From: Oerskovia enterophila
Lineage (GTDB): Bacteria > Actinomycetota > Actinomycetes > Actinomycetales > Cellulomonadaceae
Assembly: GCF_001692445.1 (NCBI RefSeq)
Contig: NZ_MAQA01000034.1
Location: 1-55,275, forward strand
Direction of reading: 5' to 3'
Length of the DNA stretch: 55,275 nucleotides
Each line of letters begins with the position of its first letter. The stretch's first letter is position 1. Below the pieces are notes generated by a model, which ran no database searches, was not told the DNA's origin, and saw nothing but the letters and a program-made list of their open reading frames with translations. Made by a program: the position numbers and the translations under genes. Shown one piece after another: positions 1 to 55,275 of the stretch.

Positions 1-107
1 CTCGCGGACATCCGGTCGGCCGTCGAGACAGGGGCACCGCCTGGAGACGTTGCGCCTGCGCGTGGGAACGGTCGACGGATGGTGGGCGGCGAAGCCGAAC
101 CGGGGGA
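1..107. other. Left window edge, no gene called
   Basis: The first nine codons of plus frame 1 all end in G or C, which would fit the tail of a gene entering from the left. The bias then fades, and the frame runs through the following palindrome without a stop until about position 227. No start, domain or convincing end is visible, so no gene is assigned. Confidence 0.3.
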
Positions 108-173
108 GGGGAGGGTGTGTTTTCTCTGTAGCCACCACAATTGTGGTGGCTACAGAGAAAACACACCCTCCCC
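108..173. repeat. Perfect 66-bp palindrome (33-bp arms, no loop)
   Basis: The sequence is exactly its own reverse complement, centred between positions 140 and 141, on AATT within GTAGCCACCACAATTGTGG. The core GTAGCCACCAC, flanked by GTTTTCT, recurs in the inverted repeat at 19745-19800, so this is a repeat family rather than a chance hairpin. It could act as a bidirectional terminator, a protein-binding palindrome or a small REP-like element. No T-tract or transposase accompanies it. Confidence 0.85.
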
Positions 174-311
174 CCGGAGGCCCTTGAGGGTGGCCGGACA
201 CCATGGATCAGCGACATGCGACTGACGTTCCGCTGCGTTGCGGGCAGGGCCTGACGCGAGGTGATCACCGGCCCGCAGGTCAGGGTCGGGTCGACACACG
301 AGGGGGAGCGG

Positions 312-960
312 ATGGACTGGAGCAGCCCGGTCTCGGCGGTCGTGCCCGGGCTCGAGGGGCCCGTCCTGCGTGCGCTCTGGAACCGTCAGGGCGAGCTCAC
401 GGGTGGGCAGGTGCATCGCGTCGCGCACTCCGGATCGTCGGAAGGGGTCCGTCGCGCTCTCGGGCGGCTCGAACGGCAAGGGATCGTCCAGCGGCGGACC
501 ATCGGGTCGACGAACTACTTCCGGGTCAACCGCGACCACCATGTGCTGGCCCGCGATCGAGGCGCTCTTCGACGCGCTGCACCCCTGGTGCGAGCTGCGC
601 CGACGCCTCGACGAGCTGCTCCACGAGGTCGTGCGGGACGACGGCCGTCGACGGTCGATCGGCGTCGCTGTCGTCGGCTCAGCCGCTCGCGGCGACGGCA
701 CCGCGGCCGACGACCTGGACCTCCTCGTCGTCGTCCCCGACGACCTTCCGGCCTGGATCGCCCACGAGCTCACCGACCAGCTGGGCCGCGACGCGGGAGC
801 CTGGACCGGCAACGACGTGGACGTCCACCTCCGCACGATCGCGTGGCTCGACGCCGAGCGCGAGCGCCCCGGCGCCCTCGAGCGGTGGGCGCACGACGCC
901 GAACAGGTGCTCGGGCCACCCGTGCACGAGCACCTGCCCCTCGTCGTCCTCCCCGACTGA
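312..960 (+). pseudogene. Frameshifted winged-helix / nucleotidyltransferase-domain protein
   Basis: The N-terminal part from ATG 312 reads as a winged-helix domain (VLRALWNRQGELTGGQVH, then RRALGRLERQGIV and STNYFRVNRDHHVL). The rest of the family pattern continues in a different frame from about position 550 (WPAIEALFD, then a nucleotidyltransferase core with GSAARGDG and DDLDLLVVVPD, G-S-x12-D-x-D). The join needs a net shift of +1, for example loss of two bases near 547-549 (CTGTGG read as CTGG). Proteins fusing an HTH to a minimal nucleotidyltransferase are common in actinobacteria. The simplest reading is an inactivated gene or a sequencing error; programmed frameshifting has no visible slippery site. 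Confidence 0.7.
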
Positions 961-1088
961 CTGCTGGCGGGCAGGCGCATCTGCCCCGCGCCCCGCGGCC
1001 GCGCCCGCCGCCCTGCACTCGTCCATGCCGCGCCGCCCTGCACCCACAGCGCCCCGCGCGATGCCCGCCCACGCCGCGCCGCCCTGCA

Positions 1089-1120
1089 CCCGACGGCGGG
1101 GGGCGCGCTCCGCCGTCGGG
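1089..1120. terminator. Hairpin with CCCGACGGCGG arms
   Basis: Eleven-base perfect arms (1089-1099 and 1110-1120) lie just past the stop of the minus-strand chitinase gene and downstream of the plus-strand gene, so it can serve both as a terminator. It is a shortened member of the CCCGACGGCGGAGC hairpin family seen elsewhere in the window. Confidence 0.55.
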
Positions 1121-1129
1121 CAACGGATC

Positions 1130-1783
1130 TCAGCAGGTCAGGTTCTCGCCCGTCGTGGTGCCCAGGAGCTCGGCGTAGCGGCGGAACAGTGCGACCCGGT
1201 TCGCGACCTGGCGCGGGTTGCCGCCCTCGCACTCGAGCGGGCCGTTGATCGCGCGGATCGTCTCGCGGAAGCCGTGGTCCCCGACGATCGCCTCGTGGCA
1301 CGTCATGGTGCCCTCCCCCGGCTGCGTGTTCCAGTACCAGAGCGCGGTCTTCCAGGCCACGGTCGCGTCGGTCTCGACCAGGTACGGGTCGTTCAGCAGG
1401 TCGATGCCCAGGGCGTCACCCGCGGCCTTGTAGTTGAAGTTCCACGAGAGCTGGATGGGCCCTTTGCCGTAGTACGCGTCCTGGCCCGCGGGGCACCCGT
1501 ACGGCTGCGACGGGTCGCAATAGTGCGAGTACACGGCCGTGTTGAGCTCGCTCACGTGCAGCAGCCCCGTGCTCTCGTGGCTCACGTTCGCGAGGAACGC
1601 CGCAGCCTCGCGGGCCGCGACCACCGGCCCGCCCGACGTCGCGAACTCCGGGTACGCCGCGGTCGCCGCGACCAGGCCCTCGTACGTGTAGAACGGGTTG
1701 CGGTCCGGGAACATCTCCTCGAACTGCGCCTCCGTCACCACGAAGCACGTCGTGATGCCGCTCGTCGAACCTGTCTCAGCCAT
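1130..1783 (-). CDS. GH19 chitinase catalytic domain, no signal peptide
   Basis: Family 19 glycoside hydrolase predicted to hydrolyse beta-1,4-GlcNAc linkages in chitin with inversion. The 217 residues are almost only catalytic domain. Motif HESTG supplies the general acid E70, and the second acidic residue E79 lies nine residues on, as in Streptomyces class IV-like chitinases. The signature YGKGPIQLSW follows, and the C-terminus (LLGTTT-ENLTC) matches the paralogue at 18543-19517. ATG at 1783 is preferred over GTG at 1801 because GAGAGGG sits six bases before it. Unlike the paralogue it has no signal peptide, linker or CBM, so secretion would need another route, or the enzyme acts inside the cell or after lysis. 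A truncated duplicate is a plausible origin. Confidence 0.88.
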   Translation of the reverse strand: MAETGSTSGITTCFVVTEAQFEEMFPDRNPFYTYEGLVAATAAYPEFATSGGPVVAAREAAAFLANVSHESTGLLHVSELNTAVYSHYCDPSQPYGCPAGQDAYYGKGPIQLSWNFNYKAAGDALGIDLLNDPYLVETDATVAWKTALWYWNTQPGEGTMTCHEAIVGDHGFRETIRAINGPLECEGGNPRQVANRVALFRRYAELLGTTTGENLTC

Positions 1784-1821
1784 GAGCCACCCTCTCGTCA
1801 CTGATCCCGGCCGGCCGCGGG

Positions 1822-1847
1822 GTCGCGGCTCGACGACGAGCCGCGAC
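1822..1847. terminator. Stem-loop between membrane-protein and chitinase genes
   Basis: Eleven-base perfect arms (GTCGCGGCTCG and its complement) enclose a four-base loop. It sits after the stop of the minus-strand membrane-protein gene and before the chitinase start, so it probably separates the two transcripts. There is no U-tract, as is usual in high-GC actinobacteria. Confidence 0.5.
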
Positions 1848-1873
1848 GGCCGGACGGCGTCTCCGCGGTCACC

Positions 1874-2989
1874 CTAGGGGACGGGTGCGGGCTCCTCGGC
1901 ATCGGTGTGCAGGGCGCTCCGGGGGAGGTCATCACCGGGCGTCGCGCCGATCGTGCCGGCTGTGCCCACCGGCTCCACGTCACCGTCGACCGGGGTGCTG
2001 CCGGCCGGATCGGCAGCCGGCACCCCGCCCGGCTCGCCACCCGTCGCGCGGTAGACGAGGGCCGCGGCGAGCCCTGCCGACCAGCCGAGGACGAGGGGCC
2101 AGAAGAGGCTCGCCTGGACCGAGGACAACGCCAGGTTGAGCGTCGTCGAACGCAGCTCGCCCACCACGAAGGCCGTGACCGAACGCGACGCCGCAGCCAC
2201 CGACGACGCCGCGATCGTGACGAACCAGACCGCGAGCACCAGGCTCCAGCGGCTCGCACGCGGCGGCAGACGCCGGGTCGCGAGCCACGTGCCCCCCGCG
2301 ACGACGAGCCCCACGAGCACCGCCAGACCGATCTCGAGCGGCTCGACCACGGTCCGGCCGGCCGTGAAGCGCCAGGCCATCGCGCCCGAGGTGACCTCGC
2401 CCAGCAGGTCGACCGGACCGCGCGCGCTGCGGTGCCACACGAGCCACGACCCCGCGGCGCCGACGCTCGCCCAGACGAGCGCCCCCACGCCGCCCGCGAC
2501 GAGCACCGTCGGGTACGCGCTGGCCCGCAACGGCTTGCGCGCGCGACGCGTGGCCGGGAGCGAGGCCGGGTCGCGGCGGCTCGTGAGGCCCAGTGTGCCG
2601 ACCACGACGAGCCCGACGAGCCACCCCGCGGCCAGCCCCCACGAGCCGCCGTCGAACGACGCCGTGAGCAGGAGGAACGCCGGGTTCTCGGGGGAGGGGA
2701 ACGTGACGTCGGCGACGACGTCGGCGACCGCGCCCGCGGCACCGCCCACGACGACCGCGAACCAGGAGCCGAGGAACACCGCCGGTGTTCCCGTGCGAGG
2801 GGGGAGGCGTCGCGTCGCGAGATACGTCAGCGCGACGACCACCGCTCCCGCGAGCAGGGCCGCGAGGATCGTCCGCCCCGTCACGGTCACGTCCACCCGG
2901 TCGCTCAGCACCGCGCTCCCGACCCACAGGACCGACGTGAGGAGCCCGGCGACGAGGACGGCAGGTTCTCGGCGAGACGTCATCGGCAT
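1874..2989 (-). CDS. Multi-pass membrane protein, unknown function
   Basis: A 371-residue protein with about eight hydrophobic segments, beginning with VLVAGLLTSVLWVGSAVL near the N-terminus. The segments form two similar halves, each containing the phrase YLATRRLPPR or WLATRRLPPR, which suggests internal duplication of a four-helix unit. The last 60 residues are a polar Pro/Gly/Asp-rich cytoplasmic tail. No transporter or enzyme signature is recognisable. ATG 2989 and the in-frame ATG 2983 are both possible starts; neither has a strong ribosome site. The frame stays open upstream into the next intergenic region, but that part is not protein-like. Confidence 0.72.
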   Translation of the reverse strand: MPMTSRREPAVLVAGLLTSVLWVGSAVLSDRVDVTVTGRTILAALLAGAVVVALTYLATRRLPPRTGTPAVFLGSWFAVVVGGAAGAVADVVADVTFPSPENPAFLLLTASFDGGSWGLAAGWLVGLVVVGTLGLTSRRDPASLPATRRARKPLRASAYPTVLVAGGVGALVWASVGAAGSWLVWHRSARGPVDLLGEVTSGAMAWRFTAGRTVVEPLEIGLAVLVGLVVAGGTWLATRRLPPRASRWSLVLAVWFVTIAASSVAAASRSVTAFVVGELRSTTLNLALSSVQASLFWPLVLGWSAGLAAALVYRATGGEPGGVPAADPAGSTPVDGDVEPVGTAGTIGATPGDDLPRSALHTDAEEPAPVP

Positions 2990-3130
2990 CCCGCGAGGGT
3001 AGCGGACGCAGATGAGGCGCCCGCCCGGACCCCGGGAACGGTGCGGAGGCCCGTGCGCGGGCGCGCGCGGCCGGGTGCGCGGCTGCTCGTGCGGTTGCCG
3101 GTCGGGCCGCCCGCCCGGATCGTGGGAGGC

Positions 3131-3592
3131 ATGCATCCTGAGCGCGGCACCTCCCGCTTCCCGGTCGACGTCCTCGTGCGGTCCCTGGCGATCGGCACCG
3201 CTGCGGGGAGCCGTGCCTCGCTGGGAGTCGCGCCGCCCCTGCTCACCTCCTCGGCGACGGGGCGGGGGGCCATCGTGGCCAAGGTGGTCGCGGGGCTCGG
3301 GATCGTCGGTGAGCTCCTGGGCGACAAGCTGCCGGGAGCGGGGTCGCGCCTCGAACCGCCCGGCCCCGCGACCCGCATGGCGTCCGGCGCGATCGGGGCC
3401 CTCGTGCTCGCCCGCCGGGCCGAGGTCGGCGTGCTCCTGCCCGTGCTGCTCGGCGCGGCGGGTGGTGCGGCCGGGACCTGGGGCGGGGCGGCGTGGCGGG
3501 CCGCGTGGGTCGGGAAGGGCCCGGACTGGCCTGCGGCCGTCGCAGAGGACGCCGTCGCGCTCTCGCTCGCGGCGTTCGCGGTCCAGCGCTGA
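3131..3592 (+). CDS. DUF4126-like small membrane protein
   Basis: A 153-residue hydrophobic protein with the Ser-Arg-x-Glu-Pro-Pro-Gly segment (GSRLEPPGP) followed by SGAIGALVLARR and a Gly/Ala-rich membrane stretch. This pattern is known from short actinobacterial membrane proteins annotated DUF4126, whose function is unknown. GGGAGG abuts the ATG very closely, so GTG 3122 in the same frame is an alternative start. It is divergent from the preceding membrane-protein gene and is followed by a strong hairpin. Confidence 0.65.
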   Translation: MHPERGTSRFPVDVLVRSLAIGTAAGSRASLGVAPPLLTSSATGRGAIVAKVVAGLGIVGELLGDKLPGAGSRLEPPGPATRMASGAIGALVLARRAEVGVLLPVLLGAAGGAAGTWGGAAWRAAWVGKGPDWPAAVAEDAVALSLAAFAVQR

Positions 3593-3612
3593 GCCGTTCG
3601 ACCCCCTGCTCG

Positions 3613-3662
3613 CCCGACGCCGGAGCGCACCTTCCGCAGGGAAGGTGCGCTCCGCCGTCGGG
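3613..3662. terminator. 23-bp-arm hairpin, CCCGACGGCGGAGC family
   Basis: Arms 3613-3635 and 3640-3662 are complementary with a single mismatch around the four-base loop GCAG. The hairpin follows a stop codon by about 20 bases, which fits a terminator. The arm sequence (CCCGACGCCGGAGCGCACC) recurs nearly unchanged at 18479-18530 and, degraded, at 1089, 36138 and 54201. Confidence 0.75.
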
Positions 3663-3747
3663 CACGGCTCCGCAGAAGGTGAGCCCCGCCGTCGGGTCGG
3701 CGGTCGCCCGGCGCTGACGCGTCGCGGGTGAGAGCGCACCGAGCCGG

Positions 3748-3777
3748 TTGACACTCTCCGAGGCCGCGTGCAAGAGT
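3748..3777 (+). promoter_or_regulatory. Predicted sigma-70-type promoter of the sugar operon
   Basis: TTGACA (3748-3753) is followed after 18 bases by AAGAGT (3772-3777). Predicted transcription would begin near 3784, immediately before the two palindromic operators, so repressor binding would block initiation or early elongation. Confidence 0.5.
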
Positions 3778-3789
3778 GCCTCTCAATCC

Positions 3790-3837
3790 GGAAACGTTTC
3801 CAGCAGGTTTCGCACCGTGAACTTGGAAACGTTTCCA
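3790..3837. promoter_or_regulatory. Two LacI-family operators GGAAACGTTTCC
   Basis: Two perfect palindromes, GGAAACGTTTCC (3790-3801) and TGGAAACGTTTCCA (3824-3837), have centres 35 bases apart. They lie between the predicted promoter and the LacI-type gene. The central CG dyad is typical of LacI/PurR-family sites, so the adjacent repressor is expected to bind here and control itself and the transport operon. Confidence 0.85.
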
Positions 3838-3881
3838 GAACGAGAGCCCAGCACCACCTTCGACGGAGAGGGAAGAAACCG

Positions 3882-4922
3882 ATGGCGTCACGTGCAACGT
3901 TGAACGAGGTCGCCGAGCGCGCCGGGGTGTCGCTCGCCTCGACCTCCCGAGCGCTGCACGGGTCCGGAGCCAGCAAGGCCATGGTCGAGCGGGTGCGCGC
4001 AGCCGCCGACGAGCTCGGGTACAGCCCCGACGCCGTCGGGCGCTCGCTGCGCATGCGGCGCACGTTCCAGATCGCCTTCGCGGTCGCCGACATCGGCAAC
4101 CAGGTCTACGTCGAGATGATGTCGGCGATCCACGCGGTCGTCGCGCCCTACGGCTACCGCGTCGTCGTCACGACGACCGGCGACACCGCGCACTCGACCA
4201 CCGACCTCGTGCGGAGCCTCGCGAGCGGCATGGTCGACGGGATCATCCTCAGCCCCCTGCGCATGAGCGAGGAGCTGGTCGAGGAGATCCGGCAGTCGGC
4301 GGTGCCCGTCGTGGTCATCGGACGCTCTCTCGGTGCCCGCGGCATCGACTCGGTCTCGACCGACTCGGCCGGCGGGATCGGCCAGGCCGTGACCCACCTG
4401 CTCGACATCGGCCGGCGCCGGATCGCCTTCCTCAACGGCCCCCTCGACACGACCCCCGGCGAGGCCCGCCAGCGAGGCTTCGACGCCGCGGTCGCCGCCC
4501 CGGGCTTCTCGGCCGAGCGCGTCGACGTCGAGATCGCGGAGGACTTCACGGTCGCGGCCGGCCTCGCGGCGGCGACCAGGCTCATCGAGCGCGGCGCGGG
4601 CGGAGGCGGCCTCGACGCGATCGTCGCGGCCAACGACCTGCTCGCGATCGGCGCCATGCACGCAGCCCGGCAGAGCGGCCTCGACGTCCCGACCGACCTC
4701 GCCGTGACCGGCATGGACGACACCGAGATCGGCCGCGTGTTCTACCCGAGCCTCACGAGCGTCTCCCTGGGCTCGGCCGAACGTGGTCGGCGCGCCGCGC
4801 AGATCATGCTCGGCCTGGTCGAGGGCACCGCCCAGGAGACCCGGCACGTGGACGTGGGGCCGACGCTCCTCGTCCGCGAGTCCACCCGCCCGACCGACGC
4901 ACTCGACGGAGAGAAGTCATGA
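3882..4922 (+). CDS. LacI-family transcriptional repressor
   Basis: A 346-residue sugar-responsive repressor. The N-terminal helix-turn-helix and hinge region reads TLNEVAERAGVSLASTSRALHG, then ELGYSPDAVGRSLR. The periplasmic-binding-like effector domain follows from about residue 62 (QIAFAVADIGNQVYVEMM) and contains the late motifs DAIVAANDLLAIGAM and DLAVTGMDDTEIG. ATG 3882 is chosen because GGAGAGGG precedes it and it starts just before the HTH. The stop overlaps the ATG of the next permease gene (ATGA), so it is co-transcribed with the genes it likely regulates. The effector is unknown. Confidence 0.93.
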   Translation: MASRATLNEVAERAGVSLASTSRALHGSGASKAMVERVRAAADELGYSPDAVGRSLRMRRTFQIAFAVADIGNQVYVEMMSAIHAVVAPYGYRVVVTTTGDTAHSTTDLVRSLASGMVDGIILSPLRMSEELVEEIRQSAVPVVVIGRSLGARGIDSVSTDSAGGIGQAVTHLLDIGRRRIAFLNGPLDTTPGEARQRGFDAAVAAPGFSAERVDVEIAEDFTVAAGLAAATRLIERGAGGGGLDAIVAANDLLAIGAMHAARQSGLDVPTDLAVTGMDDTEIGRVFYPSLTSVSLGSAERGRRAAQIMLGLVEGTAQETRHVDVGPTLLVRESTRPTDALDGEKS

Positions 4923-5890
4923 CAGCGACCACCGTGGAGGCCGGCCCCCGGCCGTCCACCCCGACAACCCCGCCGCGGCGCAGCCCGCGCAGGACCGGAG
5001 GGATGGCGCGCGCGAAGCGGCGCGAGGCCATCGCCCTCGTCATCCCGTCGCTGCTCCCGATCCTCGTCCTGAGCGTCGCACCCCTCCTGGTCGGCGTGGG
5101 GCTCGCGTTCACCGACGCCCGCCTGGTCCGCAACCCCGAGTACACGTTCGTCGGGATGGACAACTTCGTCCGCCTGGCCGACAACTCGTTCTTCTGGGAC
5201 TCGTTCCGGATCGGCATGATCTGGGCCGTCTCCGTGACGGTGCTCCAGCTCGTCGCGGCCATGGGGCTCGCGCTCCTGCTCAACTCCGACCTCAAGCTCC
5301 AGGGCCTGACCCGCGTCCTCGCGCTCATCCCGTGGGCCATGCCGCCCGTGGTCGTCGCGATCATGTGGCGGATGATCTACTCGCCCAACGCGGGGCCGCT
5401 CAACGCGTTCCTGGGGAGCATCGGGCTGCCGGACGACATCAACTGGCTCGCGGACTTCTCGACCGCGCTGCCCGCCGTGATCGTCGTGGGCATCTGGGTC
5501 GGCATGCCGCAGACGACCGTGACGCTGCTCGCGGGCCTCCAGCAGATCCCCGACGAGCTCCACGAGGCCGCGTCGATCGACGGCGCGAACGCCTGGCGCC
5601 GCTTCACCGCGGTCACGCTGCCCAGCCTGCGCCCGATCATCACGTCGATCACCTCGCTCAACTTCATCTGGAACTTCAACTCGTTCTCCCTGGTCTACGT
5701 GCTGACCGAGGGCGGACCGGGCGGCCGCACCATGCTGCCGATGCTCTACACGTACCTCGAGGCGTTCAAGAACAGGAACATCGGCTACGCGGCCGCCATG
5801 GGCGTGGTGCTCGTGGTCGTCGTCGTCCTCCTGCTCGCGATCTACCTGTGGTCCCAGTTCCGCCAAGACCGCGACAGCACGGGGAAGTGA
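4919..5890 (+). CDS. ABC sugar transporter permease, MalF/UgpA type
   Basis: A 323-residue inner-membrane permease of the carbohydrate CUT1 class with about six membrane helices after a polar N-terminus. The EAA cytoplasmic loop that contacts the ATPase is visible (ELHEAASIDGANAWRRF then VTLPSLRPI). It pairs with the next permease and the binding lipoprotein. No ATPase gene lies in the operon, so a shared MsmK/UgpC-type ATPase encoded elsewhere is expected, as is common in actinobacteria. Confidence 0.93.
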   Translation: MTATTVEAGPRPSTPTTPPRRSPRRTGGMARAKRREAIALVIPSLLPILVLSVAPLLVGVGLAFTDARLVRNPEYTFVGMDNFVRLADNSFFWDSFRIGMIWAVSVTVLQLVAAMGLALLLNSDLKLQGLTRVLALIPWAMPPVVVAIMWRMIYSPNAGPLNAFLGSIGLPDDINWLADFSTALPAVIVVGIWVGMPQTTVTLLAGLQQIPDELHEAASIDGANAWRRFTAVTLPSLRPIITSITSLNFIWNFNSFSLVYVLTEGGPGGRTMLPMLYTYLEAFKNRNIGYAAAMGVVLVVVVVLLLAIYLWSQFRQDRDSTGK

Positions 5891-5894
5891 TCTG

Positions 5895-6722
5895 ATGCGT
5901 CATCTCGTCCGGCCCGCCCAGTACGTGGCGCTGTGCTTCTACATCGTCTTCCTCGGCTTCCCGCTGCTGTGGCTCATCTCGGCGTCGCTCAAGTCGTCGG
6001 GAGAGCTCAACTCGCTCAGCGTGAGTCTCGTCCCGCAGGACATCGAGTGGGGCAACTACTCGGCCGCGCTCGAGCGTCAGGGGCTCGTGCGCTCGGCGTG
6101 GAACTCCACGGTCGTCGCGCTCGTCTCGACCGCGCTCGTGCTCCTCATCGCGCTGCCCGGCGCGTACGTCCTGGCCCGGCTCAAGGGCCTGGTCCGCGGC
6201 ATGGGGGTCGGGTGGATCCTGGTCAGCCAGGTGTTCCCCGTCATCCTCATCATCCTGCCGCTGTTCCTCATCCTGCGGACCATCGGCCTGACCGACAGCC
6301 TGGTCGGCCTGACCCTGGTCCACACGACCTACACGCTGCCCTTCGCGCTGTGGATGCTCCAGGGCTACGTGAGCTCGATCCCGATCGAGCTCGAGGAAGC
6401 CGGCTCGATGGACGGGGCCAGCCGGCTCACGGTCCTGCGCACGATCGTCTTCCCGCTCCTCATGCCGGGCGTCGTCGCGACCGCGATGTTCAGCTTCGTC
6501 TCCTCGTGGAACGAGTTCTTCTTCGCGCTCGTGCTGCTCCAGTCGCCCGAGAACTACACCCTGCCGATCACGCTCAAGATGTTCATCGGCGGGGAGGGCA
6601 AGGTCGCGCTGGGCCCGCTCGCGGCAGGCGCCGTGCTCGCGGCGATCCCCAGCATCGTCTTCTTCTCCATCATGCAGAAAAGGCTCACCGGCGGACTCCT
6701 GTCCGGTGCCGTCAAGGGGTGA
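5895..6722 (+). CDS. ABC sugar transporter permease, MalG/UgpE type
   Basis: A 275-residue second permease of the same importer, with about six helices. The EAA loop is ELEEAGSMDGASRLTVLRTI followed by VFPLLMPG. It starts four bases after the stop of the first permease, so translation is probably coupled. The C-terminal helix is followed by the short cytoplasmic KRLTGGLLSGAVKG ending characteristic of this permease class. Confidence 0.93.
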   Translation: MRHLVRPAQYVALCFYIVFLGFPLLWLISASLKSSGELNSLSVSLVPQDIEWGNYSAALERQGLVRSAWNSTVVALVSTALVLLIALPGAYVLARLKGLVRGMGVGWILVSQVFPVILIILPLFLILRTIGLTDSLVGLTLVHTTYTLPFALWMLQGYVSSIPIELEEAGSMDGASRLTVLRTIVFPLLMPGVVATAMFSFVSSWNEFFFALVLLQSPENYTLPITLKMFIGGEGKVALGPLAAGAVLAAIPSIVFFSIMQKRLTGGLLSGAVKG

Positions 6723-6811
6723 GCGCAGTGCGCGCAGCCCCTCGCGGAACCCACCTCACCCGCAGTACCCACCTCACCCGCACGACCCCCACGCCTCAGA
6801 AAGGCAGACAC

Positions 6812-8098
6812 ATGAAGACTCGTGGTGCGTCCATCGCCGCATGCCTCACGATCGGCACCCTGTTCCTCACCGCTTGCGGAAGCGGCGGGGACAGCGACGC
6901 CGGTGGAGACTCCGGTCCGGTCACGCTGAAGTTCCAGTCGCTGTCCGACCAGCCCGCGGCCATCGCCGCGACCGAGAGCATCGTCTCGGACTGGAACGAG
7001 GCCAACCCGGACGTCCAGGTCGAGATCGTCCCTGCGGGCTGGGACGGCATCTACGACAAGCTCATCACGCAGTTCAACGGTGGTGCCGCGCCGGACATCA
7101 TCCACTACGAGGCCGCGAGCATCGTGCCCTTCGCGGCGGACGGCTACCTCGCCGACCTCACCGAGCACATGTCCGACGAGTTCCGCTCGGACGTCCCCGA
7201 GGGGATCCTCGACGCGGTCACGGTCGACGGCAAGATCATCGCGTACCCGACCGAGCTCCAGTCCTACATGGTGTTCGCGAACAAGACGCTGCTCGACGCC
7301 GCGGGCGTCACGATCCCCACGGGCGAGACCATGACGTGGGACGAGATGCGCGCCATCGCGCAGGCCACGACCAAGGACGGCACGTACGGCCTGGGCTGGG
7401 GGCTCAAGAGCCCCACCGCGGCCTACATGGCGCTCGCGCCGGGCTTCGGCGGCACCTTCTTCGAGGGCAGCGGGGCCGACGCGACGCTCAGGGTCGGCGA
7501 GGGCGAGATGGCGGTCCCCGAGCTCGTGGACGCCATGGCGTACCAGGACAAGTCGATCCTGCCCGTGACGCTGAGCCAGACGGGGTCCGAGACGCTCGCG
7601 ACCTTCTACGCCGGTCAGGTCGCGATGACGATCCAGGGCTCGTTCCAGGCCGCGAACATCGCGACCGACGCGCCCGAGGGCTTCGACTGGATCGTGCTCC
7701 CGCCGCTCGAGGGCTCGGAGGGCGCCGAGCAGGCCGCCAACCCGCAGACCCTGTCCGTGAACATCGACTCCGAGCACGTCGAGGAGTCCGCGGAGTTCAT
7801 CGAGTTCTTCACGCAGACCGAGAACCTGGCCGCCCTCAACGAGGCCGACGCGCTCATCCCCGCGACGACCTCCGCGCAGGAGGCCCTCGCGGCCAAGCTC
7901 GGCACCGAGAACGGCTGGGACGTGATCCTCTCCTCGGGGCAGCACCTCGTCTCCGCGCCGTACCTCTTCGTCGACGCGTACGCGCAGTGGAAGGACACCG
8001 TCGCGACGCCGGCCTACCAGCGCTTCCTGGCGCAGGAGATCGACGCCGACGGCGTGGCCACCGAGCTGACGACCGGCTGGGAAGAGATCACGAAGTAG
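6812..8098 (+). CDS. Extracellular sugar-binding lipoprotein of ABC importer
   Basis: A 428-residue solute-binding protein of the SBP_bac_1 type. The signal peptide ends in the lipobox LTAC, so Cys becomes the lipid anchor, followed by a Gly/Ser/Asp linker. The mature part begins VTLKFQSLSDQP and carries family features such as FNGGAAPDIIHYEA and GQVAMTIQGSFQ. GAAAGG lies upstream of ATG 6812. Its gene follows both permeases, and a strong stem-loop after it probably sets a higher transcript level for this subunit than for the enzymes downstream. The sugar cannot be read from sequence; the enzyme genes suggest an unusual ribosyl-like or acidic compound. Confidence 0.93.
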   Translation: MKTRGASIAACLTIGTLFLTACGSGGDSDAGGDSGPVTLKFQSLSDQPAAIAATESIVSDWNEANPDVQVEIVPAGWDGIYDKLITQFNGGAAPDIIHYEAASIVPFAADGYLADLTEHMSDEFRSDVPEGILDAVTVDGKIIAYPTELQSYMVFANKTLLDAAGVTIPTGETMTWDEMRAIAQATTKDGTYGLGWGLKSPTAAYMALAPGFGGTFFEGSGADATLRVGEGEMAVPELVDAMAYQDKSILPVTLSQTGSETLATFYAGQVAMTIQGSFQAANIATDAPEGFDWIVLPPLEGSEGAEQAANPQTLSVNIDSEHVEESAEFIEFFTQTENLAALNEADALIPATTSAQEALAAKLGTENGWDVILSSGQHLVSAPYLFVDAYAQWKDTVATPAYQRFLAQEIDADGVATELTTGWEEITK

Positions 8099-8106
8099 TG
8101 CACGAC

Positions 8107-8142
8107 CCGTGCGGACGGGCGGGAGCCCGCCCGTCCGCACGG
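8107..8142 (+). terminator. Intercistronic 17-bp stem-loop after the binding-protein gene
   Basis: Arms 8107-8123 and 8126-8142 are perfectly complementary around a two-base loop, beginning ten bases after the stop. Genes continue on the same strand 60 bases on. A partial terminator or an mRNA 3'-end stabiliser that raises binding-protein yield relative to downstream enzymes is the likely role. Confidence 0.65.
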
Positions 8143-8204
8143 ACGACGACCACGGGTGGCCCCGCGTCACCCCGATCAACGAACGACGAACAGGGAGTGA
8201 CCTG

Positions 8205-9383
8205 GTGAGCTGGCTGGACGAGAAGGCAGTGGCGGTGATCACCGGCGCAGCCGTCGGCGACGCGCTGGGCGGGGCGACGGAAGGTTGGACGCCGGAGCAG
8301 ATCGAGGAGCGGCACGGCGGGCGGGTCACGGGCATCGTCGGGCCGTACTACCCCAACTGGCAGGACGCCCGCCCCATCGCGCCGTACCACAAGGGCGACG
8401 GGCACATCACGGACGACACCCTCATGACGCAGGCGCTCGTCGAGGTCTACGCCAAGCGCCGCGCGCACCTCGACGCGTACGCGATGGCCGAGGACCTGGT
8501 CCCGCTCATGATCGGCGAGCCGCGCTGGGTCCCCGAGCTCGAGTCGACGGTCCTGCTCCTCCAGCGCGTGTTCCTCGCCGAGAAGTGGATCGTCGCGCGC
8601 CTGCACTACGGGCACGTCGACCCCCGTGAGGCCGGCGTCGGGAACATCATCAACTGCGGCGCGGCTATGTACGTGGCCCCCGTCGGGTTGGCCAACGCGG
8701 GCGACCCGCGCGGCGCCTACGCCGAGGCGATCGACCTGACGGGCGCGCACCAGGCGAGCTACGGTCGCGAGGCCGCGGGCGTGTTCGCCGCGATGGTCGC
8801 GGCAGCGGTCGCTCCCGGCGCGACGCTCGACGACGTCGTCGCGGCGGCGCTCGACGTCGCGCACGACGGGACGCTCGCCGCGCTGCGTGCGGTCGTCGAC
8901 GCGTTCGACGGCTGGACCACGGTCCCGACGACCGACGAGGAGGAGCGTGCCCTGGCGCGCAGGATCCGTGCGGTCGTCGCACCCTTCGACTCGGTGGGCC
9001 CCGAGTACCGGCAGATGTCGATGGACGCCCGCCGCCCCTCGCGCACCAAGGCGATCGAGGAGCTGCCCGCGGCCCTCGGGTTCGTCCTGGGGCATCGCGG
9101 TGACTTCCGCGGTGCCGTGCTCGGCGCGGTCAACTACGGGCGCGACGCGGACTCGATCGCGGTCATGGCCGGGGCGATCGCGGCCGGGCTCGGCGGCACC
9201 GAGGTCGTGCCGACCGAGTGGCTCGACGAGATCGAGCGCGCGAGCCGGACCGACGTCCGCGCGACCGGGCGCCTCATGGGCGAGGTCGCGTCCGACATCC
9301 TGCGTGCGGACCGCGAGACGGCGCAGGCCAGGCTCCGTGCCCTCGACGAGATCGAGGCCGCGACGGTGGGAGCGTCGGCGTGA
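8205..9383 (+). CDS. ADP-ribosylglycohydrolase-family protein 1
   Basis: A 392-residue member of the DraG/ARH fold, whose enzymes cleave N- or O-linked ADP-ribose or other ribosyl bonds with a binuclear Mg centre. Metal-site motifs are present: GAAVGDALGGATEGW at the N-terminus, HITDDTLMTQAL, and NYGRDADSIAVMAG near residue 310. GTG 8205 is preferred because GGGAG precedes it and the conserved domain starts at once. The stop overlaps the next gene (GTGA), a second member of the same family. Inside a sugar-uptake operon it more likely cleaves an imported glycoside or riboside than an ADP-ribosylated protein; that role is inferred. Confidence 0.85.
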   Translation: MSWLDEKAVAVITGAAVGDALGGATEGWTPEQIEERHGGRVTGIVGPYYPNWQDARPIAPYHKGDGHITDDTLMTQALVEVYAKRRAHLDAYAMAEDLVPLMIGEPRWVPELESTVLLLQRVFLAEKWIVARLHYGHVDPREAGVGNIINCGAAMYVAPVGLANAGDPRGAYAEAIDLTGAHQASYGREAAGVFAAMVAAAVAPGATLDDVVAAALDVAHDGTLAALRAVVDAFDGWTTVPTTDEEERALARRIRAVVAPFDSVGPEYRQMSMDARRPSRTKAIEELPAALGFVLGHRGDFRGAVLGAVNYGRDADSIAVMAGAIAAGLGGTEVVPTEWLDEIERASRTDVRATGRLMGEVASDILRADRETAQARLRALDEIEAATVGASA

Positions 9384-10765
9384 GACTCACCTGGGCCCAG
9401 CCCGAGGACCTGCTCGCGCACGAGCTCGTCCAGTCGGCGACCGAGGGCAAGGACGTCGCGGGCGTCGTCGAGCGGTGGACCGCCGCGGGCGGCGAGGTGG
9501 TCCCGGCGGTGAGCGGAGCGGGCCCCGTGCCCGCGCCGCCGGCGCTGCGCGCCCTGGCGCGCGAGCTGCTCGACGAGCTCGACGCCCTGCCCGCGGCCCC
9601 GGCCCCGCACGAGCCGGACGGGTGGGAGCAGATCGTCGCGCTCCTCCCGGCGCCCCCGGTCCTCGCCACGGTGCCCGACGACGAGCTCGCCCGCCGCGTG
9701 CACGGCGCCTGGTCGGGGCGCGCCGCGGGATGCCTGCTCGGCAAGCCGGTCGAGAAGATCCCGCGCGCGGGCATCGAGGAGATCCTGCGGGCCACGGGCC
9801 GCTGGCCGCTCACGACCTGGTTCACGGCCGTCGGGCTGCCCGAGGACGTCGCGGCGCGGTGGCCGTGGAACCGGCGCAGCGCGCCGACGTCGCTCGAGGA
9901 GAACATCGACGGGATGCCCGAGGACGACGACCTCAACTACCCGATCCTCGCCCTCGCGCTGCTCGAGAAGCACGGTCCGGGGTTCACGACCGACGACGTC
10001 GCCCAGCTCTGGCTCGACAACCTGCCTGCGGGGCGCGTCTTCACCGCGGAGCGCGCGGCGTACCGCAACATCCTCGACGCCCGTCCGGTGCCCGAGACCG
10101 CGACCCACCAGAACCCGTTCCGGGAGTGGATCGGCGCGCTCATCCGCACCGACGTCCTGGGCTGGGTGGCCCCCGGCGACGTGCGGACCGCAGCGCGCCT
10201 CGCCTGGACCGACGCGCGCCTGAGCCACACGCGCAACGGCGTCTACGGCGCCATGTGGGCCGCGGCGCTCGCCTCCGCGTCGATGGTCTGCGCGACGGTC
10301 GACGAGGTGCTCGACGCCGCCCAGACCGTGCTGCCCCCGGACAGCCGGATCGCCCACGCGGTGCGGCTCGGCCGCGAGGCGGCAGCCCAGGACGGCGACG
10401 TGAGCGCCGGCCTCGACCGGATCCACGCCGCGTACGGCGACCTGCACTGGGTCCACGTGCTCAACAACGCGGCCGTGATCGCCTACGCGCTGGCGAAGGG
10501 CGCGGGGGACTTCGGTGCGAGCGTCTCGATCGCGGTGACCGCGGGCTGGGACACCGACTCGGCCGCCGCGACCGTGGGCGGGGTCGTCGGCGCGCTGCGC
10601 GGGACCGACGGGATCGGCCAGGCCTGGACCGGGCCGGTCGACGGTCGCATCGCGACCTCGCTCCCCGGCGGGGAGCAGCGCATCGACGACCTCGTCGCCC
10701 GCACGCTCGCCCTGCGACTCACGGCACCGGCGGTCGCCGAGCCCCTCGCGAGGGCCGACGCATGA
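9380..10765 (+). CDS. ADP-ribosylglycohydrolase-family protein 2
   Basis: A 461-residue second DraG-fold protein with an extra N-terminal region of about 110 residues before the core (GAWSGRAAGCLLGKPVEKIP). The acidic cluster is MPEDDDLNYPI rather than the TDDT form, and the C-terminal metal motif is TAGWDTDSAAATVGG. It therefore keeps the fold and both metal sites but differs in substrate-pocket motifs from its neighbour. GTG 9380 lies inside the upstream stop (GTGA) and its own stop overlaps the kinase start (ATGA). Tandem divergent members suggest sequential or heteromeric action on one imported compound. Confidence 0.83.
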   Translation: MRLTWAQPEDLLAHELVQSATEGKDVAGVVERWTAAGGEVVPAVSGAGPVPAPPALRALARELLDELDALPAAPAPHEPDGWEQIVALLPAPPVLATVPDDELARRVHGAWSGRAAGCLLGKPVEKIPRAGIEEILRATGRWPLTTWFTAVGLPEDVAARWPWNRRSAPTSLEENIDGMPEDDDLNYPILALALLEKHGPGFTTDDVAQLWLDNLPAGRVFTAERAAYRNILDARPVPETATHQNPFREWIGALIRTDVLGWVAPGDVRTAARLAWTDARLSHTRNGVYGAMWAAALASASMVCATVDEVLDAAQTVLPPDSRIAHAVRLGREAAAQDGDVSAGLDRIHAAYGDLHWVHVLNNAAVIAYALAKGAGDFGASVSIAVTAGWDTDSAAATVGGVVGALRGTDGIGQAWTGPVDGRIATSLPGGEQRIDDLVARTLALRLTAPAVAEPLARADA

Positions 10766-11721
10766 CCGGTTCCTCGCAGGCGGCCCGCCGGGGACGCGTC
10801 GTCGTCGTCGGCTCGGCCAACGTCGACCTCGTCGTCGACGTCCCGCGCCACCCCGGTGGCGGCGAGACGATCCTCGGCGGCGACCTGCGCCGCAGCCCCG
10901 GCGGCAAGGGCGCGAACCAGGCCGTCGCCGCGGCCCGTGCGGGAGGCGCCGACACGTCGTTCGTCGGGGCGCTCGGCCGGGACGAGTCGGGCGAGCTGCT
11001 GCTCGCCTCGCTCGACCGGGCGGGCGTGCGCACCGACCTCGTCGAGCGCGTCGAGGCCCCCACGGGGACCGCGCTCATCACGGTCTCGCCCGACGGCGAG
11101 AACGCGATCGTGGTCGCGCCGGGTGCCAACTCGCACGTGCGCATCGGGGCCGCGCAGGCCGACCGCCTCGCGGCGGCCGACGTGGTGCTCGCTCAGCTCG
11201 AGATCCCTCTCGACGTGGTGCTCGCGGCCGCTGCGGCCCGCCGTCCCGGCGCTGTGCTCGCGCTCAACGCGGCGCCGTCGCGCGACCTGCCCGACGAGAT
11301 GTGGGCCGCGCTCGACCTGCTGGTCGTCAACGAGCACGAGGCCCTCGACCTGGCGGGCGGCCCGGCCGACCCGGCCGGGACCGCGAGCCCCGACCCCGTC
11401 GAGCGCCTCGCCGCGGTCCTCCTCGAACGCGTCCCTGCGGTCGTCGTGACGCTCGGCGGCGCGGGCTGCCTGGTCGCGCAGCGCGGCGCCGCGCCCGTCC
11501 GTGTCCCCGCCCCGCGGGTCGACGCGGTCGACACGACGGGCGCGGGCGACACCTTCTGCGGCGTGCTCGCCGCCGCCCTCGCGGGCGGGTCCACCCTCGT
11601 GGACGCCGCCCGGACGGCCTCGTTCGCAGGCGCCCTGGCCGTGACCCGGCCGGGCGCCCAGGACGCCGTCCCCACGGCCGACGAGGTCACCACCTTCGCG
11701 CACCCGGAGCAGCTGCCATGA
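10762..11721 (+). CDS. Ribokinase-type PfkB carbohydrate kinase
   Basis: A 319-residue ATP-dependent sugar kinase. The N-terminus VVVVGSANVDLVVDVPRHP, the first PfkB signature GGKGANQAVAAARAG and the second signature DTTGAGDTFCGVLAAALAGG with catalytic Asp are all intact. These match ribokinase more closely than fructokinase or adenosine kinase. Placed directly after two ribosyl-glycohydrolase homologues and overlapping both neighbours by four bases, it probably phosphorylates the sugar they release. Ribose is the obvious guess but is not proven. Confidence 0.9.
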   Translation: MTGSSQAARRGRVVVVGSANVDLVVDVPRHPGGGETILGGDLRRSPGGKGANQAVAAARAGGADTSFVGALGRDESGELLLASLDRAGVRTDLVERVEAPTGTALITVSPDGENAIVVAPGANSHVRIGAAQADRLAAADVVLAQLEIPLDVVLAAAAARRPGAVLALNAAPSRDLPDEMWAALDLLVVNEHEALDLAGGPADPAGTASPDPVERLAAVLLERVPAVVVTLGGAGCLVAQRGAAPVRVPAPRVDAVDTTGAGDTFCGVLAAALAGGSTLVDAARTASFAGALAVTRPGAQDAVPTADEVTTFAHPEQLP

Positions 11722-13814
11722 GCTACACGTTCGACCCGCTCGTCCCCCGCCCCATCGACCTGCCGACGGTCGTCCCGCTCGACGGCGCCACCGGTGCCGG
11801 TGCCGTGCCCGGCTCCCCGCACGGTCTTGCCGCGCTCGACGAGGCGAAGATCTTCGCGGCCCCCGACGACCCCGCCGAGTGGGCCGCCTGGCGCGAGCGC
11901 CTCGAGGCGTGGCGCACGGACGCGCGCGAGCGCCACGGCTTCACGGGCGCGGTCTACGAGCGGCCGCGGGCCGCCTGGGCCGCGAGCTGCTTCACGATCG
12001 CGCAGGTCTGGCTGTGGGACGAGCTGCTCTACTCGTTCGAGGAGAACCGCTTCACGCCCGAGCGCTTCCTCGCCGACGCCCGCGAACGCTTCGCAGGCCT
12101 CGACGCCGTGGTGCTGTGGCACGCGTACCCGGTGATCGGGATCGACGACCGCAACCAGTGGGACTTCTACCGCGACGTGCCGGGCCTGACCGGCCCCGAC
12201 GGCCTGGTCGCGACCCTGCACGCCGCGGGCCTGCACGTGTTCGTCGACTACAACCCCTGGGACACGGGCACGCGCCGGGGCGAGGACGACCTGACCGAGC
12301 TCGCCGCCGTGGTCGCGGACCTCCCGGCCGACGGCGTCTTCCTCGACACCCTGAAGAAGGCCGAGCCCGAGCTCGTCGAGCGGCTCGAGGCCGCCCGGCC
12401 CGGCATCGTCCTGGAGGGCGAGTCCAAGCTCGCGGTCGAGCGCATCGAGGACCACTCGTCGTCGTGGGCGCAGTTCTTCGCCGACTCGTCCGTGCCGGGC
12501 GTGCTGCGCGCGCACTGGTACGAGCGTCGACACATGCAGCACCACGTGCGCCGCTGGAACCGCGACCACACCGACGAGCTGCAGTCCGCCTGGATCAACG
12601 GCGTGGGCGTCATGGTCTGGGAGGTCGTGTTCGGGGTGTGGGTCGGGTGGAGCGAGCGAGACGCCGCGACCCTGCGCCGCATGGTCACTGTCCAGCGCGC
12701 CGCGAAGGACCTGCTGCTCGACGGCGAGTGGACCCCGCTCGCCGACCTCGGACCCGAGGCGCGCGAGGCCGGCGTGCACGCGTCGCTCTTCTCGCACGAC
12801 GGCGTCTCGCTGTGGACCCTCGTCAACCGCGGCGAGCAGGACTGGACGGGCCCGGTCCTCACCGCCGCGCCGACCGGTCGCGTGGTCGACCTGACGGGCC
12901 TCGCGACGGCCGCCGACCCGACCGGTGGCCTCGTCAGCGTCGACGGCGCCACCACCCCTCCCGTGGTCACGGTCCCGGGGCGCGGCATCGCCGCGCTCCT
13001 GCACGTCGCCCCCGGCGCCGTCGAGCCCGACTGGCTCCCCGGCCTGGTCGAGGACATGCGCGAGCACGCGGCGAGCCCGGACGCCCGGTTCCCGCACCGG
13101 CTCGCGCGCCGCGTCGCTCCCGCGGCCGAGCCCGGGGCGGGCGCGACGCGCGCACCCGACGCGAGCGCCGTCGTCGTGCCTGCGGGGTCCTACGTCCTGA
13201 CCGTGCGCTACCGCGCCCGGGAGACCGGGATGTACCAGGGTGCGCCCTACGTCGAGGAGTGGAAGCCGCTCTCGCCGCGCCTGCACGACCCGCGTACGCT
13301 CCAGCGCGACGGCGAGCTCGCCGCTCCCGTCGCGGTCGCGGCCACCGAGGTCACCAACGCCGAGTTCGCGGCGTTCGTCGACGCCACGGGCTACCGGCCC
13401 GCGACCCCGCACCGGTTCCTCGCGCACTGGGTGGACGGCCGACCGCCCGCGGGGCGCGAGGACGAGCCGGTGACGTTCGTCGACCTCGACGACGCGCGCG
13501 CCTACAGCGCGTGGCGCGGAGGCCGCCTCCCGAGCGAGGACGAGTGGCAGCTCGCGGGGGAGACGGGCGGCCTGCTGCGCGGGACCCCCGTCGTGTGGAA
13601 CTGGACCGAGAGCGAGCACAGCGACGGCCGCACGCGCTACGCGATGCTCAAGGGCGGCTCCGACCACGAGTCGACCGGTTCCGAGTGGTACTTCGACGGT
13701 GGCGTCCAGCGCCCCGAGTTCAGCGCCAAGCTGCTCCTGCCGGGCCTGGGCCTCGCGCGCAGCTCGAGCATCGGCTTCCGCTGCGCGTGGACCACGGACG
13801 AGGTGACGGCATGA
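11718..13814 (+). CDS. Hydrolase-like / SUMF1-like fusion protein
   Basis: A 698-residue two-part protein. Residues 1 to about 470 look like a TIM-barrel glycoside-hydrolase-like domain: FVDYNPWD near 173-180, GVFLDTLKKAEPE near 207 and LEGESK near 232 put acidic residues at strand ends, followed by a beta-rich part (LFSHDGVSLWTLVNR). Residues from about 486 to the end form a SUMF1/EgtB-type domain (VPAGSYVLTVRYR, then VAATEVTNAEFAAFVDATGY, RLPSEDEWQLAG, ending SIGFRCAW). The catalytic Cys pair of true formylglycine-generating enzymes is not evident, so this half may bind ligand or serve as scaffold. No signal peptide is present. I do not recognise the exact family; a cytoplasmic glycosidase of the imported compound is inferred. 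Confidence 0.75.
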   Translation: MSYTFDPLVPRPIDLPTVVPLDGATGAGAVPGSPHGLAALDEAKIFAAPDDPAEWAAWRERLEAWRTDARERHGFTGAVYERPRAAWAASCFTIAQVWLWDELLYSFEENRFTPERFLADARERFAGLDAVVLWHAYPVIGIDDRNQWDFYRDVPGLTGPDGLVATLHAAGLHVFVDYNPWDTGTRRGEDDLTELAAVVADLPADGVFLDTLKKAEPELVERLEAARPGIVLEGESKLAVERIEDHSSSWAQFFADSSVPGVLRAHWYERRHMQHHVRRWNRDHTDELQSAWINGVGVMVWEVVFGVWVGWSERDAATLRRMVTVQRAAKDLLLDGEWTPLADLGPEAREAGVHASLFSHDGVSLWTLVNRGEQDWTGPVLTAAPTGRVVDLTGLATAADPTGGLVSVDGATTPPVVTVPGRGIAALLHVAPGAVEPDWLPGLVEDMREHAASPDARFPHRLARRVAPAAEPGAGATRAPDASAVVVPAGSYVLTVRYRARETGMYQGAPYVEEWKPLSPRLHDPRTLQRDGELAAPVAVAATEVTNAEFAAFVDATGYRPATPHRFLAHWVDGRPPAGREDEPVTFVDLDDARAYSAWRGGRLPSEDEWQLAGETGGLLRGTPVVWNWTESEHSDGRTRYAMLKGGSDHESTGSEWYFDGGVQRPEFSAKLLLPGLGLARSSSIGFRCAWTTDEVTA

Positions 13815-15019
13815 CCGTCTCGCGCAACCCTGCGGACGGCGCGCTCGCGGGCCTCAAGGTCGTCGACGCCTCGACGCTCTTCGCGGGACCCATGGCGGCC
13901 ATGCACCTGGGCGACATGGGAGCCGACGTGATCAAGGTCGAGCACCCCACCAAGCCCGACCCCTCGCGCGGGCACGGCGCCTCGAAGGACGGCGTCAACC
14001 TCTGGTGGAAGACGCTCGGGCGCAACAAGCGCGCCGTGACCGTGAACCTGTCGAGCGACGGCGGGCGCGAGGTCTTCCTGGCGCTCGCGGCCGAGGCCGA
14101 CGTCGTGATCGAGAACTTCCGCCCCGGGACGCTCGAACGCTGGGGCCTGGGCTACGACGAGCTCTCGGCCCGCAACCCGCGCCTCGTGCTCGCGCGCATC
14201 AGCGGGTTCGGGCAGGTGGGGCCGTACCGCTCGCGTCCCGGGTTCGGCACGCTCGCCGAGGCCATGAGCGGCTTCGCGGCCATGACGGGCGAGCCCGACG
14301 GCCCGCCGACCCTGCCGCCGTTCGGACTCGCCGACGGTGTCGCGTCGCTCGCGACCGCGTTCGCGGTCATGGTCGCGCTCCAGAGCCGCGAGAACTCAGG
14401 GCGCGGCCAGGTCGTCGACACCGCGATCATCGAGCCCATCCTCGCGATGCTCGGCCCGCAGATCACACGGTGGGACCAGCTGGGGACCGTGCAGCCGCGC
14501 ACGGGCAACCGCTCGGCCAACAACGCGCCGCGCAACACGTACCGGACGCGTGACGGCCAGTGGGTCGCGGTCTCGACGTCGGCGCAGTCGATCGCGGAGC
14601 GCGTCATGCGGCTCGTCGGGCACCCCGAGGTCATCGATGAGCCGTGGTTCGCGGTGGGGGCCGAGCGCGCCCAGCACGCCGACGAGCTCGACGCGGCCGT
14701 GGGCGGGTGGATCGCCGAGCGCACGCGCGACGAGGTCGTGGCCGCGTTCGAGGAGGCCCAGGCCGCGGTCGCGCCCATCTACGACGCGCAGGACATCGTG
14801 GGCGACCCGCAGTTCCAGGCCCTCGGCACGCTCCACGAGATCGAGGACCCCGAGCTCGGCCCGATGCTCATGCAGGGCCCGCTGTTCCGGCTCTCGGACC
14901 ACGACGGCGTGATCGGGTTCACGGGCCGCCACCACGGGGCGGACACCGACGAGGTGCTGGGCGAGCTGGGCTTCGACGCGGCCCGGGTCGCTGCCCTGCG
15001 GGAGGCGGGGGCCGTATGA
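13811..15019 (+). CDS. Class III CoA-transferase (CaiB/BaiF family)
   Basis: A 402-residue enzyme that moves coenzyme A between carboxylic acids. It opens with GLKVVDASTLFAGPMAAMHLGDMGADVIKVEHP and has the GRNKRAVTVNL and VVIENFRPGTLERWGLGY segments of the family. The Asp expected to form the acyl-anhydride intermediate lies in GQVVDTAIIEP. It overlaps both neighbours by ATGA. In this operon it probably activates an organic acid derived from the imported sugar so that the following CitE-like lyase can cleave it. Confidence 0.92.
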   Translation: MTVSRNPADGALAGLKVVDASTLFAGPMAAMHLGDMGADVIKVEHPTKPDPSRGHGASKDGVNLWWKTLGRNKRAVTVNLSSDGGREVFLALAAEADVVIENFRPGTLERWGLGYDELSARNPRLVLARISGFGQVGPYRSRPGFGTLAEAMSGFAAMTGEPDGPPTLPPFGLADGVASLATAFAVMVALQSRENSGRGQVVDTAIIEPILAMLGPQITRWDQLGTVQPRTGNRSANNAPRNTYRTRDGQWVAVSTSAQSIAERVMRLVGHPEVIDEPWFAVGAERAQHADELDAAVGGWIAERTRDEVVAAFEEAQAAVAPIYDAQDIVGDPQFQALGTLHEIEDPELGPMLMQGPLFRLSDHDGVIGFTGRHHGADTDEVLGELGFDAARVAALREAGAV

Positions 15020-15852
15020 GCACCCCGCCGCTCACGCTGCTCTACGCCCCGGCCGACCGCCCCGACCGGGTCGCCAAGGCCCTCGCGACCTCCGCCGACG
15101 TCGTGATCGTCGACCTCGAGGACGCGGTCGCCCCCGCGGGCAAGGAGGCTGCGCGCCGCGAGGCCGTCGCCCTGCTCGCCGGGATCTCGCGCCGGGTCCA
15201 GGTCCGGGTCAACCAGCGCGGCACGCCCTGGCACGCCGACGACGTCGCGGCGGTCGCGCGGCTGCCTCTCGCCGTGGGGGCGCGCGTGCCCAAGGTCGAG
15301 TCGGCCGACGAGGTCCGCGGGCTCGCGGCCGCGCTGCCCGGGCGCGACCTGCACCTGCTGATCGAGTCGGCGCTCGGGGTCGAGCGCGCGTTCGAGATCG
15401 CGTCGGCGTCGCCCCAGGTCGCGTCGGTCGGCCTCGGCGAGGCCGACCTGCGCTCGGACCTGCGCGTGGACGACGACGGCGCGCTGGCCTGGGTGCGCAG
15501 CCGCCTCGTGGTCGCGGCGCGGGCCGCGGGCCTGCCGTCGCCGTCCATGTCGGCGTACACGCACGTCAAGGACGTCGACGGGCTCGTGGCCTCGTGCCGC
15601 GCGGGCCGCGCGCTCGGCTTCCTGGGACGCACCGCGATCCACCCCGTGCAGCTCGACCCCATCCGCGAGGCGTTCCTCCCGAGCGCCGAGGAGGTCGACC
15701 GTGCGCGCGAGGTGCTCGACCGCGTCGGGGCCGCGGCCGCGCGCGGGGTCGGAGCGATCGCGCTCGCCGACGGCACGTTCCTCGACGTCGCGATGGTCGA
15801 GCGCGCGCGCTCGGTCCTCGCGGTCGCGGGCGACCCCCAGCCCCATCGCTGA
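15016..15852 (+). CDS. HpcH/HpaI-CitE family CoA-ester lyase
   Basis: A 278-residue TIM-barrel lyase of the citrate-lyase beta / malyl-CoA lyase group, which splits or forms 3-hydroxyacyl-CoA esters with Mg. Visible hallmarks are YAPADRPDRVAKAL, the acidic DVVIVDLEDAV, RVNQRGTPWHADD with the Arg, the metal-binding Glu in LLIESALGV and the acidic GLGEADLRSDL. It ends the operon and is followed by a strong palindrome. With the CoA-transferase it forms a transferase-lyase pair like those that cleave malyl-, methylmalyl- or citramalyl-CoA; the real substrate here is unknown. Confidence 0.9.
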   Translation: MSTPPLTLLYAPADRPDRVAKALATSADVVIVDLEDAVAPAGKEAARREAVALLAGISRRVQVRVNQRGTPWHADDVAAVARLPLAVGARVPKVESADEVRGLAAALPGRDLHLLIESALGVERAFEIASASPQVASVGLGEADLRSDLRVDDDGALAWVRSRLVVAARAAGLPSPSMSAYTHVKDVDGLVASCRAGRALGFLGRTAIHPVQLDPIREAFLPSAEEVDRAREVLDRVGAAAARGVGAIALADGTFLDVAMVERARSVLAVAGDPQPHR

Positions 15853-15905
15853 GTGCGGAGTTCTTGTGCGACACGCCGGGCGTGTCGCACAAGAACTCCG
15901 CACTC
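15851..15905. terminator. 25-bp-arm palindrome ending the sugar operon
   Basis: Arms 15851-15875 and 15881-15905 are perfect complements (GAGTGCGGAGTTCTTGTGCG at the left edge), and the five-base loop can pair further. It begins inside the CitE stop codon (15850-15852) and lies before the esterase ribosome site, so it is the likely operon terminator. It may also limit readthrough into the esterase gene. Confidence 0.75.
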
Positions 15906-15939
15906 AACGGCTTTGCAGCACTTCTCAAAGGAGAGAACC

Positions 15940-18459
15940 ATGACCTCAGCCCTCCCGGCGACGCCCCCACGCGTCCCTCGTTCGCGGCGGCGGATCGCCG
16001 CCCTCCTGGCCGGGGTGGTGGGAGCGGGCGGCGCCGTCGTCGGGCTCCCGCTCGTCGTGGCCGGGCCGGTCGCGGCCGTCGAGCAGGGCACGCTCGTGCC
16101 CGGCAGCGCACCGTCCGAGGCGCTCGGCGCGGGCGGGGCCGTCGACTACACGGTGTACCTCCCGCCGGGCTACGACGAGGACGCCGAGCAGCGCTACCCG
16201 ACCGTCTACCTGCTGCACGGGCGCGGCGACACGCAGGCCGCGTGGCAGCGCGTCGCGACCGACCTCGACGAGCTGATCGGGACCGAGGCGATCCAGCCCC
16301 TGGTCGTGGTCATGCCCGACGCGCCCTGGAACGACCGGGGGAGCTGGTACACCGACTCGGCCTACGAGGGTTCCGCGGACTCCGGCACCGGTGCAGGCTT
16401 CCAGGTCGAGACCGCGCTCACGCGCGACCTGGTCGGGCACGTCGACGCGACCTACCGGACCGTGGCCGACCGCGAGGCGCGCGCCGTGGGCGGCTATTCG
16501 ATGGGCGGGGCGGGCGCGCTGCGCCTGACCCTCGCGCACCAGGACGAGTTCTCGGCGGGCATCGTGCTGAGCCCCGCGGTGTACGTCCCCCAGCCACCCG
16601 CGGACTCGTCCGTCCGTGACCACGGGGGCTACGGCGTCGGGCACGAGCTGTTCTCGCCCGAGCGGTACACCGAGCTCTCCTACCCGGCGGCGCTCGCCGC
16701 GCTCGACCCGGCCCTGCCCGTGCACCTGTTCGTCGCGGTCGGCGACGACGAGTGGGCCAACCCCGACCCCGCCGAGGCGAGTCACGACATCGACTTCGAG
16801 TCGGCGCGGCTCTACAACACCGCGCGCCGCGTGCCGGGAGTCACGGCCGAGCTGCGGGTCATGAACGGGGGCCACGACTGGGACGTCTGGCAGCCTGCGT
16901 TCCGCGAGGCGATCGTCGACGTGTCCTCGCGCCTGCGCACCGAGCCCACGGTGCCGTGGGACGCCGAGCTGCTCGGCTCCGCGGGCGACGACCGCGCGGG
17001 CGGCATCCTCGCCACGCCCGACGGCGGCACGACCGTCGCCCTCAACCTCGCTGGGTCCTGGGCCGGGTCGCAGCCCGCGGGCGGACTCGACGTCGTGCTG
17101 GCACGCCGCGACGCGGACGGAGCCACGCTGTGGCAGCACCCGATCGCGACGCCCGCCGACGAGCGCGCGTACGGCGTGGTCGCCGGACGGACCGGGACGA
17201 CCCTCGTCGCCGGGTACACCAAGGGAGACCTCGACGGGAAGCACGCGGGCTCGACGCGCGACGACGGGTTCGTGGCGGCCGTGACCGCCGCGGGAGAGCG
17301 CGCCTGGACGCTCCAGACGGGCGACCCCGCCGCGGCTGACCGCTTCTACGCCCTCTCGTCCGACGGGGCCGGCGGCGCGTACGTCGCCGGGTACACGAGC
17401 GGGACCATCCCTGGCGGGACGAGCGCGGGCGACAAGGACGCGATCGTCGGGCGCGTGTCGGCGACCGGCGAGCTCCTGTGGCTCCGCCAGGTCGGCGGGC
17501 CGGGCGAGGACAAGGCGCTCGCGGTCGCTCCCGGGCCCGACGGGTCCGTGTACGTGGGCGGGGTCGCGGGGCAGGGCATGCCGGGCGCGCAGGCGGCCGG
17601 GGCCAACGACGGGTGGGTCGCGCGGTACGACGGCGCGGGAGAGCTCGTGTGGCTGCGCGGTGTCGCGACGTCGGCCAACGACCAGGTGAGCGGGCTCGTG
17701 GCGCGGGCCGACGGGTCGGTCGTCGCCGTGGGGCACACGCGCGGGGCGCTCGGCGGGGCGTCCGCGGGGGACAACGACGTGTTCGCGCGGGCGTTCGACG
17801 CCCGCGGCGAGGTCCTGTGGACGACGCAGACCGGCACGGCGACCGACGACCGCGGCGTGACGGGTGTCGCGGGTGCCGACGGCACGGTGCTCGTCGTGGG
17901 CACGACGTACGGGGCGCTCGGCACCCCGGTCGGCGGCGTGGACGTGTTCACGCTCGCGCTCGCGGCCGACGGCACGCCCGGGGCAGTGAACCAGCTCGGG
18001 ACGCGCGAGCGGGACGGGGCCGACGAGTGGGACGACGCGAACCTGTTCGCCGCGCCCGGGCTCGACGGCGCGTGGCTGAGCGGTCTGACGTTCGGGGCAC
18101 CCTTCGGGGCGGTGAACGCCGGTGCCGGGGACGTGTTCGTGACCCGGGTCGAGCTCGCGACGGGGCCGGGTGCACCCTCGACCGCGGTGAGCGTCGAGGC
18201 CACGGCGCGCTGCGTCGCGGGCCGGGCGCAGGTCTCGGTGCGGGCGCTCAACGGTGGTGACCAGGCGGTGAGCCTCGAGGTGTCGACGCCGTTCGGGACC
18301 AAGTCGTTCGCGGGGGTGGCCGCCGGCAAGAGCGCGCAGCAGACGTTCTCGACGCGGGTGGCCGCGATCGAGGCCGGCGAGGTCACGGTCACGGTGCAGG
18401 AACCGGCGGGGCCGGTCGAGGTCGTCGCGCGGTACGCGGCGACGGACTGCGCGGCCTGA
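15940..18459 (+). CDS. Secreted esterase with beta-propeller-like repeats
   Basis: An 839-residue exported protein. The Arg-rich N-terminus and hydrophobic stretch ending VAGPVAAVEQG form a signal peptide. An esterase-D/feruloyl-esterase-like alpha/beta hydrolase domain follows (YTVYLPPGYDEDAEQRYPTV, LLHGRGD, nucleophile motif GGYSMGGAGAL, late GGHDW for the catalytic His). From about residue 345 come repeated units of 55-60 residues (GVVAGRTGTTLVAGYTKG, then AGGAYVAGYTSG and GSVYVGGVAG) like SBBP beta-propeller blades. A small beta-sandwich-like C-terminal domain (SVEATARCVAGRAQVSVRAL) ends it. AAAGGAGAG precedes ATG 15940. It probably deacylates plant or microbial polysaccharide outside the cell. 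Confidence 0.85.
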   Translation: MTSALPATPPRVPRSRRRIAALLAGVVGAGGAVVGLPLVVAGPVAAVEQGTLVPGSAPSEALGAGGAVDYTVYLPPGYDEDAEQRYPTVYLLHGRGDTQAAWQRVATDLDELIGTEAIQPLVVVMPDAPWNDRGSWYTDSAYEGSADSGTGAGFQVETALTRDLVGHVDATYRTVADREARAVGGYSMGGAGALRLTLAHQDEFSAGIVLSPAVYVPQPPADSSVRDHGGYGVGHELFSPERYTELSYPAALAALDPALPVHLFVAVGDDEWANPDPAEASHDIDFESARLYNTARRVPGVTAELRVMNGGHDWDVWQPAFREAIVDVSSRLRTEPTVPWDAELLGSAGDDRAGGILATPDGGTTVALNLAGSWAGSQPAGGLDVVLARRDADGATLWQHPIATPADERAYGVVAGRTGTTLVAGYTKGDLDGKHAGSTRDDGFVAAVTAAGERAWTLQTGDPAAADRFYALSSDGAGGAYVAGYTSGTIPGGTSAGDKDAIVGRVSATGELLWLRQVGGPGEDKALAVAPGPDGSVYVGGVAGQGMPGAQAAGANDGWVARYDGAGELVWLRGVATSANDQVSGLVARADGSVVAVGHTRGALGGASAGDNDVFARAFDARGEVLWTTQTGTATDDRGVTGVAGADGTVLVVGTTYGALGTPVGGVDVFTLALAADGTPGAVNQLGTRERDGADEWDDANLFAAPGLDGAWLSGLTFGAPFGAVNAGAGDVFVTRVELATGPGAPSTAVSVEATARCVAGRAQVSVRALNGGDQAVSLEVSTPFGTKSFAGVAAGKSAQQTFSTRVAAIEAGEVTVTVQEPAGPVEVVARYAATDCAA

Positions 18460-18478
18460 CGGGTCGCGCCCCCTGCCC

Positions 18479-18530
18479 GCCCGACGGCGGAGCCCACCTT
18501 CCCTGCGGAAGGTGGGCTCCGCCGTCGGGC
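18479..18530. terminator. Perfect 24-bp-arm hairpin between convergent genes
   Basis: Arms 18479-18502 and 18507-18530 are exact complements around CTGC. It lies between the convergent esterase and chitinase genes, 20 and 12 bases from their stops, the expected place for a bidirectional terminator. It belongs to the CCCGACGGCGGAGC repeat family. Confidence 0.85.
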
Positions 18531-18542
18531 AGCAGGGCGGGC

Positions 18543-19517
18543 TCAGCAGGTGAGGTTGGACCCCGTGGTCGTGCCGAGGATCTGCGCGAAGCGCTGGAAC
18601 GCCGCGATGCGGCTCTGCACCTGCGCGGGGTTGCCGCCGTTGCACTCGAGCGTGCCGTTGATCGAGCGGATCGTCTCGCCGAAGCCTGCGCCGTTGACGA
18701 TGGCCTGGTGGCCCGACATGGTGCCGGGGCCCGACTGCGTGTTCCAGTACCAGAGGCCCGTCTTCCAGGCCACGGCCGGGTCGGTCTCGACCAGGTACGG
18801 GTTGTTCAGCAGGTCGATGCCCAGGGCGTCACCGGCAGCCTTGTAGTTGTAGTTCCACGAGAGCTGGATGGGGCCCTTGCCGTAGTACGCGGACTGGCCC
18901 GCGGGGCAGCCGTAGGACTGGCTCGGGTCGCAGTAGTGCGAGTAGTTCGCGGTGTTGCTCTCCTTGACGTAGACCAGCGCGCCCGTCTCGTGGTTCACGT
19001 TGGCGAGGAAGGCCGCGGCCTCGCGCTTGGCGACCTCGGTGCCGCCCGACGTGGCGAACTGCGGGTACGCGCTCAGGGCGTTGACCAGGCCCTGGTACGT
19101 GTAGAACGGGTTCCGGTTGGGGAACATCTGGTTGAACTGGGCCTCGGTCACGACGAAGCCGGTCTGGTTGCCGCCCCCGTTGTCACCACCCGTGGTGCCG
19201 CCGGTCTCGCCCGTGGTGCCGCCGGTCGAGCCGCCGCACGTGCCCTGGTCGCGCCAGACGCCCCACTGGCCCGTGGTGCCGGGCGTCTCGCCCTGCGTCC
19301 ACCAGCCGGCCTTCCAGTTGTGGCCGGCGGTCGAGACGACCGCGCCGCCCGTGTAGACCGCGGACGCGCTCCACGGTGCGGCGCAGGGCTCAGCCGCAGA
19401 GGCGCGGGGGGCGAGGACCGTGGCGGTGACCGACAGCGCCGCGAGGGCGGTCGTGAGGAGCAGGGCGAGCAGGGCCAGCGTCGTCGCTGGCCGTCGGATC
19501 GTGTGCGCGGTGCGCAT
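18543..19517 (-). CDS. Secreted GH19 chitinase with CBM5/12
   Basis: A 324-residue exported chitinase. A signal peptide (to about residue 42, APRASAAEP) is followed by a chitin-binding CBM5/12 module of about 50 residues (WSASAVYTGGAVVSTAG, WKAGWWTQGETPG). A Gly/Thr linker of repeated TTG and GG comes next, then a GH19 domain from about 120 with HETG (E177), E186 and YGKGPIQLSWNYNYKAAG. ATG 19517 has GAGAGG upstream. The catalytic domain is a clear paralogue of the one at 1130-1783. Its promoter shares an upstream palindrome and -35 with the CBM5/12 beta-helix gene at 32966. Confidence 0.93.
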   Translation of the reverse strand: MRTAHTIRRPATTLALLALLLTTALAALSVTATVLAPRASAAEPCAAPWSASAVYTGGAVVSTAGHNWKAGWWTQGETPGTTGQWGVWRDQGTCGGSTGGTTGETGGTTGGDNGGGNQTGFVVTEAQFNQMFPNRNPFYTYQGLVNALSAYPQFATSGGTEVAKREAAAFLANVNHETGALVYVKESNTANYSHYCDPSQSYGCPAGQSAYYGKGPIQLSWNYNYKAAGDALGIDLLNNPYLVETDPAVAWKTGLWYWNTQSGPGTMSGHQAIVNGAGFGETIRSINGTLECNGGNPAQVQSRIAAFQRFAQILGTTTGSNLTC

Positions 19518-19553
19518 GTTCGTACCTCTCGTCGATGACAGGGGACGACTGCG

Positions 19554-19606
19554 AGCCTGACGGGGGATTTGTCCGATGGTCAACGCACGTAGGGGGTACT
19601 ACGTAG
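19554..19606 (-). promoter_or_regulatory. Chitinase promoter with CTACGTAG operator-like site
   Basis: On the minus strand the palindrome CTACGTAG (19599-19606) and a downstream TACCCCC run precede a TTGACC -35 box (19578-19583). A weak CAGGCT -10 follows after 18 bases (19554-19559). The same palindrome, a similar C-rich tract and CGTTGACCA occur before the beta-helix gene. A common regulator is inferred. Confidence 0.5.
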
Positions 19607-19744
19607 GTGAGGGGAGGTCGGTGGTGGTGTGGCCGGGCTGAGCGTGCCGGTCCGCGAGCAGGGGAGCGATCGAGCAGCAGGTCCGTCCGTCAGGGATGTC
19701 GGAGGGCGCGGCGTGGACCGGACACGTTCCGTGTGACCGGGGGC

Positions 19745-19800
19745 GGGAGTGTTTTCTGCGTAGCCACCACCATTGTGGTGGCTACGCAGAAAACACTCCC
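19745..19800. repeat. 26-bp-arm palindrome, GTAGCCACCAC family
   Basis: Arms 19745-19770 and 19775-19800 are perfect complements around CATT. The core GTTTTCTGCGTAGCCACCAC matches the palindrome at 108-173 except for a few bases. It lies in the divergent region between the chitinase and HTH genes, so a terminator role is less natural here than a binding-site or mobile-repeat role. The rest of the 19518-19901 gap holds only the two promoters described separately. Confidence 0.8.
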
Positions 19801-19866
19801 TTGGGTAGTCGCGCCCTGCAGGCGCGGCGACGTCCCCGGCGTGCATCAACTGCCAGTGTGCATCTA

Positions 19867-19895
19867 TTGCACATGTGCACTTGGTGCACTACGTT
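19867..19895 (+). promoter_or_regulatory. Leaderless promoter with GTGCAC repeats
   Basis: TTGCAC (-35, 19867-19872) is followed after 17 bases by TACGTT (-10, 19890-19895), which ends six bases before ATG 19902. Transcription would thus start at the A of the start codon. The spacer carries TGCACATGTGCA and two GTGCAC palindromes, likely operator half-sites, perhaps for the encoded HTH protein. Confidence 0.6.
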
Positions 19896-19901
19896 CGTGG
19901 C

Positions 19902-20300
19902 ATGTCCTCCGACAAGAACGCACCGCACCGCACCGACGGGCTGCCGAGCCTGGCCTCGGCCCGCGCTGCCCTCGAGGCCGCGGCCGGACTCGCTCCCGAG
20001 GAGGCCGTCCCAGCTCTCGCCGAGGCGCGCGTCCAGCTCGACGCCGCGCTCGACGAGGCGATGGCTCAGGCCCTGCTCGCCGGGCACTCGCTCCGCTCGG
20101 TCGCGGCGGACGCGGGTGTCGCGCCCAACACCGTCCCGCCGCGCGTCGCTCGCACCGCGGCGCTCGGCTCCTACCGCGGACCCGACGACCGCGTGACCGC
20201 AGAAGGAGTGACCAGGGCGCGCTACGACGTCGAGCAGGGCAAGCACGTGAGTGCTGCTCCCGAGGCGACCACGCCGCTCCGCTTCCGCCGCCGCACCTGA
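19902..20300 (+). CDS. Small HTH-like protein, unknown function
   Basis: A 132-residue soluble protein. The first half is Ala-rich helix (SLASARAALEAAAGLAPEEA). Residues about 60-90 read like a helix-turn-helix of the sigma-region-4 kind (LLAGHSLRSVAADAGVAPNT followed by VPPRVARTAAL). The C-terminus is basic. ATG 19902 is chosen because a promoter with correct leaderless spacing points to it; GTG 19875 would lie inside that promoter. It precedes the VWA gene on the same strand. It may bind the GTGCAC repeats upstream; this is inference. Confidence 0.65.
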   Translation: MSSDKNAPHRTDGLPSLASARAALEAAAGLAPEEAVPALAEARVQLDAALDEAMAQALLAGHSLRSVAADAGVAPNTVPPRVARTAALGSYRGPDDRVTAEGVTRARYDVEQGKHVSAAPEATTPLRFRRRT

Positions 20301-20356
20301 CCCGCTCCCTCCCGCGCACCATCAGCCGCACCGCCCCACGACCCGAGGAGTACCCC

Positions 20357-21424
20357 ATGGCCGACGCCACCGCCACCCACCTGTCGATGCTCCTCGACCG
20401 GTCGGGCTCCATGCAGTCGATCAAGGCCGCGACGATCGCGGGCTTCGACGAGTTCATGCTCGAGCAGCGTGGCGTCACGGGGCGCTGCACCGTGACGCTC
20501 GCACAGTTCGACAGCGAGTACGAGGAGGTCTACGCCGACCGGGACGTCGCCACCGTCCCGTCGCTCGACCTCCAGCCTCGTGGGATGACTGCTCTGCTCG
20601 ACTCGATCGCGCGCCTCGTCCACTCGACGAGCGTGCGGATCGCGCAGCTGCCCGAGGACCAGCGGCCCGCGACCGTGATCGTCGGGATCATGACCGACGG
20701 CCACGAGAACGCCTCGAAGGAGTACACGCACGCCGCGATCAAGGCGCTCGTGACCGAGCGCGAGACCGTGTTCGGGTGGACGTTCCTCTACATGGGAGCC
20801 AACCAGGACGCGATCGAGGTCGGAGAGTCGATCGGCGTCGCCCGCGAGCGGTCGCTGACCTACGAGGGCGTCTCGGCAGGGGCCGCGTACGGGGCCGCGT
20901 CGGCGAGCATGGCCCGCCTGCGCACCGGGGTCGCCGACGGTGTCGCGCCGGCCGCGGCCCGCGACACGTTCGCGGGGTTCACGGCCGCGGAGCGCGACCT
21001 GGCCGCCGGGAACGGCTCGCCCGCGGGGCGTGTGCGCACCACCCGGCCCGTGCCCGCGGTCGCGCGCCCGGCCGCACCGCCCGCGGTGCCGACCGCACGG
21101 CTCACGGAGCGCGAGCTGCTCCTGTGGCTCACGCAGTGGCGCGACACCACGTCGGCCACGAGCATCGGCGACCGCGCGACCTACGGGGGCCGCAAGCTCA
21201 TCGACGCCCAGGTCGCGGGCCACGACGTGTTCCTCAACGCCGACACGTCGCGCGGCGCGGTCGAGCAGCTCCTCGCGCACGCGGCGCGAGGCCCGCTCGT
21301 GTGGTCGGCCATCAGGAACCGCAACGGGGTCGTCAACAAGATCACGTTCCAGCCCGACGGCGCCCGCACCCCCGGCTGGTACTGCTACCTCACCACCGCG
21401 CAGGCGGGGGAGGGGCGGCTGTGA
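20357..21424 (+). CDS. VWA-domain protein
   Basis: A 355-residue cytoplasmic protein without a signal peptide. The von Willebrand A domain opens at once with the metal-ion-dependent adhesion site DRSGS (D14, S16, S18). It continues with LQPRGMTALLDSI and VGIMTDGHENAS, which supply the other MIDAS ligands. A Pro/Ala linker near residues 220-250 leads to a C-terminal domain (ERELLLWLTQWRDTTSATSI, then TFQPDGARTPGWYCYL). Intracellular VWA proteins usually serve as assembly or chaperone partners. GAGGAG precedes ATG 20357. Its stop overlaps the next GTG, so the two products are likely partners. Confidence 0.8.
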   Translation: MADATATHLSMLLDRSGSMQSIKAATIAGFDEFMLEQRGVTGRCTVTLAQFDSEYEEVYADRDVATVPSLDLQPRGMTALLDSIARLVHSTSVRIAQLPEDQRPATVIVGIMTDGHENASKEYTHAAIKALVTERETVFGWTFLYMGANQDAIEVGESIGVARERSLTYEGVSAGAAYGAASASMARLRTGVADGVAPAAARDTFAGFTAAERDLAAGNGSPAGRVRTTRPVPAVARPAAPPAVPTARLTERELLLWLTQWRDTTSATSIGDRATYGGRKLIDAQVAGHDVFLNADTSRGAVEQLLAHAARGPLVWSAIRNRNGVVNKITFQPDGARTPGWYCYLTTAQAGEGRL

Positions 21425-21816
21425 GCGGCGTCGTCGACGACGAGATCCACGGGCGGGGACGCACGGCGTTCGCCTCCCTCGACGCGGCGTTCGAGGCGCT
21501 CAACCTGCCCGTCGCCAACCGGGCGCGGATGCGTGAGATCGCAGCGCACGTCGACTTCGACGTGGTGTGGGCGCCGGCGAGCCGGTCGTACGTCGGCGTC
21601 GGGTTCGACGACGGCCGACCGGCCGCCGCGTACTTCAACCGGGGGTTCGTCGACGTCTACCGGGGGCCGAACGACTACGACCGCACGGAGATGCCGAACT
21701 TCGGCGGAGGTGGGGGTGGCGCCGGGGCCCGGCGTGCGCCCGAGAGGGAGGCCGCGATGTGCCCGTCGTGCTCGATGCAGCTGCCCGCGGCCGGGACGTG
21801 CGACGACTGCGACTGA
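21421..21816 (+). CDS. Small protein with C-terminal zinc ribbon
   Basis: A 131-residue protein overlapping the VWA gene by GTGA. The body contains ASRSYVGVGFDDGRPAAAYF. It is followed by a Gly-rich linker and a CPSC-x8-CDDC motif with two CxxC pairs that can hold zinc. No known enzyme family is recognised. Tight coupling to the VWA gene suggests that the two act together. The GTG start is supported by the GGGGGAGGGG tract upstream. Confidence 0.68.
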   Translation: MSGVVDDEIHGRGRTAFASLDAAFEALNLPVANRARMREIAAHVDFDVVWAPASRSYVGVGFDDGRPAAAYFNRGFVDVYRGPNDYDRTEMPNFGGGGGGAGARRAPEREAAMCPSCSMQLPAAGTCDDCD

Positions 21817-21856
21817 GCCAGGACCGAAGGGTGCGGGGCCACTGCCGTCCCGCACC

Positions 21857-22402
21857 CTAGGGCTGCCCGAGCTCCGCGTCGTCGCACGTCTCCGACAGCA
21901 CCGGCGCGTTCAGGCGGACGACGGACGTCTGCTCGGACGAGACGACGAGCTCGGCCCCTGCGTCGTCGGTCGACGACACCTCGACCGCCCCGCCGTCCGC
22001 GAACACGGTCTGCCCCAGGGCGGCGAACCCGTGCTGCGCGAGGACGGGGTCCAGGGCTGCGCGGACCGCCGCGAAGTCGTCGCCCTCGACGTACAGGTAC
22101 TGCGCCGAGCCGGCGGCAGGCAGGACCAGGGTGCACGTCGAGCCCTCCTCGGAGAGGCCGGCGGTCCCGCTCGACTCCCACGGCGTCGCCGGGTCGAGCG
22201 ACGACAGTGCCGCGAGGACGTCGTCGCGCACCACGGTGTACGTGTCGAGCGCCTCGGCAGGGCTCGCACCCGGCGTGCTCGCGGTCGGAGCTGCGGCGGG
22301 AGAACTGCTGCACCCTGCGACGAGCTGCCCGACGGCGGCCACCACCAGCAGCAGCACCCCGCCGGCACGCAGCCGCTTCCTCGACGATCCGGCGTCTCTC
22401 AC
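21857..22402 (-). CDS. Putative lipoprotein, unknown function
   Basis: A 181-residue exported protein. A basic start and hydrophobic stretch end in the lipobox VAGC, followed by a Ser/Ala/Pro linker. The mature domain has no recognised family (DTYTVVRDDVLAALSSLDPA, FAALGQTVFADGG). GTG 22402 has GAGGGGG seven bases upstream, while the longer frame upstream of it lacks a signal-peptide start. It is divergent from the calpain gene and convergent with the zinc-ribbon gene. Confidence 0.68.
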   Translation of the reverse strand: MRDAGSSRKRLRAGGVLLLVVAAVGQLVAGCSSSPAAAPTASTPGASPAEALDTYTVVRDDVLAALSSLDPATPWESSGTAGLSEEGSTCTLVLPAAGSAQYLYVEGDDFAAVRAALDPVLAQHGFAALGQTVFADGGAVEVSSTDDAGAELVVSSEQTSVVRLNAPVLSETCDDAELGQP

Positions 22403-22587
22403 GCGGTGCCCCCTCGCTGGGTCGGTCGACGCGCAGGTGCGCGGCGTCGTCGAACCTAGCAGCGACGAGGCGCCCACCGGGTGACGTCGCATGGGGACCG
22501 CTGCCCATGGCCTGCCCGCCGCGTGGTCGATAGCGTGGGTCGGCGACGCACCGGGACCAAGGCGGTCCCGCAGCCACGAGGGGGGAC

Positions 22588-23670
22588 ATGCGCACCATGT
22601 TCGGCGCCGACGTCGAGGCGCTCACAGGGCTCGGCAGCAGCTTCGTGGAGAGCGCCGAGACGCTCGAGACGGCCCGGCGGCAGGTCGACGGGATCGTCGC
22701 CGCCGCGGGCTGGGTGGGGCCCGACGCCGAGGAGTTCCGGCAGGACTGGTCCCGGCGGCTGGCCCCAGCGCTCGCCTCCTGCCTCGGTGCGCTCCGCGAC
22801 AACGCCGAGGTGCTCCGCCGGAACGCCGAGGACCAGGCCCGCACCAGCGCGGCCGACGGCGGGTCGGGCCTCGACCGGGGCGGTGCGCCGGGGACCGGGG
22901 GTGGCGGCGACCGCTCCGGCGACGGTGGGAAGGACCGGCCGGGCAACCCTGACCTCTCGGGACACGGACCGTGGGTCGACGTCCCGCCCACGATCCCGCT
23001 CGACGACGCGGCGCTCGACCCGAACATGATCAACCAGCAGGGCCTCGGCGACTGCTGGCTTCTCGCGGGCCTGGGCGCGGTCGCCCGCGACGACCCCCAG
23101 TTCATCCGCGACCACATGCAGCTCAACGCCGACGGGACCTGGACCGTGACGATGTACAAGGACGGCGACCCCGTCGAGATCACGGTCGAGCCCGAGGTCG
23201 CGCAGGACGGCGTCATGGACCCGAGCGGGAACCCGAGCTGGGCGTCGATCTACGAGAAGGCGGCCGCCGAGTACTGGGGCGGCAGCTACGACGACATCGA
23301 CGGCGGCTACTCGAGCGACGCGTTCGCGGCCATCACCGGCGCGACGCCCTCCAAGACCGGCGAGGGGAACCTCTCCGACCTCAAGGACCGTCTCGCCGAC
23401 GGCCCGGTCGCGCTCGGGACCGAGGACGAGCCGTCGTGGTGGCCGTTCGGCGACGAGGTCGACGACTCCCGGGTCGTACCCAACCACGCGTACATCGTGG
23501 ACAAGGTCGAGGAGCGGGACGGCGAGCTCAAGGTCCACGTGATCAACCCGTGGGGACCCGGCGCCCACCTCCAGAACGACGGGTCCGACAAGGTCGGCGA
23601 CATGTGGCTCACGGAGAAGCAGTACAAGGAGAACTTCGACACCGTCTACGCCGTCCCCTCCACCCGATAG
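22588..23670 (+). CDS. WXG100-like / calpain-type cysteine protease
   Basis: A 360-residue protein without a classical signal peptide. Residues 1 to about 95 form a helical hairpin of the ESAT-6/WXG100 kind, with WVG at 42-44 between two helices (SFVESAETLETARRQVDGIV and EEFRQDWSRRLAPALASCLG). A Gly/Asp-rich linker follows. The C-terminal domain has the calpain triad: C156 in QGLGDCWLLAGL, H300 in VPNHAYIVDKV and N320 in VINPWG. WXG100 N-termini usually mark type VII secretion cargo, so this may be an exported protease or toxin. The small gene nine bases downstream could encode its inhibitor. No ESX apparatus gene lies in the window. Confidence 0.8.
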   Translation: MRTMFGADVEALTGLGSSFVESAETLETARRQVDGIVAAAGWVGPDAEEFRQDWSRRLAPALASCLGALRDNAEVLRRNAEDQARTSAADGGSGLDRGGAPGTGGGGDRSGDGGKDRPGNPDLSGHGPWVDVPPTIPLDDAALDPNMINQQGLGDCWLLAGLGAVARDDPQFIRDHMQLNADGTWTVTMYKDGDPVEITVEPEVAQDGVMDPSGNPSWASIYEKAAAEYWGGSYDDIDGGYSSDAFAAITGATPSKTGEGNLSDLKDRLADGPVALGTEDEPSWWPFGDEVDDSRVVPNHAYIVDKVEERDGELKVHVINPWGPGAHLQNDGSDKVGDMWLTEKQYKENFDTVYAVPSTR

Positions 23671-23679
23671 GACCCACCT

Positions 23680-23952
23680 GTGACAACGGTCAGGAATGTA
23701 CGGCAGGGCTCGCAACCCACCTTCGGGGTGCTGCGGGTCGGGATCATGCGCGTCGGCCTCGTCGACGGCACGCCCCTCGCGCAGCTCGCGCTGCGCACCC
23801 CCTCGGACGAGGCCGTCGTCGTGCTCGACGAGGGAGACGCGTTCGAGCTCGACGGCGTCGGGACGCTGCACCTCGACGAGATCCGGGCGAGCGAAGGAAC
23901 GGTCCGCGGCGAGGTCACGCTGCGGTTCGAGGAGATCGACGACGCCGACTGA
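23680..23952 (+). CDS. Small acidic protein, possible calpain partner
   Basis: A 90-residue mostly beta protein (VLRVGIMRVGLVDGTPLAQL, ELDGVGTLHLDEIRASEG) starting at GTG nine bases after the protease stop. It has no signal peptide or membrane helix. It loosely recalls small actinobacterial proteins annotated DUF6406, but that is from memory and unsure. Tight linkage to a putative secreted protease makes an immunity or inhibitor role worth testing. Confidence 0.6.
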   Translation: MTTVRNVRQGSQPTFGVLRVGIMRVGLVDGTPLAQLALRTPSDEAVVVLDEGDAFELDGVGTLHLDEIRASEGTVRGEVTLRFEEIDDAD

Positions 23953-24043
23953 CCGGGCGATCCTCCCCGGAGGCCGGTGTCAGCGGCGGCTGGGAAGGTG
24001 GAACGCGGGAGGCCTCGCACCGGACGAGGCCGGGAAGGCAGAG

Positions 24044-24883
24044 ATGAGCTCACCGACGCAGCCGCGCACGTACCCGCACGGGGTGCCGTGCTGGGTGGAC
24101 ACCGAGCAGCCCGACGTCGACGCCGCCACCGCGTTCTACGGCGCCCTGTTCGGGTGGACGTTCACCGACAAGATGCCGCCCGACGCGCCCGGGCGCTACG
24201 TCGTCGCCTCGCTCGACGGGCAGGACGTCGCGGCGATCGCCTCCCTGCCCGATGACAGCGACGCGAAGCCCGAGTGGATCACCTACGTCGCGGTCGACGA
24301 CGTCGGGGCGACGGCCGGGGCGGTCGCTGCCGATGGTGGCGTGCTGCTCTCCGGCCCCGAGACCGTCGGCCCGCCCGGACGCATGGCCTCTGTCCAGGAC
24401 CCGCAGGGTGCGCGGTTCCGGCTGTGGCAGGCGGGCACGCGCCTCGGGGCGCAGCGCGTCAACGAGCCGGGCACCTGGAACTTCAGCAACCTCCTCACGC
24501 CGGACCCGGACCGGGCCCTCGACTTCTATGGGCCGCTGCTCGGCTGGGAGCTCGACCCCGCGCTCGGCGCCGGGATGTTCCGCGTCCCGGGGTACGGCGA
24601 CCACCTCGCCCACACGATCGACCCCGGGATCTTCGAACGGCAGGAGTTCGCGCCGCCAGGGTTCGCCGACGTCGCTGCCGGGCTGGCGCGCGTAGAGGGG
24701 CCGGCTCGGTGGGACGTGGCGTTCTCCGTCGCGGACCGCGACGAGAGCGCGGCAGCGGCAGAGCGGGCCGGTGGGGTCGTGCTGTCGACGAGCGAGAACG
24801 AGTGGACGCGCGAGGCCGTGGTGCGCGACCCGCAGGGAGCGCAGCTCACGCTGTCGCAGTTCGCGCCGCAGGAGTGGGGGTAG
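24044..24883 (+). CDS. Double VOC (glyoxalase/bleomycin-resistance) protein
   Basis: A 279-residue protein with two vicinal-oxygen-chelate domains. The first starts VPCWVDTEQPDVDAATAFYG and ends with MASVQDPQGARFRLWQ. The second starts WNFSNLLTPDPDRALDFYGP and ends with AVVRDPQGAQLTLSQF. The tandem layout and the FYxxLFGW phrases match actinobacterial proteins often called hydroxylases or VOC proteins; the substrate is unknown. GGAAGG precedes ATG 24044. It is convergent with the helicase gene. Confidence 0.88.
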   Translation: MSSPTQPRTYPHGVPCWVDTEQPDVDAATAFYGALFGWTFTDKMPPDAPGRYVVASLDGQDVAAIASLPDDSDAKPEWITYVAVDDVGATAGAVAADGGVLLSGPETVGPPGRMASVQDPQGARFRLWQAGTRLGAQRVNEPGTWNFSNLLTPDPDRALDFYGPLLGWELDPALGAGMFRVPGYGDHLAHTIDPGIFERQEFAPPGFADVAAGLARVEGPARWDVAFSVADRDESAAAAERAGGVVLSTSENEWTREAVVRDPQGAQLTLSQFAPQEWG

Positions 24884-24935
24884 GTCAGGTCCGAAGCGCT
24901 CCGCCCGACGCGAAGGGCTCCAGTTCATCCGCTGT

Positions 24936-27900
24936 TCAGGGCACCAGATCGATGTGCGCCCAGCCCAGGTCCGCGTCCCCGGCGAGACGCAGCAGGTCCT
25001 CTTGCCGCGCCTGTCCGATCACGCTGCGGTAGGCGCCGACCGTCCGACGCAGCCGCCGATACCGGGACTCCTCCTTGGACAGCGGCATGGCCGGGACGTA
25101 GCGCTCGATCGCGGCTCCCCCCGGGGGTGTGCACACCCAGGACGGAAAGATCTCTGACACCGCGTCCGGGCGGTCCTTGTCGGCCGCATCGAAGACAGCC
25201 CCCCAAGGGTCAGGAGAAGTCGAGGCGAACGCGGCGGTGCCATACTGCTGCGCCACGTTCTTGCGCACCGCGTGTCCTTTGTACCGGTGGACGCGTCCTT
25301 CCCGTTGCTCGAGGTCGACGGGGTTTCCTGGCAGGTTCCAGTGCACCACCGCGTGCGAGTAGGTGTGGAAGTCGAGCCCTTCCTGCCCGACGGATGTCGA
25401 CGCGAGGACGAACGGCCAGAAGGGGGAGTTGAACGCGGCGCGGACATGTTCCTCGCGGACCTCGGCGCCCTCGTCCGTCGTCCCGCGGCCGAACCGCGCA
25501 GCGAAGTGCGTCCGCATGCGGCGGTCCTGGACACGCACTTCCCCGTCGACCACGCGGATGTCCTCGATGGCCGACGTCGGGGTACGCAGCTGTAGGGCCT
25601 CTCGAAGGACCTGGGCGATACGGGTGGCACGTTCGGGAGCCGACCTGCCCACCAGTCCTTCGGACTCGACGAGGGTGTGCGCATACTCGTCGAGCACAGC
25701 CTGGAGCCCGCCGTCGGCGCAGTAGTCGAGCACCGAGCGCCAGTACGCGGAGTCGGGTCGCTCGGCGTCGACGACGGCCTGTGTCTCAGCTCGGTTGAAG
25801 AGTGCCCGGAATCCGCCGCCGATGCCGAAGGCGATCTCACGGACTGCCGGGTCTGCACTGCTGCCCCGCCTCAGCGAGGTGTCGTCCACTGCCGCTGCGA
25901 CACGATCGAGCGCCCGGAGCGCGCACGTGCCGGGTCCGGCGATGGCCACCAAGGTCAACACCTCGGCGAGGTCGTCGGGGCGCGTGCCCAGATCGTCTGG
26001 GCGGATCGTGCGCGCGGCGGCAACGTGCCGCCCGAACGCCCCGGCGTGAACGGTCTCGTCGGAGCGGTCTGCGTCTGCTGCTGCTTCGCCTCGGCCGAGC
26101 AGATCGAAGAACTCGCCCTGACTCGCGACTGCGAGAGAGTCGAGCAGCAGTGGGGCGGCCCAGTACCACCGTTGGTCTGCACCGGCGCGGAGCCCCGGGA
26201 TACCCGATGGGAGCACTTCGAGTGCTGTCTCGATCTCGTCCCGGACAGCGTTCTCGACCTCGACGCGAGTCAGCCGTCGCCCGGCAGCGCGTGCGTGGCG
26301 CAGCGAGTCTCCAGCTCGAGCGAGCGTCACGGACGGGTACGAGAGCAGGAAGGTCGGCATGCCGTCCAGCCGTTCGCCGTCCGTCCGGTACTGCAGGCGA
26401 GGCGACGGGGCGGTGTCGCCGTATCGGCGACGCCCGCCGTGAGCCGCGGTGACCGCTCGACGCTCTGCCTCGTAGCTCATGACCACCGAGATGGCCTTGG
26501 GAGCGACGTTCCACGCGGAGAATGCGAGCCGCTTCGTGAAGCGCGCGAGCCGGGGGTCTGCGAACGGTCCAGCCAGGTCGTAGTACGGAAGCGCCGGAGG
26601 CAACCAGGCGAGCCTCCACGCGCCGCGGTCGAGGACGTCGGTGACGAGGCCACGCATCTTCGCGTTGCCCGGGTCAAGGGGCTCGTACGCGTCGATCACG
26701 TCGTACGGGAGGAGCCCGTGCGCGCTCCCGAGCGCGGAGCTGACCGCGGGCGCTCCGGCGGCGATGGCGTCGTCGAGCAAGGTCTTGACCTTGTAGGTGC
26801 GTCGGTCCATGAGGTTCAGTGCGTACGGGCTGGAGCGCCAGAACTCGAGCATGTCCTGCCGCTGGGTGCCCGAGGTCGTTTGCACGGCCTGCGCGACGTC
26901 GTCGAGCGACGCGTAGTCGAGGAGGTCGCCCGCCGTGACGTCGACCCCGGGGAGCGGGGTCTCACGGAGCATGCCGTCCTTCTCGCGCGTCGCCGCGAGG
27001 CGCTCCGTTCGGGAGATCACGCGTCGCAGCTCCTGCTCGACCACGTCGCGTGCCCCGATGGCGCGGGCGACGGTTGCGGCGTCGGTCGGGGCGAGCATGC
27101 CTTCACGCATCGTCGCGAGACTCGCCCTGACTGTTCCCGCGCGCTCGGGACCGGCGAGGAACTCGACCGTGCTCACGAAGTCGCGGTAGTGGTCCTCACC
27201 GTCGGGCTCGTCGGGCAGCGTGTACATCTTGTAGGGCGTCGCGGAGAGCAGGAGGGTGCGCACCCTGGTGTCACCTGGGCCGGCGTACCCGACGAGGGTC
27301 TGCAGGAGCTCGGCCGCCTCGCTCTCGGCGTCGGAGCGCATGAGCTCGCTGAAGCGCTGGAACTCGTCCATGATGACGAGGTCCGGCTCGAGCCGGTCGA
27401 TCGCGAGCCGTGCAACGGTGGCGCGCATGGCGCCGATGATCCGTGACCGCCGCCGTGAGAGCTCTTGCGCGGGCTTGCCGCGCAGGTAGTTGAATTCCTG
27501 GACGCACTCGACCAGCTCGTCGAGGAGCTTGCCGCCTTGCGGTCCGGCACCGCGCGAGAGCTGCTCGACGAACTGGGCGGCGAAGTCGAGGTCGAGCTCG
27601 TGCATCCGGTTGCGCCGGAAACGCTCGACGTCCCCCTGGAAGTTCTTGAGACTCGCGGAATCGCGGAAGAACTGGAGCCAGCGTCGTGGCCGCACGTCGA
27701 GGTCCCGTGACCCGCGTGCCAGCATCCAGTACATGACGACGCGCTCGAGCGCGCGCCCGCCGCCGCTCGACACCTGGAGCGACGTCCCGGGAGTGAAGGA
27801 GACGAAGTTGAGCTTCTTGCCCGCGAGGTCGCCCGTGACCAGTGGCAAGAGCGTCAGACGTTCGGCATGGAGCGGCTCGTGCCCGGGAAGCGTGAGTCGG

Positions 27901-28181
27901 GCGAGGTTCTGACGTGCGATCTGCTGGTTGGAGCAGATGTAGACGACGTCGATCCGGTCCACGGATTCCCACAGAGCATCGACGGTCTTGGCGATGACGC
28001 CACGCGCCACGAGGGTCTTTCCGAGCCCCACCTCGTCTGCGACGAGGAAGCGGTGGCTCGGGTCGGCGTCGTCCCACAGACGAGCGTGCACGTGGTCGAC
28101 CGTGCGGCGTTGGAAGTCCTTGAGGAGGTGCAGAGCGTCGTCGACGTCGGGGCGCTCCTGTGAGTGGCGATCAGCGGGCAC
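24936..28181 (-). CDS. SF2/SNF2-like helicase of a defence-type cluster
   Basis: A 1081-residue ATP-dependent nucleic-acid translocase. Walker A (ADEVGLGKT) is at residues 48-56. Motif II is DEFQ near 270, not DEAH. Motif III is LLLSATP near 314. C-terminal helicase motifs lie near 930-960 (TSVGQEGLDF, then EQREGRVHRYKGH). The middle 500 residues are a large non-helicase insert with no family recognised. GTG 28181 is chosen because AGGAGG sits six bases upstream; it overlaps the end of the PLD gene by 11 bases. The frame runs further upstream but there is out-of-frame to the PLD protein. It probably remodels or tracks on DNA for the nuclease encoded before it. Confidence 0.87.
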   Translation of the reverse strand: MPADRHSQERPDVDDALHLLKDFQRRTVDHVHARLWDDADPSHRFLVADEVGLGKTLVARGVIAKTVDALWESVDRIDVVYICSNQQIARQNLARLTLPGHEPLHAERLTLLPLVTGDLAGKKLNFVSFTPGTSLQVSSGGGRALERVVMYWMLARGSRDLDVRPRRWLQFFRDSASLKNFQGDVERFRRNRMHELDLDFAAQFVEQLSRGAGPQGGKLLDELVECVQEFNYLRGKPAQELSRRRSRIIGAMRATVARLAIDRLEPDLVIMDEFQRFSELMRSDAESEAAELLQTLVGYAGPGDTRVRTLLLSATPYKMYTLPDEPDGEDHYRDFVSTVEFLAGPERAGTVRASLATMREGMLAPTDAATVARAIGARDVVEQELRRVISRTERLAATREKDGMLRETPLPGVDVTAGDLLDYASLDDVAQAVQTTSGTQRQDMLEFWRSSPYALNLMDRRTYKVKTLLDDAIAAGAPAVSSALGSAHGLLPYDVIDAYEPLDPGNAKMRGLVTDVLDRGAWRLAWLPPALPYYDLAGPFADPRLARFTKRLAFSAWNVAPKAISVVMSYEAERRAVTAAHGGRRRYGDTAPSPRLQYRTDGERLDGMPTFLLSYPSVTLARAGDSLRHARAAGRRLTRVEVENAVRDEIETALEVLPSGIPGLRAGADQRWYWAAPLLLDSLAVASQGEFFDLLGRGEAAADADRSDETVHAGAFGRHVAAARTIRPDDLGTRPDDLAEVLTLVAIAGPGTCALRALDRVAAAVDDTSLRRGSSADPAVREIAFGIGGGFRALFNRAETQAVVDAERPDSAYWRSVLDYCADGGLQAVLDEYAHTLVESEGLVGRSAPERATRIAQVLREALQLRTPTSAIEDIRVVDGEVRVQDRRMRTHFAARFGRGTTDEGAEVREEHVRAAFNSPFWPFVLASTSVGQEGLDFHTYSHAVVHWNLPGNPVDLEQREGRVHRYKGHAVRKNVAQQYGTAAFASTSPDPWGAVFDAADKDRPDAVSEIFPSWVCTPPGGAAIERYVPAMPLSKEESRYRRLRRTVGAYRSVIGQARQEDLLRLAGDADLGWAHIDLVP

Positions 28182-30051
28182 GGCGGGCCTCCTGGACGAC
28201 GGACCAGAGCTGGGCGAACCCCTCGGGGGCGAGGTCGTCGCCGTCGGGCATCTCTGCCAGCCGGTCGACGAGGTGCGCGACGCGGTCGAGCGCCTCGTCG
28301 CCGTGGGCGACCGCACGGACCAGCGGCTCGAACAGCTCCGGCGTGTTGCCTCCCGAGGCGGAGCTCCACGAGCTCCCGGTCGGGTCGTCGGCAGCAACGG
28401 TGGCGAACGGAGACACTGCCGCGGGGTCGGCGAGGAGCAGTGCGAGGTAGCGTGCGACGTCGTCCCGGCTGCGCAGCGCGTCACGGACGGCCGCATGCCG
28501 GCGCTCGGCGACGTCGCCATCCAGGCCGAGCACGACGACGCAGCGTCGGGTCGCACGCTCGGCCCCCGCCCCGGCAGTGGTCTCCACGGCGAGGAACGGC
28601 GTGACGGCACGAAGGCTGAGGTTCTCCCACGTGACGTCGGCTCCCTCGTGAAGGACCCGCGCATGCAGCTCGGTCGGCAAGGTGACGGGCCACGCGACCG
28701 TGGTGGCACCGGGAACGGGATCAGGCACACCCTGCGTCCCGACGGCGAGGCTCGCCAGGGAGTCGCGGTCGTCGTCGCCGACGTCGGTGGTGATGGTGGC
28801 TCGTAGACCGGACGCCGCGAGGCGGCGGTGGAAGTCGTCGATGTCGAGGGCAGTGGCCTCGGCAGGGTCGACGACAGGGTCGAGCGTGCGCGGCCCGCAC
28901 GGGTCGAGTACTTGCGTGAGGCCGGGGACGTCTGTCGAACCGTCGAGGGTTGCGCGGACGCCCACGTCGGCGGTCAGCCCGTGCAGGGCGACTGCCATCT
29001 CGACGTTCCCACCCCACCCGGCAGTGGTGAGGTTGGCGCTGCCGGTCACGGTCGTGCTGTCGCGGCCGGAGTCCACGACGACGGTCTTGGCGTGCAGCCC
29101 GTCCCGGACGCGATCGGTCTCGTGGGCAGGTGAGGCAGGCAGGGGGGCGCCGTGGGCGGGAGCGGTGCCGGTGTCTGCGGACGGGTCACGCTCGGCCGCG
29201 GACGAGAGCGTCATGGTCGTCCAGCCGTCGAGCGGCGCAGCTCCCAGCCGGTCGAAGGTCTCCGCGCGGGAGACGAGGGTGCGCTCGCCCGCGGCGGGGA
29301 GCCTGTGCAGCAGACCGGCGTCGAGGAACGGGCTGACGGCGAGGACTCGGTCGGCGACGTCGGGGAAGGGCCAAGGCGGCGTCGTGCCCGCGAGACCCAA
29401 CGGCAGGACTTCGGCGCTGCGGAAGGGTTCGGGGGGCGCGAGCCGTGATTCCGCGATCGAGGCGGCGACGGACTCGACCAGTGCGGCACGGGCCCTGGGG
29501 AGCGGAGACGTGGCGAGCGTGGGGAGCGCGCGCAGGAAGGCACTGATCGGGGCGGGGTCGACCGGCTCGGCCGTCGTCTCGTCCTCGTCGAGGACGAGCA
29601 CGGTGTCCCACGACAGGTCGAACGTGAGGTTGCGGCTGAGGACCACGAACCGGTGGTGGTAGGTGCCGTCGTCATCGACGAACCGCAGGGTCCACGACTT
29701 GGGGTGGAACAACCGGCCCCGAGCCGGAGCCATGACCTGGTGCACGGCCCCCTCGGCAAGGGTGAGGACCGAGCGGTACGACGCCGGGACGCTGATGCCG
29801 CCGGCCTGGCAGAAGACCGTGGTGCGGTCGCTGTACCGCTGGACGGCCTCGAGCAGGCCGATCGGATCCGTCGCGGCGAGGTCGTCACCGTCGACCTGTG
29901 CATTCCCGTCGAGCGTCGCGAACGTCACGGGTCCCAGGAGCAGTGCGGTGAGGTCGAGCGAGAACGTCGTGGCGATCGCGCTGTCGACGCGTCGGCCGGC
30001 GGGAGGGCGGAGCGCGTCGGTGAGCAGAACGCGGGTGTCTGGAGTGAGCAT
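28171..30051 (-). CDS. Phospholipase-D-like nuclease-family protein
   Basis: A 626-residue protein with two HKD-type active-site motifs. The first is FHPKSWTLRF followed by VVLSRNLT near residues 115-140. The second is LHAKTVVVD followed by TGSANLTTAGW near 320-340. Such PLD-fold proteins in defence loci are usually DNA nucleases. A Ser/Asp-rich C-terminal part of about 250 residues is unassigned. ATG 30051 overlaps the TGA of the upstream gene (TGATG), and its own stop lies inside the helicase gene. This points to fixed stoichiometry among the three products. Confidence 0.85.
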   Translation of the reverse strand: MLTPDTRVLLTDALRPPAGRRVDSAIATTFSLDLTALLLGPVTFATLDGNAQVDGDDLAATDPIGLLEAVQRYSDRTTVFCQAGGISVPASYRSVLTLAEGAVHQVMAPARGRLFHPKSWTLRFVDDDGTYHHRFVVLSRNLTFDLSWDTVLVLDEDETTAEPVDPAPISAFLRALPTLATSPLPRARAALVESVAASIAESRLAPPEPFRSAEVLPLGLAGTTPPWPFPDVADRVLAVSPFLDAGLLHRLPAAGERTLVSRAETFDRLGAAPLDGWTTMTLSSAAERDPSADTGTAPAHGAPLPASPAHETDRVRDGLHAKTVVVDSGRDSTTVTGSANLTTAGWGGNVEMAVALHGLTADVGVRATLDGSTDVPGLTQVLDPCGPRTLDPVVDPAEATALDIDDFHRRLAASGLRATITTDVGDDDRDSLASLAVGTQGVPDPVPGATTVAWPVTLPTELHARVLHEGADVTWENLSLRAVTPFLAVETTAGAGAERATRRCVVVLGLDGDVAERRHAAVRDALRSRDDVARYLALLLADPAAVSPFATVAADDPTGSSWSSASGGNTPELFEPLVRAVAHGDEALDRVAHLVDRLAEMPDGDDLAPEGFAQLWSVVQEARRAR

Positions 30052-31328
30052 CAGGCGGTGGTCCCTGCCGTGAGGAGCATGTCGGCGCGCTGTTCCGTGC
30101 GGACAGATCTCGCGGAGTCCGGCAGGGCGGAGAACAGGTCGTCGAGGAGACGGCGTGTCACACCCCACCGGTAGTCGAGCAGGCCGGTCCCCGACTCGCC
30201 CTTCCAGGACTCTCTGGCCGACCGGTTGACGAGGCGCGAGCGTCCGCCCTTGAGACGGCGTTCGCGATGGGCGACGAGCTCACGCGCTCGCGACGAGTCC
30301 TCGACCTGGTCCGAGTCGAGCACGGCGTCGAGCCACGCATCGACGAAAGTACGTGTCGGTGAGGGGATCTTCCCGTTGCGCTCGGCGAGCACGTGCCACA
30401 GCTCGCCCCGGTCCCAGCCCTCGAGGGTGCGCGTGCTGATGACCTCCCCGCGCCACTCGTCGAGACGTTCGCGGTAGTGATCGACCAGGTCGGGGAGGGA
30501 AGCGGCCTCGGCGACGAGGAGGTTGTAGAGGAGCGACGCGCCGTGGATGGTCAGGCTGAAGCGCGTCGCGTGGTCGACGACCCGGCGCAGGTCGGCGGGC
30601 GCGCTCGCGAGCGAGAACTCCCCGGCCGAGCCTGCATCGAGGTCGATGGTGTCCCCGTGCTCGAGGAGCCAGCCGAGAAGTGAACCGGCGGTCGTCGTGC
30701 GCAGCCGTTCGAGGAGGATCGTGGCTTCCTCGGGGCGCAGGTCGAACGTCGTCGACCTCAGCAGGTCATGAGGAGGTTCGAGGCCACCGAGGTCGAAGCC
30801 CGTGTCAAGACGCCCGTCACGAGCCCCCGGGTCGTCCGTCTCGGTCCTGCCGCGGCTCGCGCCCCGGAGCGCGGACCCGCGCCGCAGGTGCCCGGAGACG
30901 CTCGTGTCCCAGGTGCGCAGCTGCCAGCGCCCGAGGGGCCCCCAGTAGACCTCGCTGGGCATCCGCTTGAGCTTGGCCCGTGCCGTCTGCCCGAGAACGC
31001 CTTGGCCGCGACCGTCCTGCTGGTCGCGGTAACCGTCGACGAGTGCCTCGATGAGTCGGACCTCCTCGACCCGCAGTCGTCGTGCCGCTTCGTCGGCTGA
31101 GGACGCGCCCGTCATCGCACGCTCGACGAGCCAGGGAACGAACAGTGCGTAGCGCAGACGCGTGAGCAGCGTCGACGTCCCAGGGAAGAGCGCGTCGGAG
31201 AACGTGTCGCGGATGGGCCCGATACCCAGCTCGTCGACCGTGCCCTGTTCCTTGAAGAGATCGATGACCTCGAGCATCCGCCGCCGCTCAGCGTTGTCGG
31301 TGTCGAGCCATCCGAACGACGACGTCAT
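30051..31328 (-). CDS. DUF6361-like protein
   Basis: A 425-residue mostly helical soluble protein. The start MTSSFGWLDTDNAERRRMLE and the following GTVDELGIGPIRDTFSDALF and LTRLRYALFVPWL phrases match proteins I recall as the DUF6361 family, of unknown function and often near helicases or PLD proteins. ATG 31328 is chosen because it is the family's usual beginning; ATG 31391 would add 21 residues. Neither has a good ribosome site. It leads a tightly overlapping set with the PLD-like and helicase genes and may be the sensor or adaptor of that set. Confidence 0.75.
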   Translation of the reverse strand: MTSSFGWLDTDNAERRRMLEVIDLFKEQGTVDELGIGPIRDTFSDALFPGTSTLLTRLRYALFVPWLVERAMTGASSADEAARRLRVEEVRLIEALVDGYRDQQDGRGQGVLGQTARAKLKRMPSEVYWGPLGRWQLRTWDTSVSGHLRRGSALRGASRGRTETDDPGARDGRLDTGFDLGGLEPPHDLLRSTTFDLRPEEATILLERLRTTTAGSLLGWLLEHGDTIDLDAGSAGEFSLASAPADLRRVVDHATRFSLTIHGASLLYNLLVAEAASLPDLVDHYRERLDEWRGEVISTRTLEGWDRGELWHVLAERNGKIPSPTRTFVDAWLDAVLDSDQVEDSSRARELVAHRERRLKGGRSRLVNRSARESWKGESGTGLLDYRWGVTRRLLDDLFSALPDSARSVRTEQRADMLLTAGTTA

Positions 31329-31490
31329 CTGCGCCGCGCCCGGAACGTGGCCGTCGACTGTTCCTCGGGTACGGACACGGAAGGCCTCCATCGGTCGCTG
31401 GTTGAACGTGCGAGCCTGAACTTACGGCTCTTGGAGCCGAGGTAGGTGGGGCGAGCGGGTGAATTCAGTTCGACAACCTCCCGCCGACCA

Positions 31491-31802
31491 CTACGGGTGC
31501 GTCCCGAACCGCTCCAGCGCCTCCGCGAGCTCGCGCCATCCTGCGCTCCGGTCGCCCCGACGCCGGCGCGCAGCCTCGGCCTCCTCCTCCAAACGTGAGG
31601 TGGTCTCGTGGGCGGGAGCGCCGTCGTCGGCCAGGTGGATCTCCGTCCCGATCTCGCTCCCCGGCCCGCCGGGCGCACCCGCCGCGACGAGCTCCTCACG
31701 GAGCCCGGCGACCTCGTAGGCGAAGCGGAGCAGGTTGTCGTCGGTCATCGAGGCGCCCACGACGAGGAGGTGCTTGGTCATCATGAGTGGGTGGCTGACG
31801 CA
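31491..31802 (-). pseudogene. C-terminal remnant of a SIR2-like protein
   Basis: About 100 codons end in a proper stop (TAG at 31491) and contain SHPLMMTKHLLVVGASMTDD, the near-C-terminal strand and DDN motif of SIR2-like NADase-fold domains, then a polar helical tail. Upstream of about 31802 the frame gives only unrelated Arg-rich sequence, because it runs out of frame into the HNH gene. The Rossmann N-terminus with the NAD site is missing. This appears to be the leftover of a defence-type SIR2 gene cut by rearrangement when or before the HNH gene arrived. Confidence 0.68.
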
Positions 31803-31846
31803 CACGTCTCGCTGCGGGTCGAATATGTTCGTAAGACGGATGAGCG

Positions 31847-32743
31847 TCAGACGCTCGGGTGCTGTCCGAAGCGTTCGAAGCGTGAGGCGAGGAACTCGGG
31901 ATCTGGGCGTTCGCCGCGTCGTCGCGGAACGGTGATCTGGCGTCCGTGCATCTCCTGAAGGCCATGTTTGAGCATGGGGCCGTCGATCTCTTCGAGGAGA
32001 TCGACGGCAATGCGGACTTCGTAGTCCGGCGTGACGCCGAGCATGTTGTGGTCGTACGCGGCGTGGTGGATCTTGCACAGAGCGAGACCGTTGCTCACAG
32101 TGGGAAGGCCACGTTCGTCGCTGTCCGGGATGATGTGAGCGGCATCGAGGAGTGCGCCGTGCTTGAGATTGCAGACGGCGCACTGGGTCTCGTAGGCGAC
32201 GAGCACGCGCGTGCGGAATGCCGGCTGGTGCAGTCGCTGTTTCGCAAGCCGAAGTGCATACGCACGTTGGGGTGCCGTCAAGTGGCCCGGATCGGGGATG
32301 AACTTGAATGCCTCATCGAGGGCGATGAGGAACTGGCGATTCTCGGGCTCGTCGTCGACGACGTAGACCGGGGCAACGGGCGTGTAGATGTTCGGGACTT
32401 CCTTGCGGAAGAGGATCATCGGCATGCCAGTCTCCATCGCGTGTCGGAGCTTTCGGTTGTCTCCCGTCCATGGATCGCCAGCGCGATAGGCATAGTGGAG
32501 CAGCCCATCGTCGGACTCGGCATCGTCGTACGGGCCGTCTGCGACGCTCACGATCGACAGCGTTGAAGAGAAGGTCCTTGGGTTGCGGATCCCGCGTGAA
32601 TAGTCGATGACGGGGAGCTTGCCGCCGTCGATGTGGAAGTCGAGCAGCTCGTCACGATGAAGGAAGCCACCGTTCATGTCTGCTCGCTGGTGGACCCACT
32701 GGATGATTCGCGCTCGGAGGGCGGCTTCGACGGCTGAGTCCAT
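31847..32743 (-). CDS. HNH endonuclease with modified-DNA-reader-like N-terminus
   Basis: A 298-residue nuclease. The C-terminal HNH domain has CAVCNLKHG near residue 190, DAAHIIPDSD, NGLALCKIHH near 222 and AYDHNMLGV, so both zinc pairs and the catalytic His are present. The N-terminal 170 residues (LPVIDYSRGIRNPRTFSSTL, HYAYRAGDPWTGDN) resemble the reader half of type IV-like HNH enzymes; that match is from memory. Base composition is clearly less GC-rich than in neighbours, which suggests recent transfer. It could restrict modified foreign DNA independently of, or together with, the cluster downstream. Confidence 0.8.
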   Translation of the reverse strand: MDSAVEAALRARIIQWVHQRADMNGGFLHRDELLDFHIDGGKLPVIDYSRGIRNPRTFSSTLSIVSVADGPYDDAESDDGLLHYAYRAGDPWTGDNRKLRHAMETGMPMILFRKEVPNIYTPVAPVYVVDDEPENRQFLIALDEAFKFIPDPGHLTAPQRAYALRLAKQRLHQPAFRTRVLVAYETQCAVCNLKHGALLDAAHIIPDSDERGLPTVSNGLALCKIHHAAYDHNMLGVTPDYEVRIAVDLLEEIDGPMLKHGLQEMHGRQITVPRRRGERPDPEFLASRFERFGQHPSV

Positions 32744-32896
32744 GGCGGAAGCTCATCAGCCCCGCGACGCACTTTCAAGCTTCAGAAGGGTGAAGTATGG
32801 GCGGAACGTCCAGATCATCGGTGACCACGATGCATGGGCGGTGCGAGTCGGAGGCTGACCCGCGAACGGGAGGCACCGCCGGACCGCACCGGCGCA

Positions 32897-32959
32897 CTAC
32901 GTAGTTCCCACACTCTTCCGGGCAACCCGTTGACCACCCGCCCGCGGCGCGAGCATTCT
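32897..32959 (+). promoter_or_regulatory. Leaderless beta-helix promoter with CTACGTAG site
   Basis: TTGACC (-35, 32930-32935), 18 bases, then CATTCT (-10, 32954-32959), six bases before ATG 32966, fit a leaderless transcript and decide the start. The palindrome CTACGTAG (32897-32904) followed by TTCCCAC lies 25 bases upstream of the -35. The chitinase promoter has the same palindrome 15 bases upstream, one helical turn less. Confidence 0.55.
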
Positions 32960-32965
32960 CCACGC

Positions 32966-34288
32966 ATGACCACACCGACCGCGTGGCAACGGCGCCGCGC
33001 TCCGCTCGCGACTCGCCGCGCTCCACTCACCGCGCTCACCACGCCCACCACCAACACGGCCGCCCACCGCATGCGCCCCCTCGCCGCAGCCGTCACCGCG
33101 GCGGCTCTCGCCCTCCTCGCGGTCGCCACCACCTCACCCGAACCGGCGGCCGCCGCCGAGACCGTCTCCGTCTCGACCGCGGCCCAGCTCAAGTCCGCCC
33201 TCGCGGCGGCCACCCCGGGCCAGACCATCCACCTCGCCGACGGCGTCTACACGGGCAACTTCAAGGTCACGGGGCGCCCGGCCTCGGCATCGGCCCCGAT
33301 CACCCTCGAAGGCTCCCCGAACGCCGTCCTGCGCACCTCGAGCGGCGGCGGCAACGTCCTCCAGCTCACCGACGCCGACCACTGGACGGTCCGCGGCATC
33401 ACGGTCCAGAACGCCCAGAAGGGCATCATGGTCGACTCGTCCGACCACGTCACGATCGACGGCGTCACGGTCCACGACCTCACCATGGAGGGCGTGCACT
33501 TCCGCACGTCGAGCAGCTACGGCGTCCTGAAGAACTCGCGCATCTTCGACACCGGGCAGGACGGGCGCGGCATGGGCGAGGGCGTCTACGTCGGTTCCGC
33601 CAACACCTACAGCGACACGTCCGACCACGTCCAGATCCTCGACAACACCATCGGCCCGCTGGTCCGCGGCGAGAACGTCGACATCAAGGAGGGCACGCGC
33701 GGCGGCCGCATCGCGGGCAACAGGTTCTACGGCGACGGCCTGACGGGCGCCAACTACGACGACTCGTGGGTCGACATCAAGGGCAACGGCTACGTCGTCG
33801 AGGACAACGTCGGCATCGGGACCACCAGGTCCGGCTTCCAGACGCACCAGCAGTCGCCCGGCTGGGGCTGTGGCACGACGTTCCGGAACAACTCCTCGGA
33901 CCTGAGCGGCGCCGTCGGGCCCGGGCGGTACGCGATCGAGGTGACCGTGTACGACGCGGCGACCTGTCCGGTGACGGTGACGAGCGACAACACGGTCGTC
34001 GGGGGAGACGGCCTGGTCAACCCGGGCATCCCCGTCTCGCCGCTGGGCGGCGGCCCGGGTCCGGAACCGAGCCCGACGCCGGAGCCCACCCCGAGCCCGA
34101 CGCCCTCACCCTCGCCGAGTCCCACCACGCCCGCGTGCACCGCTCCGGCCTGGAGCGCGAGCGCCGTCTACACGGGCGGAGCCACGGTCTCGCACGCCGG
34201 CAGCACCTACACGGCCCGCTGGTGGACCCAGGGCGAGACGCCCGGGACGTCGCAGTGGGGAGCGTGGGCGGTGGTCGGGACCTGCTGA
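32966..34288 (+). CDS. Secreted right-handed beta-helix protein with CBM5/12
   Basis: A 440-residue exported carbohydrate-active protein. A long Arg-rich start leads to a signal peptide ending PEPAAAAETVSV near residue 66. The catalytic-type domain (about 66-355) is a parallel beta-helix of the polysaccharide-lyase/pectinase fold (TPGQTIHLADGVYTGNF, MVDSSDHVTIDGVTVHDLTM, NVDIKEGTRGG). A Pro/Ser/Thr linker of SPTP repeats is followed by a CBM5/12 (WSASAVYTGGATVSHAG, WWTQGETPG) very like that of the chitinase. The exact lyase family is not clear. ATG 33071 would give a normal signal peptide, but the leaderless promoter favours 32966. Confidence 0.83.
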   Translation: MTTPTAWQRRRAPLATRRAPLTALTTPTTNTAAHRMRPLAAAVTAAALALLAVATTSPEPAAAAETVSVSTAAQLKSALAAATPGQTIHLADGVYTGNFKVTGRPASASAPITLEGSPNAVLRTSSGGGNVLQLTDADHWTVRGITVQNAQKGIMVDSSDHVTIDGVTVHDLTMEGVHFRTSSSYGVLKNSRIFDTGQDGRGMGEGVYVGSANTYSDTSDHVQILDNTIGPLVRGENVDIKEGTRGGRIAGNRFYGDGLTGANYDDSWVDIKGNGYVVEDNVGIGTTRSGFQTHQQSPGWGCGTTFRNNSSDLSGAVGPGRYAIEVTVYDAATCPVTVTSDNTVVGGDGLVNPGIPVSPLGGGPGPEPSPTPEPTPSPTPSPSPSPTTPACTAPAWSASAVYTGGATVSHAGSTYTARWWTQGETPGTSQWGAWAVVGTC

Positions 34289-34330
34289 TCGGCTTCCAGC
34301 ATCTGGTGGTTTTCACCCGGACGTCCCACG

Positions 34331-34362
34331 TGCTGCTAGATCAGCAGCATCAGCAGTAGAGT
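34331..34362 (+). promoter_or_regulatory. VapBC operator and leaderless promoter
   Basis: An inverted repeat with seven-base arms (TGCTGCT and AGCAGCA, 34331-34349, centre AGATC) precedes TAGAGT (34357-34362), which ends six bases before the antitoxin ATG. The spacing suits a leaderless transcript. Autoregulation by the ribbon-helix-helix antitoxin is the expected use of the repeat. Confidence 0.55.
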
Positions 34363-34368
34363 GCAGGC

Positions 34369-34599
34369 ATGGTCTCGATCACGATCCGCGACGTCCCGCA
34401 GGAGGTGCGCGACGAGCTCGCCTCGCGTGCGGCCGCCTCAGGGCGATCGCTGCAGGAGTACCTCGCCCAGGCCCTCGACGACCTGGCAGCCAAGCCGTCG
34501 CTCGAGGGCGTCCTCGTCGACATCCGTCGCAACGCCCGGGGCTTCCCGTCGCTCGAGATGGACTCGTTGACCGCGGACCTCGCCGCCGACCGCCGGTGA
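34369..34599 (+). CDS. Ribbon-helix-helix antitoxin (VapB/FitA type)
   Basis: A 76-residue antitoxin. The first 45 residues have the FitA-like pattern VSITIRDVPQEVRDELASRA and SGRSLQEYLAQALDDLA of a ribbon-helix-helix DNA-binding domain. The rest (IRRNARGFPSLEMDS) is the extended arm that would wrap the toxin. Its stop overlaps the PIN-toxin GTG (GTGA). It should neutralise the toxin and repress the operon through the inverted repeat just upstream. Confidence 0.87.
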   Translation: MVSITIRDVPQEVRDELASRAAASGRSLQEYLAQALDDLAAKPSLEGVLVDIRRNARGFPSLEMDSLTADLAADRR

Positions 34600-35006
34600 G
34601 GCACCACCGTCAGGGCGGTCTCGTCGTCCCGGATGCGTCGGCGGTCGTCGTACTGCTCATCGACCCGTCGACGCGGGGCGATACGGTTGCCCAGCTGCTC
34701 CGTGGCGCCACGTTGTTCGCTCCGTCGCTCCTTCCGTACGAGGTCGCGAACGTGCTGCGCCGTCGTCGCGCAGCAGGACTGCTGTCGGACGGCGAGGCGC
34801 GCATCGCCTTCGACGCTCTGCGTCGCCTGCCCGTCGAGCTCTGGCCCTTCGAGGTGCTGGCCGCCCGAGCCTGGGAGCTCGGCCCCAACCTGAGCACGTA
34901 CGACGCCGCCTACGTCGCGCTCGCGGAACATCTCGACGCCACCCTCGTCACGACGGATGCGCGGCTCGCGCGCGCGCCCGGCCCCCGCTGCGAGCTCGTC
35001 GCGTAG
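34596..35006 (+). CDS. PIN-domain toxin (VapC type)
   Basis: A 136-residue PIN-fold ribonuclease. The acidic Mg-binding residues are visible in VVPDASAVVVLL, LPYEVANVLRRR, STYDAAYVALAE and LVTTDARLARA. VapC toxins cleave tRNA or rRNA when free of antitoxin; the target here cannot be read. It is translated by coupling to the antitoxin gene and ends well before the next gene's ribosome site. Confidence 0.88.
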   Translation: MRHHRQGGLVVPDASAVVVLLIDPSTRGDTVAQLLRGATLFAPSLLPYEVANVLRRRRAAGLLSDGEARIAFDALRRLPVELWPFEVLAARAWELGPNLSTYDAAYVALAEHLDATLVTTDARLARAPGPRCELVA

Positions 35007-35122
35007 GACGGGCCATCGGCCCCTGTGGACAACCCTGGCTCCGCCCCTCGACGCCGCCACGATGGTCCCGGTCGATGCAGCGCGCAGCCAGGCACGATGC
35101 GGCCGAGCAGGGGGGAGTCGGC

Positions 35123-35794
35123 ATGGGCAGGGGCGTCACATGGCTGTGGGGCGTCGCGGGCGCGGTCCTCACGGGACTGGTCGTCGCAGGCGCTTGCACG
35201 GTCCTGGTGTCGTGGATCGTGGGTGTGGGGCGCGGTGACGAGGACCTCGCGTATCACGGGGCGGTCAACGCGATGGCGCTCGCGGTCTACCTGCCGTGGT
35301 TCTTCACGCACTACTGGGTGCGACCGACCCTCCTCTGTCTGCTGCTGCCGTTCGTCGGTGTGCTGCTCGCTCCGTACCTCCTCGTGCTCCTGTTGTTGTT
35401 CACGATGGAGACGCACGGGATCACGGAGCACCTGCGGACGATTGCGTTCGGCACCATGGTCGCCGCCACGATCGCCGGACCGGTGTGGTTCGTCGCACGG
35501 TGCCGCCGCCGGTGGGCACGCATGGTCGCGCTGGCCGCGACGGTCCAGGGCGGTCGGGTCGTCGAGGTCGTCGAGTCCGTCCACCACGGGCAGTGCACCG
35601 CGGTCCGCCTCGTCGACGTCCGGACCGGTGAGCGGGAGCAGACGCCTCTGTGGGGGCACTTCAGCCGAGGCGACGTGTGCGTGGTCGACGGCTCGCTCGC
35701 CGTCCTGGATCACACCGCCGCGATCGTCCGGGGGTTCGGCGCGCCACGCGTCCGGATCCGCCCGACGACGCACGGCATCACCGCACCCTCGTGA
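35123..35794 (+). CDS. Membrane protein, unknown function
   Basis: A 223-residue protein. About four helices fill the first 130 residues (WLWGVAGAVLTGLVVAGACT, LLCLLLPFVGVLLAPYLLVL). A soluble beta-type C-terminal part of about 90 residues follows (VQGGRVVEVVESVHHGQCTA, LWGHFSRGDVCVVDGSLAVL), perhaps an OB- or SH3-like domain. GGGGGAG precedes ATG 35123. The last 17 bases overlap the end of the convergent exonuclease gene, so no terminator space is left between them. Confidence 0.7.
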   Translation: MGRGVTWLWGVAGAVLTGLVVAGACTVLVSWIVGVGRGDEDLAYHGAVNAMALAVYLPWFFTHYWVRPTLLCLLLPFVGVLLAPYLLVLLLLFTMETHGITEHLRTIAFGTMVAATIAGPVWFVARCRRRWARMVALAATVQGGRVVEVVESVHHGQCTAVRLVDVRTGEREQTPLWGHFSRGDVCVVDGSLAVLDHTAAIVRGFGAPRVRIRPTTHGITAPS

Positions 35795-37154
35795 CCTCGA
35801 CCCGCCTCAGCAGCTCCTCGAGCACGCCCTCGCTCACCACGGGGATCCCGTACCGCCGCGCGGTCCGGGCCTTCCCGGACAGCGAGTCCGGGTCGGCCGC
35901 GATCACGACGCGCGTGCGCTTGGTGACGTTCGGCCAGGGTGCCAGCCCGGCCGTGCGCGCCTCGCGCTCCCACTCGTCGCGGGGCCGCGTCATGGCCCCG
36001 GTCAGCACGATCTCGTCGCCCCGAGCCAGCGCGAACCGCGGCCGCGCCGCCACGGTCGCGACGGCCCCACCCAGCGCGGCGCCCCGGGCAGCCCGACCCA
36101 GCGCGTCGGCCTCACCAACCCCGTCGTCCCCACCCGTCCCGACGGCGCCGCTCGCCTCCGAGCGCGGGTGCGCTCCGGCGTCGGGCAGGGTGGCGAGCAC
36201 CGGACCGGACGCTGCCCGCTCGACCGCTGCCGCGACGTCGTCGGCGTCCATGCCGAGCTGGCCGGCGACCTCGTGGAGGTCTGCGACCTCGGCGTCCGAG
36301 AGCATGCCGTCCTCGAGCGCGACCCGCGCGAGCGCGTCGAGGTACCCGCGGTGCAGCGACTCGACCTGCGCACGGCCGAGCCCGGCCTCCTCGGCGGCGG
36401 TGAGGAGCGCGCCGCGCTCGGTGAAGGACACGTACCGGTCGAGCAGGGCCAGGTCGAGGAGCGCGAGGTAGTCGTCGGCCTCGACGGGGAAGGGCACACG
36501 GTCGAGGCGGTCGGACAGGCCCGAGAGCCAGTGGCCCGTGGGGCGGCTCGCGCCACGCAGCACGGGGGAGAAGCCGTCGGGGACCGCGAGGCCGGGCCAC
36601 GAGTGCGTGGCCGACGCCTCGTGGGCCTGGGCCCAGAGCGGGTCGGCGTCGTCGAGCCCCAGGTAGTGCTCGAGGAGACCCGCGGTGGCGCGGGCGTCGC
36701 CGAGAGCCGAGTGGGCGCCGTCGTGCACCACGCCCGCGAGCTCGCAGCAGATCGCGAGACCGCGCGGCGCGGACGGCAGGAAGGTCCCTGCCAGGCGCAT
36801 GGTGCACAGGCACGCGAGCGGGTCGATCCCCACGGGCAGGCCCACGCGCCCGAACTCGGCGCGCAGGAAGCGCGTGTCGAAGCTCGCGTTGTGGGCGACG
36901 ATCACGCGCCCCTCGAGGAGCCGCGCGAGGTGCGGCGCGACGACCGCGAACGTGGGCGCGAGGCTCACGTCGGCCGCGCTGATGCCGTGCACGTGCTGCG
37001 GGCCCAGGTCGCGCTCGGGGTTGACGAGCGTGCACCACTCGTCCTGGACGCGGCCGGCGGTGTCGGTGAGGACGACGGCGACCTCGGCGATGCGGTCGTG
37101 CTGGCGGGGCGAGAACCCAGTGGTCTCGAGGTCGATCACGGCGAATCCGGGCAC
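35778..37154 (-). CDS. DEDDh exonuclease with C-terminal BRCT domain
   Basis: A 458-residue 3'-5' exonuclease of the DNA polymerase III epsilon kind. Motifs are D8/E10 in VIDLETTG, HNASFDTRFLRAEF and AHSALGDARATAGLL with the DEDDh His and Asp. A helical middle region follows (about 215-345), then an Ala/Gly-rich linker and a BRCT domain (DEIVLTGAMTRPRDEWEREA, ending RRYGIPVVSEGVLEELL). GTG 37154 is chosen because it starts at the usual PGFAVIDLETTG. No strong ribosome site is seen. The linker LPDAGAHPRSE is encoded by a copy of the palindromic repeat family. A role in DNA repair or proofreading is likely. Confidence 0.87.
   Translation of the reverse strand: MPGFAVIDLETTGFSPRQHDRIAEVAVVLTDTAGRVQDEWCTLVNPERDLGPQHVHGISAADVSLAPTFAVVAPHLARLLEGRVIVAHNASFDTRFLRAEFGRVGLPVGIDPLACLCTMRLAGTFLPSAPRGLAICCELAGVVHDGAHSALGDARATAGLLEHYLGLDDADPLWAQAHEASATHSWPGLAVPDGFSPVLRGASRPTGHWLSGLSDRLDRVPFPVEADDYLALLDLALLDRYVSFTERGALLTAAEEAGLGRAQVESLHRGYLDALARVALEDGMLSDAEVADLHEVAGQLGMDADDVAAAVERAASGPVLATLPDAGAHPRSEASGAVGTGGDDGVGEADALGRAARGAALGGAVATVAARPRFALARGDEIVLTGAMTRPRDEWEREARTAGLAPWPNVTKRTRVVIAADPDSLSGKARTARRYGIPVVSEGVLEELLRRVEVTRVR
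36138..36185. repeat. CCCGACGGCG palindromic repeat copy inside exonuclease gene
   Basis: Outer arms (36138-36147 and 36176-36185, one mismatch) enclose GGTGCGCTCC, the same order of blocks as in the hairpins at 3613 and 18479. It encodes part of the flexible linker before the BRCT domain, so the repeat has been tolerated inside a coding region. Confidence 0.5.
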
Positions 37155-37290
37155 GGGGACCAGGGTGCCAGGTGGGGCGCGAGACGACGAAGTCGTCCAC
37201 AGGGTTCGTGGGTGCGGAGGGCGTTCGACGCGCGAGTCCGTCGAATCGTTTCTAACCTGGACAGGCATACCAACTCAGGGGAGATCTGCT

Positions 37291-37581
37291 GTGCGTACTG
37301 CTGCCATCACGGCCAGCGTCCTGGTGTCCGTCGGACTGCTCGCGGGGTGCAAGGGAGGCACGGGCTCGGGTCCCGCGTCACCCTCGCCGACCGCGACCGA
37401 CCCGTCGCCGACCGACCCGTCCACCGAGCCCACGAGCCCGCCGCCGGTCGACCCGACCGACGGGCCGTCGCCCGAACCGACCGACACGGCCACGACGGCA
37501 CCGTCCGAGTCTCCGGACCCCGGTGACGTCTCGATCGAGGTGTACATCCCGGAGCGCACGGCCCCGCCGTCGAGCGACTGA
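37291..37581 (+). CDS. Small Pro/Thr-rich lipoprotein
   Basis: A 96-residue exported protein. The signal peptide ends with the lipobox LLAGC and is followed by KGGTG. The mature chain is a low-complexity Pro/Ser/Thr/Asp stretch of DPSPTDPS-like units, ending in VSIEVYIPERTAPP. GGGGAG lies before GTG 37291. It looks like a surface spacer or glycosylated tether with no catalytic domain. It is divergent from the exonuclease gene. Confidence 0.65.
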   Translation: MRTAAITASVLVSVGLLAGCKGGTGSGPASPSPTATDPSPTDPSTEPTSPPPVDPTDGPSPEPTDTATTAPSESPDPGDVSIEVYIPERTAPPSSD

Positions 37582-37708
37582 GCCCCGGAGCAGCACGACG
37601 CACGACGGGCCGGACCTCGTCTCCGAGGCCCGGCCCGTCGCTCCGTCGAGCACGCCCCCCACGGGCGCGCTCCGCGCTCCTACCCCTGTGCCGGGGGCAG
37701 GAGCGGCG

Positions 37709-38590
37709 CTACTCCACGCCGCCCTCCGCCTGGCGGGCGCGGTGGCGGCGGGCCGCGACGACGAGCCCGACGCCGACCAGCAGCGCGAGGAACGCCGCGC
37801 CGGCCGCGAGGCCGACGGTCGCACCGGTCGAGGCGAGCGAGCCCGAGCCCGTGCCTCCGGTCGACCAGGGGTCCGACCCGCCGTCGGAGTCGACGAGCGT
37901 CGCGTCGTCGGTGGGCTCACCGGTGCCCGGCCCGTCGGTTCCAGGACCGCCCGTCCCCGGCTCGTCCGTGGGAGGGTCGGTCGGCTCGACGGCCACGGCC
38001 GTCACGGTGATCGGCGCCGTCCCGAGGTCCGTGACCTCGGTCGCCTGGGTCGCGGCGTCGACGAGCGTGGCCCGCTCTGCGGTCACGGCACCGTCCCCCG
38101 CGCCCACGGCCACGAAGTCGAGGGTCGCGAGCGTCAGGTCTCCCTCGGCGGCCGGCGAGGTGCCGAGCTTGGTCTGCATGAGCACGACCGAGGACCCGTC
38201 GGGACCGAGCGCCGCCTCGTGGAACCCGGAGATGTCGGTGGTCCCGCTGCCGTCGACGTACTCGAGCACCTCGGGGTCGAAGCCCACAGTGAGCTCGTAC
38301 GCGAACAGGTCGCTGACCCCGGTGGCGGCCACGGTCACCGAGACGGTGTCACCAACCTCGACCGCGGGGGCCGAGGCCGTGACCGTGTACGAGCCGACGG
38401 TCGTCGCGGCGCTCGCCGCTCCGGCGCCGCCGAGGAGCGTCGCCCCCGCGAGCGTCAGCGTCGCCGCACCGGCGACGACCCGCCGCGCGGCGACCCGCTG
38501 TGCGACGAGCCGCCGTGCCACGACCCGCCGCGCGGCGAGCCGTCCTGCAGCACCCCGCTGCGGTGCCCGTGATCCAACGGCTCGGTCCAT
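37709..38590 (-). CDS. Wall-anchored cohesin-domain protein
   Basis: A 293-residue surface protein. A long Arg-rich signal-peptide n-region built of five-residue repeats ends near AGAASA (residue 61). A single cohesin-like domain (about 65-195) follows: SAPAVEVGDTVSVTV, DLFAYELTVGFDPEVLEYV, GDLTLATLDFVAVGAGDGAV. A Pro/Gly/Thr linker leads to the sorting signal LASTG (252-256), a hydrophobic helix and the tail ARRHRAR. LAxTG is the motif of class E sortases, so the protein should be fixed to peptidoglycan. Cohesins bind dockerins, and the gene just upstream on the same strand encodes a dockerin-bearing amidase, a natural partner. GAGAGG precedes ATG 38590. Confidence 0.8.
   Translation of the reverse strand: MDRAVGSRAPQRGAAGRLAARRVVARRLVAQRVAARRVVAGAATLTLAGATLLGGAGAASAATTVGSYTVTASAPAVEVGDTVSVTVAATGVSDLFAYELTVGFDPEVLEYVDGSGTTDISGFHEAALGPDGSSVVLMQTKLGTSPAAEGDLTLATLDFVAVGAGDGAVTAERATLVDAATQATEVTDLGTAPITVTAVAVEPTDPPTDEPGTGGPGTDGPGTGEPTDDATLVDSDGGSDPWSTGGTGSGSLASTGATVGLAAGAAFLALLVGVGLVVAARRHRARQAEGGVE
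38473..38547 (-). repeat. 15-bp tandem repeat in cohesin signal-peptide region
   Basis: Five imperfect 15-base units (38473-38487, -38502, -38517, -38532, -38547), with forms such as CGACGACCCGCCGCG, encode the repeated pentapeptides RRVVA, RRLVA and QRVAA. Unit number could vary by slippage, altering charge and length of the signal-peptide n-region. Confidence 0.7.
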
Positions 38591-38638
38591 GGTGGTCGTC
38601 CTCTCGAACAGTGAAGCAGGTGTCGTGATCCGCACGGC

Positions 38639-40447
38639 TCAGCCCTCCAGCTCGGGGAACAGCGCGGGTGCGTGGCGGTTGAGCGAGCCCTGCTCGTACC
38701 CGTAGGCCAGGCCGAGCAGCGTCCCCTCGTCGTAAGCACGGCCGATGAACTCGAGGCCGATCGGTGCGCCGTCGCTCGTCGAGCCGTCGAGAGCGGCCGA
38801 CGCGAAGCCCATGGGCACGGTCACGGCGGGCAGGGCCGAGAACGGGCTGAGGCGGTTGTTGGAGCCGCTCGAGTAGCCGGTCGGCCCCGAGGTCGACGGG
38901 TAGATGATCGCGTCGACGTCGTGCGCGTCCATGGTTCCCTCGATGGCCCGGCGGCCGAACGCGATCTCGCCGTCGTGCTGGGTCCTCCAGGCGTCGTACG
39001 TCTCCTGGGTCACGAGCGAGCGGGTGCGCAGCGTGCCCGCCAGCGCGGGGAGGTAGTCGCCGCCCGACGCCACGATGTCCTGGAGCGACCGGTACGGCAC
39101 GGCCGGGGCGGCGAACTTCGTCAGGTACGCGTTGAGGTCGTGGCCGAACTCGTTGGTGCTGCCCGAGGACCACGTCTGGATCGTCGCCATGTCCGTGATG
39201 GCCAGCGGCACGACCTCGGCCCCGTGGGCCTCGAGGTCGGCGACGGCGTCGGCGAACAGGCGCTGGGCGGTCGCGTTGGTGCCGATCGTCGTCGGGTCGT
39301 AGCCGATGCGGGCGCCGTCGAGGCTGTCGGCGTCGAGGAACGAGGTGTAGGAGGCGGGCCGACGGGAGTCGGTCAGCGCGGTCGCGGCGTCCTCGGGGTC
39401 GGAGCCCGCGACGGCGTCGAGCGCGATGGCCGCGTCGGTCACGGTGCGGGTCATGGGGCCGCCCGTGTCCTGGGACAGCGCGAGCGGGACGATCCCGTCA
39501 CGGCTCGTGAGCCCCACGGTCGAGCGCACGCCCACGAGCGCGTTCCACGACGACGGGATGCGGATCGAGCCGCCCGTGTCGGTGCCGAGCCCGATCACCG
39601 CGAAGTTGGCGGCGATCGACGCCCCGGACCCGCCGCTCGACCCGCCCGACGTCTTGCCGGGCGCGTACGGGTTGGTCGTGGTGCCGCCCAGCGAGCTGTC
39701 GGTCGTGGTGTTGACCGCGAACTCGTAGAGGTTGGCCTTGGCGAGGATCACGGCACCGTCGGCCCGCAGGTTCTCGATCATCTGGGCGTCCGACGACGTC
39801 TGGTTGGCCTGGAGGCACGTGCACCCGGCCGTGGTCGGCATGTCGACGGTGTTGTAGTTGTCCTTCGCGATCACGGGGATGCCGTGCAGCATGCTGCGCG
39901 GGCCGCCCGCGGCGCGTTCCTTGTCGAGCTCGGCCGCGATCTCGAGCGCGTGCGGGTTGACCGTGATGATCGAGTTGATCTGGTCGTCGTACGCCTCGAT
40001 CCGGTCGAGGTACATCTGCGTGAGCTCGACCGCGGTCAGCTCGCCCGAGGCCATGGCCTTCTGGATGTCCACCGTGCTCGCCTCGAGCAGCGTGAAGGCG
40101 CCGTCGTCGTAGAGCATGCGCTGGGACAGGGCCGCGACGTCGGTCACGTCGATCGTGCCGCTGCCGTCGAGGTCGGCGGCCGCGACGTCGGACCAGCCGG
40201 CGTCGGTGCTCGTGGTCCCGACCGCAGCGACGAGCAGCGACAGGTCGTCGGTGTCGACCGCGCCGTCGCCCGTCAGGTCGGCCTCGGTGTAGAAGGGCGC
40301 GCCGAACGCGAGCCCCGGTGAGGTCGGGTCAGAGGGAGCGCCGACGGCGGTGGTCGCGGTCAGTCCCACGGTGATCGGTGCGACGAGCGCGACCAGGGCG
40401 ACGGGAGCGGCGGCGAGGAGGCGCCGTCGTCGTGCGTGCGTGTTCAC
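38639..40447 (-). CDS. Secreted amidase with N-terminal dockerin
   Basis: A 602-residue exported enzyme. The signal peptide (HARRRRLLAAAPVALVALVA, cleavage near 37) is followed by a type-I-like dockerin at 57-107. It has two calcium loops: D57, T59, D61, D65, D68 and D92, D94, S96, D100, D103. An amidase-signature domain comes next, with the Lys in PVIAKDNYNT and Ser residues in GGSSGGSG and GTDTGGSIRIPS forming the Ser-cisSer-Lys triad. Such enzymes hydrolyse amides; the extracellular target is unknown. GTG 40447 has GAAGGGA upstream. A dockerin near the N-terminus, on an amidase and beside a cohesin gene, is unusual and suggests display on the cell wall. Confidence 0.87.
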   Translation of the reverse strand: MNTHARRRRLLAAAPVALVALVAPITVGLTATTAVGAPSDPTSPGLAFGAPFYTEADLTGDGAVDTDDLSLLVAAVGTTSTDAGWSDVAAADLDGSGTIDVTDVAALSQRMLYDDGAFTLLEASTVDIQKAMASGELTAVELTQMYLDRIEAYDDQINSIITVNPHALEIAAELDKERAAGGPRSMLHGIPVIAKDNYNTVDMPTTAGCTCLQANQTSSDAQMIENLRADGAVILAKANLYEFAVNTTTDSSLGGTTTNPYAPGKTSGGSSGGSGASIAANFAVIGLGTDTGGSIRIPSSWNALVGVRSTVGLTSRDGIVPLALSQDTGGPMTRTVTDAAIALDAVAGSDPEDAATALTDSRRPASYTSFLDADSLDGARIGYDPTTIGTNATAQRLFADAVADLEAHGAEVVPLAITDMATIQTWSSGSTNEFGHDLNAYLTKFAAPAVPYRSLQDIVASGGDYLPALAGTLRTRSLVTQETYDAWRTQHDGEIAFGRRAIEGTMDAHDVDAIIYPSTSGPTGYSSGSNNRLSPFSALPAVTVPMGFASAALDGSTSDGAPIGLEFIGRAYDEGTLLGLAYGYEQGSLNRHAPALFPELEG

Positions 40448-40645
40448 GGAGTTGTCCCTTCCGAGTGCGCCGAGGGCAGGGCGAAGCACGCCGACGGCGG
40501 CGGTTGATCTGGGGAGGGCGCGCACCCCCGTGCGCCCACAGCGAGGCTGCCACCCGCGTGTTTCGGCGTGGTGTCGCGGCAGTTTCGACCGCTGCGCGGT
40601 CACTCAGAACCGTGTCTCGTCTACTGCCCGACCGTGGTCGGCGTC

Positions 40646-41785
40646 CTACGAGTAGAGGCTCGCGCGGAAGCCGGGGTAGGGATCCACGGTCTCGGCAGCG
40701 GACCTGCGGACGGCGACCACGGCGTCGAGTGCAGGCCCGGCGACGTAGTGTCGACCCTTGGTGCTACCGACGGCGCGCAACAGCGCGACGTCGGTCAGCA
40801 GCTTGAGGTCGCGGCTCGCCGTGCGCTCGTCGATCTGGGCTTGACGCACGTACGGCCCTCGCCGGACCCGCATGCCGAGTGCCGCCGAGTAGAGGACGTC
40901 GAGCGATCGATCCGGGAGCCGCTGGCTCGCCCCGAGATCGTCGAGCATGCTCCAGACTCTCGAGGCGCGCGATACGCGGTCGAGGACGGCCTGTGCCTGG
41001 AGATGGTGCGCGCGCAACGAGAACGTCACCCAGGTGGAGGCATCGTGGCCCGGGCTCCAGGTGCCGTCACTGGATCGCGCCAGGACACGGTAGTAGTCCT
41101 CGGTGTTCGCCCCGAGCCATTCCTCGATGCTCGACAGCTCGGGAGTACTCAGGCCTGCTCGGGTCAGTACCAGCGTCTGCAGAGCGCGAGCCATGCGGCC
41201 GTTGCCGTCGCGGAAGGGATGGATCATGACCAGGTTGAGATGCGCCATCGCACCGCTGACGAACGGATCGAGGTCCGGATGGTCGGCGGTCCATCTCATG
41301 AGCTCGTCGACGAGTTCTGCAACGAGGTCGGCGTCAGGCCCGGCGTAGAGGTGACGGCCGGTCGCCTCGTCCGAGACAAAGATCTCCCCGCGGCGGTACT
41401 GACCGGGGCTCTTGTCGAGAGCGTGGGACAAGAGCATGTAGTGCATGGAACGGAGGATCGATGCGTCGAGCGTGAAGTTCTCGTCGCCGGCGGTCGCCAG
41501 GATGAACCCGAGCGCCTGGCGATAGCCCGCGATCTCGCGGAACGTCTGGACGTCAGCGCTGATCGGTTCGTCGCCCTCGATCGCGGCGTCGGCGTCGTCG
41601 AGGGCGACGTTGTACCCCTCGATGCTGTTCGACCCTTGGATCGCCCGCGCGACGGCCGTCTTACGAAGCCTCCCTACCCACCGTCGGGGCGTGCGGATCT
41701 GATCGGCGAGTGCACTACGCATCGTCGAGAGCTCGCCGAGGACGCGCTCGTCGTCGGCAGTCAGCACGGGGAGGGTGTAGAGCAT
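40646..41785 (-). CDS. Fic-domain protein with N-terminal inhibitory motif
   Basis: A 379-residue AMP-transferase-type protein. The Fic core HPFRDGNGRMAR near residue 190 contains catalytic His and the phosphate-binding loop. An N-terminal SNSIEG (52-57) matches the class II inhibitory helix, whose Glu blocks ATP until relieved. The C-terminal 100 residues carry a winged-helix-like part (DVLYSAALGMRVRRGPYVRQ, RTASRDLKLLTDVALL). AAGGA precedes ATG 41785. Composition is less GC-rich than in neighbours, hinting at transfer. It may adenylylate a cellular protein and regulate its own gene. Confidence 0.88.
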   Translation of the reverse strand: MLYTLPVLTADDERVLGELSTMRSALADQIRTPRRWVGRLRKTAVARAIQGSNSIEGYNVALDDADAAIEGDEPISADVQTFREIAGYRQALGFILATAGDENFTLDASILRSMHYMLLSHALDKSPGQYRRGEIFVSDEATGRHLYAGPDADLVAELVDELMRWTADHPDLDPFVSGAMAHLNLVMIHPFRDGNGRMARALQTLVLTRAGLSTPELSSIEEWLGANTEDYYRVLARSSDGTWSPGHDASTWVTFSLRAHHLQAQAVLDRVSRASRVWSMLDDLGASQRLPDRSLDVLYSAALGMRVRRGPYVRQAQIDERTASRDLKLLTDVALLRAVGSTKGRHYVAGPALDAVVAVRRSAAETVDPYPGFRASLYS

Positions 41786-41805
41786 GGCCCAATGTCCTTA
41801 ATCTA

Positions 41806-41820
41806 GAGACACACAGTCTC
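41806..41820. promoter_or_regulatory. Small inverted repeat before the Fic gene
   Basis: GAGAC-ACACA-GTCTC lies about 20 bases upstream of the Fic start, and TGAGAC recurs about 25 bases further upstream. It could be an operator for the protein's own winged-helix domain. The arms are short, so the call is weak. Confidence 0.35.
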
Positions 41821-41874
41821 ACGCAACGTGCTGTGTCGCAAGAATTGAGACATCAGGACAGGGGGGCAACCAGC

Positions 41875-42861
41875 TCAGCCCTGCGCGCGCGCCGCCCGAC
41901 GGCGTCGCCTCGCCTCCTCGGCGCGACCCTCCGCGGCCTCGAGGTCGGCGTCCACGCCGGCCAGCTCTTCCTCGGCCGCGGCGAGCGCCGCGCGGGCCTC
42001 GTCGAGCGCGAGGTGCGCGTCGTCGCGCTCGGCGGTCAGCCGGGCGATCTGCTCGTCCAGTGCGGCCAGGCGCGCATCCAGGGGCCCGACGGCGTCGCTC
42101 GCCTCACGCACGGCGTCGGCGGCCTGGTCGCGGCGACCTTCGAGCCGGTCGATGTCCGCGGCAGCCTCCGCCACCTCGCGCTCGGCTGACTCGAGGGCGG
42201 TGTCCGATCCCGGGTGCTCGCCGTCGGACGGCTCGTCGGCGGGCGCCTCGACCCGAGGCTCCCCGGCGCGTCCCGGCGGCTCCGCAGCCGCAGGACGCCG
42301 CGCACCGGACCCCCTCCGTGCCTCGCGCTCGGCGCTCAACGACACGACGTCGGCCGTCTCACCGCTCTCGTCGACGATCCCGAACCCGACGTACTGGAGC
42401 GCCTGCGTGAGCCGCCCGGCTCGGACGAGCGCCCCGGCGTCGCGGTCCATGACCGCTGCGGTGAGGGTCTCGCCGAGCCGGCGCGCCGCCTCGCCCGACA
42501 CCGACCTGCCGCCCACGCCCGCCGACGACACCTCGGCGACCAGGGCGTCGACCTGGCGTCGGCGCTCGCGGTCGAGCTCGGTGAGCCGCGCGCGGTCACG
42601 GGCCTCGGTCGCAGCGCGCAGCTCGTCGCCGAGCGCCACGAGGTCGTCGATCGCCTGCCCGTGCGCGCGGGCGACCTGGTTGACGACCCACGCCGCGACG
42701 GTCGGCTTGGCCAGCCCGCGCAGCCGGGCCGCGCCCACGGAGTCGCCCGCCGCGGTGGCCTGCTTGGCAGCGACGTTCCGGGCCGCGACGAACTCGTCGA
42801 GAGGCAGCGCGAACAGGTGGTCGACCGCCTGCTCGCCGCTCGCCGCGGGGTCCTCGCTCAT
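41875..42861 (-). CDS. Coiled-coil protein, unknown function
   Basis: A 328-residue soluble protein. The N-terminal 170 residues are helical and conserved-looking (HLFALPLDEFVAARNVAAKQ, GLAKPTVAAWVVNQVARAHG). A Pro/Glu-rich linker is followed by about 120 residues of uninterrupted Ala/Glu/Arg heptads (LARLTAERDD-type) ending in a basic tail, a long coiled coil. Similar proteins are frequent in actinobacteria and unnamed. ATG 42861 lacks a clear ribosome site and may be leaderless. It is divergent from the gene at 43053, with a triple repeat between them. Confidence 0.7.
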   Translation of the reverse strand: MSEDPAASGEQAVDHLFALPLDEFVAARNVAAKQATAAGDSVGAARLRGLAKPTVAAWVVNQVARAHGQAIDDLVALGDELRAATEARDRARLTELDRERRRQVDALVAEVSSAGVGGRSVSGEAARRLGETLTAAVMDRDAGALVRAGRLTQALQYVGFGIVDESGETADVVSLSAEREARRGSGARRPAAAEPPGRAGEPRVEAPADEPSDGEHPGSDTALESAEREVAEAAADIDRLEGRRDQAADAVREASDAVGPLDARLAALDEQIARLTAERDDAHLALDEARAALAAAEEELAGVDADLEAAEGRAEEARRRRRAARAQG

Positions 42862-42890
42862 CGGTCCAGCGTCGCACCGTTCCTCAGGCC

Positions 42891-42976
42891 GTGCCGAGCA
42901 TGCGGTTGTCGTCCAGGATCGGGCCGGATCGGACGACAACCGCATGCTCGTGGAACGACAACCGCATGCTCGGCAC
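42891..42976. repeat. Three-arm GAGCATGCGGTTGTCGT repeat in divergent promoter region
   Basis: The left arm (42891-42914) is perfectly complementary both to 42931-42950 (20 bases) and to 42955-42976 (22 bases), so two mutually exclusive hairpins or three binding sites are possible. It lies between two gene starts facing away from each other, where a terminator is not expected. Single-mismatch relatives lie at 45091-45170. Confidence 0.75.
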
Positions 42977-43052
42977 CTCCGATAGTCTCCGGAGTCGAGC
43001 GCACCGGGCACACGGCCCGGGAGCGCGGATCGCCGCCGACCCAGGGGAGCCC

Positions 43053-43985
43053 GTGGACAAGGACCTATCGCTCGGCTCGACCGCGGCCTCGGCACCGGAC
43101 GTCGCAGCCGACCCGGCCCCCACCGACACCGACGCCTCGCCAGACCCAGCCGCCGCCGACGCCGCACCCGACCACCCGACCGGTGCTTCGCCGTCGGGCA
43201 TCGAGGACACCCCCGCGAAGCCCGGGCTCGACGACCTGGTCGCGGGCTGGGTGGGCCGCGCCCTGGACGTCTATCCGCGCCCCGGCCTGCCGCTCACCGC
43301 GCACTGGGACGCCTCGGCAGCGGGCCTCGTGCGCCAGGTCCCGTACGTTCCGCGCTTCGCGACCAAGCCCCTCGAGCTGCTCGACCGGTTCGGGGCCGTG
43401 CACGTCGGCCCGCGGGAGGTCGGGTTCGACGGCGACGCGGTCGACTGGGACCGTGTGATCGAGCTGCGCACGCACCCCGCCTGGTCGAGCCTGTCGGCCG
43501 ACGCGCTCGAGGCGAACTTCGCGCAGTACCTGAGCGTGATCCCGCGCCTGCCGGGGCGCGGCTGGGTCCTGGGCAAGGTCTCGGAGCTGCTCGTGTCGCT
43601 GTACCTGGCGGTCGTGCCCCTGCCCGACGACGTCGCTCGCCTCCTCGAGGTCGGCGACACCTCGGACGACGACACCGAGGAGGGGCCCGAGGAGGTCGCG
43701 GAACGCGACCTGTTCACCCGGCGGACCGTGACGGAGATCGTCTACAAGCGCCGCTTCGGCGAGGGCGAGCGGCAGGCGTGCACGACGTCGGTCCTGCTGC
43801 AGCTCGCGTTCCCCGAGTCGACCGACGCCATGCTGGCGCTCGCGGCCGAGCGGGGGGTACGGGTCATGCACGTCCCGGTCGACGAGGGCGAGATGGGCGC
43901 GACGATCAAGCGGGCCGCGTCGTGGCGGTCGGCCGCGCTGGGGCTGCGGGAACGCTTCGCCCGCGCAGAGGGCCCGACGGCGTAG
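43053..43985 (+). CDS. Unknown soluble protein
   Basis: A 310-residue protein. The first 65 residues are a disordered Ala/Pro/Asp-rich leader (PDVAADPAPTDTDASPDPAA). The folded part starts LDDLVAGWVGRALDVYPRPG and contains WDRVIELRTHPAWSSLSADA and LFTRRTVTEIVYKRRFGEGE. I do not recognise a family; no membrane helix or signal peptide is present. GTG 43053 is supported by AGGGGAG upstream. Positions 43175-43198 within the leader resemble a fragment of the CCCGAC...GTCGGG repeat family. Confidence 0.65.
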   Translation: MDKDLSLGSTAASAPDVAADPAPTDTDASPDPAAADAAPDHPTGASPSGIEDTPAKPGLDDLVAGWVGRALDVYPRPGLPLTAHWDASAAGLVRQVPYVPRFATKPLELLDRFGAVHVGPREVGFDGDAVDWDRVIELRTHPAWSSLSADALEANFAQYLSVIPRLPGRGWVLGKVSELLVSLYLAVVPLPDDVARLLEVGDTSDDDTEEGPEEVAERDLFTRRTVTEIVYKRRFGEGERQACTTSVLLQLAFPESTDAMLALAAERGVRVMHVPVDEGEMGATIKRAASWRSAALGLRERFARAEGPTA

Positions 43986-44190
43986 GTCGCCCGGGCGGCG
44001 ATCGTCGACGGGGCGACGGGGCGCCGGGGCGACGGGGCGACGGGGCGACGCGGCGGTCCGTGCCGTCACGCGGCCCGGTTCCCCCGCGCGGTCTACGCTC
44101 CGAGGGGACCGCGTGGTGGGCGAGGGCCGGCCGCACGGCGAGGGCGCGCCAGGACGAGCGCCGGCGGCACGACACGAGGCGAGGCAGCAC

Positions 44191-45036
44191 ATGGCACGCA
44201 GGACCATCGTCATCACCGGGGCGAGCGACGGGATCGGCGCGGCCGCAGCCCGGCAGCTCGCGGCGGACGGGCACCGGGTCGTGGTCGTCGGGCGCTCGCC
44301 CGAGAAGACCGCCGCGGTGGCCGGGGAGGTCGGGGCCGACTTCTTCGTGGCCGACTTCGCACGCCTGGCCGAGGTGCGGGCGCTCGCCGCCGACCTGCGC
44401 GAGCGCTACGAGAGGATCGACGTCCTCGCGAACAACGCGGGCGGCATCATGGCCGACCGCCAGGTCTCCGAGGACGGCCACGAGCTGACGTTCCAGGTGA
44501 ACTACCTGGCGCCGTTCCTCCTCACCACGCTGCTGCTCGACCGCTTGGAGGAGAGCCACGCGAGCGTCATCAGCACGAGCAGTGCCGCGCACCGCCTGTT
44601 CAGCGACTTCCACCTCGACGACCTCGAGGCCGAGCGGTCGTACGCACCCAACGCCGCGTACGGGAACGCCAAGCTCGCGGTCAACCTGTTCACGCGCGAG
44701 CTCGACCGCCGGTACCGCGCGTCGGGGATCTCGGCCGCGGCCTTCCACCCGGGCGTGGTCGCGACGAACTTCGCGGCCACGTCGACGAGCGGCATGCGGG
44801 TCATGTACCAGACCGTGCTGAGCCGCTTCCTCACGTCGTCTGCCAAGGGGGCCGACACCCTGGTCTGGCTCGCGACGACGACCCCGGGCGTCGACTGGGA
44901 GCCGGGGAACTACTACGTCAAGCGCAAGATCGCGGCGACCCACCCGCTCGTGGGCGACGCGCGGCTCGCGGCCGAGCTCTGGGACCGGAGCGTGGCGATG
45001 GTGGCCGGGGCCGACGAGCCGGGGACGGCGGCCTGA
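44191..45036 (+). CDS. Short-chain dehydrogenase/reductase
   Basis: A 281-residue Rossmann-fold oxidoreductase. The cofactor-binding TGASDGIGAAAARQL is at residues 9-23, followed by NNAG, the catalytic Ser in ISTSSAAHRL and the YGNAK Tyr-Lys pair. The C-terminal segment NYYVKRKIAATHP recalls retinol-dehydrogenase-like members; NADP is likely because VVVVGRSPEK follows strand 2. The substrate is unknown. GAGGCGAGG lies upstream of ATG 44191. Confidence 0.9.
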   Translation: MARRTIVITGASDGIGAAAARQLAADGHRVVVVGRSPEKTAAVAGEVGADFFVADFARLAEVRALAADLRERYERIDVLANNAGGIMADRQVSEDGHELTFQVNYLAPFLLTTLLLDRLEESHASVISTSSAAHRLFSDFHLDDLEAERSYAPNAAYGNAKLAVNLFTRELDRRYRASGISAAAFHPGVVATNFAATSTSGMRVMYQTVLSRFLTSSAKGADTLVWLATTTPGVDWEPGNYYVKRKIAATHPLVGDARLAAELWDRSVAMVAGADEPGTAA

Positions 45037-45090
45037 CGGAGGCGGCCTCTGGGCTCTGGACCTCGGCGGATCGGGCCTCGCCCCTTTGGT

Positions 45091-45170
45091 GCCGACCATG
45101 CGGTTGTCGTCGGTTTCGTCCGCGTAATGAACGCCCACCGCATGCTCGAGTGGCGCCGACCGCATGCTCG
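45091..45170. repeat. GCATGCGGT repeat cluster between convergent genes
   Basis: One GACCATGCGGTTGTCGTC copy (45091-45111) and two inverted CCGCATGCTCG copies (45136-45148, 45158-45170) repeat the three-arm layout at 42891-42976 with small changes. This copy lies between convergent genes, just before a separate GC-rich hairpin. Confidence 0.65.
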
Positions 45171-45197
45171 TGAGCGCCGCGCGTCCCCGGACAGCAC

Positions 45198-45230
45198 GAC
45201 GGGCCCGGTGCTCTCGCAACCGGGCCCGTC
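45198..45230. terminator. Hairpin between convergent SDR and Hsp20 genes
   Basis: Twelve-base perfect arms (GACGGGCCCGGT and complement) enclose a nine-base loop, midway between two converging stops. A bidirectional terminator is the simplest reading. Confidence 0.7.
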
Positions 45231-45290
45231 GATCTCACCGCGCCGCAGGCCGAAGGGGGGTGACCTGCGACGGGGAGGCTGGGAGGACCG

Positions 45291-45710
45291 TCAGGACGCC
45301 GAGGTCGTGACCTCGATGCGCTGCGGCATCGTGCCGGCGTAGACGCCGGCGACGGTGACGGTCAGGACGCCTGCTTCGTACCGGGCGCTGATCGCGTCCG
45401 CGCTGGTGGCCTGGGGGAGCGTCACGACGCGGTGGAACGCGCCGTAGCGGACCTCGCGGACACGGCGGCCCTCGGTCTCCTCGGCCCGCTCGTCCTTGCG
45501 CTCGCCGCGCACGACGAGCTTGCGGCCCTCGACCTCGACCGTGACGTCCTGCGCGGGGTCGATACCCGGCAGGTCGAAGCGGGCGACGAGGTCGTCGCCG
45601 TCCTGGAAGACGTCGGCGTGTGCCGGGACGCCCGCCACGGGACGGGCGGTGAGCAGGTCGCGCAGGGCGCGGTCGAAGGCGGGGGCGGGGGTGGTCAGGG
45701 TGGTCGTCAT
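45291..45710 (-). CDS. Hsp20 / alpha-crystallin small heat-shock protein
   Basis: A 139-residue ATP-independent chaperone that holds unfolding proteins. The alpha-crystallin domain spans about 45-135 (HADVFQDGDDLVARFDLPGI, DVTVEVEGRKLVVRGERKDE, ISARYEAGVLTVTV). AAGGAG precedes ATG 45710. The usual C-terminal IxI motif is only partly evident (RIEVTT). A HAIR-type operator upstream suggests control by the HspR repressor. Confidence 0.93.
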   Translation of the reverse strand: MTTTLTTPAPAFDRALRDLLTARPVAGVPAHADVFQDGDDLVARFDLPGIDPAQDVTVEVEGRKLVVRGERKDERAEETEGRRVREVRYGAFHRVVTLPQATSADAISARYEAGVLTVTVAGVYAGTMPQRIEVTTSAS

Positions 45711-45751
45711 GGTGACTCCTTCAGTCGTGATGGAACCTCTGACGGGTACAA

Positions 45752-45772
45752 CTTGAGTCACCCACGCTCAAT
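45752..45772. promoter_or_regulatory. HAIR element (HspR operator)
   Basis: CTTGAGT-N7-GCTCAAT lies about 40 bases upstream of the Hsp20 start. The known HspR-associated inverted repeat is CTTGAGT-N7-ACTCAAG; this copy keeps one arm exactly and the spacing, with two changes in the other arm. Repression relieved by heat shock is expected. Confidence 0.8.
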
Positions 45773-45901
45773 TCCAGAACCGCGTTCGCCCTGGACGAAC
45801 GACAGTGTCGGACTGCCGAACCGGACGCCGGCCGGGCAGCAGCCGGCAACTGCCAGCGGCCGCCCGGCCGACCTTCGGCTCGAACCCTGGTCCTTGCCGG
45901 C

Positions 45902-46519
45902 TCAGGCCTGGGGCGCTCCGAGGACCGCGACCAGGAAGTCGCCGCCCTCGGTGAACGGCCGCAGGTCCCACGTCGACAGCGTGAGCTGGACCTCGAGCCC
46001 GGCCTCGGCGGCGTCGGCGAAGAACGCGTCGAACGCGTAGCCACGCCCCGCGCCGAACCCGACGACGGCCCGCCCGCCCGGTGCCAGGTGGGCCCGGAAA
46101 CGGCGCAGCACCTCGACCTCGGTCCCCGGCGCGAGGAACGTCACGACGTTCCCGGCGCACACGATCAGGTCGAACGGTTCGTCGACCCCCATCGTGGGCA
46201 GGTCGAGCTCGGCGATGTCCGCGACGAGCCACGTCGAGCCGGGATGGTCGGTCTCGGCGGCCTCGATGAGGACGGGATCGACGTCGACCCCCACGACCGT
46301 GTGCCCGCGCGCCGCGAGCTCGGCGCCCACGCGACCCGGCCCGCAGCCGGCGTCGAGGATCCGGGCCCCGCGCGGGAGCATGGCGTCGACGAGCCGCGCC
46401 TCGCCCGCGAGGTCCGCGCCCTGCGCAGCCATCGCGCGGAAACGCTCGACGTACCAGGTCGAGTGCGCGGGATTCATGGCGGTCTTCTGCTCCCAGCGCG
46501 TGGGGTTGGCCTTGCTCAC
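45902..46519 (-). CDS. SAM-dependent methyltransferase
   Basis: A 205-residue class I methyltransferase. Motif I ILDAGCGPGRVGAELA near residue 53, the acidic GVDVDPVLIEAA, then LVADIAELDLP and FDLIVCAGNVVTFL follow the canonical order. Similar short proteins with the N-terminal phrase STWYVERFRAMA are common in actinobacteria with unknown substrate. GTG 46519 has GAGGAG upstream. The region upstream of it has no gene. Confidence 0.87.
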   Translation of the reverse strand: MSKANPTRWEQKTAMNPAHSTWYVERFRAMAAQGADLAGEARLVDAMLPRGARILDAGCGPGRVGAELAARGHTVVGVDVDPVLIEAAETDHPGSTWLVADIAELDLPTMGVDEPFDLIVCAGNVVTFLAPGTEVEVLRRFRAHLAPGGRAVVGFGAGRGYAFDAFFADAAEAGLEVQLTLSTWDLRPFTEGGDFLVAVLGAPQA

Positions 46520-46991
46520 CGGTGCTCCTCGGGGTCGGACGGGGTGTGATGGGTCGGACGGGCCGTGCGGGTGGAGAGGTCGGGCGGGTCTGGCGGGTTC
46601 GGTCGGGTCGGCGGGGCGTCCCGGGGGCTGTGGCAAGGGCCGATGGATCAGCTGACCGGCCGACCTGGCGCCCGGCTGACCAGGCGCCCGGTTGACCTGG
46701 CGCGAGCCTCGACCGTACCTCTGCGGCGACCGCTGTCGGCAGCGGTCCAGGTCCGGGGCGACGGGGTCTCAGCGGCCGGGACCGACGGCGCCGGCCGGAC
46801 AGGAACGACCCGCTGCCCACGCCGCCCGGCCCCGCTGCCGCCTCTCTGGACCGACGACCCGCCGACCACGAGGTTCCGTGCGGTCGAGCACGAGGTTGAG
46901 AGCGGAATCCGCTCCATAGCGACCGCAACCTCGTTCTCGGCACGCACCACCCGGCACCACCGAGCCCCCGCACCGACCAGGAAAGGAACCC
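46520..46991. other. 472-bp intergenic region with decayed palindromes
   Basis: No convincing gene is seen on either strand. It holds G/C-rich imperfect tandem stretches near 46560-46700 and, at 46861-46943, several diverged CACGAGGTT / AACCTCGTT inverted copies around the small palindrome GAGCGGAATCCGCTC. These keep the CCGA-x-CA-x-G-x-GGTTG pattern of the repeats at 42891 and 45091 and look like older members of that family. Confidence 0.55.
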
Positions 46992-49043
46992 CTACGGCTC
47001 CACGTCGTCGTGCAGCACCACGCGCGACAGCTCGATCCGGTCCCCGCGCTTCCAGTAGTGCAGCCGACGGGCCGACGCACGCTTGCTCTGGAGCGAGGCC
47101 CGCCAGCACGTCGCGCCGTCCTCGCGCACGACCGCGGGGCTGCTGCCGCCCTCGTTGACGCGCAGCGGGTGCAGCTCGCGGCCTGCGATGTGCTCGGCGT
47201 CCCCGGTCAGGACCTCGACCACGACGTCGACGACCTTGGCCCGCGAGACGCCTTCGATCGTCGCGAGCGACGGCAGGAACCTGTCCCCGAGCGCGTACGG
47301 CGCGAGCGGCTTGCTCGCCTTCTCGGCGGCCGGGACGCGCCGGACCCATGCGAGCTGGACCTCGAACCGGAACTGCTCGACAGGGTCGAGGAAGACCGCG
47401 CCGTCGTCGGGGGCCGGGCCGCCGTGGCTCGCGGCCTTCTCGGCCTTCTTGAGCTGCTGGCGGCTGAGGTCGGCCTTGCGGTACCGGGTGCGGAAGTTCT
47501 CGGCCCGGGTCAGGGCCTCGGCCAGGTCCCGGTCGAGCTCGGCCGCACGCAACCGCAGCCCGCCGAGCTCGACCGCGGTCGCCTGCGCGGCCGCGCGCAG
47601 CAGCCCGACCTCGGCGGTCGCCGCGGCGAGGTCCGCCTCGAGCGTGCGGGCGCGGGTGCGGCTCGCCTCGAGCGCGAGGCTCATGTCGCGCAGCGCTCCC
47701 CGGGAGGGCGCAGCGGGGGCGTCGCGTCGCGGCGCGTTGGCGATCAGGTCCAGCGGGGTCCGACGGCGCAGCCCGCCCTCGGCGCTCGGCCCCGGCTCGG
47801 CGGTGCCCGGCTCGGCATCGGTGAGCACCTCGGCGGGCGCCTCCGTGAGCATCTCCGTGGGCGGCCCCTCGACCGATCCCGCCTCGGGGGGCAGCTCGGG
47901 CAGGCGCAGCGGCGGCAGCACGGGCAGCGACCGAGGCGGGGCCGGGCGGCTGAGGTCGGGGAGCACGAGCCACGGCGGGCCGCCGTCGAGCAGGCTCGGG
48001 GCGAGCACCGGGGCGTCGTCGCTGTCGGAGTCGTCGTCGACGTCGTCCAACCGCAGCCGCCACGGCGCGGTCGACACGACGCGCGCGAGCACGACCTCAC
48101 CCACGGTGAAGAGGTCGGTCAGCTCGTCGGCGGGGTTCCCGGTCACGTCGTCGCGCGGCACGACGACCTCGAGCCCGGGGACGAGCCGCAGGTGCACGGT
48201 CGCGGGGGCGACCGCGGTCACGTCGGCGAGCACCACCTGCCCGACGGCGTACCCGCCCAGGTGCGTGTCCTCGCCCGGGGGCGTGGCGCCGTCGGGCACG
48301 AGGAGCGCACCGCGCACGTCCAGCCGGCGGCTCTCCCGGTCCAGCGTCCCCGCGACCCGCTGCCCGACGACCAGCAGCCGCGCGAGCGAGACCCCCGGGA
48401 CGGTGAGCTCCTCGGCGATGCTCGCGAGCGAGTCGTCGTCGAGGGTCACGAACGCCCGCGGCCCGAGGATGGACCGGACCGTGCCCTCGACGCGGGGCGC
48501 GTCGGGGTCGTGCGACGTCCCGAGCAGTCCCGCGCTGAGGGCCGCGGTCAGGGTGTCGTGCGTGAGGTGGTCGTGCAGGCGCCGTGCGTCGGCGTCCGAG
48601 TAGGCGAAGCGCAGCTTGCTGCGCCGCGGCAGGCCGACCCACTCGTGGTCGACCGGGTAGACGCGCGCGGCCCCGCCGTAGACCTGGGTCGAGGGGGGCA
48701 TCACGGCCGAGAACGCCCACGAGGCGTCGCCCGTGGGCAGGACGACGACCTCGGCCAGCCCCGAGACCTCCTCGAGCAGGCCGTCGAGGTCCACGTAGGG
48801 GGCGTCGTGCCCTGCGGCGACCGAGATCGCGACCACGGGCCAGGGACGGCCCGGGGTCAGGAGGTGCGCGGCGAGGACCCGTGCGCCCTCGACGTCGGTG
48901 ACCCAGCGCGCGCCGGACGGCGGCCTGCGGGGAGCCCCGCGGCGTGGGGCCGGAGCGTCGCCCGCGGGGCCGTCCGGAGCGCTCCCGGGCGCCGGGGAAG
49001 AGCCCGCCCTGGCCCGTTCCTTCGTCCTGTTGCGTCTGACCAC
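46992..49043 (-). CDS. Large protein with S1-like repeats and coiled coil
   Basis: A 683-residue soluble protein of no recognised family. After a basic disordered start comes an alpha/beta domain (VEGARVLAAHLLTPGRPWPV, EVVVLPTGDASWAFSAVM). Two beta-rich segments of about 65 residues follow that resemble S1/OB folds (EGTVRSILGPRAFVTLDDDS and GGYAVGQVVLADVTAVAPAT). Then come a Pro-rich linker, a coiled coil (LALEASRTRARTLEADLAAA and onward) and a compact C-terminal domain (VEQFRFEVQLAWVRRVPAAE, CWRASLQSKRASARRLHYWK). GTG 49043 has AGGAGGTG upstream. S1-like repeats suggest RNA or DNA binding; this is inference. Confidence 0.7.
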   Translation of the reverse strand: MVRRNRTKERARAGSSPAPGSAPDGPAGDAPAPRRGAPRRPPSGARWVTDVEGARVLAAHLLTPGRPWPVVAISVAAGHDAPYVDLDGLLEEVSGLAEVVVLPTGDASWAFSAVMPPSTQVYGGAARVYPVDHEWVGLPRRSKLRFAYSDADARRLHDHLTHDTLTAALSAGLLGTSHDPDAPRVEGTVRSILGPRAFVTLDDDSLASIAEELTVPGVSLARLLVVGQRVAGTLDRESRRLDVRGALLVPDGATPPGEDTHLGGYAVGQVVLADVTAVAPATVHLRLVPGLEVVVPRDDVTGNPADELTDLFTVGEVVLARVVSTAPWRLRLDDVDDDSDSDDAPVLAPSLLDGGPPWLVLPDLSRPAPPRSLPVLPPLRLPELPPEAGSVEGPPTEMLTEAPAEVLTDAEPGTAEPGPSAEGGLRRRTPLDLIANAPRRDAPAAPSRGALRDMSLALEASRTRARTLEADLAAATAEVGLLRAAAQATAVELGGLRLRAAELDRDLAEALTRAENFRTRYRKADLSRQQLKKAEKAASHGGPAPDDGAVFLDPVEQFRFEVQLAWVRRVPAAEKASKPLAPYALGDRFLPSLATIEGVSRAKVVDVVVEVLTGDAEHIAGRELHPLRVNEGGSSPAVVREDGATCWRASLQSKRASARRLHYWKRGDRIELSRVVLHDDVEP

Positions 49044-49170
49044 GTGCTCACCTCCTCGTATGCCGTGGGGCACACCGTAACGGCTGGCGCCCACGTCGGG
49101 GCGCAGGTGCTGGGGTGTGGGGGCGACGGGAGCGGACGAGGCGCGCAGGGAGGGATCGGCAGGGCGACTG

Positions 49171-49809
49171 CTAGCGGCCGAACACCTCCAGGACGGGTGT
49201 GGCGCCGTCGACGAACCGGATGAACTGACCCACGGTCGAGGGGGACCGCAGGACCTGCGCGGCCACCAGCGCGACGTTGCCGCGCGACGTCTCGCCGTTC
49301 TCGGCGTCGACGTCGATCGTGCCGGTCGCCGCGTGGTTCGTCAGGGTGCCGGGGCCCAGGATCGTCCAGTCGAGGTCGGTGCCGCGCAGGTGGTCGTCGG
49401 CCGCGAGCTTGGCGTCGGCGTACGGGAAGAAGCTGTTGTCCTTCGCGATGCCGTGGTCCGGCACCGAGCCGATCCACGACACCATGACGTAGCGCGAGAC
49501 CCCTGCGGCGGCGGCCGCGTCCATCGAACGGATCGCGGCGTCCCGATCGATCGCGTAGGTCCGTTCGGGCTCCCCGCCGCCGGCGCCCGCGGACCACACG
49601 ACCGCGTCGTGCCCGCGCAGGGCCTCGGTCATCTCCTCGGTCGAGGCCTGCTCGATGTCGAGCAGGACCGGCGTGCCGCCGAGCTCCTCGACGAGCGGGA
49701 GCTGCGACTCGAGGCGCACGATCCCGCTCACGGCGTTGTCGTGATCCGTGAGGATCGGGACGAGCAGGCGGCCCACCTTGCCGTGGGCTCCGATCAGGGC
49801 GACGTTCAT
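49171..49809 (-). CDS. NAD(P)-binding oxidoreductase, atypical SDR
   Basis: A 212-residue Rossmann protein starting MNVALIGAHGKVGRLLVPIL, the GxxGxxG nucleotide-binding turn of NmrA-like atypical SDRs. Further features are VVWSAGAGGGEPERTYAIDR, YVMVSWIGSVPDHGI and LDWTILGPGTLTN. It lacks a full Tyr-x3-Lys active site apart from YADAK, typical of NAD(P)-sensing or quinone-reductase-like members. GAGGAG precedes ATG 49809. It lies next to ohr on the same strand, hinting at a redox-stress role. Confidence 0.87.
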   Translation of the reverse strand: MNVALIGAHGKVGRLLVPILTDHDNAVSGIVRLESQLPLVEELGGTPVLLDIEQASTEEMTEALRGHDAVVWSAGAGGGEPERTYAIDRDAAIRSMDAAAAAGVSRYVMVSWIGSVPDHGIAKDNSFFPYADAKLAADDHLRGTDLDWTILGPGTLTNHAATGTIDVDAENGETSRGNVALVAAQVLRSPSTVGQFIRFVDGATPVLEVFGR

Positions 49810-49892
49810 GGTTCTCCTCGGTTCATCGGGTGCGGTGCTCCCTCCACGGTGCACCGAGGAGGCGCGGGCCGCCTGCTGGGGGATCGGGCGGG

Positions 49893-50315
49893 CTACTCCT
49901 CGACGACCGCCACGGTCACGTCGATGTTGCCTCGCGTCGCGTTCGAGTACGGGCAGACCTGGTGCGCTGCCTCGACGAGCTCCTGGGCGACGGCGCGCTC
50001 GACGCCGGGCAGGCTCGCCTCGAGGTGCACCGCGAGCGTGTAGCCGCCGGCGTCGAGCGGCCCGATCGAGACGCTCGCACCGATCGCCGAGTCCGCGACC
50101 GAGACCTTGCGCTGGCGCGCGACGCCCAGCAGGGCCGAGTGGAAGCAGGCCGCGTAGCCCGCGGCGAAGAGCTGCTCGGGGTTGGACCCGTCGCCGCTGC
50201 CACCCATCTCCTTGGGCACGGCGACGTCGAGGTCGACCCGCCCGTCGGTCGAGCGGACGTGGCCGTTGCGGCCCTCTCCGGTGGCGAGTGCTTCGGCGGT
50301 GTAGAGAACCTTCAT
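49893..50315 (-). CDS. ohr: Organic hydroperoxide resistance protein (Ohr/OsmC family)
   Basis: A 140-residue thiol peroxidase that reduces organic hydroperoxides. Both redox Cys are present (C57 in AACFHSAL and C121 in VCPYSNA). So are Arg16 and Glu47, which in Ohr activate the peroxidatic Cys. The start MKVLYTAEA and GGSGDGSNPEQLFAAGYAAC are diagnostic for Ohr rather than OsmC. GGAGGT precedes ATG 50315. No OhrR regulator gene is adjacent in the window. Confidence 0.93.
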   Translation of the reverse strand: MKVLYTAEALATGEGRNGHVRSTDGRVDLDVAVPKEMGGSGDGSNPEQLFAAGYAACFHSALLGVARQRKVSVADSAIGASVSIGPLDAGGYTLAVHLEASLPGVERAVAQELVEAAHQVCPYSNATRGNIDVTVAVVEE

Positions 50316-50492
50316 CGTGCTACCTCCAGGGTCGGCTGACGGACGAACCCCTCGAACGTATGTCGCTCCGGGCAACTGTGCGTGGTCGGTTCGCCCAGGG
50401 CGCAGCGACGTCCGACCGGAGGCCCGTCCCCAGGTACCGTGGAACGTCGCCGTCTCGGCGTCCTTCCTCGACCACGGAACGACCGCACCCCC

Positions 50493-51977
50493 ATGACCAA
50501 CGCACCTTCGCCGTCGGGCACCCCTGACGGCTCGTCCTCCTCCCTGCCCGACGGCGCCACGCCCCCTCCCGCGTCCCTCGCCCCCGAGGGCGAGCGGCTG
50601 GCGCACGGCCTGCGCACCCGGCACCTGACGATGATGGGCCTCGGTTCGGCGATCGGAGCAGGGCTGTTCCTCGGCAGCGGCGTCGGGATCGCGACGGCCG
50701 GACCGGCCGTCCTCGTCTCGTACGCGGTCGCGGGCCTGCTCGTGATCCTCGTGATGCGGATGCTCGCGGAGATGGCCGCGGCCGTGCCGTCGAGCGGGTC
50801 GTTCTCCGTCTACGCCGAGACCGCGCTGGGCCGCTGGGCGGGCTTCACGCTCGGCTGGCTGTACTGGTTCACGCTCATCATGGTGCTCGGCGCGGAGATC
50901 ACGGGGGCCTCGCAGATCGTCTCGGGGTGGGTCCCGGGCGTGCCGCAGTGGGTCGTCGCGCTCGTGTTCGTCGCGGTGTTCGCGGTCGTGAACCTGTGGG
51001 GCGTCAAGCACTTCGGCGAGTTCGAGTTCTGGTTCGCGTTCATCAAGATCGCGGCGATCGTCGCGTTCCTGGTGATCGGCGTCCTGCTCGTGCTGGGCTG
51101 GCTGCCGGGCACCGACCCGGTGGGCACGACCAACATCTTCGGCGACCCCGCCTCGCTCGCGGGCTTCGCACCCCACGGGCTGCCGGGCATCGCGGCCGGG
51201 CTGCTGGTCGTGGTGTTCGCGTTCGGCGGGATCGAGATCGTGACGATCGCGGCGGCCGAGGCGCGCGACCCGCAGAAGGCGATCGTGACCGCGACCCGCT
51301 CGATCGTGTGGCGCATCCTGTTCTTCTACGTCGGCGCGGTCGCGATCATGGCGCTCGTGCTGCCGTGGGACGCGCCCGAGCTGCTGAGCGGCCCGTTCGT
51401 CGCGGTGCTCGACCTCGCGGGGCTGCCGAGCGCGGCGCGGCTCATGGAGGCCGTGGTCGTCGTGGCCCTGCTGTCGGCGTTCAACGCCAACGTCTACGGC
51501 ACGTCGCGCATGGCGTTCTCGCTCGCGGGCCGCGGAGACGGCCACCCGGCGCTGACCAAGGTCTCGCCGACCGGCGTCCCGTGGGTCGCGGTGCTGCTCT
51601 CGGTGTTCTTCGGGCTCGTGTCCGTGGGGCTCAACTGGCTGCTGCCGGGCGAGGTCCTGGGCATCCTGCTCAACGCGGTGGGCTCGGCGCTGCTCGTCGT
51701 CTGGGTCTTCATCGCGGTGTCCCAGCTCCGGCTGCGACGTCGCCTCGAGGCCGCTGCGGGCGGCGCGGACAGGATGACGCTGCGCATGTGGGCGTACCCG
51801 TGGCTCACGTGGGCGACCCTGGCCGGGCTCGCGGGGCTGATCGTGCTCATGCTGTTCGACGACGCCGCGCGTGTCCAGCTCGTGTCGACCGTGGTGCTCG
51901 TGGGCGTGATCGTCGCGGTGTACGGGGTGCGGTCGTGGCTCCGGAAGCGGACCGAGCGGGCCTCCGTCGGGTCCTGA
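50493..51977 (+). CDS. APC-family amino-acid permease
   Basis: A 494-residue inner-membrane transporter with about twelve helices after a 40-residue Ser/Pro-rich cytoplasmic leader. Family features are LTMMGLGSAIGAGLFLGSGV, the GPAVLVSYAVAG stretch, YWFTLIMVLGAEITGA and SAFNANVYGTSRMAFSLAGR. It is most like the GABA/aromatic amino-acid permease group. ATG 50493 lacks a ribosome site. Its leader is partly encoded by an inverted CGCCGTCGGGCA repeat. Confidence 0.9.
   Translation: MTNAPSPSGTPDGSSSSLPDGATPPPASLAPEGERLAHGLRTRHLTMMGLGSAIGAGLFLGSGVGIATAGPAVLVSYAVAGLLVILVMRMLAEMAAAVPSSGSFSVYAETALGRWAGFTLGWLYWFTLIMVLGAEITGASQIVSGWVPGVPQWVVALVFVAVFAVVNLWGVKHFGEFEFWFAFIKIAAIVAFLVIGVLLVLGWLPGTDPVGTTNIFGDPASLAGFAPHGLPGIAAGLLVVVFAFGGIEIVTIAAAEARDPQKAIVTATRSIVWRILFFYVGAVAIMALVLPWDAPELLSGPFVAVLDLAGLPSAARLMEAVVVVALLSAFNANVYGTSRMAFSLAGRGDGHPALTKVSPTGVPWVAVLLSVFFGLVSVGLNWLLPGEVLGILLNAVGSALLVVWVFIAVSQLRLRRRLEAAAGGADRMTLRMWAYPWLTWATLAGLAGLIVLMLFDDAARVQLVSTVVLVGVIVAVYGVRSWLRKRTERASVGS
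50509..50556. repeat. Inverted CGCCGTCGGGCA repeat within permease leader
   Basis: CGCCGTCGGGCA (50509-50520) is inverted perfectly at 50545-50556, with 24 bases between. It matches the arm ends of the CCCGACGGCGGAGC hairpins and encodes the low-complexity leader SPSGTPDGSSSSLPDGA. It is another copy inside coding sequence. Confidence 0.55.
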
Positions 51978-52054
51978 CCCGTTGACACCCACCCCCTCGT
52001 GGGTGTGCGCTGGAATCTCGCGCCAGGGAGCACCGGGAGTCTCGGGGAGAACCC

Positions 52055-54178
52055 ATGTCTCGCATCGCCGGCTGGATCACGCACCGCTACGCCAAGTGGG
52101 TCGTCATCGCCTTCTGGGCGGTCGTCCTGGCCCTGACCGCGCCGCTGGCCGGCAAGCTCACGGGCGCGCAGGACAACGACGCCAAGTCCTGGCTCCCGGC
52201 CGACGCCGAGTCGACCCAGGTGCTCGACGTCGCGAGCAGCTTCACCTCGCCCAACACGATCCCGGCCGTCCTGGTCTACGTGCGCGAGTCGGGCCTGACC
52301 CCCGAGGACCTCGCGGCGGTCTCCCAGGACGTCGCGACCTTCGGTGAGCTCGACACGTTGGACGGGGACGTCGTCGGGCCGATCCCGTCCGAGGACGGGC
52401 AGGCCGCCCAGGTGGTCGTCCCCCTCGACCTGGGCAGCGAGGGCTGGAACCTCGCGGCCGACGCGGTCGCGGACCTGCGCGCGACCGCCGAGGACGGCGC
52501 GAACGGCATGGACGTCTACGTGACCGGTCCGGCGGGCGCGGCCGCGGACTCGTCCGTGGCGTTCGAGGGCATCGACTCGACGCTGCTCTACGCGGCCGCC
52601 GGGGTCGTGATCGTGATCCTGCTGCTGACCTACCGCAGCCCCACGCTGTGGCTCCTGCCCGTGGTCTCCGCAGGCGTCGCGCTGACAGTGTCGCAGGCCG
52701 TGATCTACGTGCTGGCGGACACGACGGGCCTGACCGTGAACGCCCAGAGCGCGGGCATCCTCACGGTCCTGGTCTTCGGGGCGGGGACGGACTACGCCCT
52801 GCTGCTCGTCGCGCGCTACCGGGAAGAGCTCCGTCGCCACGAGGACCGGCACGAGGCCATGGCGCTCGCGCTGCACCGCGCGGGCCCGGCGATCGTCGCG
52901 AGCGGTGCGACGGTCGCGATCGGCATGCTGTGCCTGCTGTTCGCGCAGATGAGCTCGACGGCCGGGCTGGGGCCCGTCGCGGCGGTCGGGATCGTGGTCG
53001 CGCTGCTGGTCATGCTGACGCTGCTGCCTGCGCTGCTGGTCGCGACGGGCCGGTGGGTGTTCTGGCCGCGCGTGCCGCACCTGGGTGACGACGAGCCCAC
53101 CGAGCACGGCGTCTGGGCGCGGCTCGGGACACGCATCTCCCACCGGCCCCGGCGCGTGTGGGTCGTGACGTCGATCGTCCTGGCCGTGCTGGGACTGGGC
53201 ATCACGCAGCTCGATGCCAACGGGCTGTCGAGCGCCGAGTCGTTCCGGGGCGAGCAGCCCTCGATCGTGGGCGAGCAGGTCCTCTCCGAGCACTTCCCGG
53301 CCGGCTCGGGCTCGCCCGTGGTCGTCGTCGCGGACGACTCGTCGCCCGACGCGGTGGCCGCGGTGCACGACGCGTTCGCGAGCACCGAGGGGATCGACGC
53401 GTCGACCGTGACCGAGCCCGTGTCCGCGGGCGGCTACGCGTACATGGAGGGCACGCTCACGTCCGAGCCGGACTCGCAGGCGGCCTACGACACGGTCGAC
53501 CGGGTCCGGGACGCGGTCCATGCGGTCCCGGACGCCGACGCCCTGGTGGGCGGGGCGAGCGCGATCACGCTCGACGTCCAGCGCGCCTCGGCCGCGGACA
53601 ACCAGCTCATCATCCCGATCATCCTGCTGACGGTCCTGGTGATCCTCGCGCTGCTCCTGCGCGCGATCACGGCGCCGCTCATCCTCGTCGCGACGGTCGT
53701 GCTGTCGTTCACCGCGGCCCTGGGCGTGAGCGCGCTCGTGTTCACGTACGTGTTCGGGTTCGAGGGCGCCGACACCTCGCTCCCGCTGTTCGTGTTCGTG
53801 TTCCTCGTCGCGCTCGGGATCGACTACAACATCTTCCTCATGACCCGGGTGCGCGAGGAGTCGCTGCGCGTCGGGACGCGGCGCGGCGCGCTGATCGGGC
53901 TGGCCGCGACGGGCGCGGTCATCACGTCGGCCGGGCTGGTGCTCGCGGGGACGTTCGCGGTGCTGGGCACGCTGCCCGTGGTCGCGTTCGCGGAGATCGG
54001 GTTCGCGGTCGCGTTCGGCGTCCTGCTCGACACGCTCGTGGTCCGCTCGGTGCTCGTCACGGCGCTGAACCTCGACGTGGGGCGGCACATGTGGTGGCCG
54101 AGCGCCCTGGGCCGCAAGGAGGACGTGCCGGTCGAGGAAGCGCCCGCGCTCCCGTCGGGCGCGCCGGTCCGCGAGTAG
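52055..54178 (+). CDS. MMPL-family RND-type transporter
   Basis: A 707-residue membrane protein with two homologous halves, each having one N-terminal helix, an extracellular loop and a five-helix bundle. The proton-relay type motifs GAGTDYALLLVARYREEL and ALGIDYNIFLMTRVREE mark helices 4 and 10. MMPL proteins export lipids, siderophores or drugs by proton motive force. No lipid-synthesis gene lies beside it, so the cargo is unknown. GGGGAGA precedes ATG 52055. Confidence 0.93.
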   Translation: MSRIAGWITHRYAKWVVIAFWAVVLALTAPLAGKLTGAQDNDAKSWLPADAESTQVLDVASSFTSPNTIPAVLVYVRESGLTPEDLAAVSQDVATFGELDTLDGDVVGPIPSEDGQAAQVVVPLDLGSEGWNLAADAVADLRATAEDGANGMDVYVTGPAGAAADSSVAFEGIDSTLLYAAAGVVIVILLLTYRSPTLWLLPVVSAGVALTVSQAVIYVLADTTGLTVNAQSAGILTVLVFGAGTDYALLLVARYREELRRHEDRHEAMALALHRAGPAIVASGATVAIGMLCLLFAQMSSTAGLGPVAAVGIVVALLVMLTLLPALLVATGRWVFWPRVPHLGDDEPTEHGVWARLGTRISHRPRRVWVVTSIVLAVLGLGITQLDANGLSSAESFRGEQPSIVGEQVLSEHFPAGSGSPVVVVADDSSPDAVAAVHDAFASTEGIDASTVTEPVSAGGYAYMEGTLTSEPDSQAAYDTVDRVRDAVHAVPDADALVGGASAITLDVQRASAADNQLIIPIILLTVLVILALLLRAITAPLILVATVVLSFTAALGVSALVFTYVFGFEGADTSLPLFVFVFLVALGIDYNIFLMTRVREESLRVGTRRGALIGLAATGAVITSAGLVLAGTFAVLGTLPVVAFAEIGFAVAFGVLLDTLVVRSVLVTALNLDVGRHMWWPSALGRKEDVPVEEAPALPSGAPVRE

Positions 54179-54200
54179 CGGCCCGCCCGGAAGACCCACG

Positions 54201-54243
54201 CCCGACGGCGGAGCGCACCTCCCGGGGGCGCGGCGCCGTCGGG
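54201..54243. terminator. Degraded CCCGACGGCG hairpin between convergent genes
   Basis: Ten-base arms (54201-54210 and 54234-54243) enclose GAGCGCACCTCCC, the inner part of the family hairpin with a decayed partner strand. It lies 22 bases after the MMPL stop and just before the end of the convergent flippase-like gene. Confidence 0.6.
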
Positions 54244-54252
54244 CAGGTCGCG

Positions 54253-55275
54253 TCAGACCACGTCCTCCCGCTGCAGCAGGCGCAGCGTGATCCAGCCGAT
54301 CAGGACCGGGATCCAGCACGAGATCAGACGGTAGAGCAGGACCGCCGGCAGGGCGATCGCGGACGCGATCCCGAAGCTCACGAGCCCGCCCGTGAGCGCG
54401 GCCTCGACCACGCCCACGCCGCCCGGCGTCGGGGCCGCCGACGCGAGCGTCTGCCCGACCATGGTCGAGAAGGCCGCGGCGATCGGGTCGTTGCCGCCGC
54501 CGAGCGCGAGGAGGCAGGCCCACAGGGTCGCGGCCGAGGACAGCGTGGTGCCCATCGCACCCAGGATCGAGAGGCCGAGCCGCCGCGGGTCCTTCGCGAG
54601 CCCGCCGAGCTGACGGAACGCGGGCAGCACGTCGTCGCGGGCGTACGTGCGGACCGCGTGCCGGAACCGCGGCACCACGAGCACCGTGACGACCGTGACG
54701 ACGACCGCGACGACCGCCGCGAGCAGCGCCCACCTGGCCCAGCTCGGCATGTGGTGGTCGATGCTGCGCCCCGCGACGAGCGCCAGGATGCTCAGGAGCA
54801 CCAGGTGCGTGAGGACCTGCACGATGCTCTGGAGCGCGACCGTGCCGGTCGCGAGCGCGGTGCTCATGCCCGACTTCGACAGGTAGCGGACGTTGAGCGC
54901 GAGCGACCCGACGCTCGCCGGGGTCGCGGTGCCCGCGAACGCGTTCGCGAGCTGGACCCGGGTGGTCCGCAGGAACGGCAGGTGCATCGGGGAGCACGCG
55001 GCGAGCGAGGCCGCGGCCGCGAAGAAACCCGTCGCGGCGAAGAGCACGGCCAGGATCGCCCAGGCGGGCTGCGCGTCGCGCAGCGCCTTGCCCATGCGGG
55101 GGATCTCGCTGATCTCCGGGATGACCACGTAGGTGAGCCCACCGATGAGCACGAACCACACGAGCACGCGCAGGGCGTGGCTCCGGGGCGACCGGACCAC
55201 CTTCGGGGCACTGTCCCCGGGCGCCTGCGGCGACGTGGGCGCCGCGGCCTGGGGCTCGGGGGCGGGGTCCTGCGA
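54253..55275 (-). CDS. YbhN/UPF0104-type flippase-like membrane protein (5' end outside window)
   Basis: At least 340 residues with about eight helices. The motif PTPGGVGVVEAALTGGLVSF is characteristic of the lysylphosphatidylglycerol-synthase transmembrane / YbhN flippase-like fold. The soluble synthase domain is not present at the C-terminus, which ends LRLLQREDVV. The frame remains open to the window edge through a Pro/Ala-rich segment. GTG 55200 is possible but has no ribosome site, so the true start probably lies outside. A lipid or lipid-linked substrate transport role is inferred. Confidence 0.85.
   Translation of the reverse strand, partial: SQDPAPEPQAAAPTSPQAPGDSAPKVVRSPRSHALRVLVWFVLIGGLTYVVIPEISEIPRMGKALRDAQPAWAILAVLFAATGFFAAAASLAACSPMHLPFLRTTRVQLANAFAGTATPASVGSLALNVRYLSKSGMSTALATGTVALQSIVQVLTHLVLLSILALVAGRSIDHHMPSWARWALLAAVVAVVVTVVTVLVVPRFRHAVRTYARDDVLPAFRQLGGLAKDPRRLGLSILGAMGTTLSSAATLWACLLALGGGNDPIAAAFSTMVGQTLASAAPTPGGVGVVEAALTGGLVSFGIASAIALPAVLLYRLISCWIPVLIGWITLRLLQREDVV

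Follow-up and report, generated by a model that had tools for sequence, protein, structure and literature searches.

A predicted cohesin–dockerin tether for a single secreted amidase in Oerskovia enterophila and other Actinomycetota

Two adjacent minus-strand genes of Oerskovia enterophila, located within the window analysed here (the whole stretch of 55,275 nucleotides of contig NZ_MAQA01000034.1), encode an amidase with an N-terminal dockerin and a protein combining a single cohesin domain with a C-terminal sorting tail. Judging from their sequences, the two products likely form a dedicated tether that holds a single amidase, is anchored by sortase and probably depends on calcium. The one-enzyme, one-scaffold display proposed in the preliminary description of this DNA thus finds support in several features: both domains score over their Pfam cut-offs, the genome has one of each, the genes are adjacent in both possible orders among relatives, a sortase of the matching class (E) is encoded in the genome, the same amidase recurs in 71 aligned pairs, and natural fusions of the two proteins exist.

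The locus and its two proteins

The amidase gene (38639..40447, minus strand; 602 amino acids), delimited from its open reading frame, start context and Pfam matches, starts with a GTG at 40447 just preceded by GGAAGGGA and ends with a stop codon at 38639-38641. After 48 bases follows the ATG (38590) of the cohesin gene (37709..38590, minus strand; 293 amino acids), which was delimited on the same grounds, has GAGAGG just before its start codon and stops at 37709. A purine-rich stretch lies ahead of both start codons, and the open reading frame coordinates previously given for both genes are correct. A simple scan of the region 37400-40800 found no promoter- or terminator-like consensus, so it is plausible that both genes share one transcript. 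The amidase stop codon is in frame with the cohesin gene here as well as in genome G003 of the same genus, and in seven Nocardioides relatives the two are fused. As judged by eye, the N-terminus of each protein has the layout of an export signal, with basic residues followed by a hydrophobic segment and a site of the AxA kind.

Several other features of the window may be recorded. A Fic-domain protein (40646-41785, same strand; 56 bits) is encoded directly upstream of the amidase gene, a protein at 32834-34288 shows matches of the beta-helix type and bears a CBM5/12 domain at its C-terminus, and a stand-alone PIN-domain protein (55.5 bits) lies at 34596-35006. A palindromic repeat around GAGCATGCGGTTGTCGTC occurs at 42891-42993 and 45089-45191; allowing up to two mismatches, it has 16 matches genome-wide, four of them in the window, versus none for the reversed control.

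The amidase-signature catalytic domain (PF01425; 38714..40027, minus strand) scores 329.9 bits against a cut-off of 27. N-terminal to it lies a two-loop type I dockerin (PF00404; 40112..40282, minus strand) with 26.5 bits against a cut-off of 22.9, and 29.9 bits in the genome search, while weak EF-hand and other matches in the same protein are all below cut-off. At positions 1, 3, 5, 9 and 12 the first calcium loop (DLTGDGAVDTDD; 40244..40279, minus strand) has D, T, D, D, D and the second (DLDGSGTIDVTD; 40139..40174, minus strand) has D, D, S, D, D, exactly as expected from the earlier claim that this amidase carries a two-loop dockerin with D, T or S at all ten calcium positions. In an alignment of 71 cohesin–amidase pairs, compiled without the frameshifted locus L098 and without L162 and L170, whose amidase is cut by a contig end, loop positions 1, 3, 5 and 12 vary little or not at all, and T predominates at position 9; several relatives' dockerins score just under the PF00404 cut-off. 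A lysine and the serines of the GGSS and GGS motifs are present in 71/71 rows, and we take these to be the Ser-Ser-Lys catalytic residues. The best matches of the enzyme in the PDB are peptide amidase structures 5ac3 and 1m21 (E 2e-79), with which the Lys and Ser motifs align; the matched chains differ in that they lack a dockerin and correspond to the catalytic portion alone. The protein is accordingly annotated here as a predicted peptide-amidase-like serine hydrolase.

The cohesin domain (38027..38377, minus strand) was called cohesin-like in the preliminary description, which had staked this reading on a match to the cohesin profile. PF00963 indeed matches residues 87-203 of the listed open reading frame with 44.1 bits against a cut-off of 24.1 (45.9 bits in the genome search), and hence both profiles suggested there for checking, PF00963 and PF00404, are matched over cut-off. 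The cohesin is the sole Pfam family in this protein, and the same scan found no carbohydrate-binding module on it. In a 69-row alignment of the cohesin subfamily (L098 dropped; cohesin as well as amidase rows over about 90% alike thinned), PF00963 matches 62 rows at E<=0.01 and leaves seven unmatched, and the closest solved cohesin to the subfamily profile in the PDB is that of Clostridium perfringens NagJ (E 7.4e-10), followed by scaffoldins. All 69 of the 69 cohesins share the four fixed residues of LGxSP (L, G, S and P), which here lie in the stretch TKLGTSP (38153..38173, minus strand), and two other glycines are likewise invariant. Given this conservation and what is known of cohesin structures, the LGxSP residues may contribute to the docking face.

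The C-terminus of the cohesin protein (37712..37837, minus strand) consists of LASTG, a hydrophobic stretch and the basic tail RRHRAR, and so has all three elements by which sortase-anchored proteins are recognised: an LAxTG or LPxTG motif, a hydrophobic segment and a basic terminus. Two NCBIfam LAxTG models, by their names dedicated to a small-protein group and to a Microco LAVTG domain, stay under cut-off (20.3 bits versus 65, and 19.3 versus 27). The single sortase match in the genome is of class E (249.5 bits against a cut-off of 160), an enzyme of the LAxTG type; the LAxTG sorting signal noted earlier is upheld. PMC5148588 describes the display of LAXTG proteins by class E sortases in soil and freshwater actinobacteria.

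Across the entire genome no cohesin besides that of the window exceeds the cut-off (a second match, with 15.6 bits, is under it), and the amidase carries the only dockerin match listed at E<=10. Single matches of either kind are not rare by themselves, since among 14 control genomes a cohesin over cut-off occurs in one and a dockerin over cut-off in two, with weaker matches being commoner. What makes the pairing more than chance is that the two domains occur once each in the genome, as neighbours, and repeatedly so across genera; chance adjacency of the two genes is ruled out by this last point.

Distribution and architecture among relatives

Within the genus, both domains are present in two of seven genomes (G000 and G003); a further "cohesin" match in G001 (25.6 bits) is a likely false positive judging from its sequence and fails the threshold of E<=0.001. 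Among 221 genomes of the family, that threshold yields a cohesin in 26 (G001 not among them), all of which belong to the 28 genomes with a dockerin at E<=0.01. The dockerin is over the Pfam cut-off in 24 of the 26, with G131 (21.3 bits) and G132 (20.7 bits) being under it. Both domains are encoded side by side on one contig in 23 of these genomes and are split at contig ends in the other three (G053, G118 and G204). Fisher's test gives p = 8e-32 for the co-occurrence, a value that overstates the evidence because the genomes are related and the counts not independent. A single dockerin match was found in 24 of the 26 cohesin genomes, the exceptions being the metagenome genome G130, where the amidase N-terminus is present twice, and G145, where an S8 protease bears a further dockerin. 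The two dockerin genomes devoid of a cohesin match at E<=0.001 are G169, where the dockerin lies in a 222-amino-acid frame, and G142, where it again belongs to an S8 protease. Both S8 proteases (L085 and L086, in G145 and G142, respectively) carry the dockerin C-terminally, with 31.2 and 24.3 bits, and come from one genus.

In a sample of 396 genomes of the order, where absence means none among the 10 or 12 first-look candidates scored per genome, the cohesin subfamily was found in 19 genomes and matches to a dockerin-linker model in 32. The 19 genomes exceeding 120 bits with the latter are exactly the 19 with a cohesin; the other 13 matches, of 37-45 bits, begin only at column 53 and thus exclude the dockerin. 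The dockerin lies within a short flank of the cohesin at 14 of these 19 loci and was placed by coordinates at the remaining ones (G000, G003, G145, G053 and G401). A sample of 396 genomes from the phylum gave five matches with only one strong (G000), and the module is thus common in some groups and not across the phylum. Conservation of the pair in related genomes, proposed as a check on the original reading, is in any case evident from 26/26 cohesin genomes of the family, the same 19/396 genomes of the order and many genera. In a plasmid search none of 56 records covers 80% of the query; the ten matches listed are all partial (9-24%) at 65-70% identity, and four records beyond these ten have higher identity.

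A scan of a genome collection with a dockerin-plus-linker alignment retrieved 118 relatives, the best 80 of which were examined. By record titles these 80 represent 20 genera of Actinomycetota, with many from Microbacterium, Curtobacterium, Cellulosimicrobium and Nocardioides, others from Oerskovia, Cellulomonas, Leifsonia, Demequina, Isoptericola, Sanguibacter and Aeromicrobium, and one Actinomyces metagenome genome. A profile built from the cohesins of the family (G127 left out of the first training set) revealed a cohesin adjacent to, or fused with, the dockerin-amidase in 73 of the 80 loci; in the remaining seven, a contig end lies 74-458 bases from the dockerin start. The cohesin comes first in 61 of the 73 loci and the amidase in 12. 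The N-terminal position of the dockerin and the amidase cargo, both initially considered unusual, are indeed atypical for cellulosomes, yet they are the rule in this module.

According to a loose self-made pattern, a sorting-type tail occurs in 61 of the 63 Micrococcales loci and in none of the ten from Nocardioidaceae; the 12 loci without it are these ten, the frameshifted L098 and L127 of Isoptericola. The place of the tail is taken, in the three proteins of Nocardioidaceae that were scanned, by a stretch that resembles Big_3_5 and scores under cut-off. At L098, from Demequina sediminis, the cohesin frame ends before the domain is complete and another frame gives a match as well, for which reason the gene looks frameshifted. 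At seven of the ten Nocardioidaceae loci (L097, L100, L105, L108, L118, L123 and L166, all from Nocardioides and amidase-first), dockerin, amidase and cohesin form one open frame with short links between the domains and no signal-like stretch between them. Their cohesins score 88 to 105 bits with the subfamily profile; with Pfam alone, the cohesin is over cut-off in four, and the dockerin is over it in one, under it in five and unmatched in one. Since the Nocardioidaceae loci have no sorting signal and seven of them are fused, the separate sortase-anchored cohesin appears, from these sequences, to be the Micrococcales form of the module. The cell-wall display originally suggested would therefore apply to that form and not extend to the ten Nocardioidaceae loci.

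Two further architectures were encountered. In G401 (L226), a metagenome genome that is 69% complete, a dockerin (21.1 bits, just under cut-off), an amidase (272.6 bits), a cohesin (35.7 bits) and an LAVTG tail are all encoded in one frame of 963 amino acids. A related amidase in G283 (L227 280-3402) has no dockerin and instead an Ig-like domain under cut-off followed by its own LPSTG tail, from which direct anchoring of such an amidase apparently also exists. That two proteins usually encoded by separate adjacent genes also occur fused points to a function that they share, and not specifically to a tether acting in trans. A plug and a socket on the same chain could self-close or join chains head to tail, and because they do share one chain in the seven Nocardioides fusions, any contact there need not be a tether.

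Cohesin and dockerin distances show a partial correlation of 0.16 once the amidase distance is removed, a value not reached in any of 2000 permutations. Column covariation as measured by mutual information is negative: seven cohesin–dockerin column pairs exceed the 99.9% level versus 6.3 expected, and the values do not exceed those for cohesin–amidase columns, with an effective number of sequences of 38. The cohesin tree, in the part listed, is split by gene order with support of 100/99. In the listed parts of the trees, Isoptericola AK164 (L127) combines a cohesin from the amidase-first half with an amidase from the cohesin-first half; as its partners fall into different halves and its cohesin has no sorting tail, a partner exchange seems possible.

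Possible function and alternative explanations

The tether that we favour would work as follows. Both proteins would be exported by means of the signals identified by inspection, and the class E sortase, as the motif and the enzyme suggest, would cut the cohesin protein at LASTG and link it to the wall. Outside the cell, the dockerin of the amidase would load calcium and plug into the single cohesin, as we infer from the domain families and their pairing. The amidase, thus held on the surface, would hydrolyse amides around the cell.

It is scarcely credible that the pair represents a degenerate or minimal cellulosome collecting several plant-polysaccharide enzymes. A cohesin and a dockerin are present, and the relatives include cellulose degraders, but with a single domain of either kind over cut-off the genome has no multi-cohesin scaffoldin and no dockerin-bearing glycoside hydrolase, the sole dockerin sits on an amidase, and the cohesin protein has no carbohydrate-binding module; for this genome the counts of one and one refute a cellulosome. 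Consistently, part of the article PMC3544764 reports no cohesins or dockerins in three Cellulomonas genomes. Very improbable, too, is the notion that the cohesin accepts dockerins from various proteins or from other species and that the amidase is only one client among them: Isoptericola AK164 (G145), with its dockerin-bearing S8 protease, would fit it, whereas the single dockerin match in 24 of the 26 family cohesin genomes does not, and the extra match in G130 is just a second copy of the amidase N-terminus.

More attention is deserved by the idea, in our opinion rather unlikely, that the domains do not bind in trans at all. The dockerin would then be a calcium-stabilised module at the N-terminus of the amidase and the cohesin-like domain a surface module in its own right, the two genes being kept together for the sake of co-expression, and where they are fused the cohesin-like domain would be part of one rigid enzyme. 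The negative column covariation, the matches of the dockerin profile to calmodulins in the PDB and the sharing of one chain in the seven Nocardioides loci and L226 all agree with this. It is, however, difficult to reconcile with the restriction of cohesins and strong dockerin-amidase matches to the same 19/396 genomes, with adjacency in both gene orders, with Pfam scores over cut-off for both domains of the window, and with the fact that NagJ, the closest solved cohesin, binds dockerins (part of PMC12997984).

Beyond the predicted tether itself, one may speculate, with considerable doubt, that Actinobacteria employ the cohesin–dockerin contact as a minimal, calcium-switchable means dedicated to placing one enzyme, and that lineages shift among four forms: a tethered two-gene form with a sortase-anchored socket, a fused and anchored one (L226), one fused without an anchor (the seven Nocardioides loci) and a directly anchored one (L227). 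The plug and socket of the unanchored Nocardioides fusions could then link enzymes head to tail.

Relation to known cohesin–dockerin systems

Cohesin–dockerin pairs are best known from large multi-enzyme machines in anaerobes. Both modules are also known from non-cellulosomal proteins; Peer et al. in 2009 reportedly dealt with these, perhaps including some of the proteins discussed here. In the open-licence PMC literature we found, among the matches listed, no paper on this cohesin/dockerin-amidase pair. A conserved actinobacterial pair of one socket and one plug with a non-carbohydrate cargo would represent the cohesin–dockerin system in its smallest working form and would provide a simple natural model for studying its binding, its evolution and its use in surface display. 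The module is also a clue to the localisation of secreted amidases. A survey that requires multi-cohesin scaffoldins and dockerin-bearing glycoside hydrolases, as set out in PMC11557425, would by its design miss it.

Closest in domain content are C. perfringens NagJ and NanJ, which likewise have single cohesins outside cellulosomes, and binding between cohesin-bearing enzymes and dockerins of that species has been measured (part of PMC12997984). In those enzymes a glycoside hydrolase bears the cohesin and the partners are glycoside hydrolases as well, whereas here the cohesin belongs to a predicted, dedicated wall anchor and its putative partner is an amidase. A cohesin combined with a sortase signal is known from Limousia cSca5, a single cohesin with LPxTG described in a passage of PMC12997984, and from cohesin proteins with LPxTG that form a named class, the "nonSLH-anchoring" scaffoldins, in a section of PMC11557425. 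Such proteins act in multi-enzyme complexes alongside other scaffoldins; in the present genome, in contrast, the amidase is the sole dockerin protein over cut-off and the sorting signal is LAxTG of the class E type. The present case is set apart by the dedicated one-to-one pairing, by an amidase cargo whose dockerin is N-terminal, by a sorting signal of the class E type and by its hosts among the actinobacteria.
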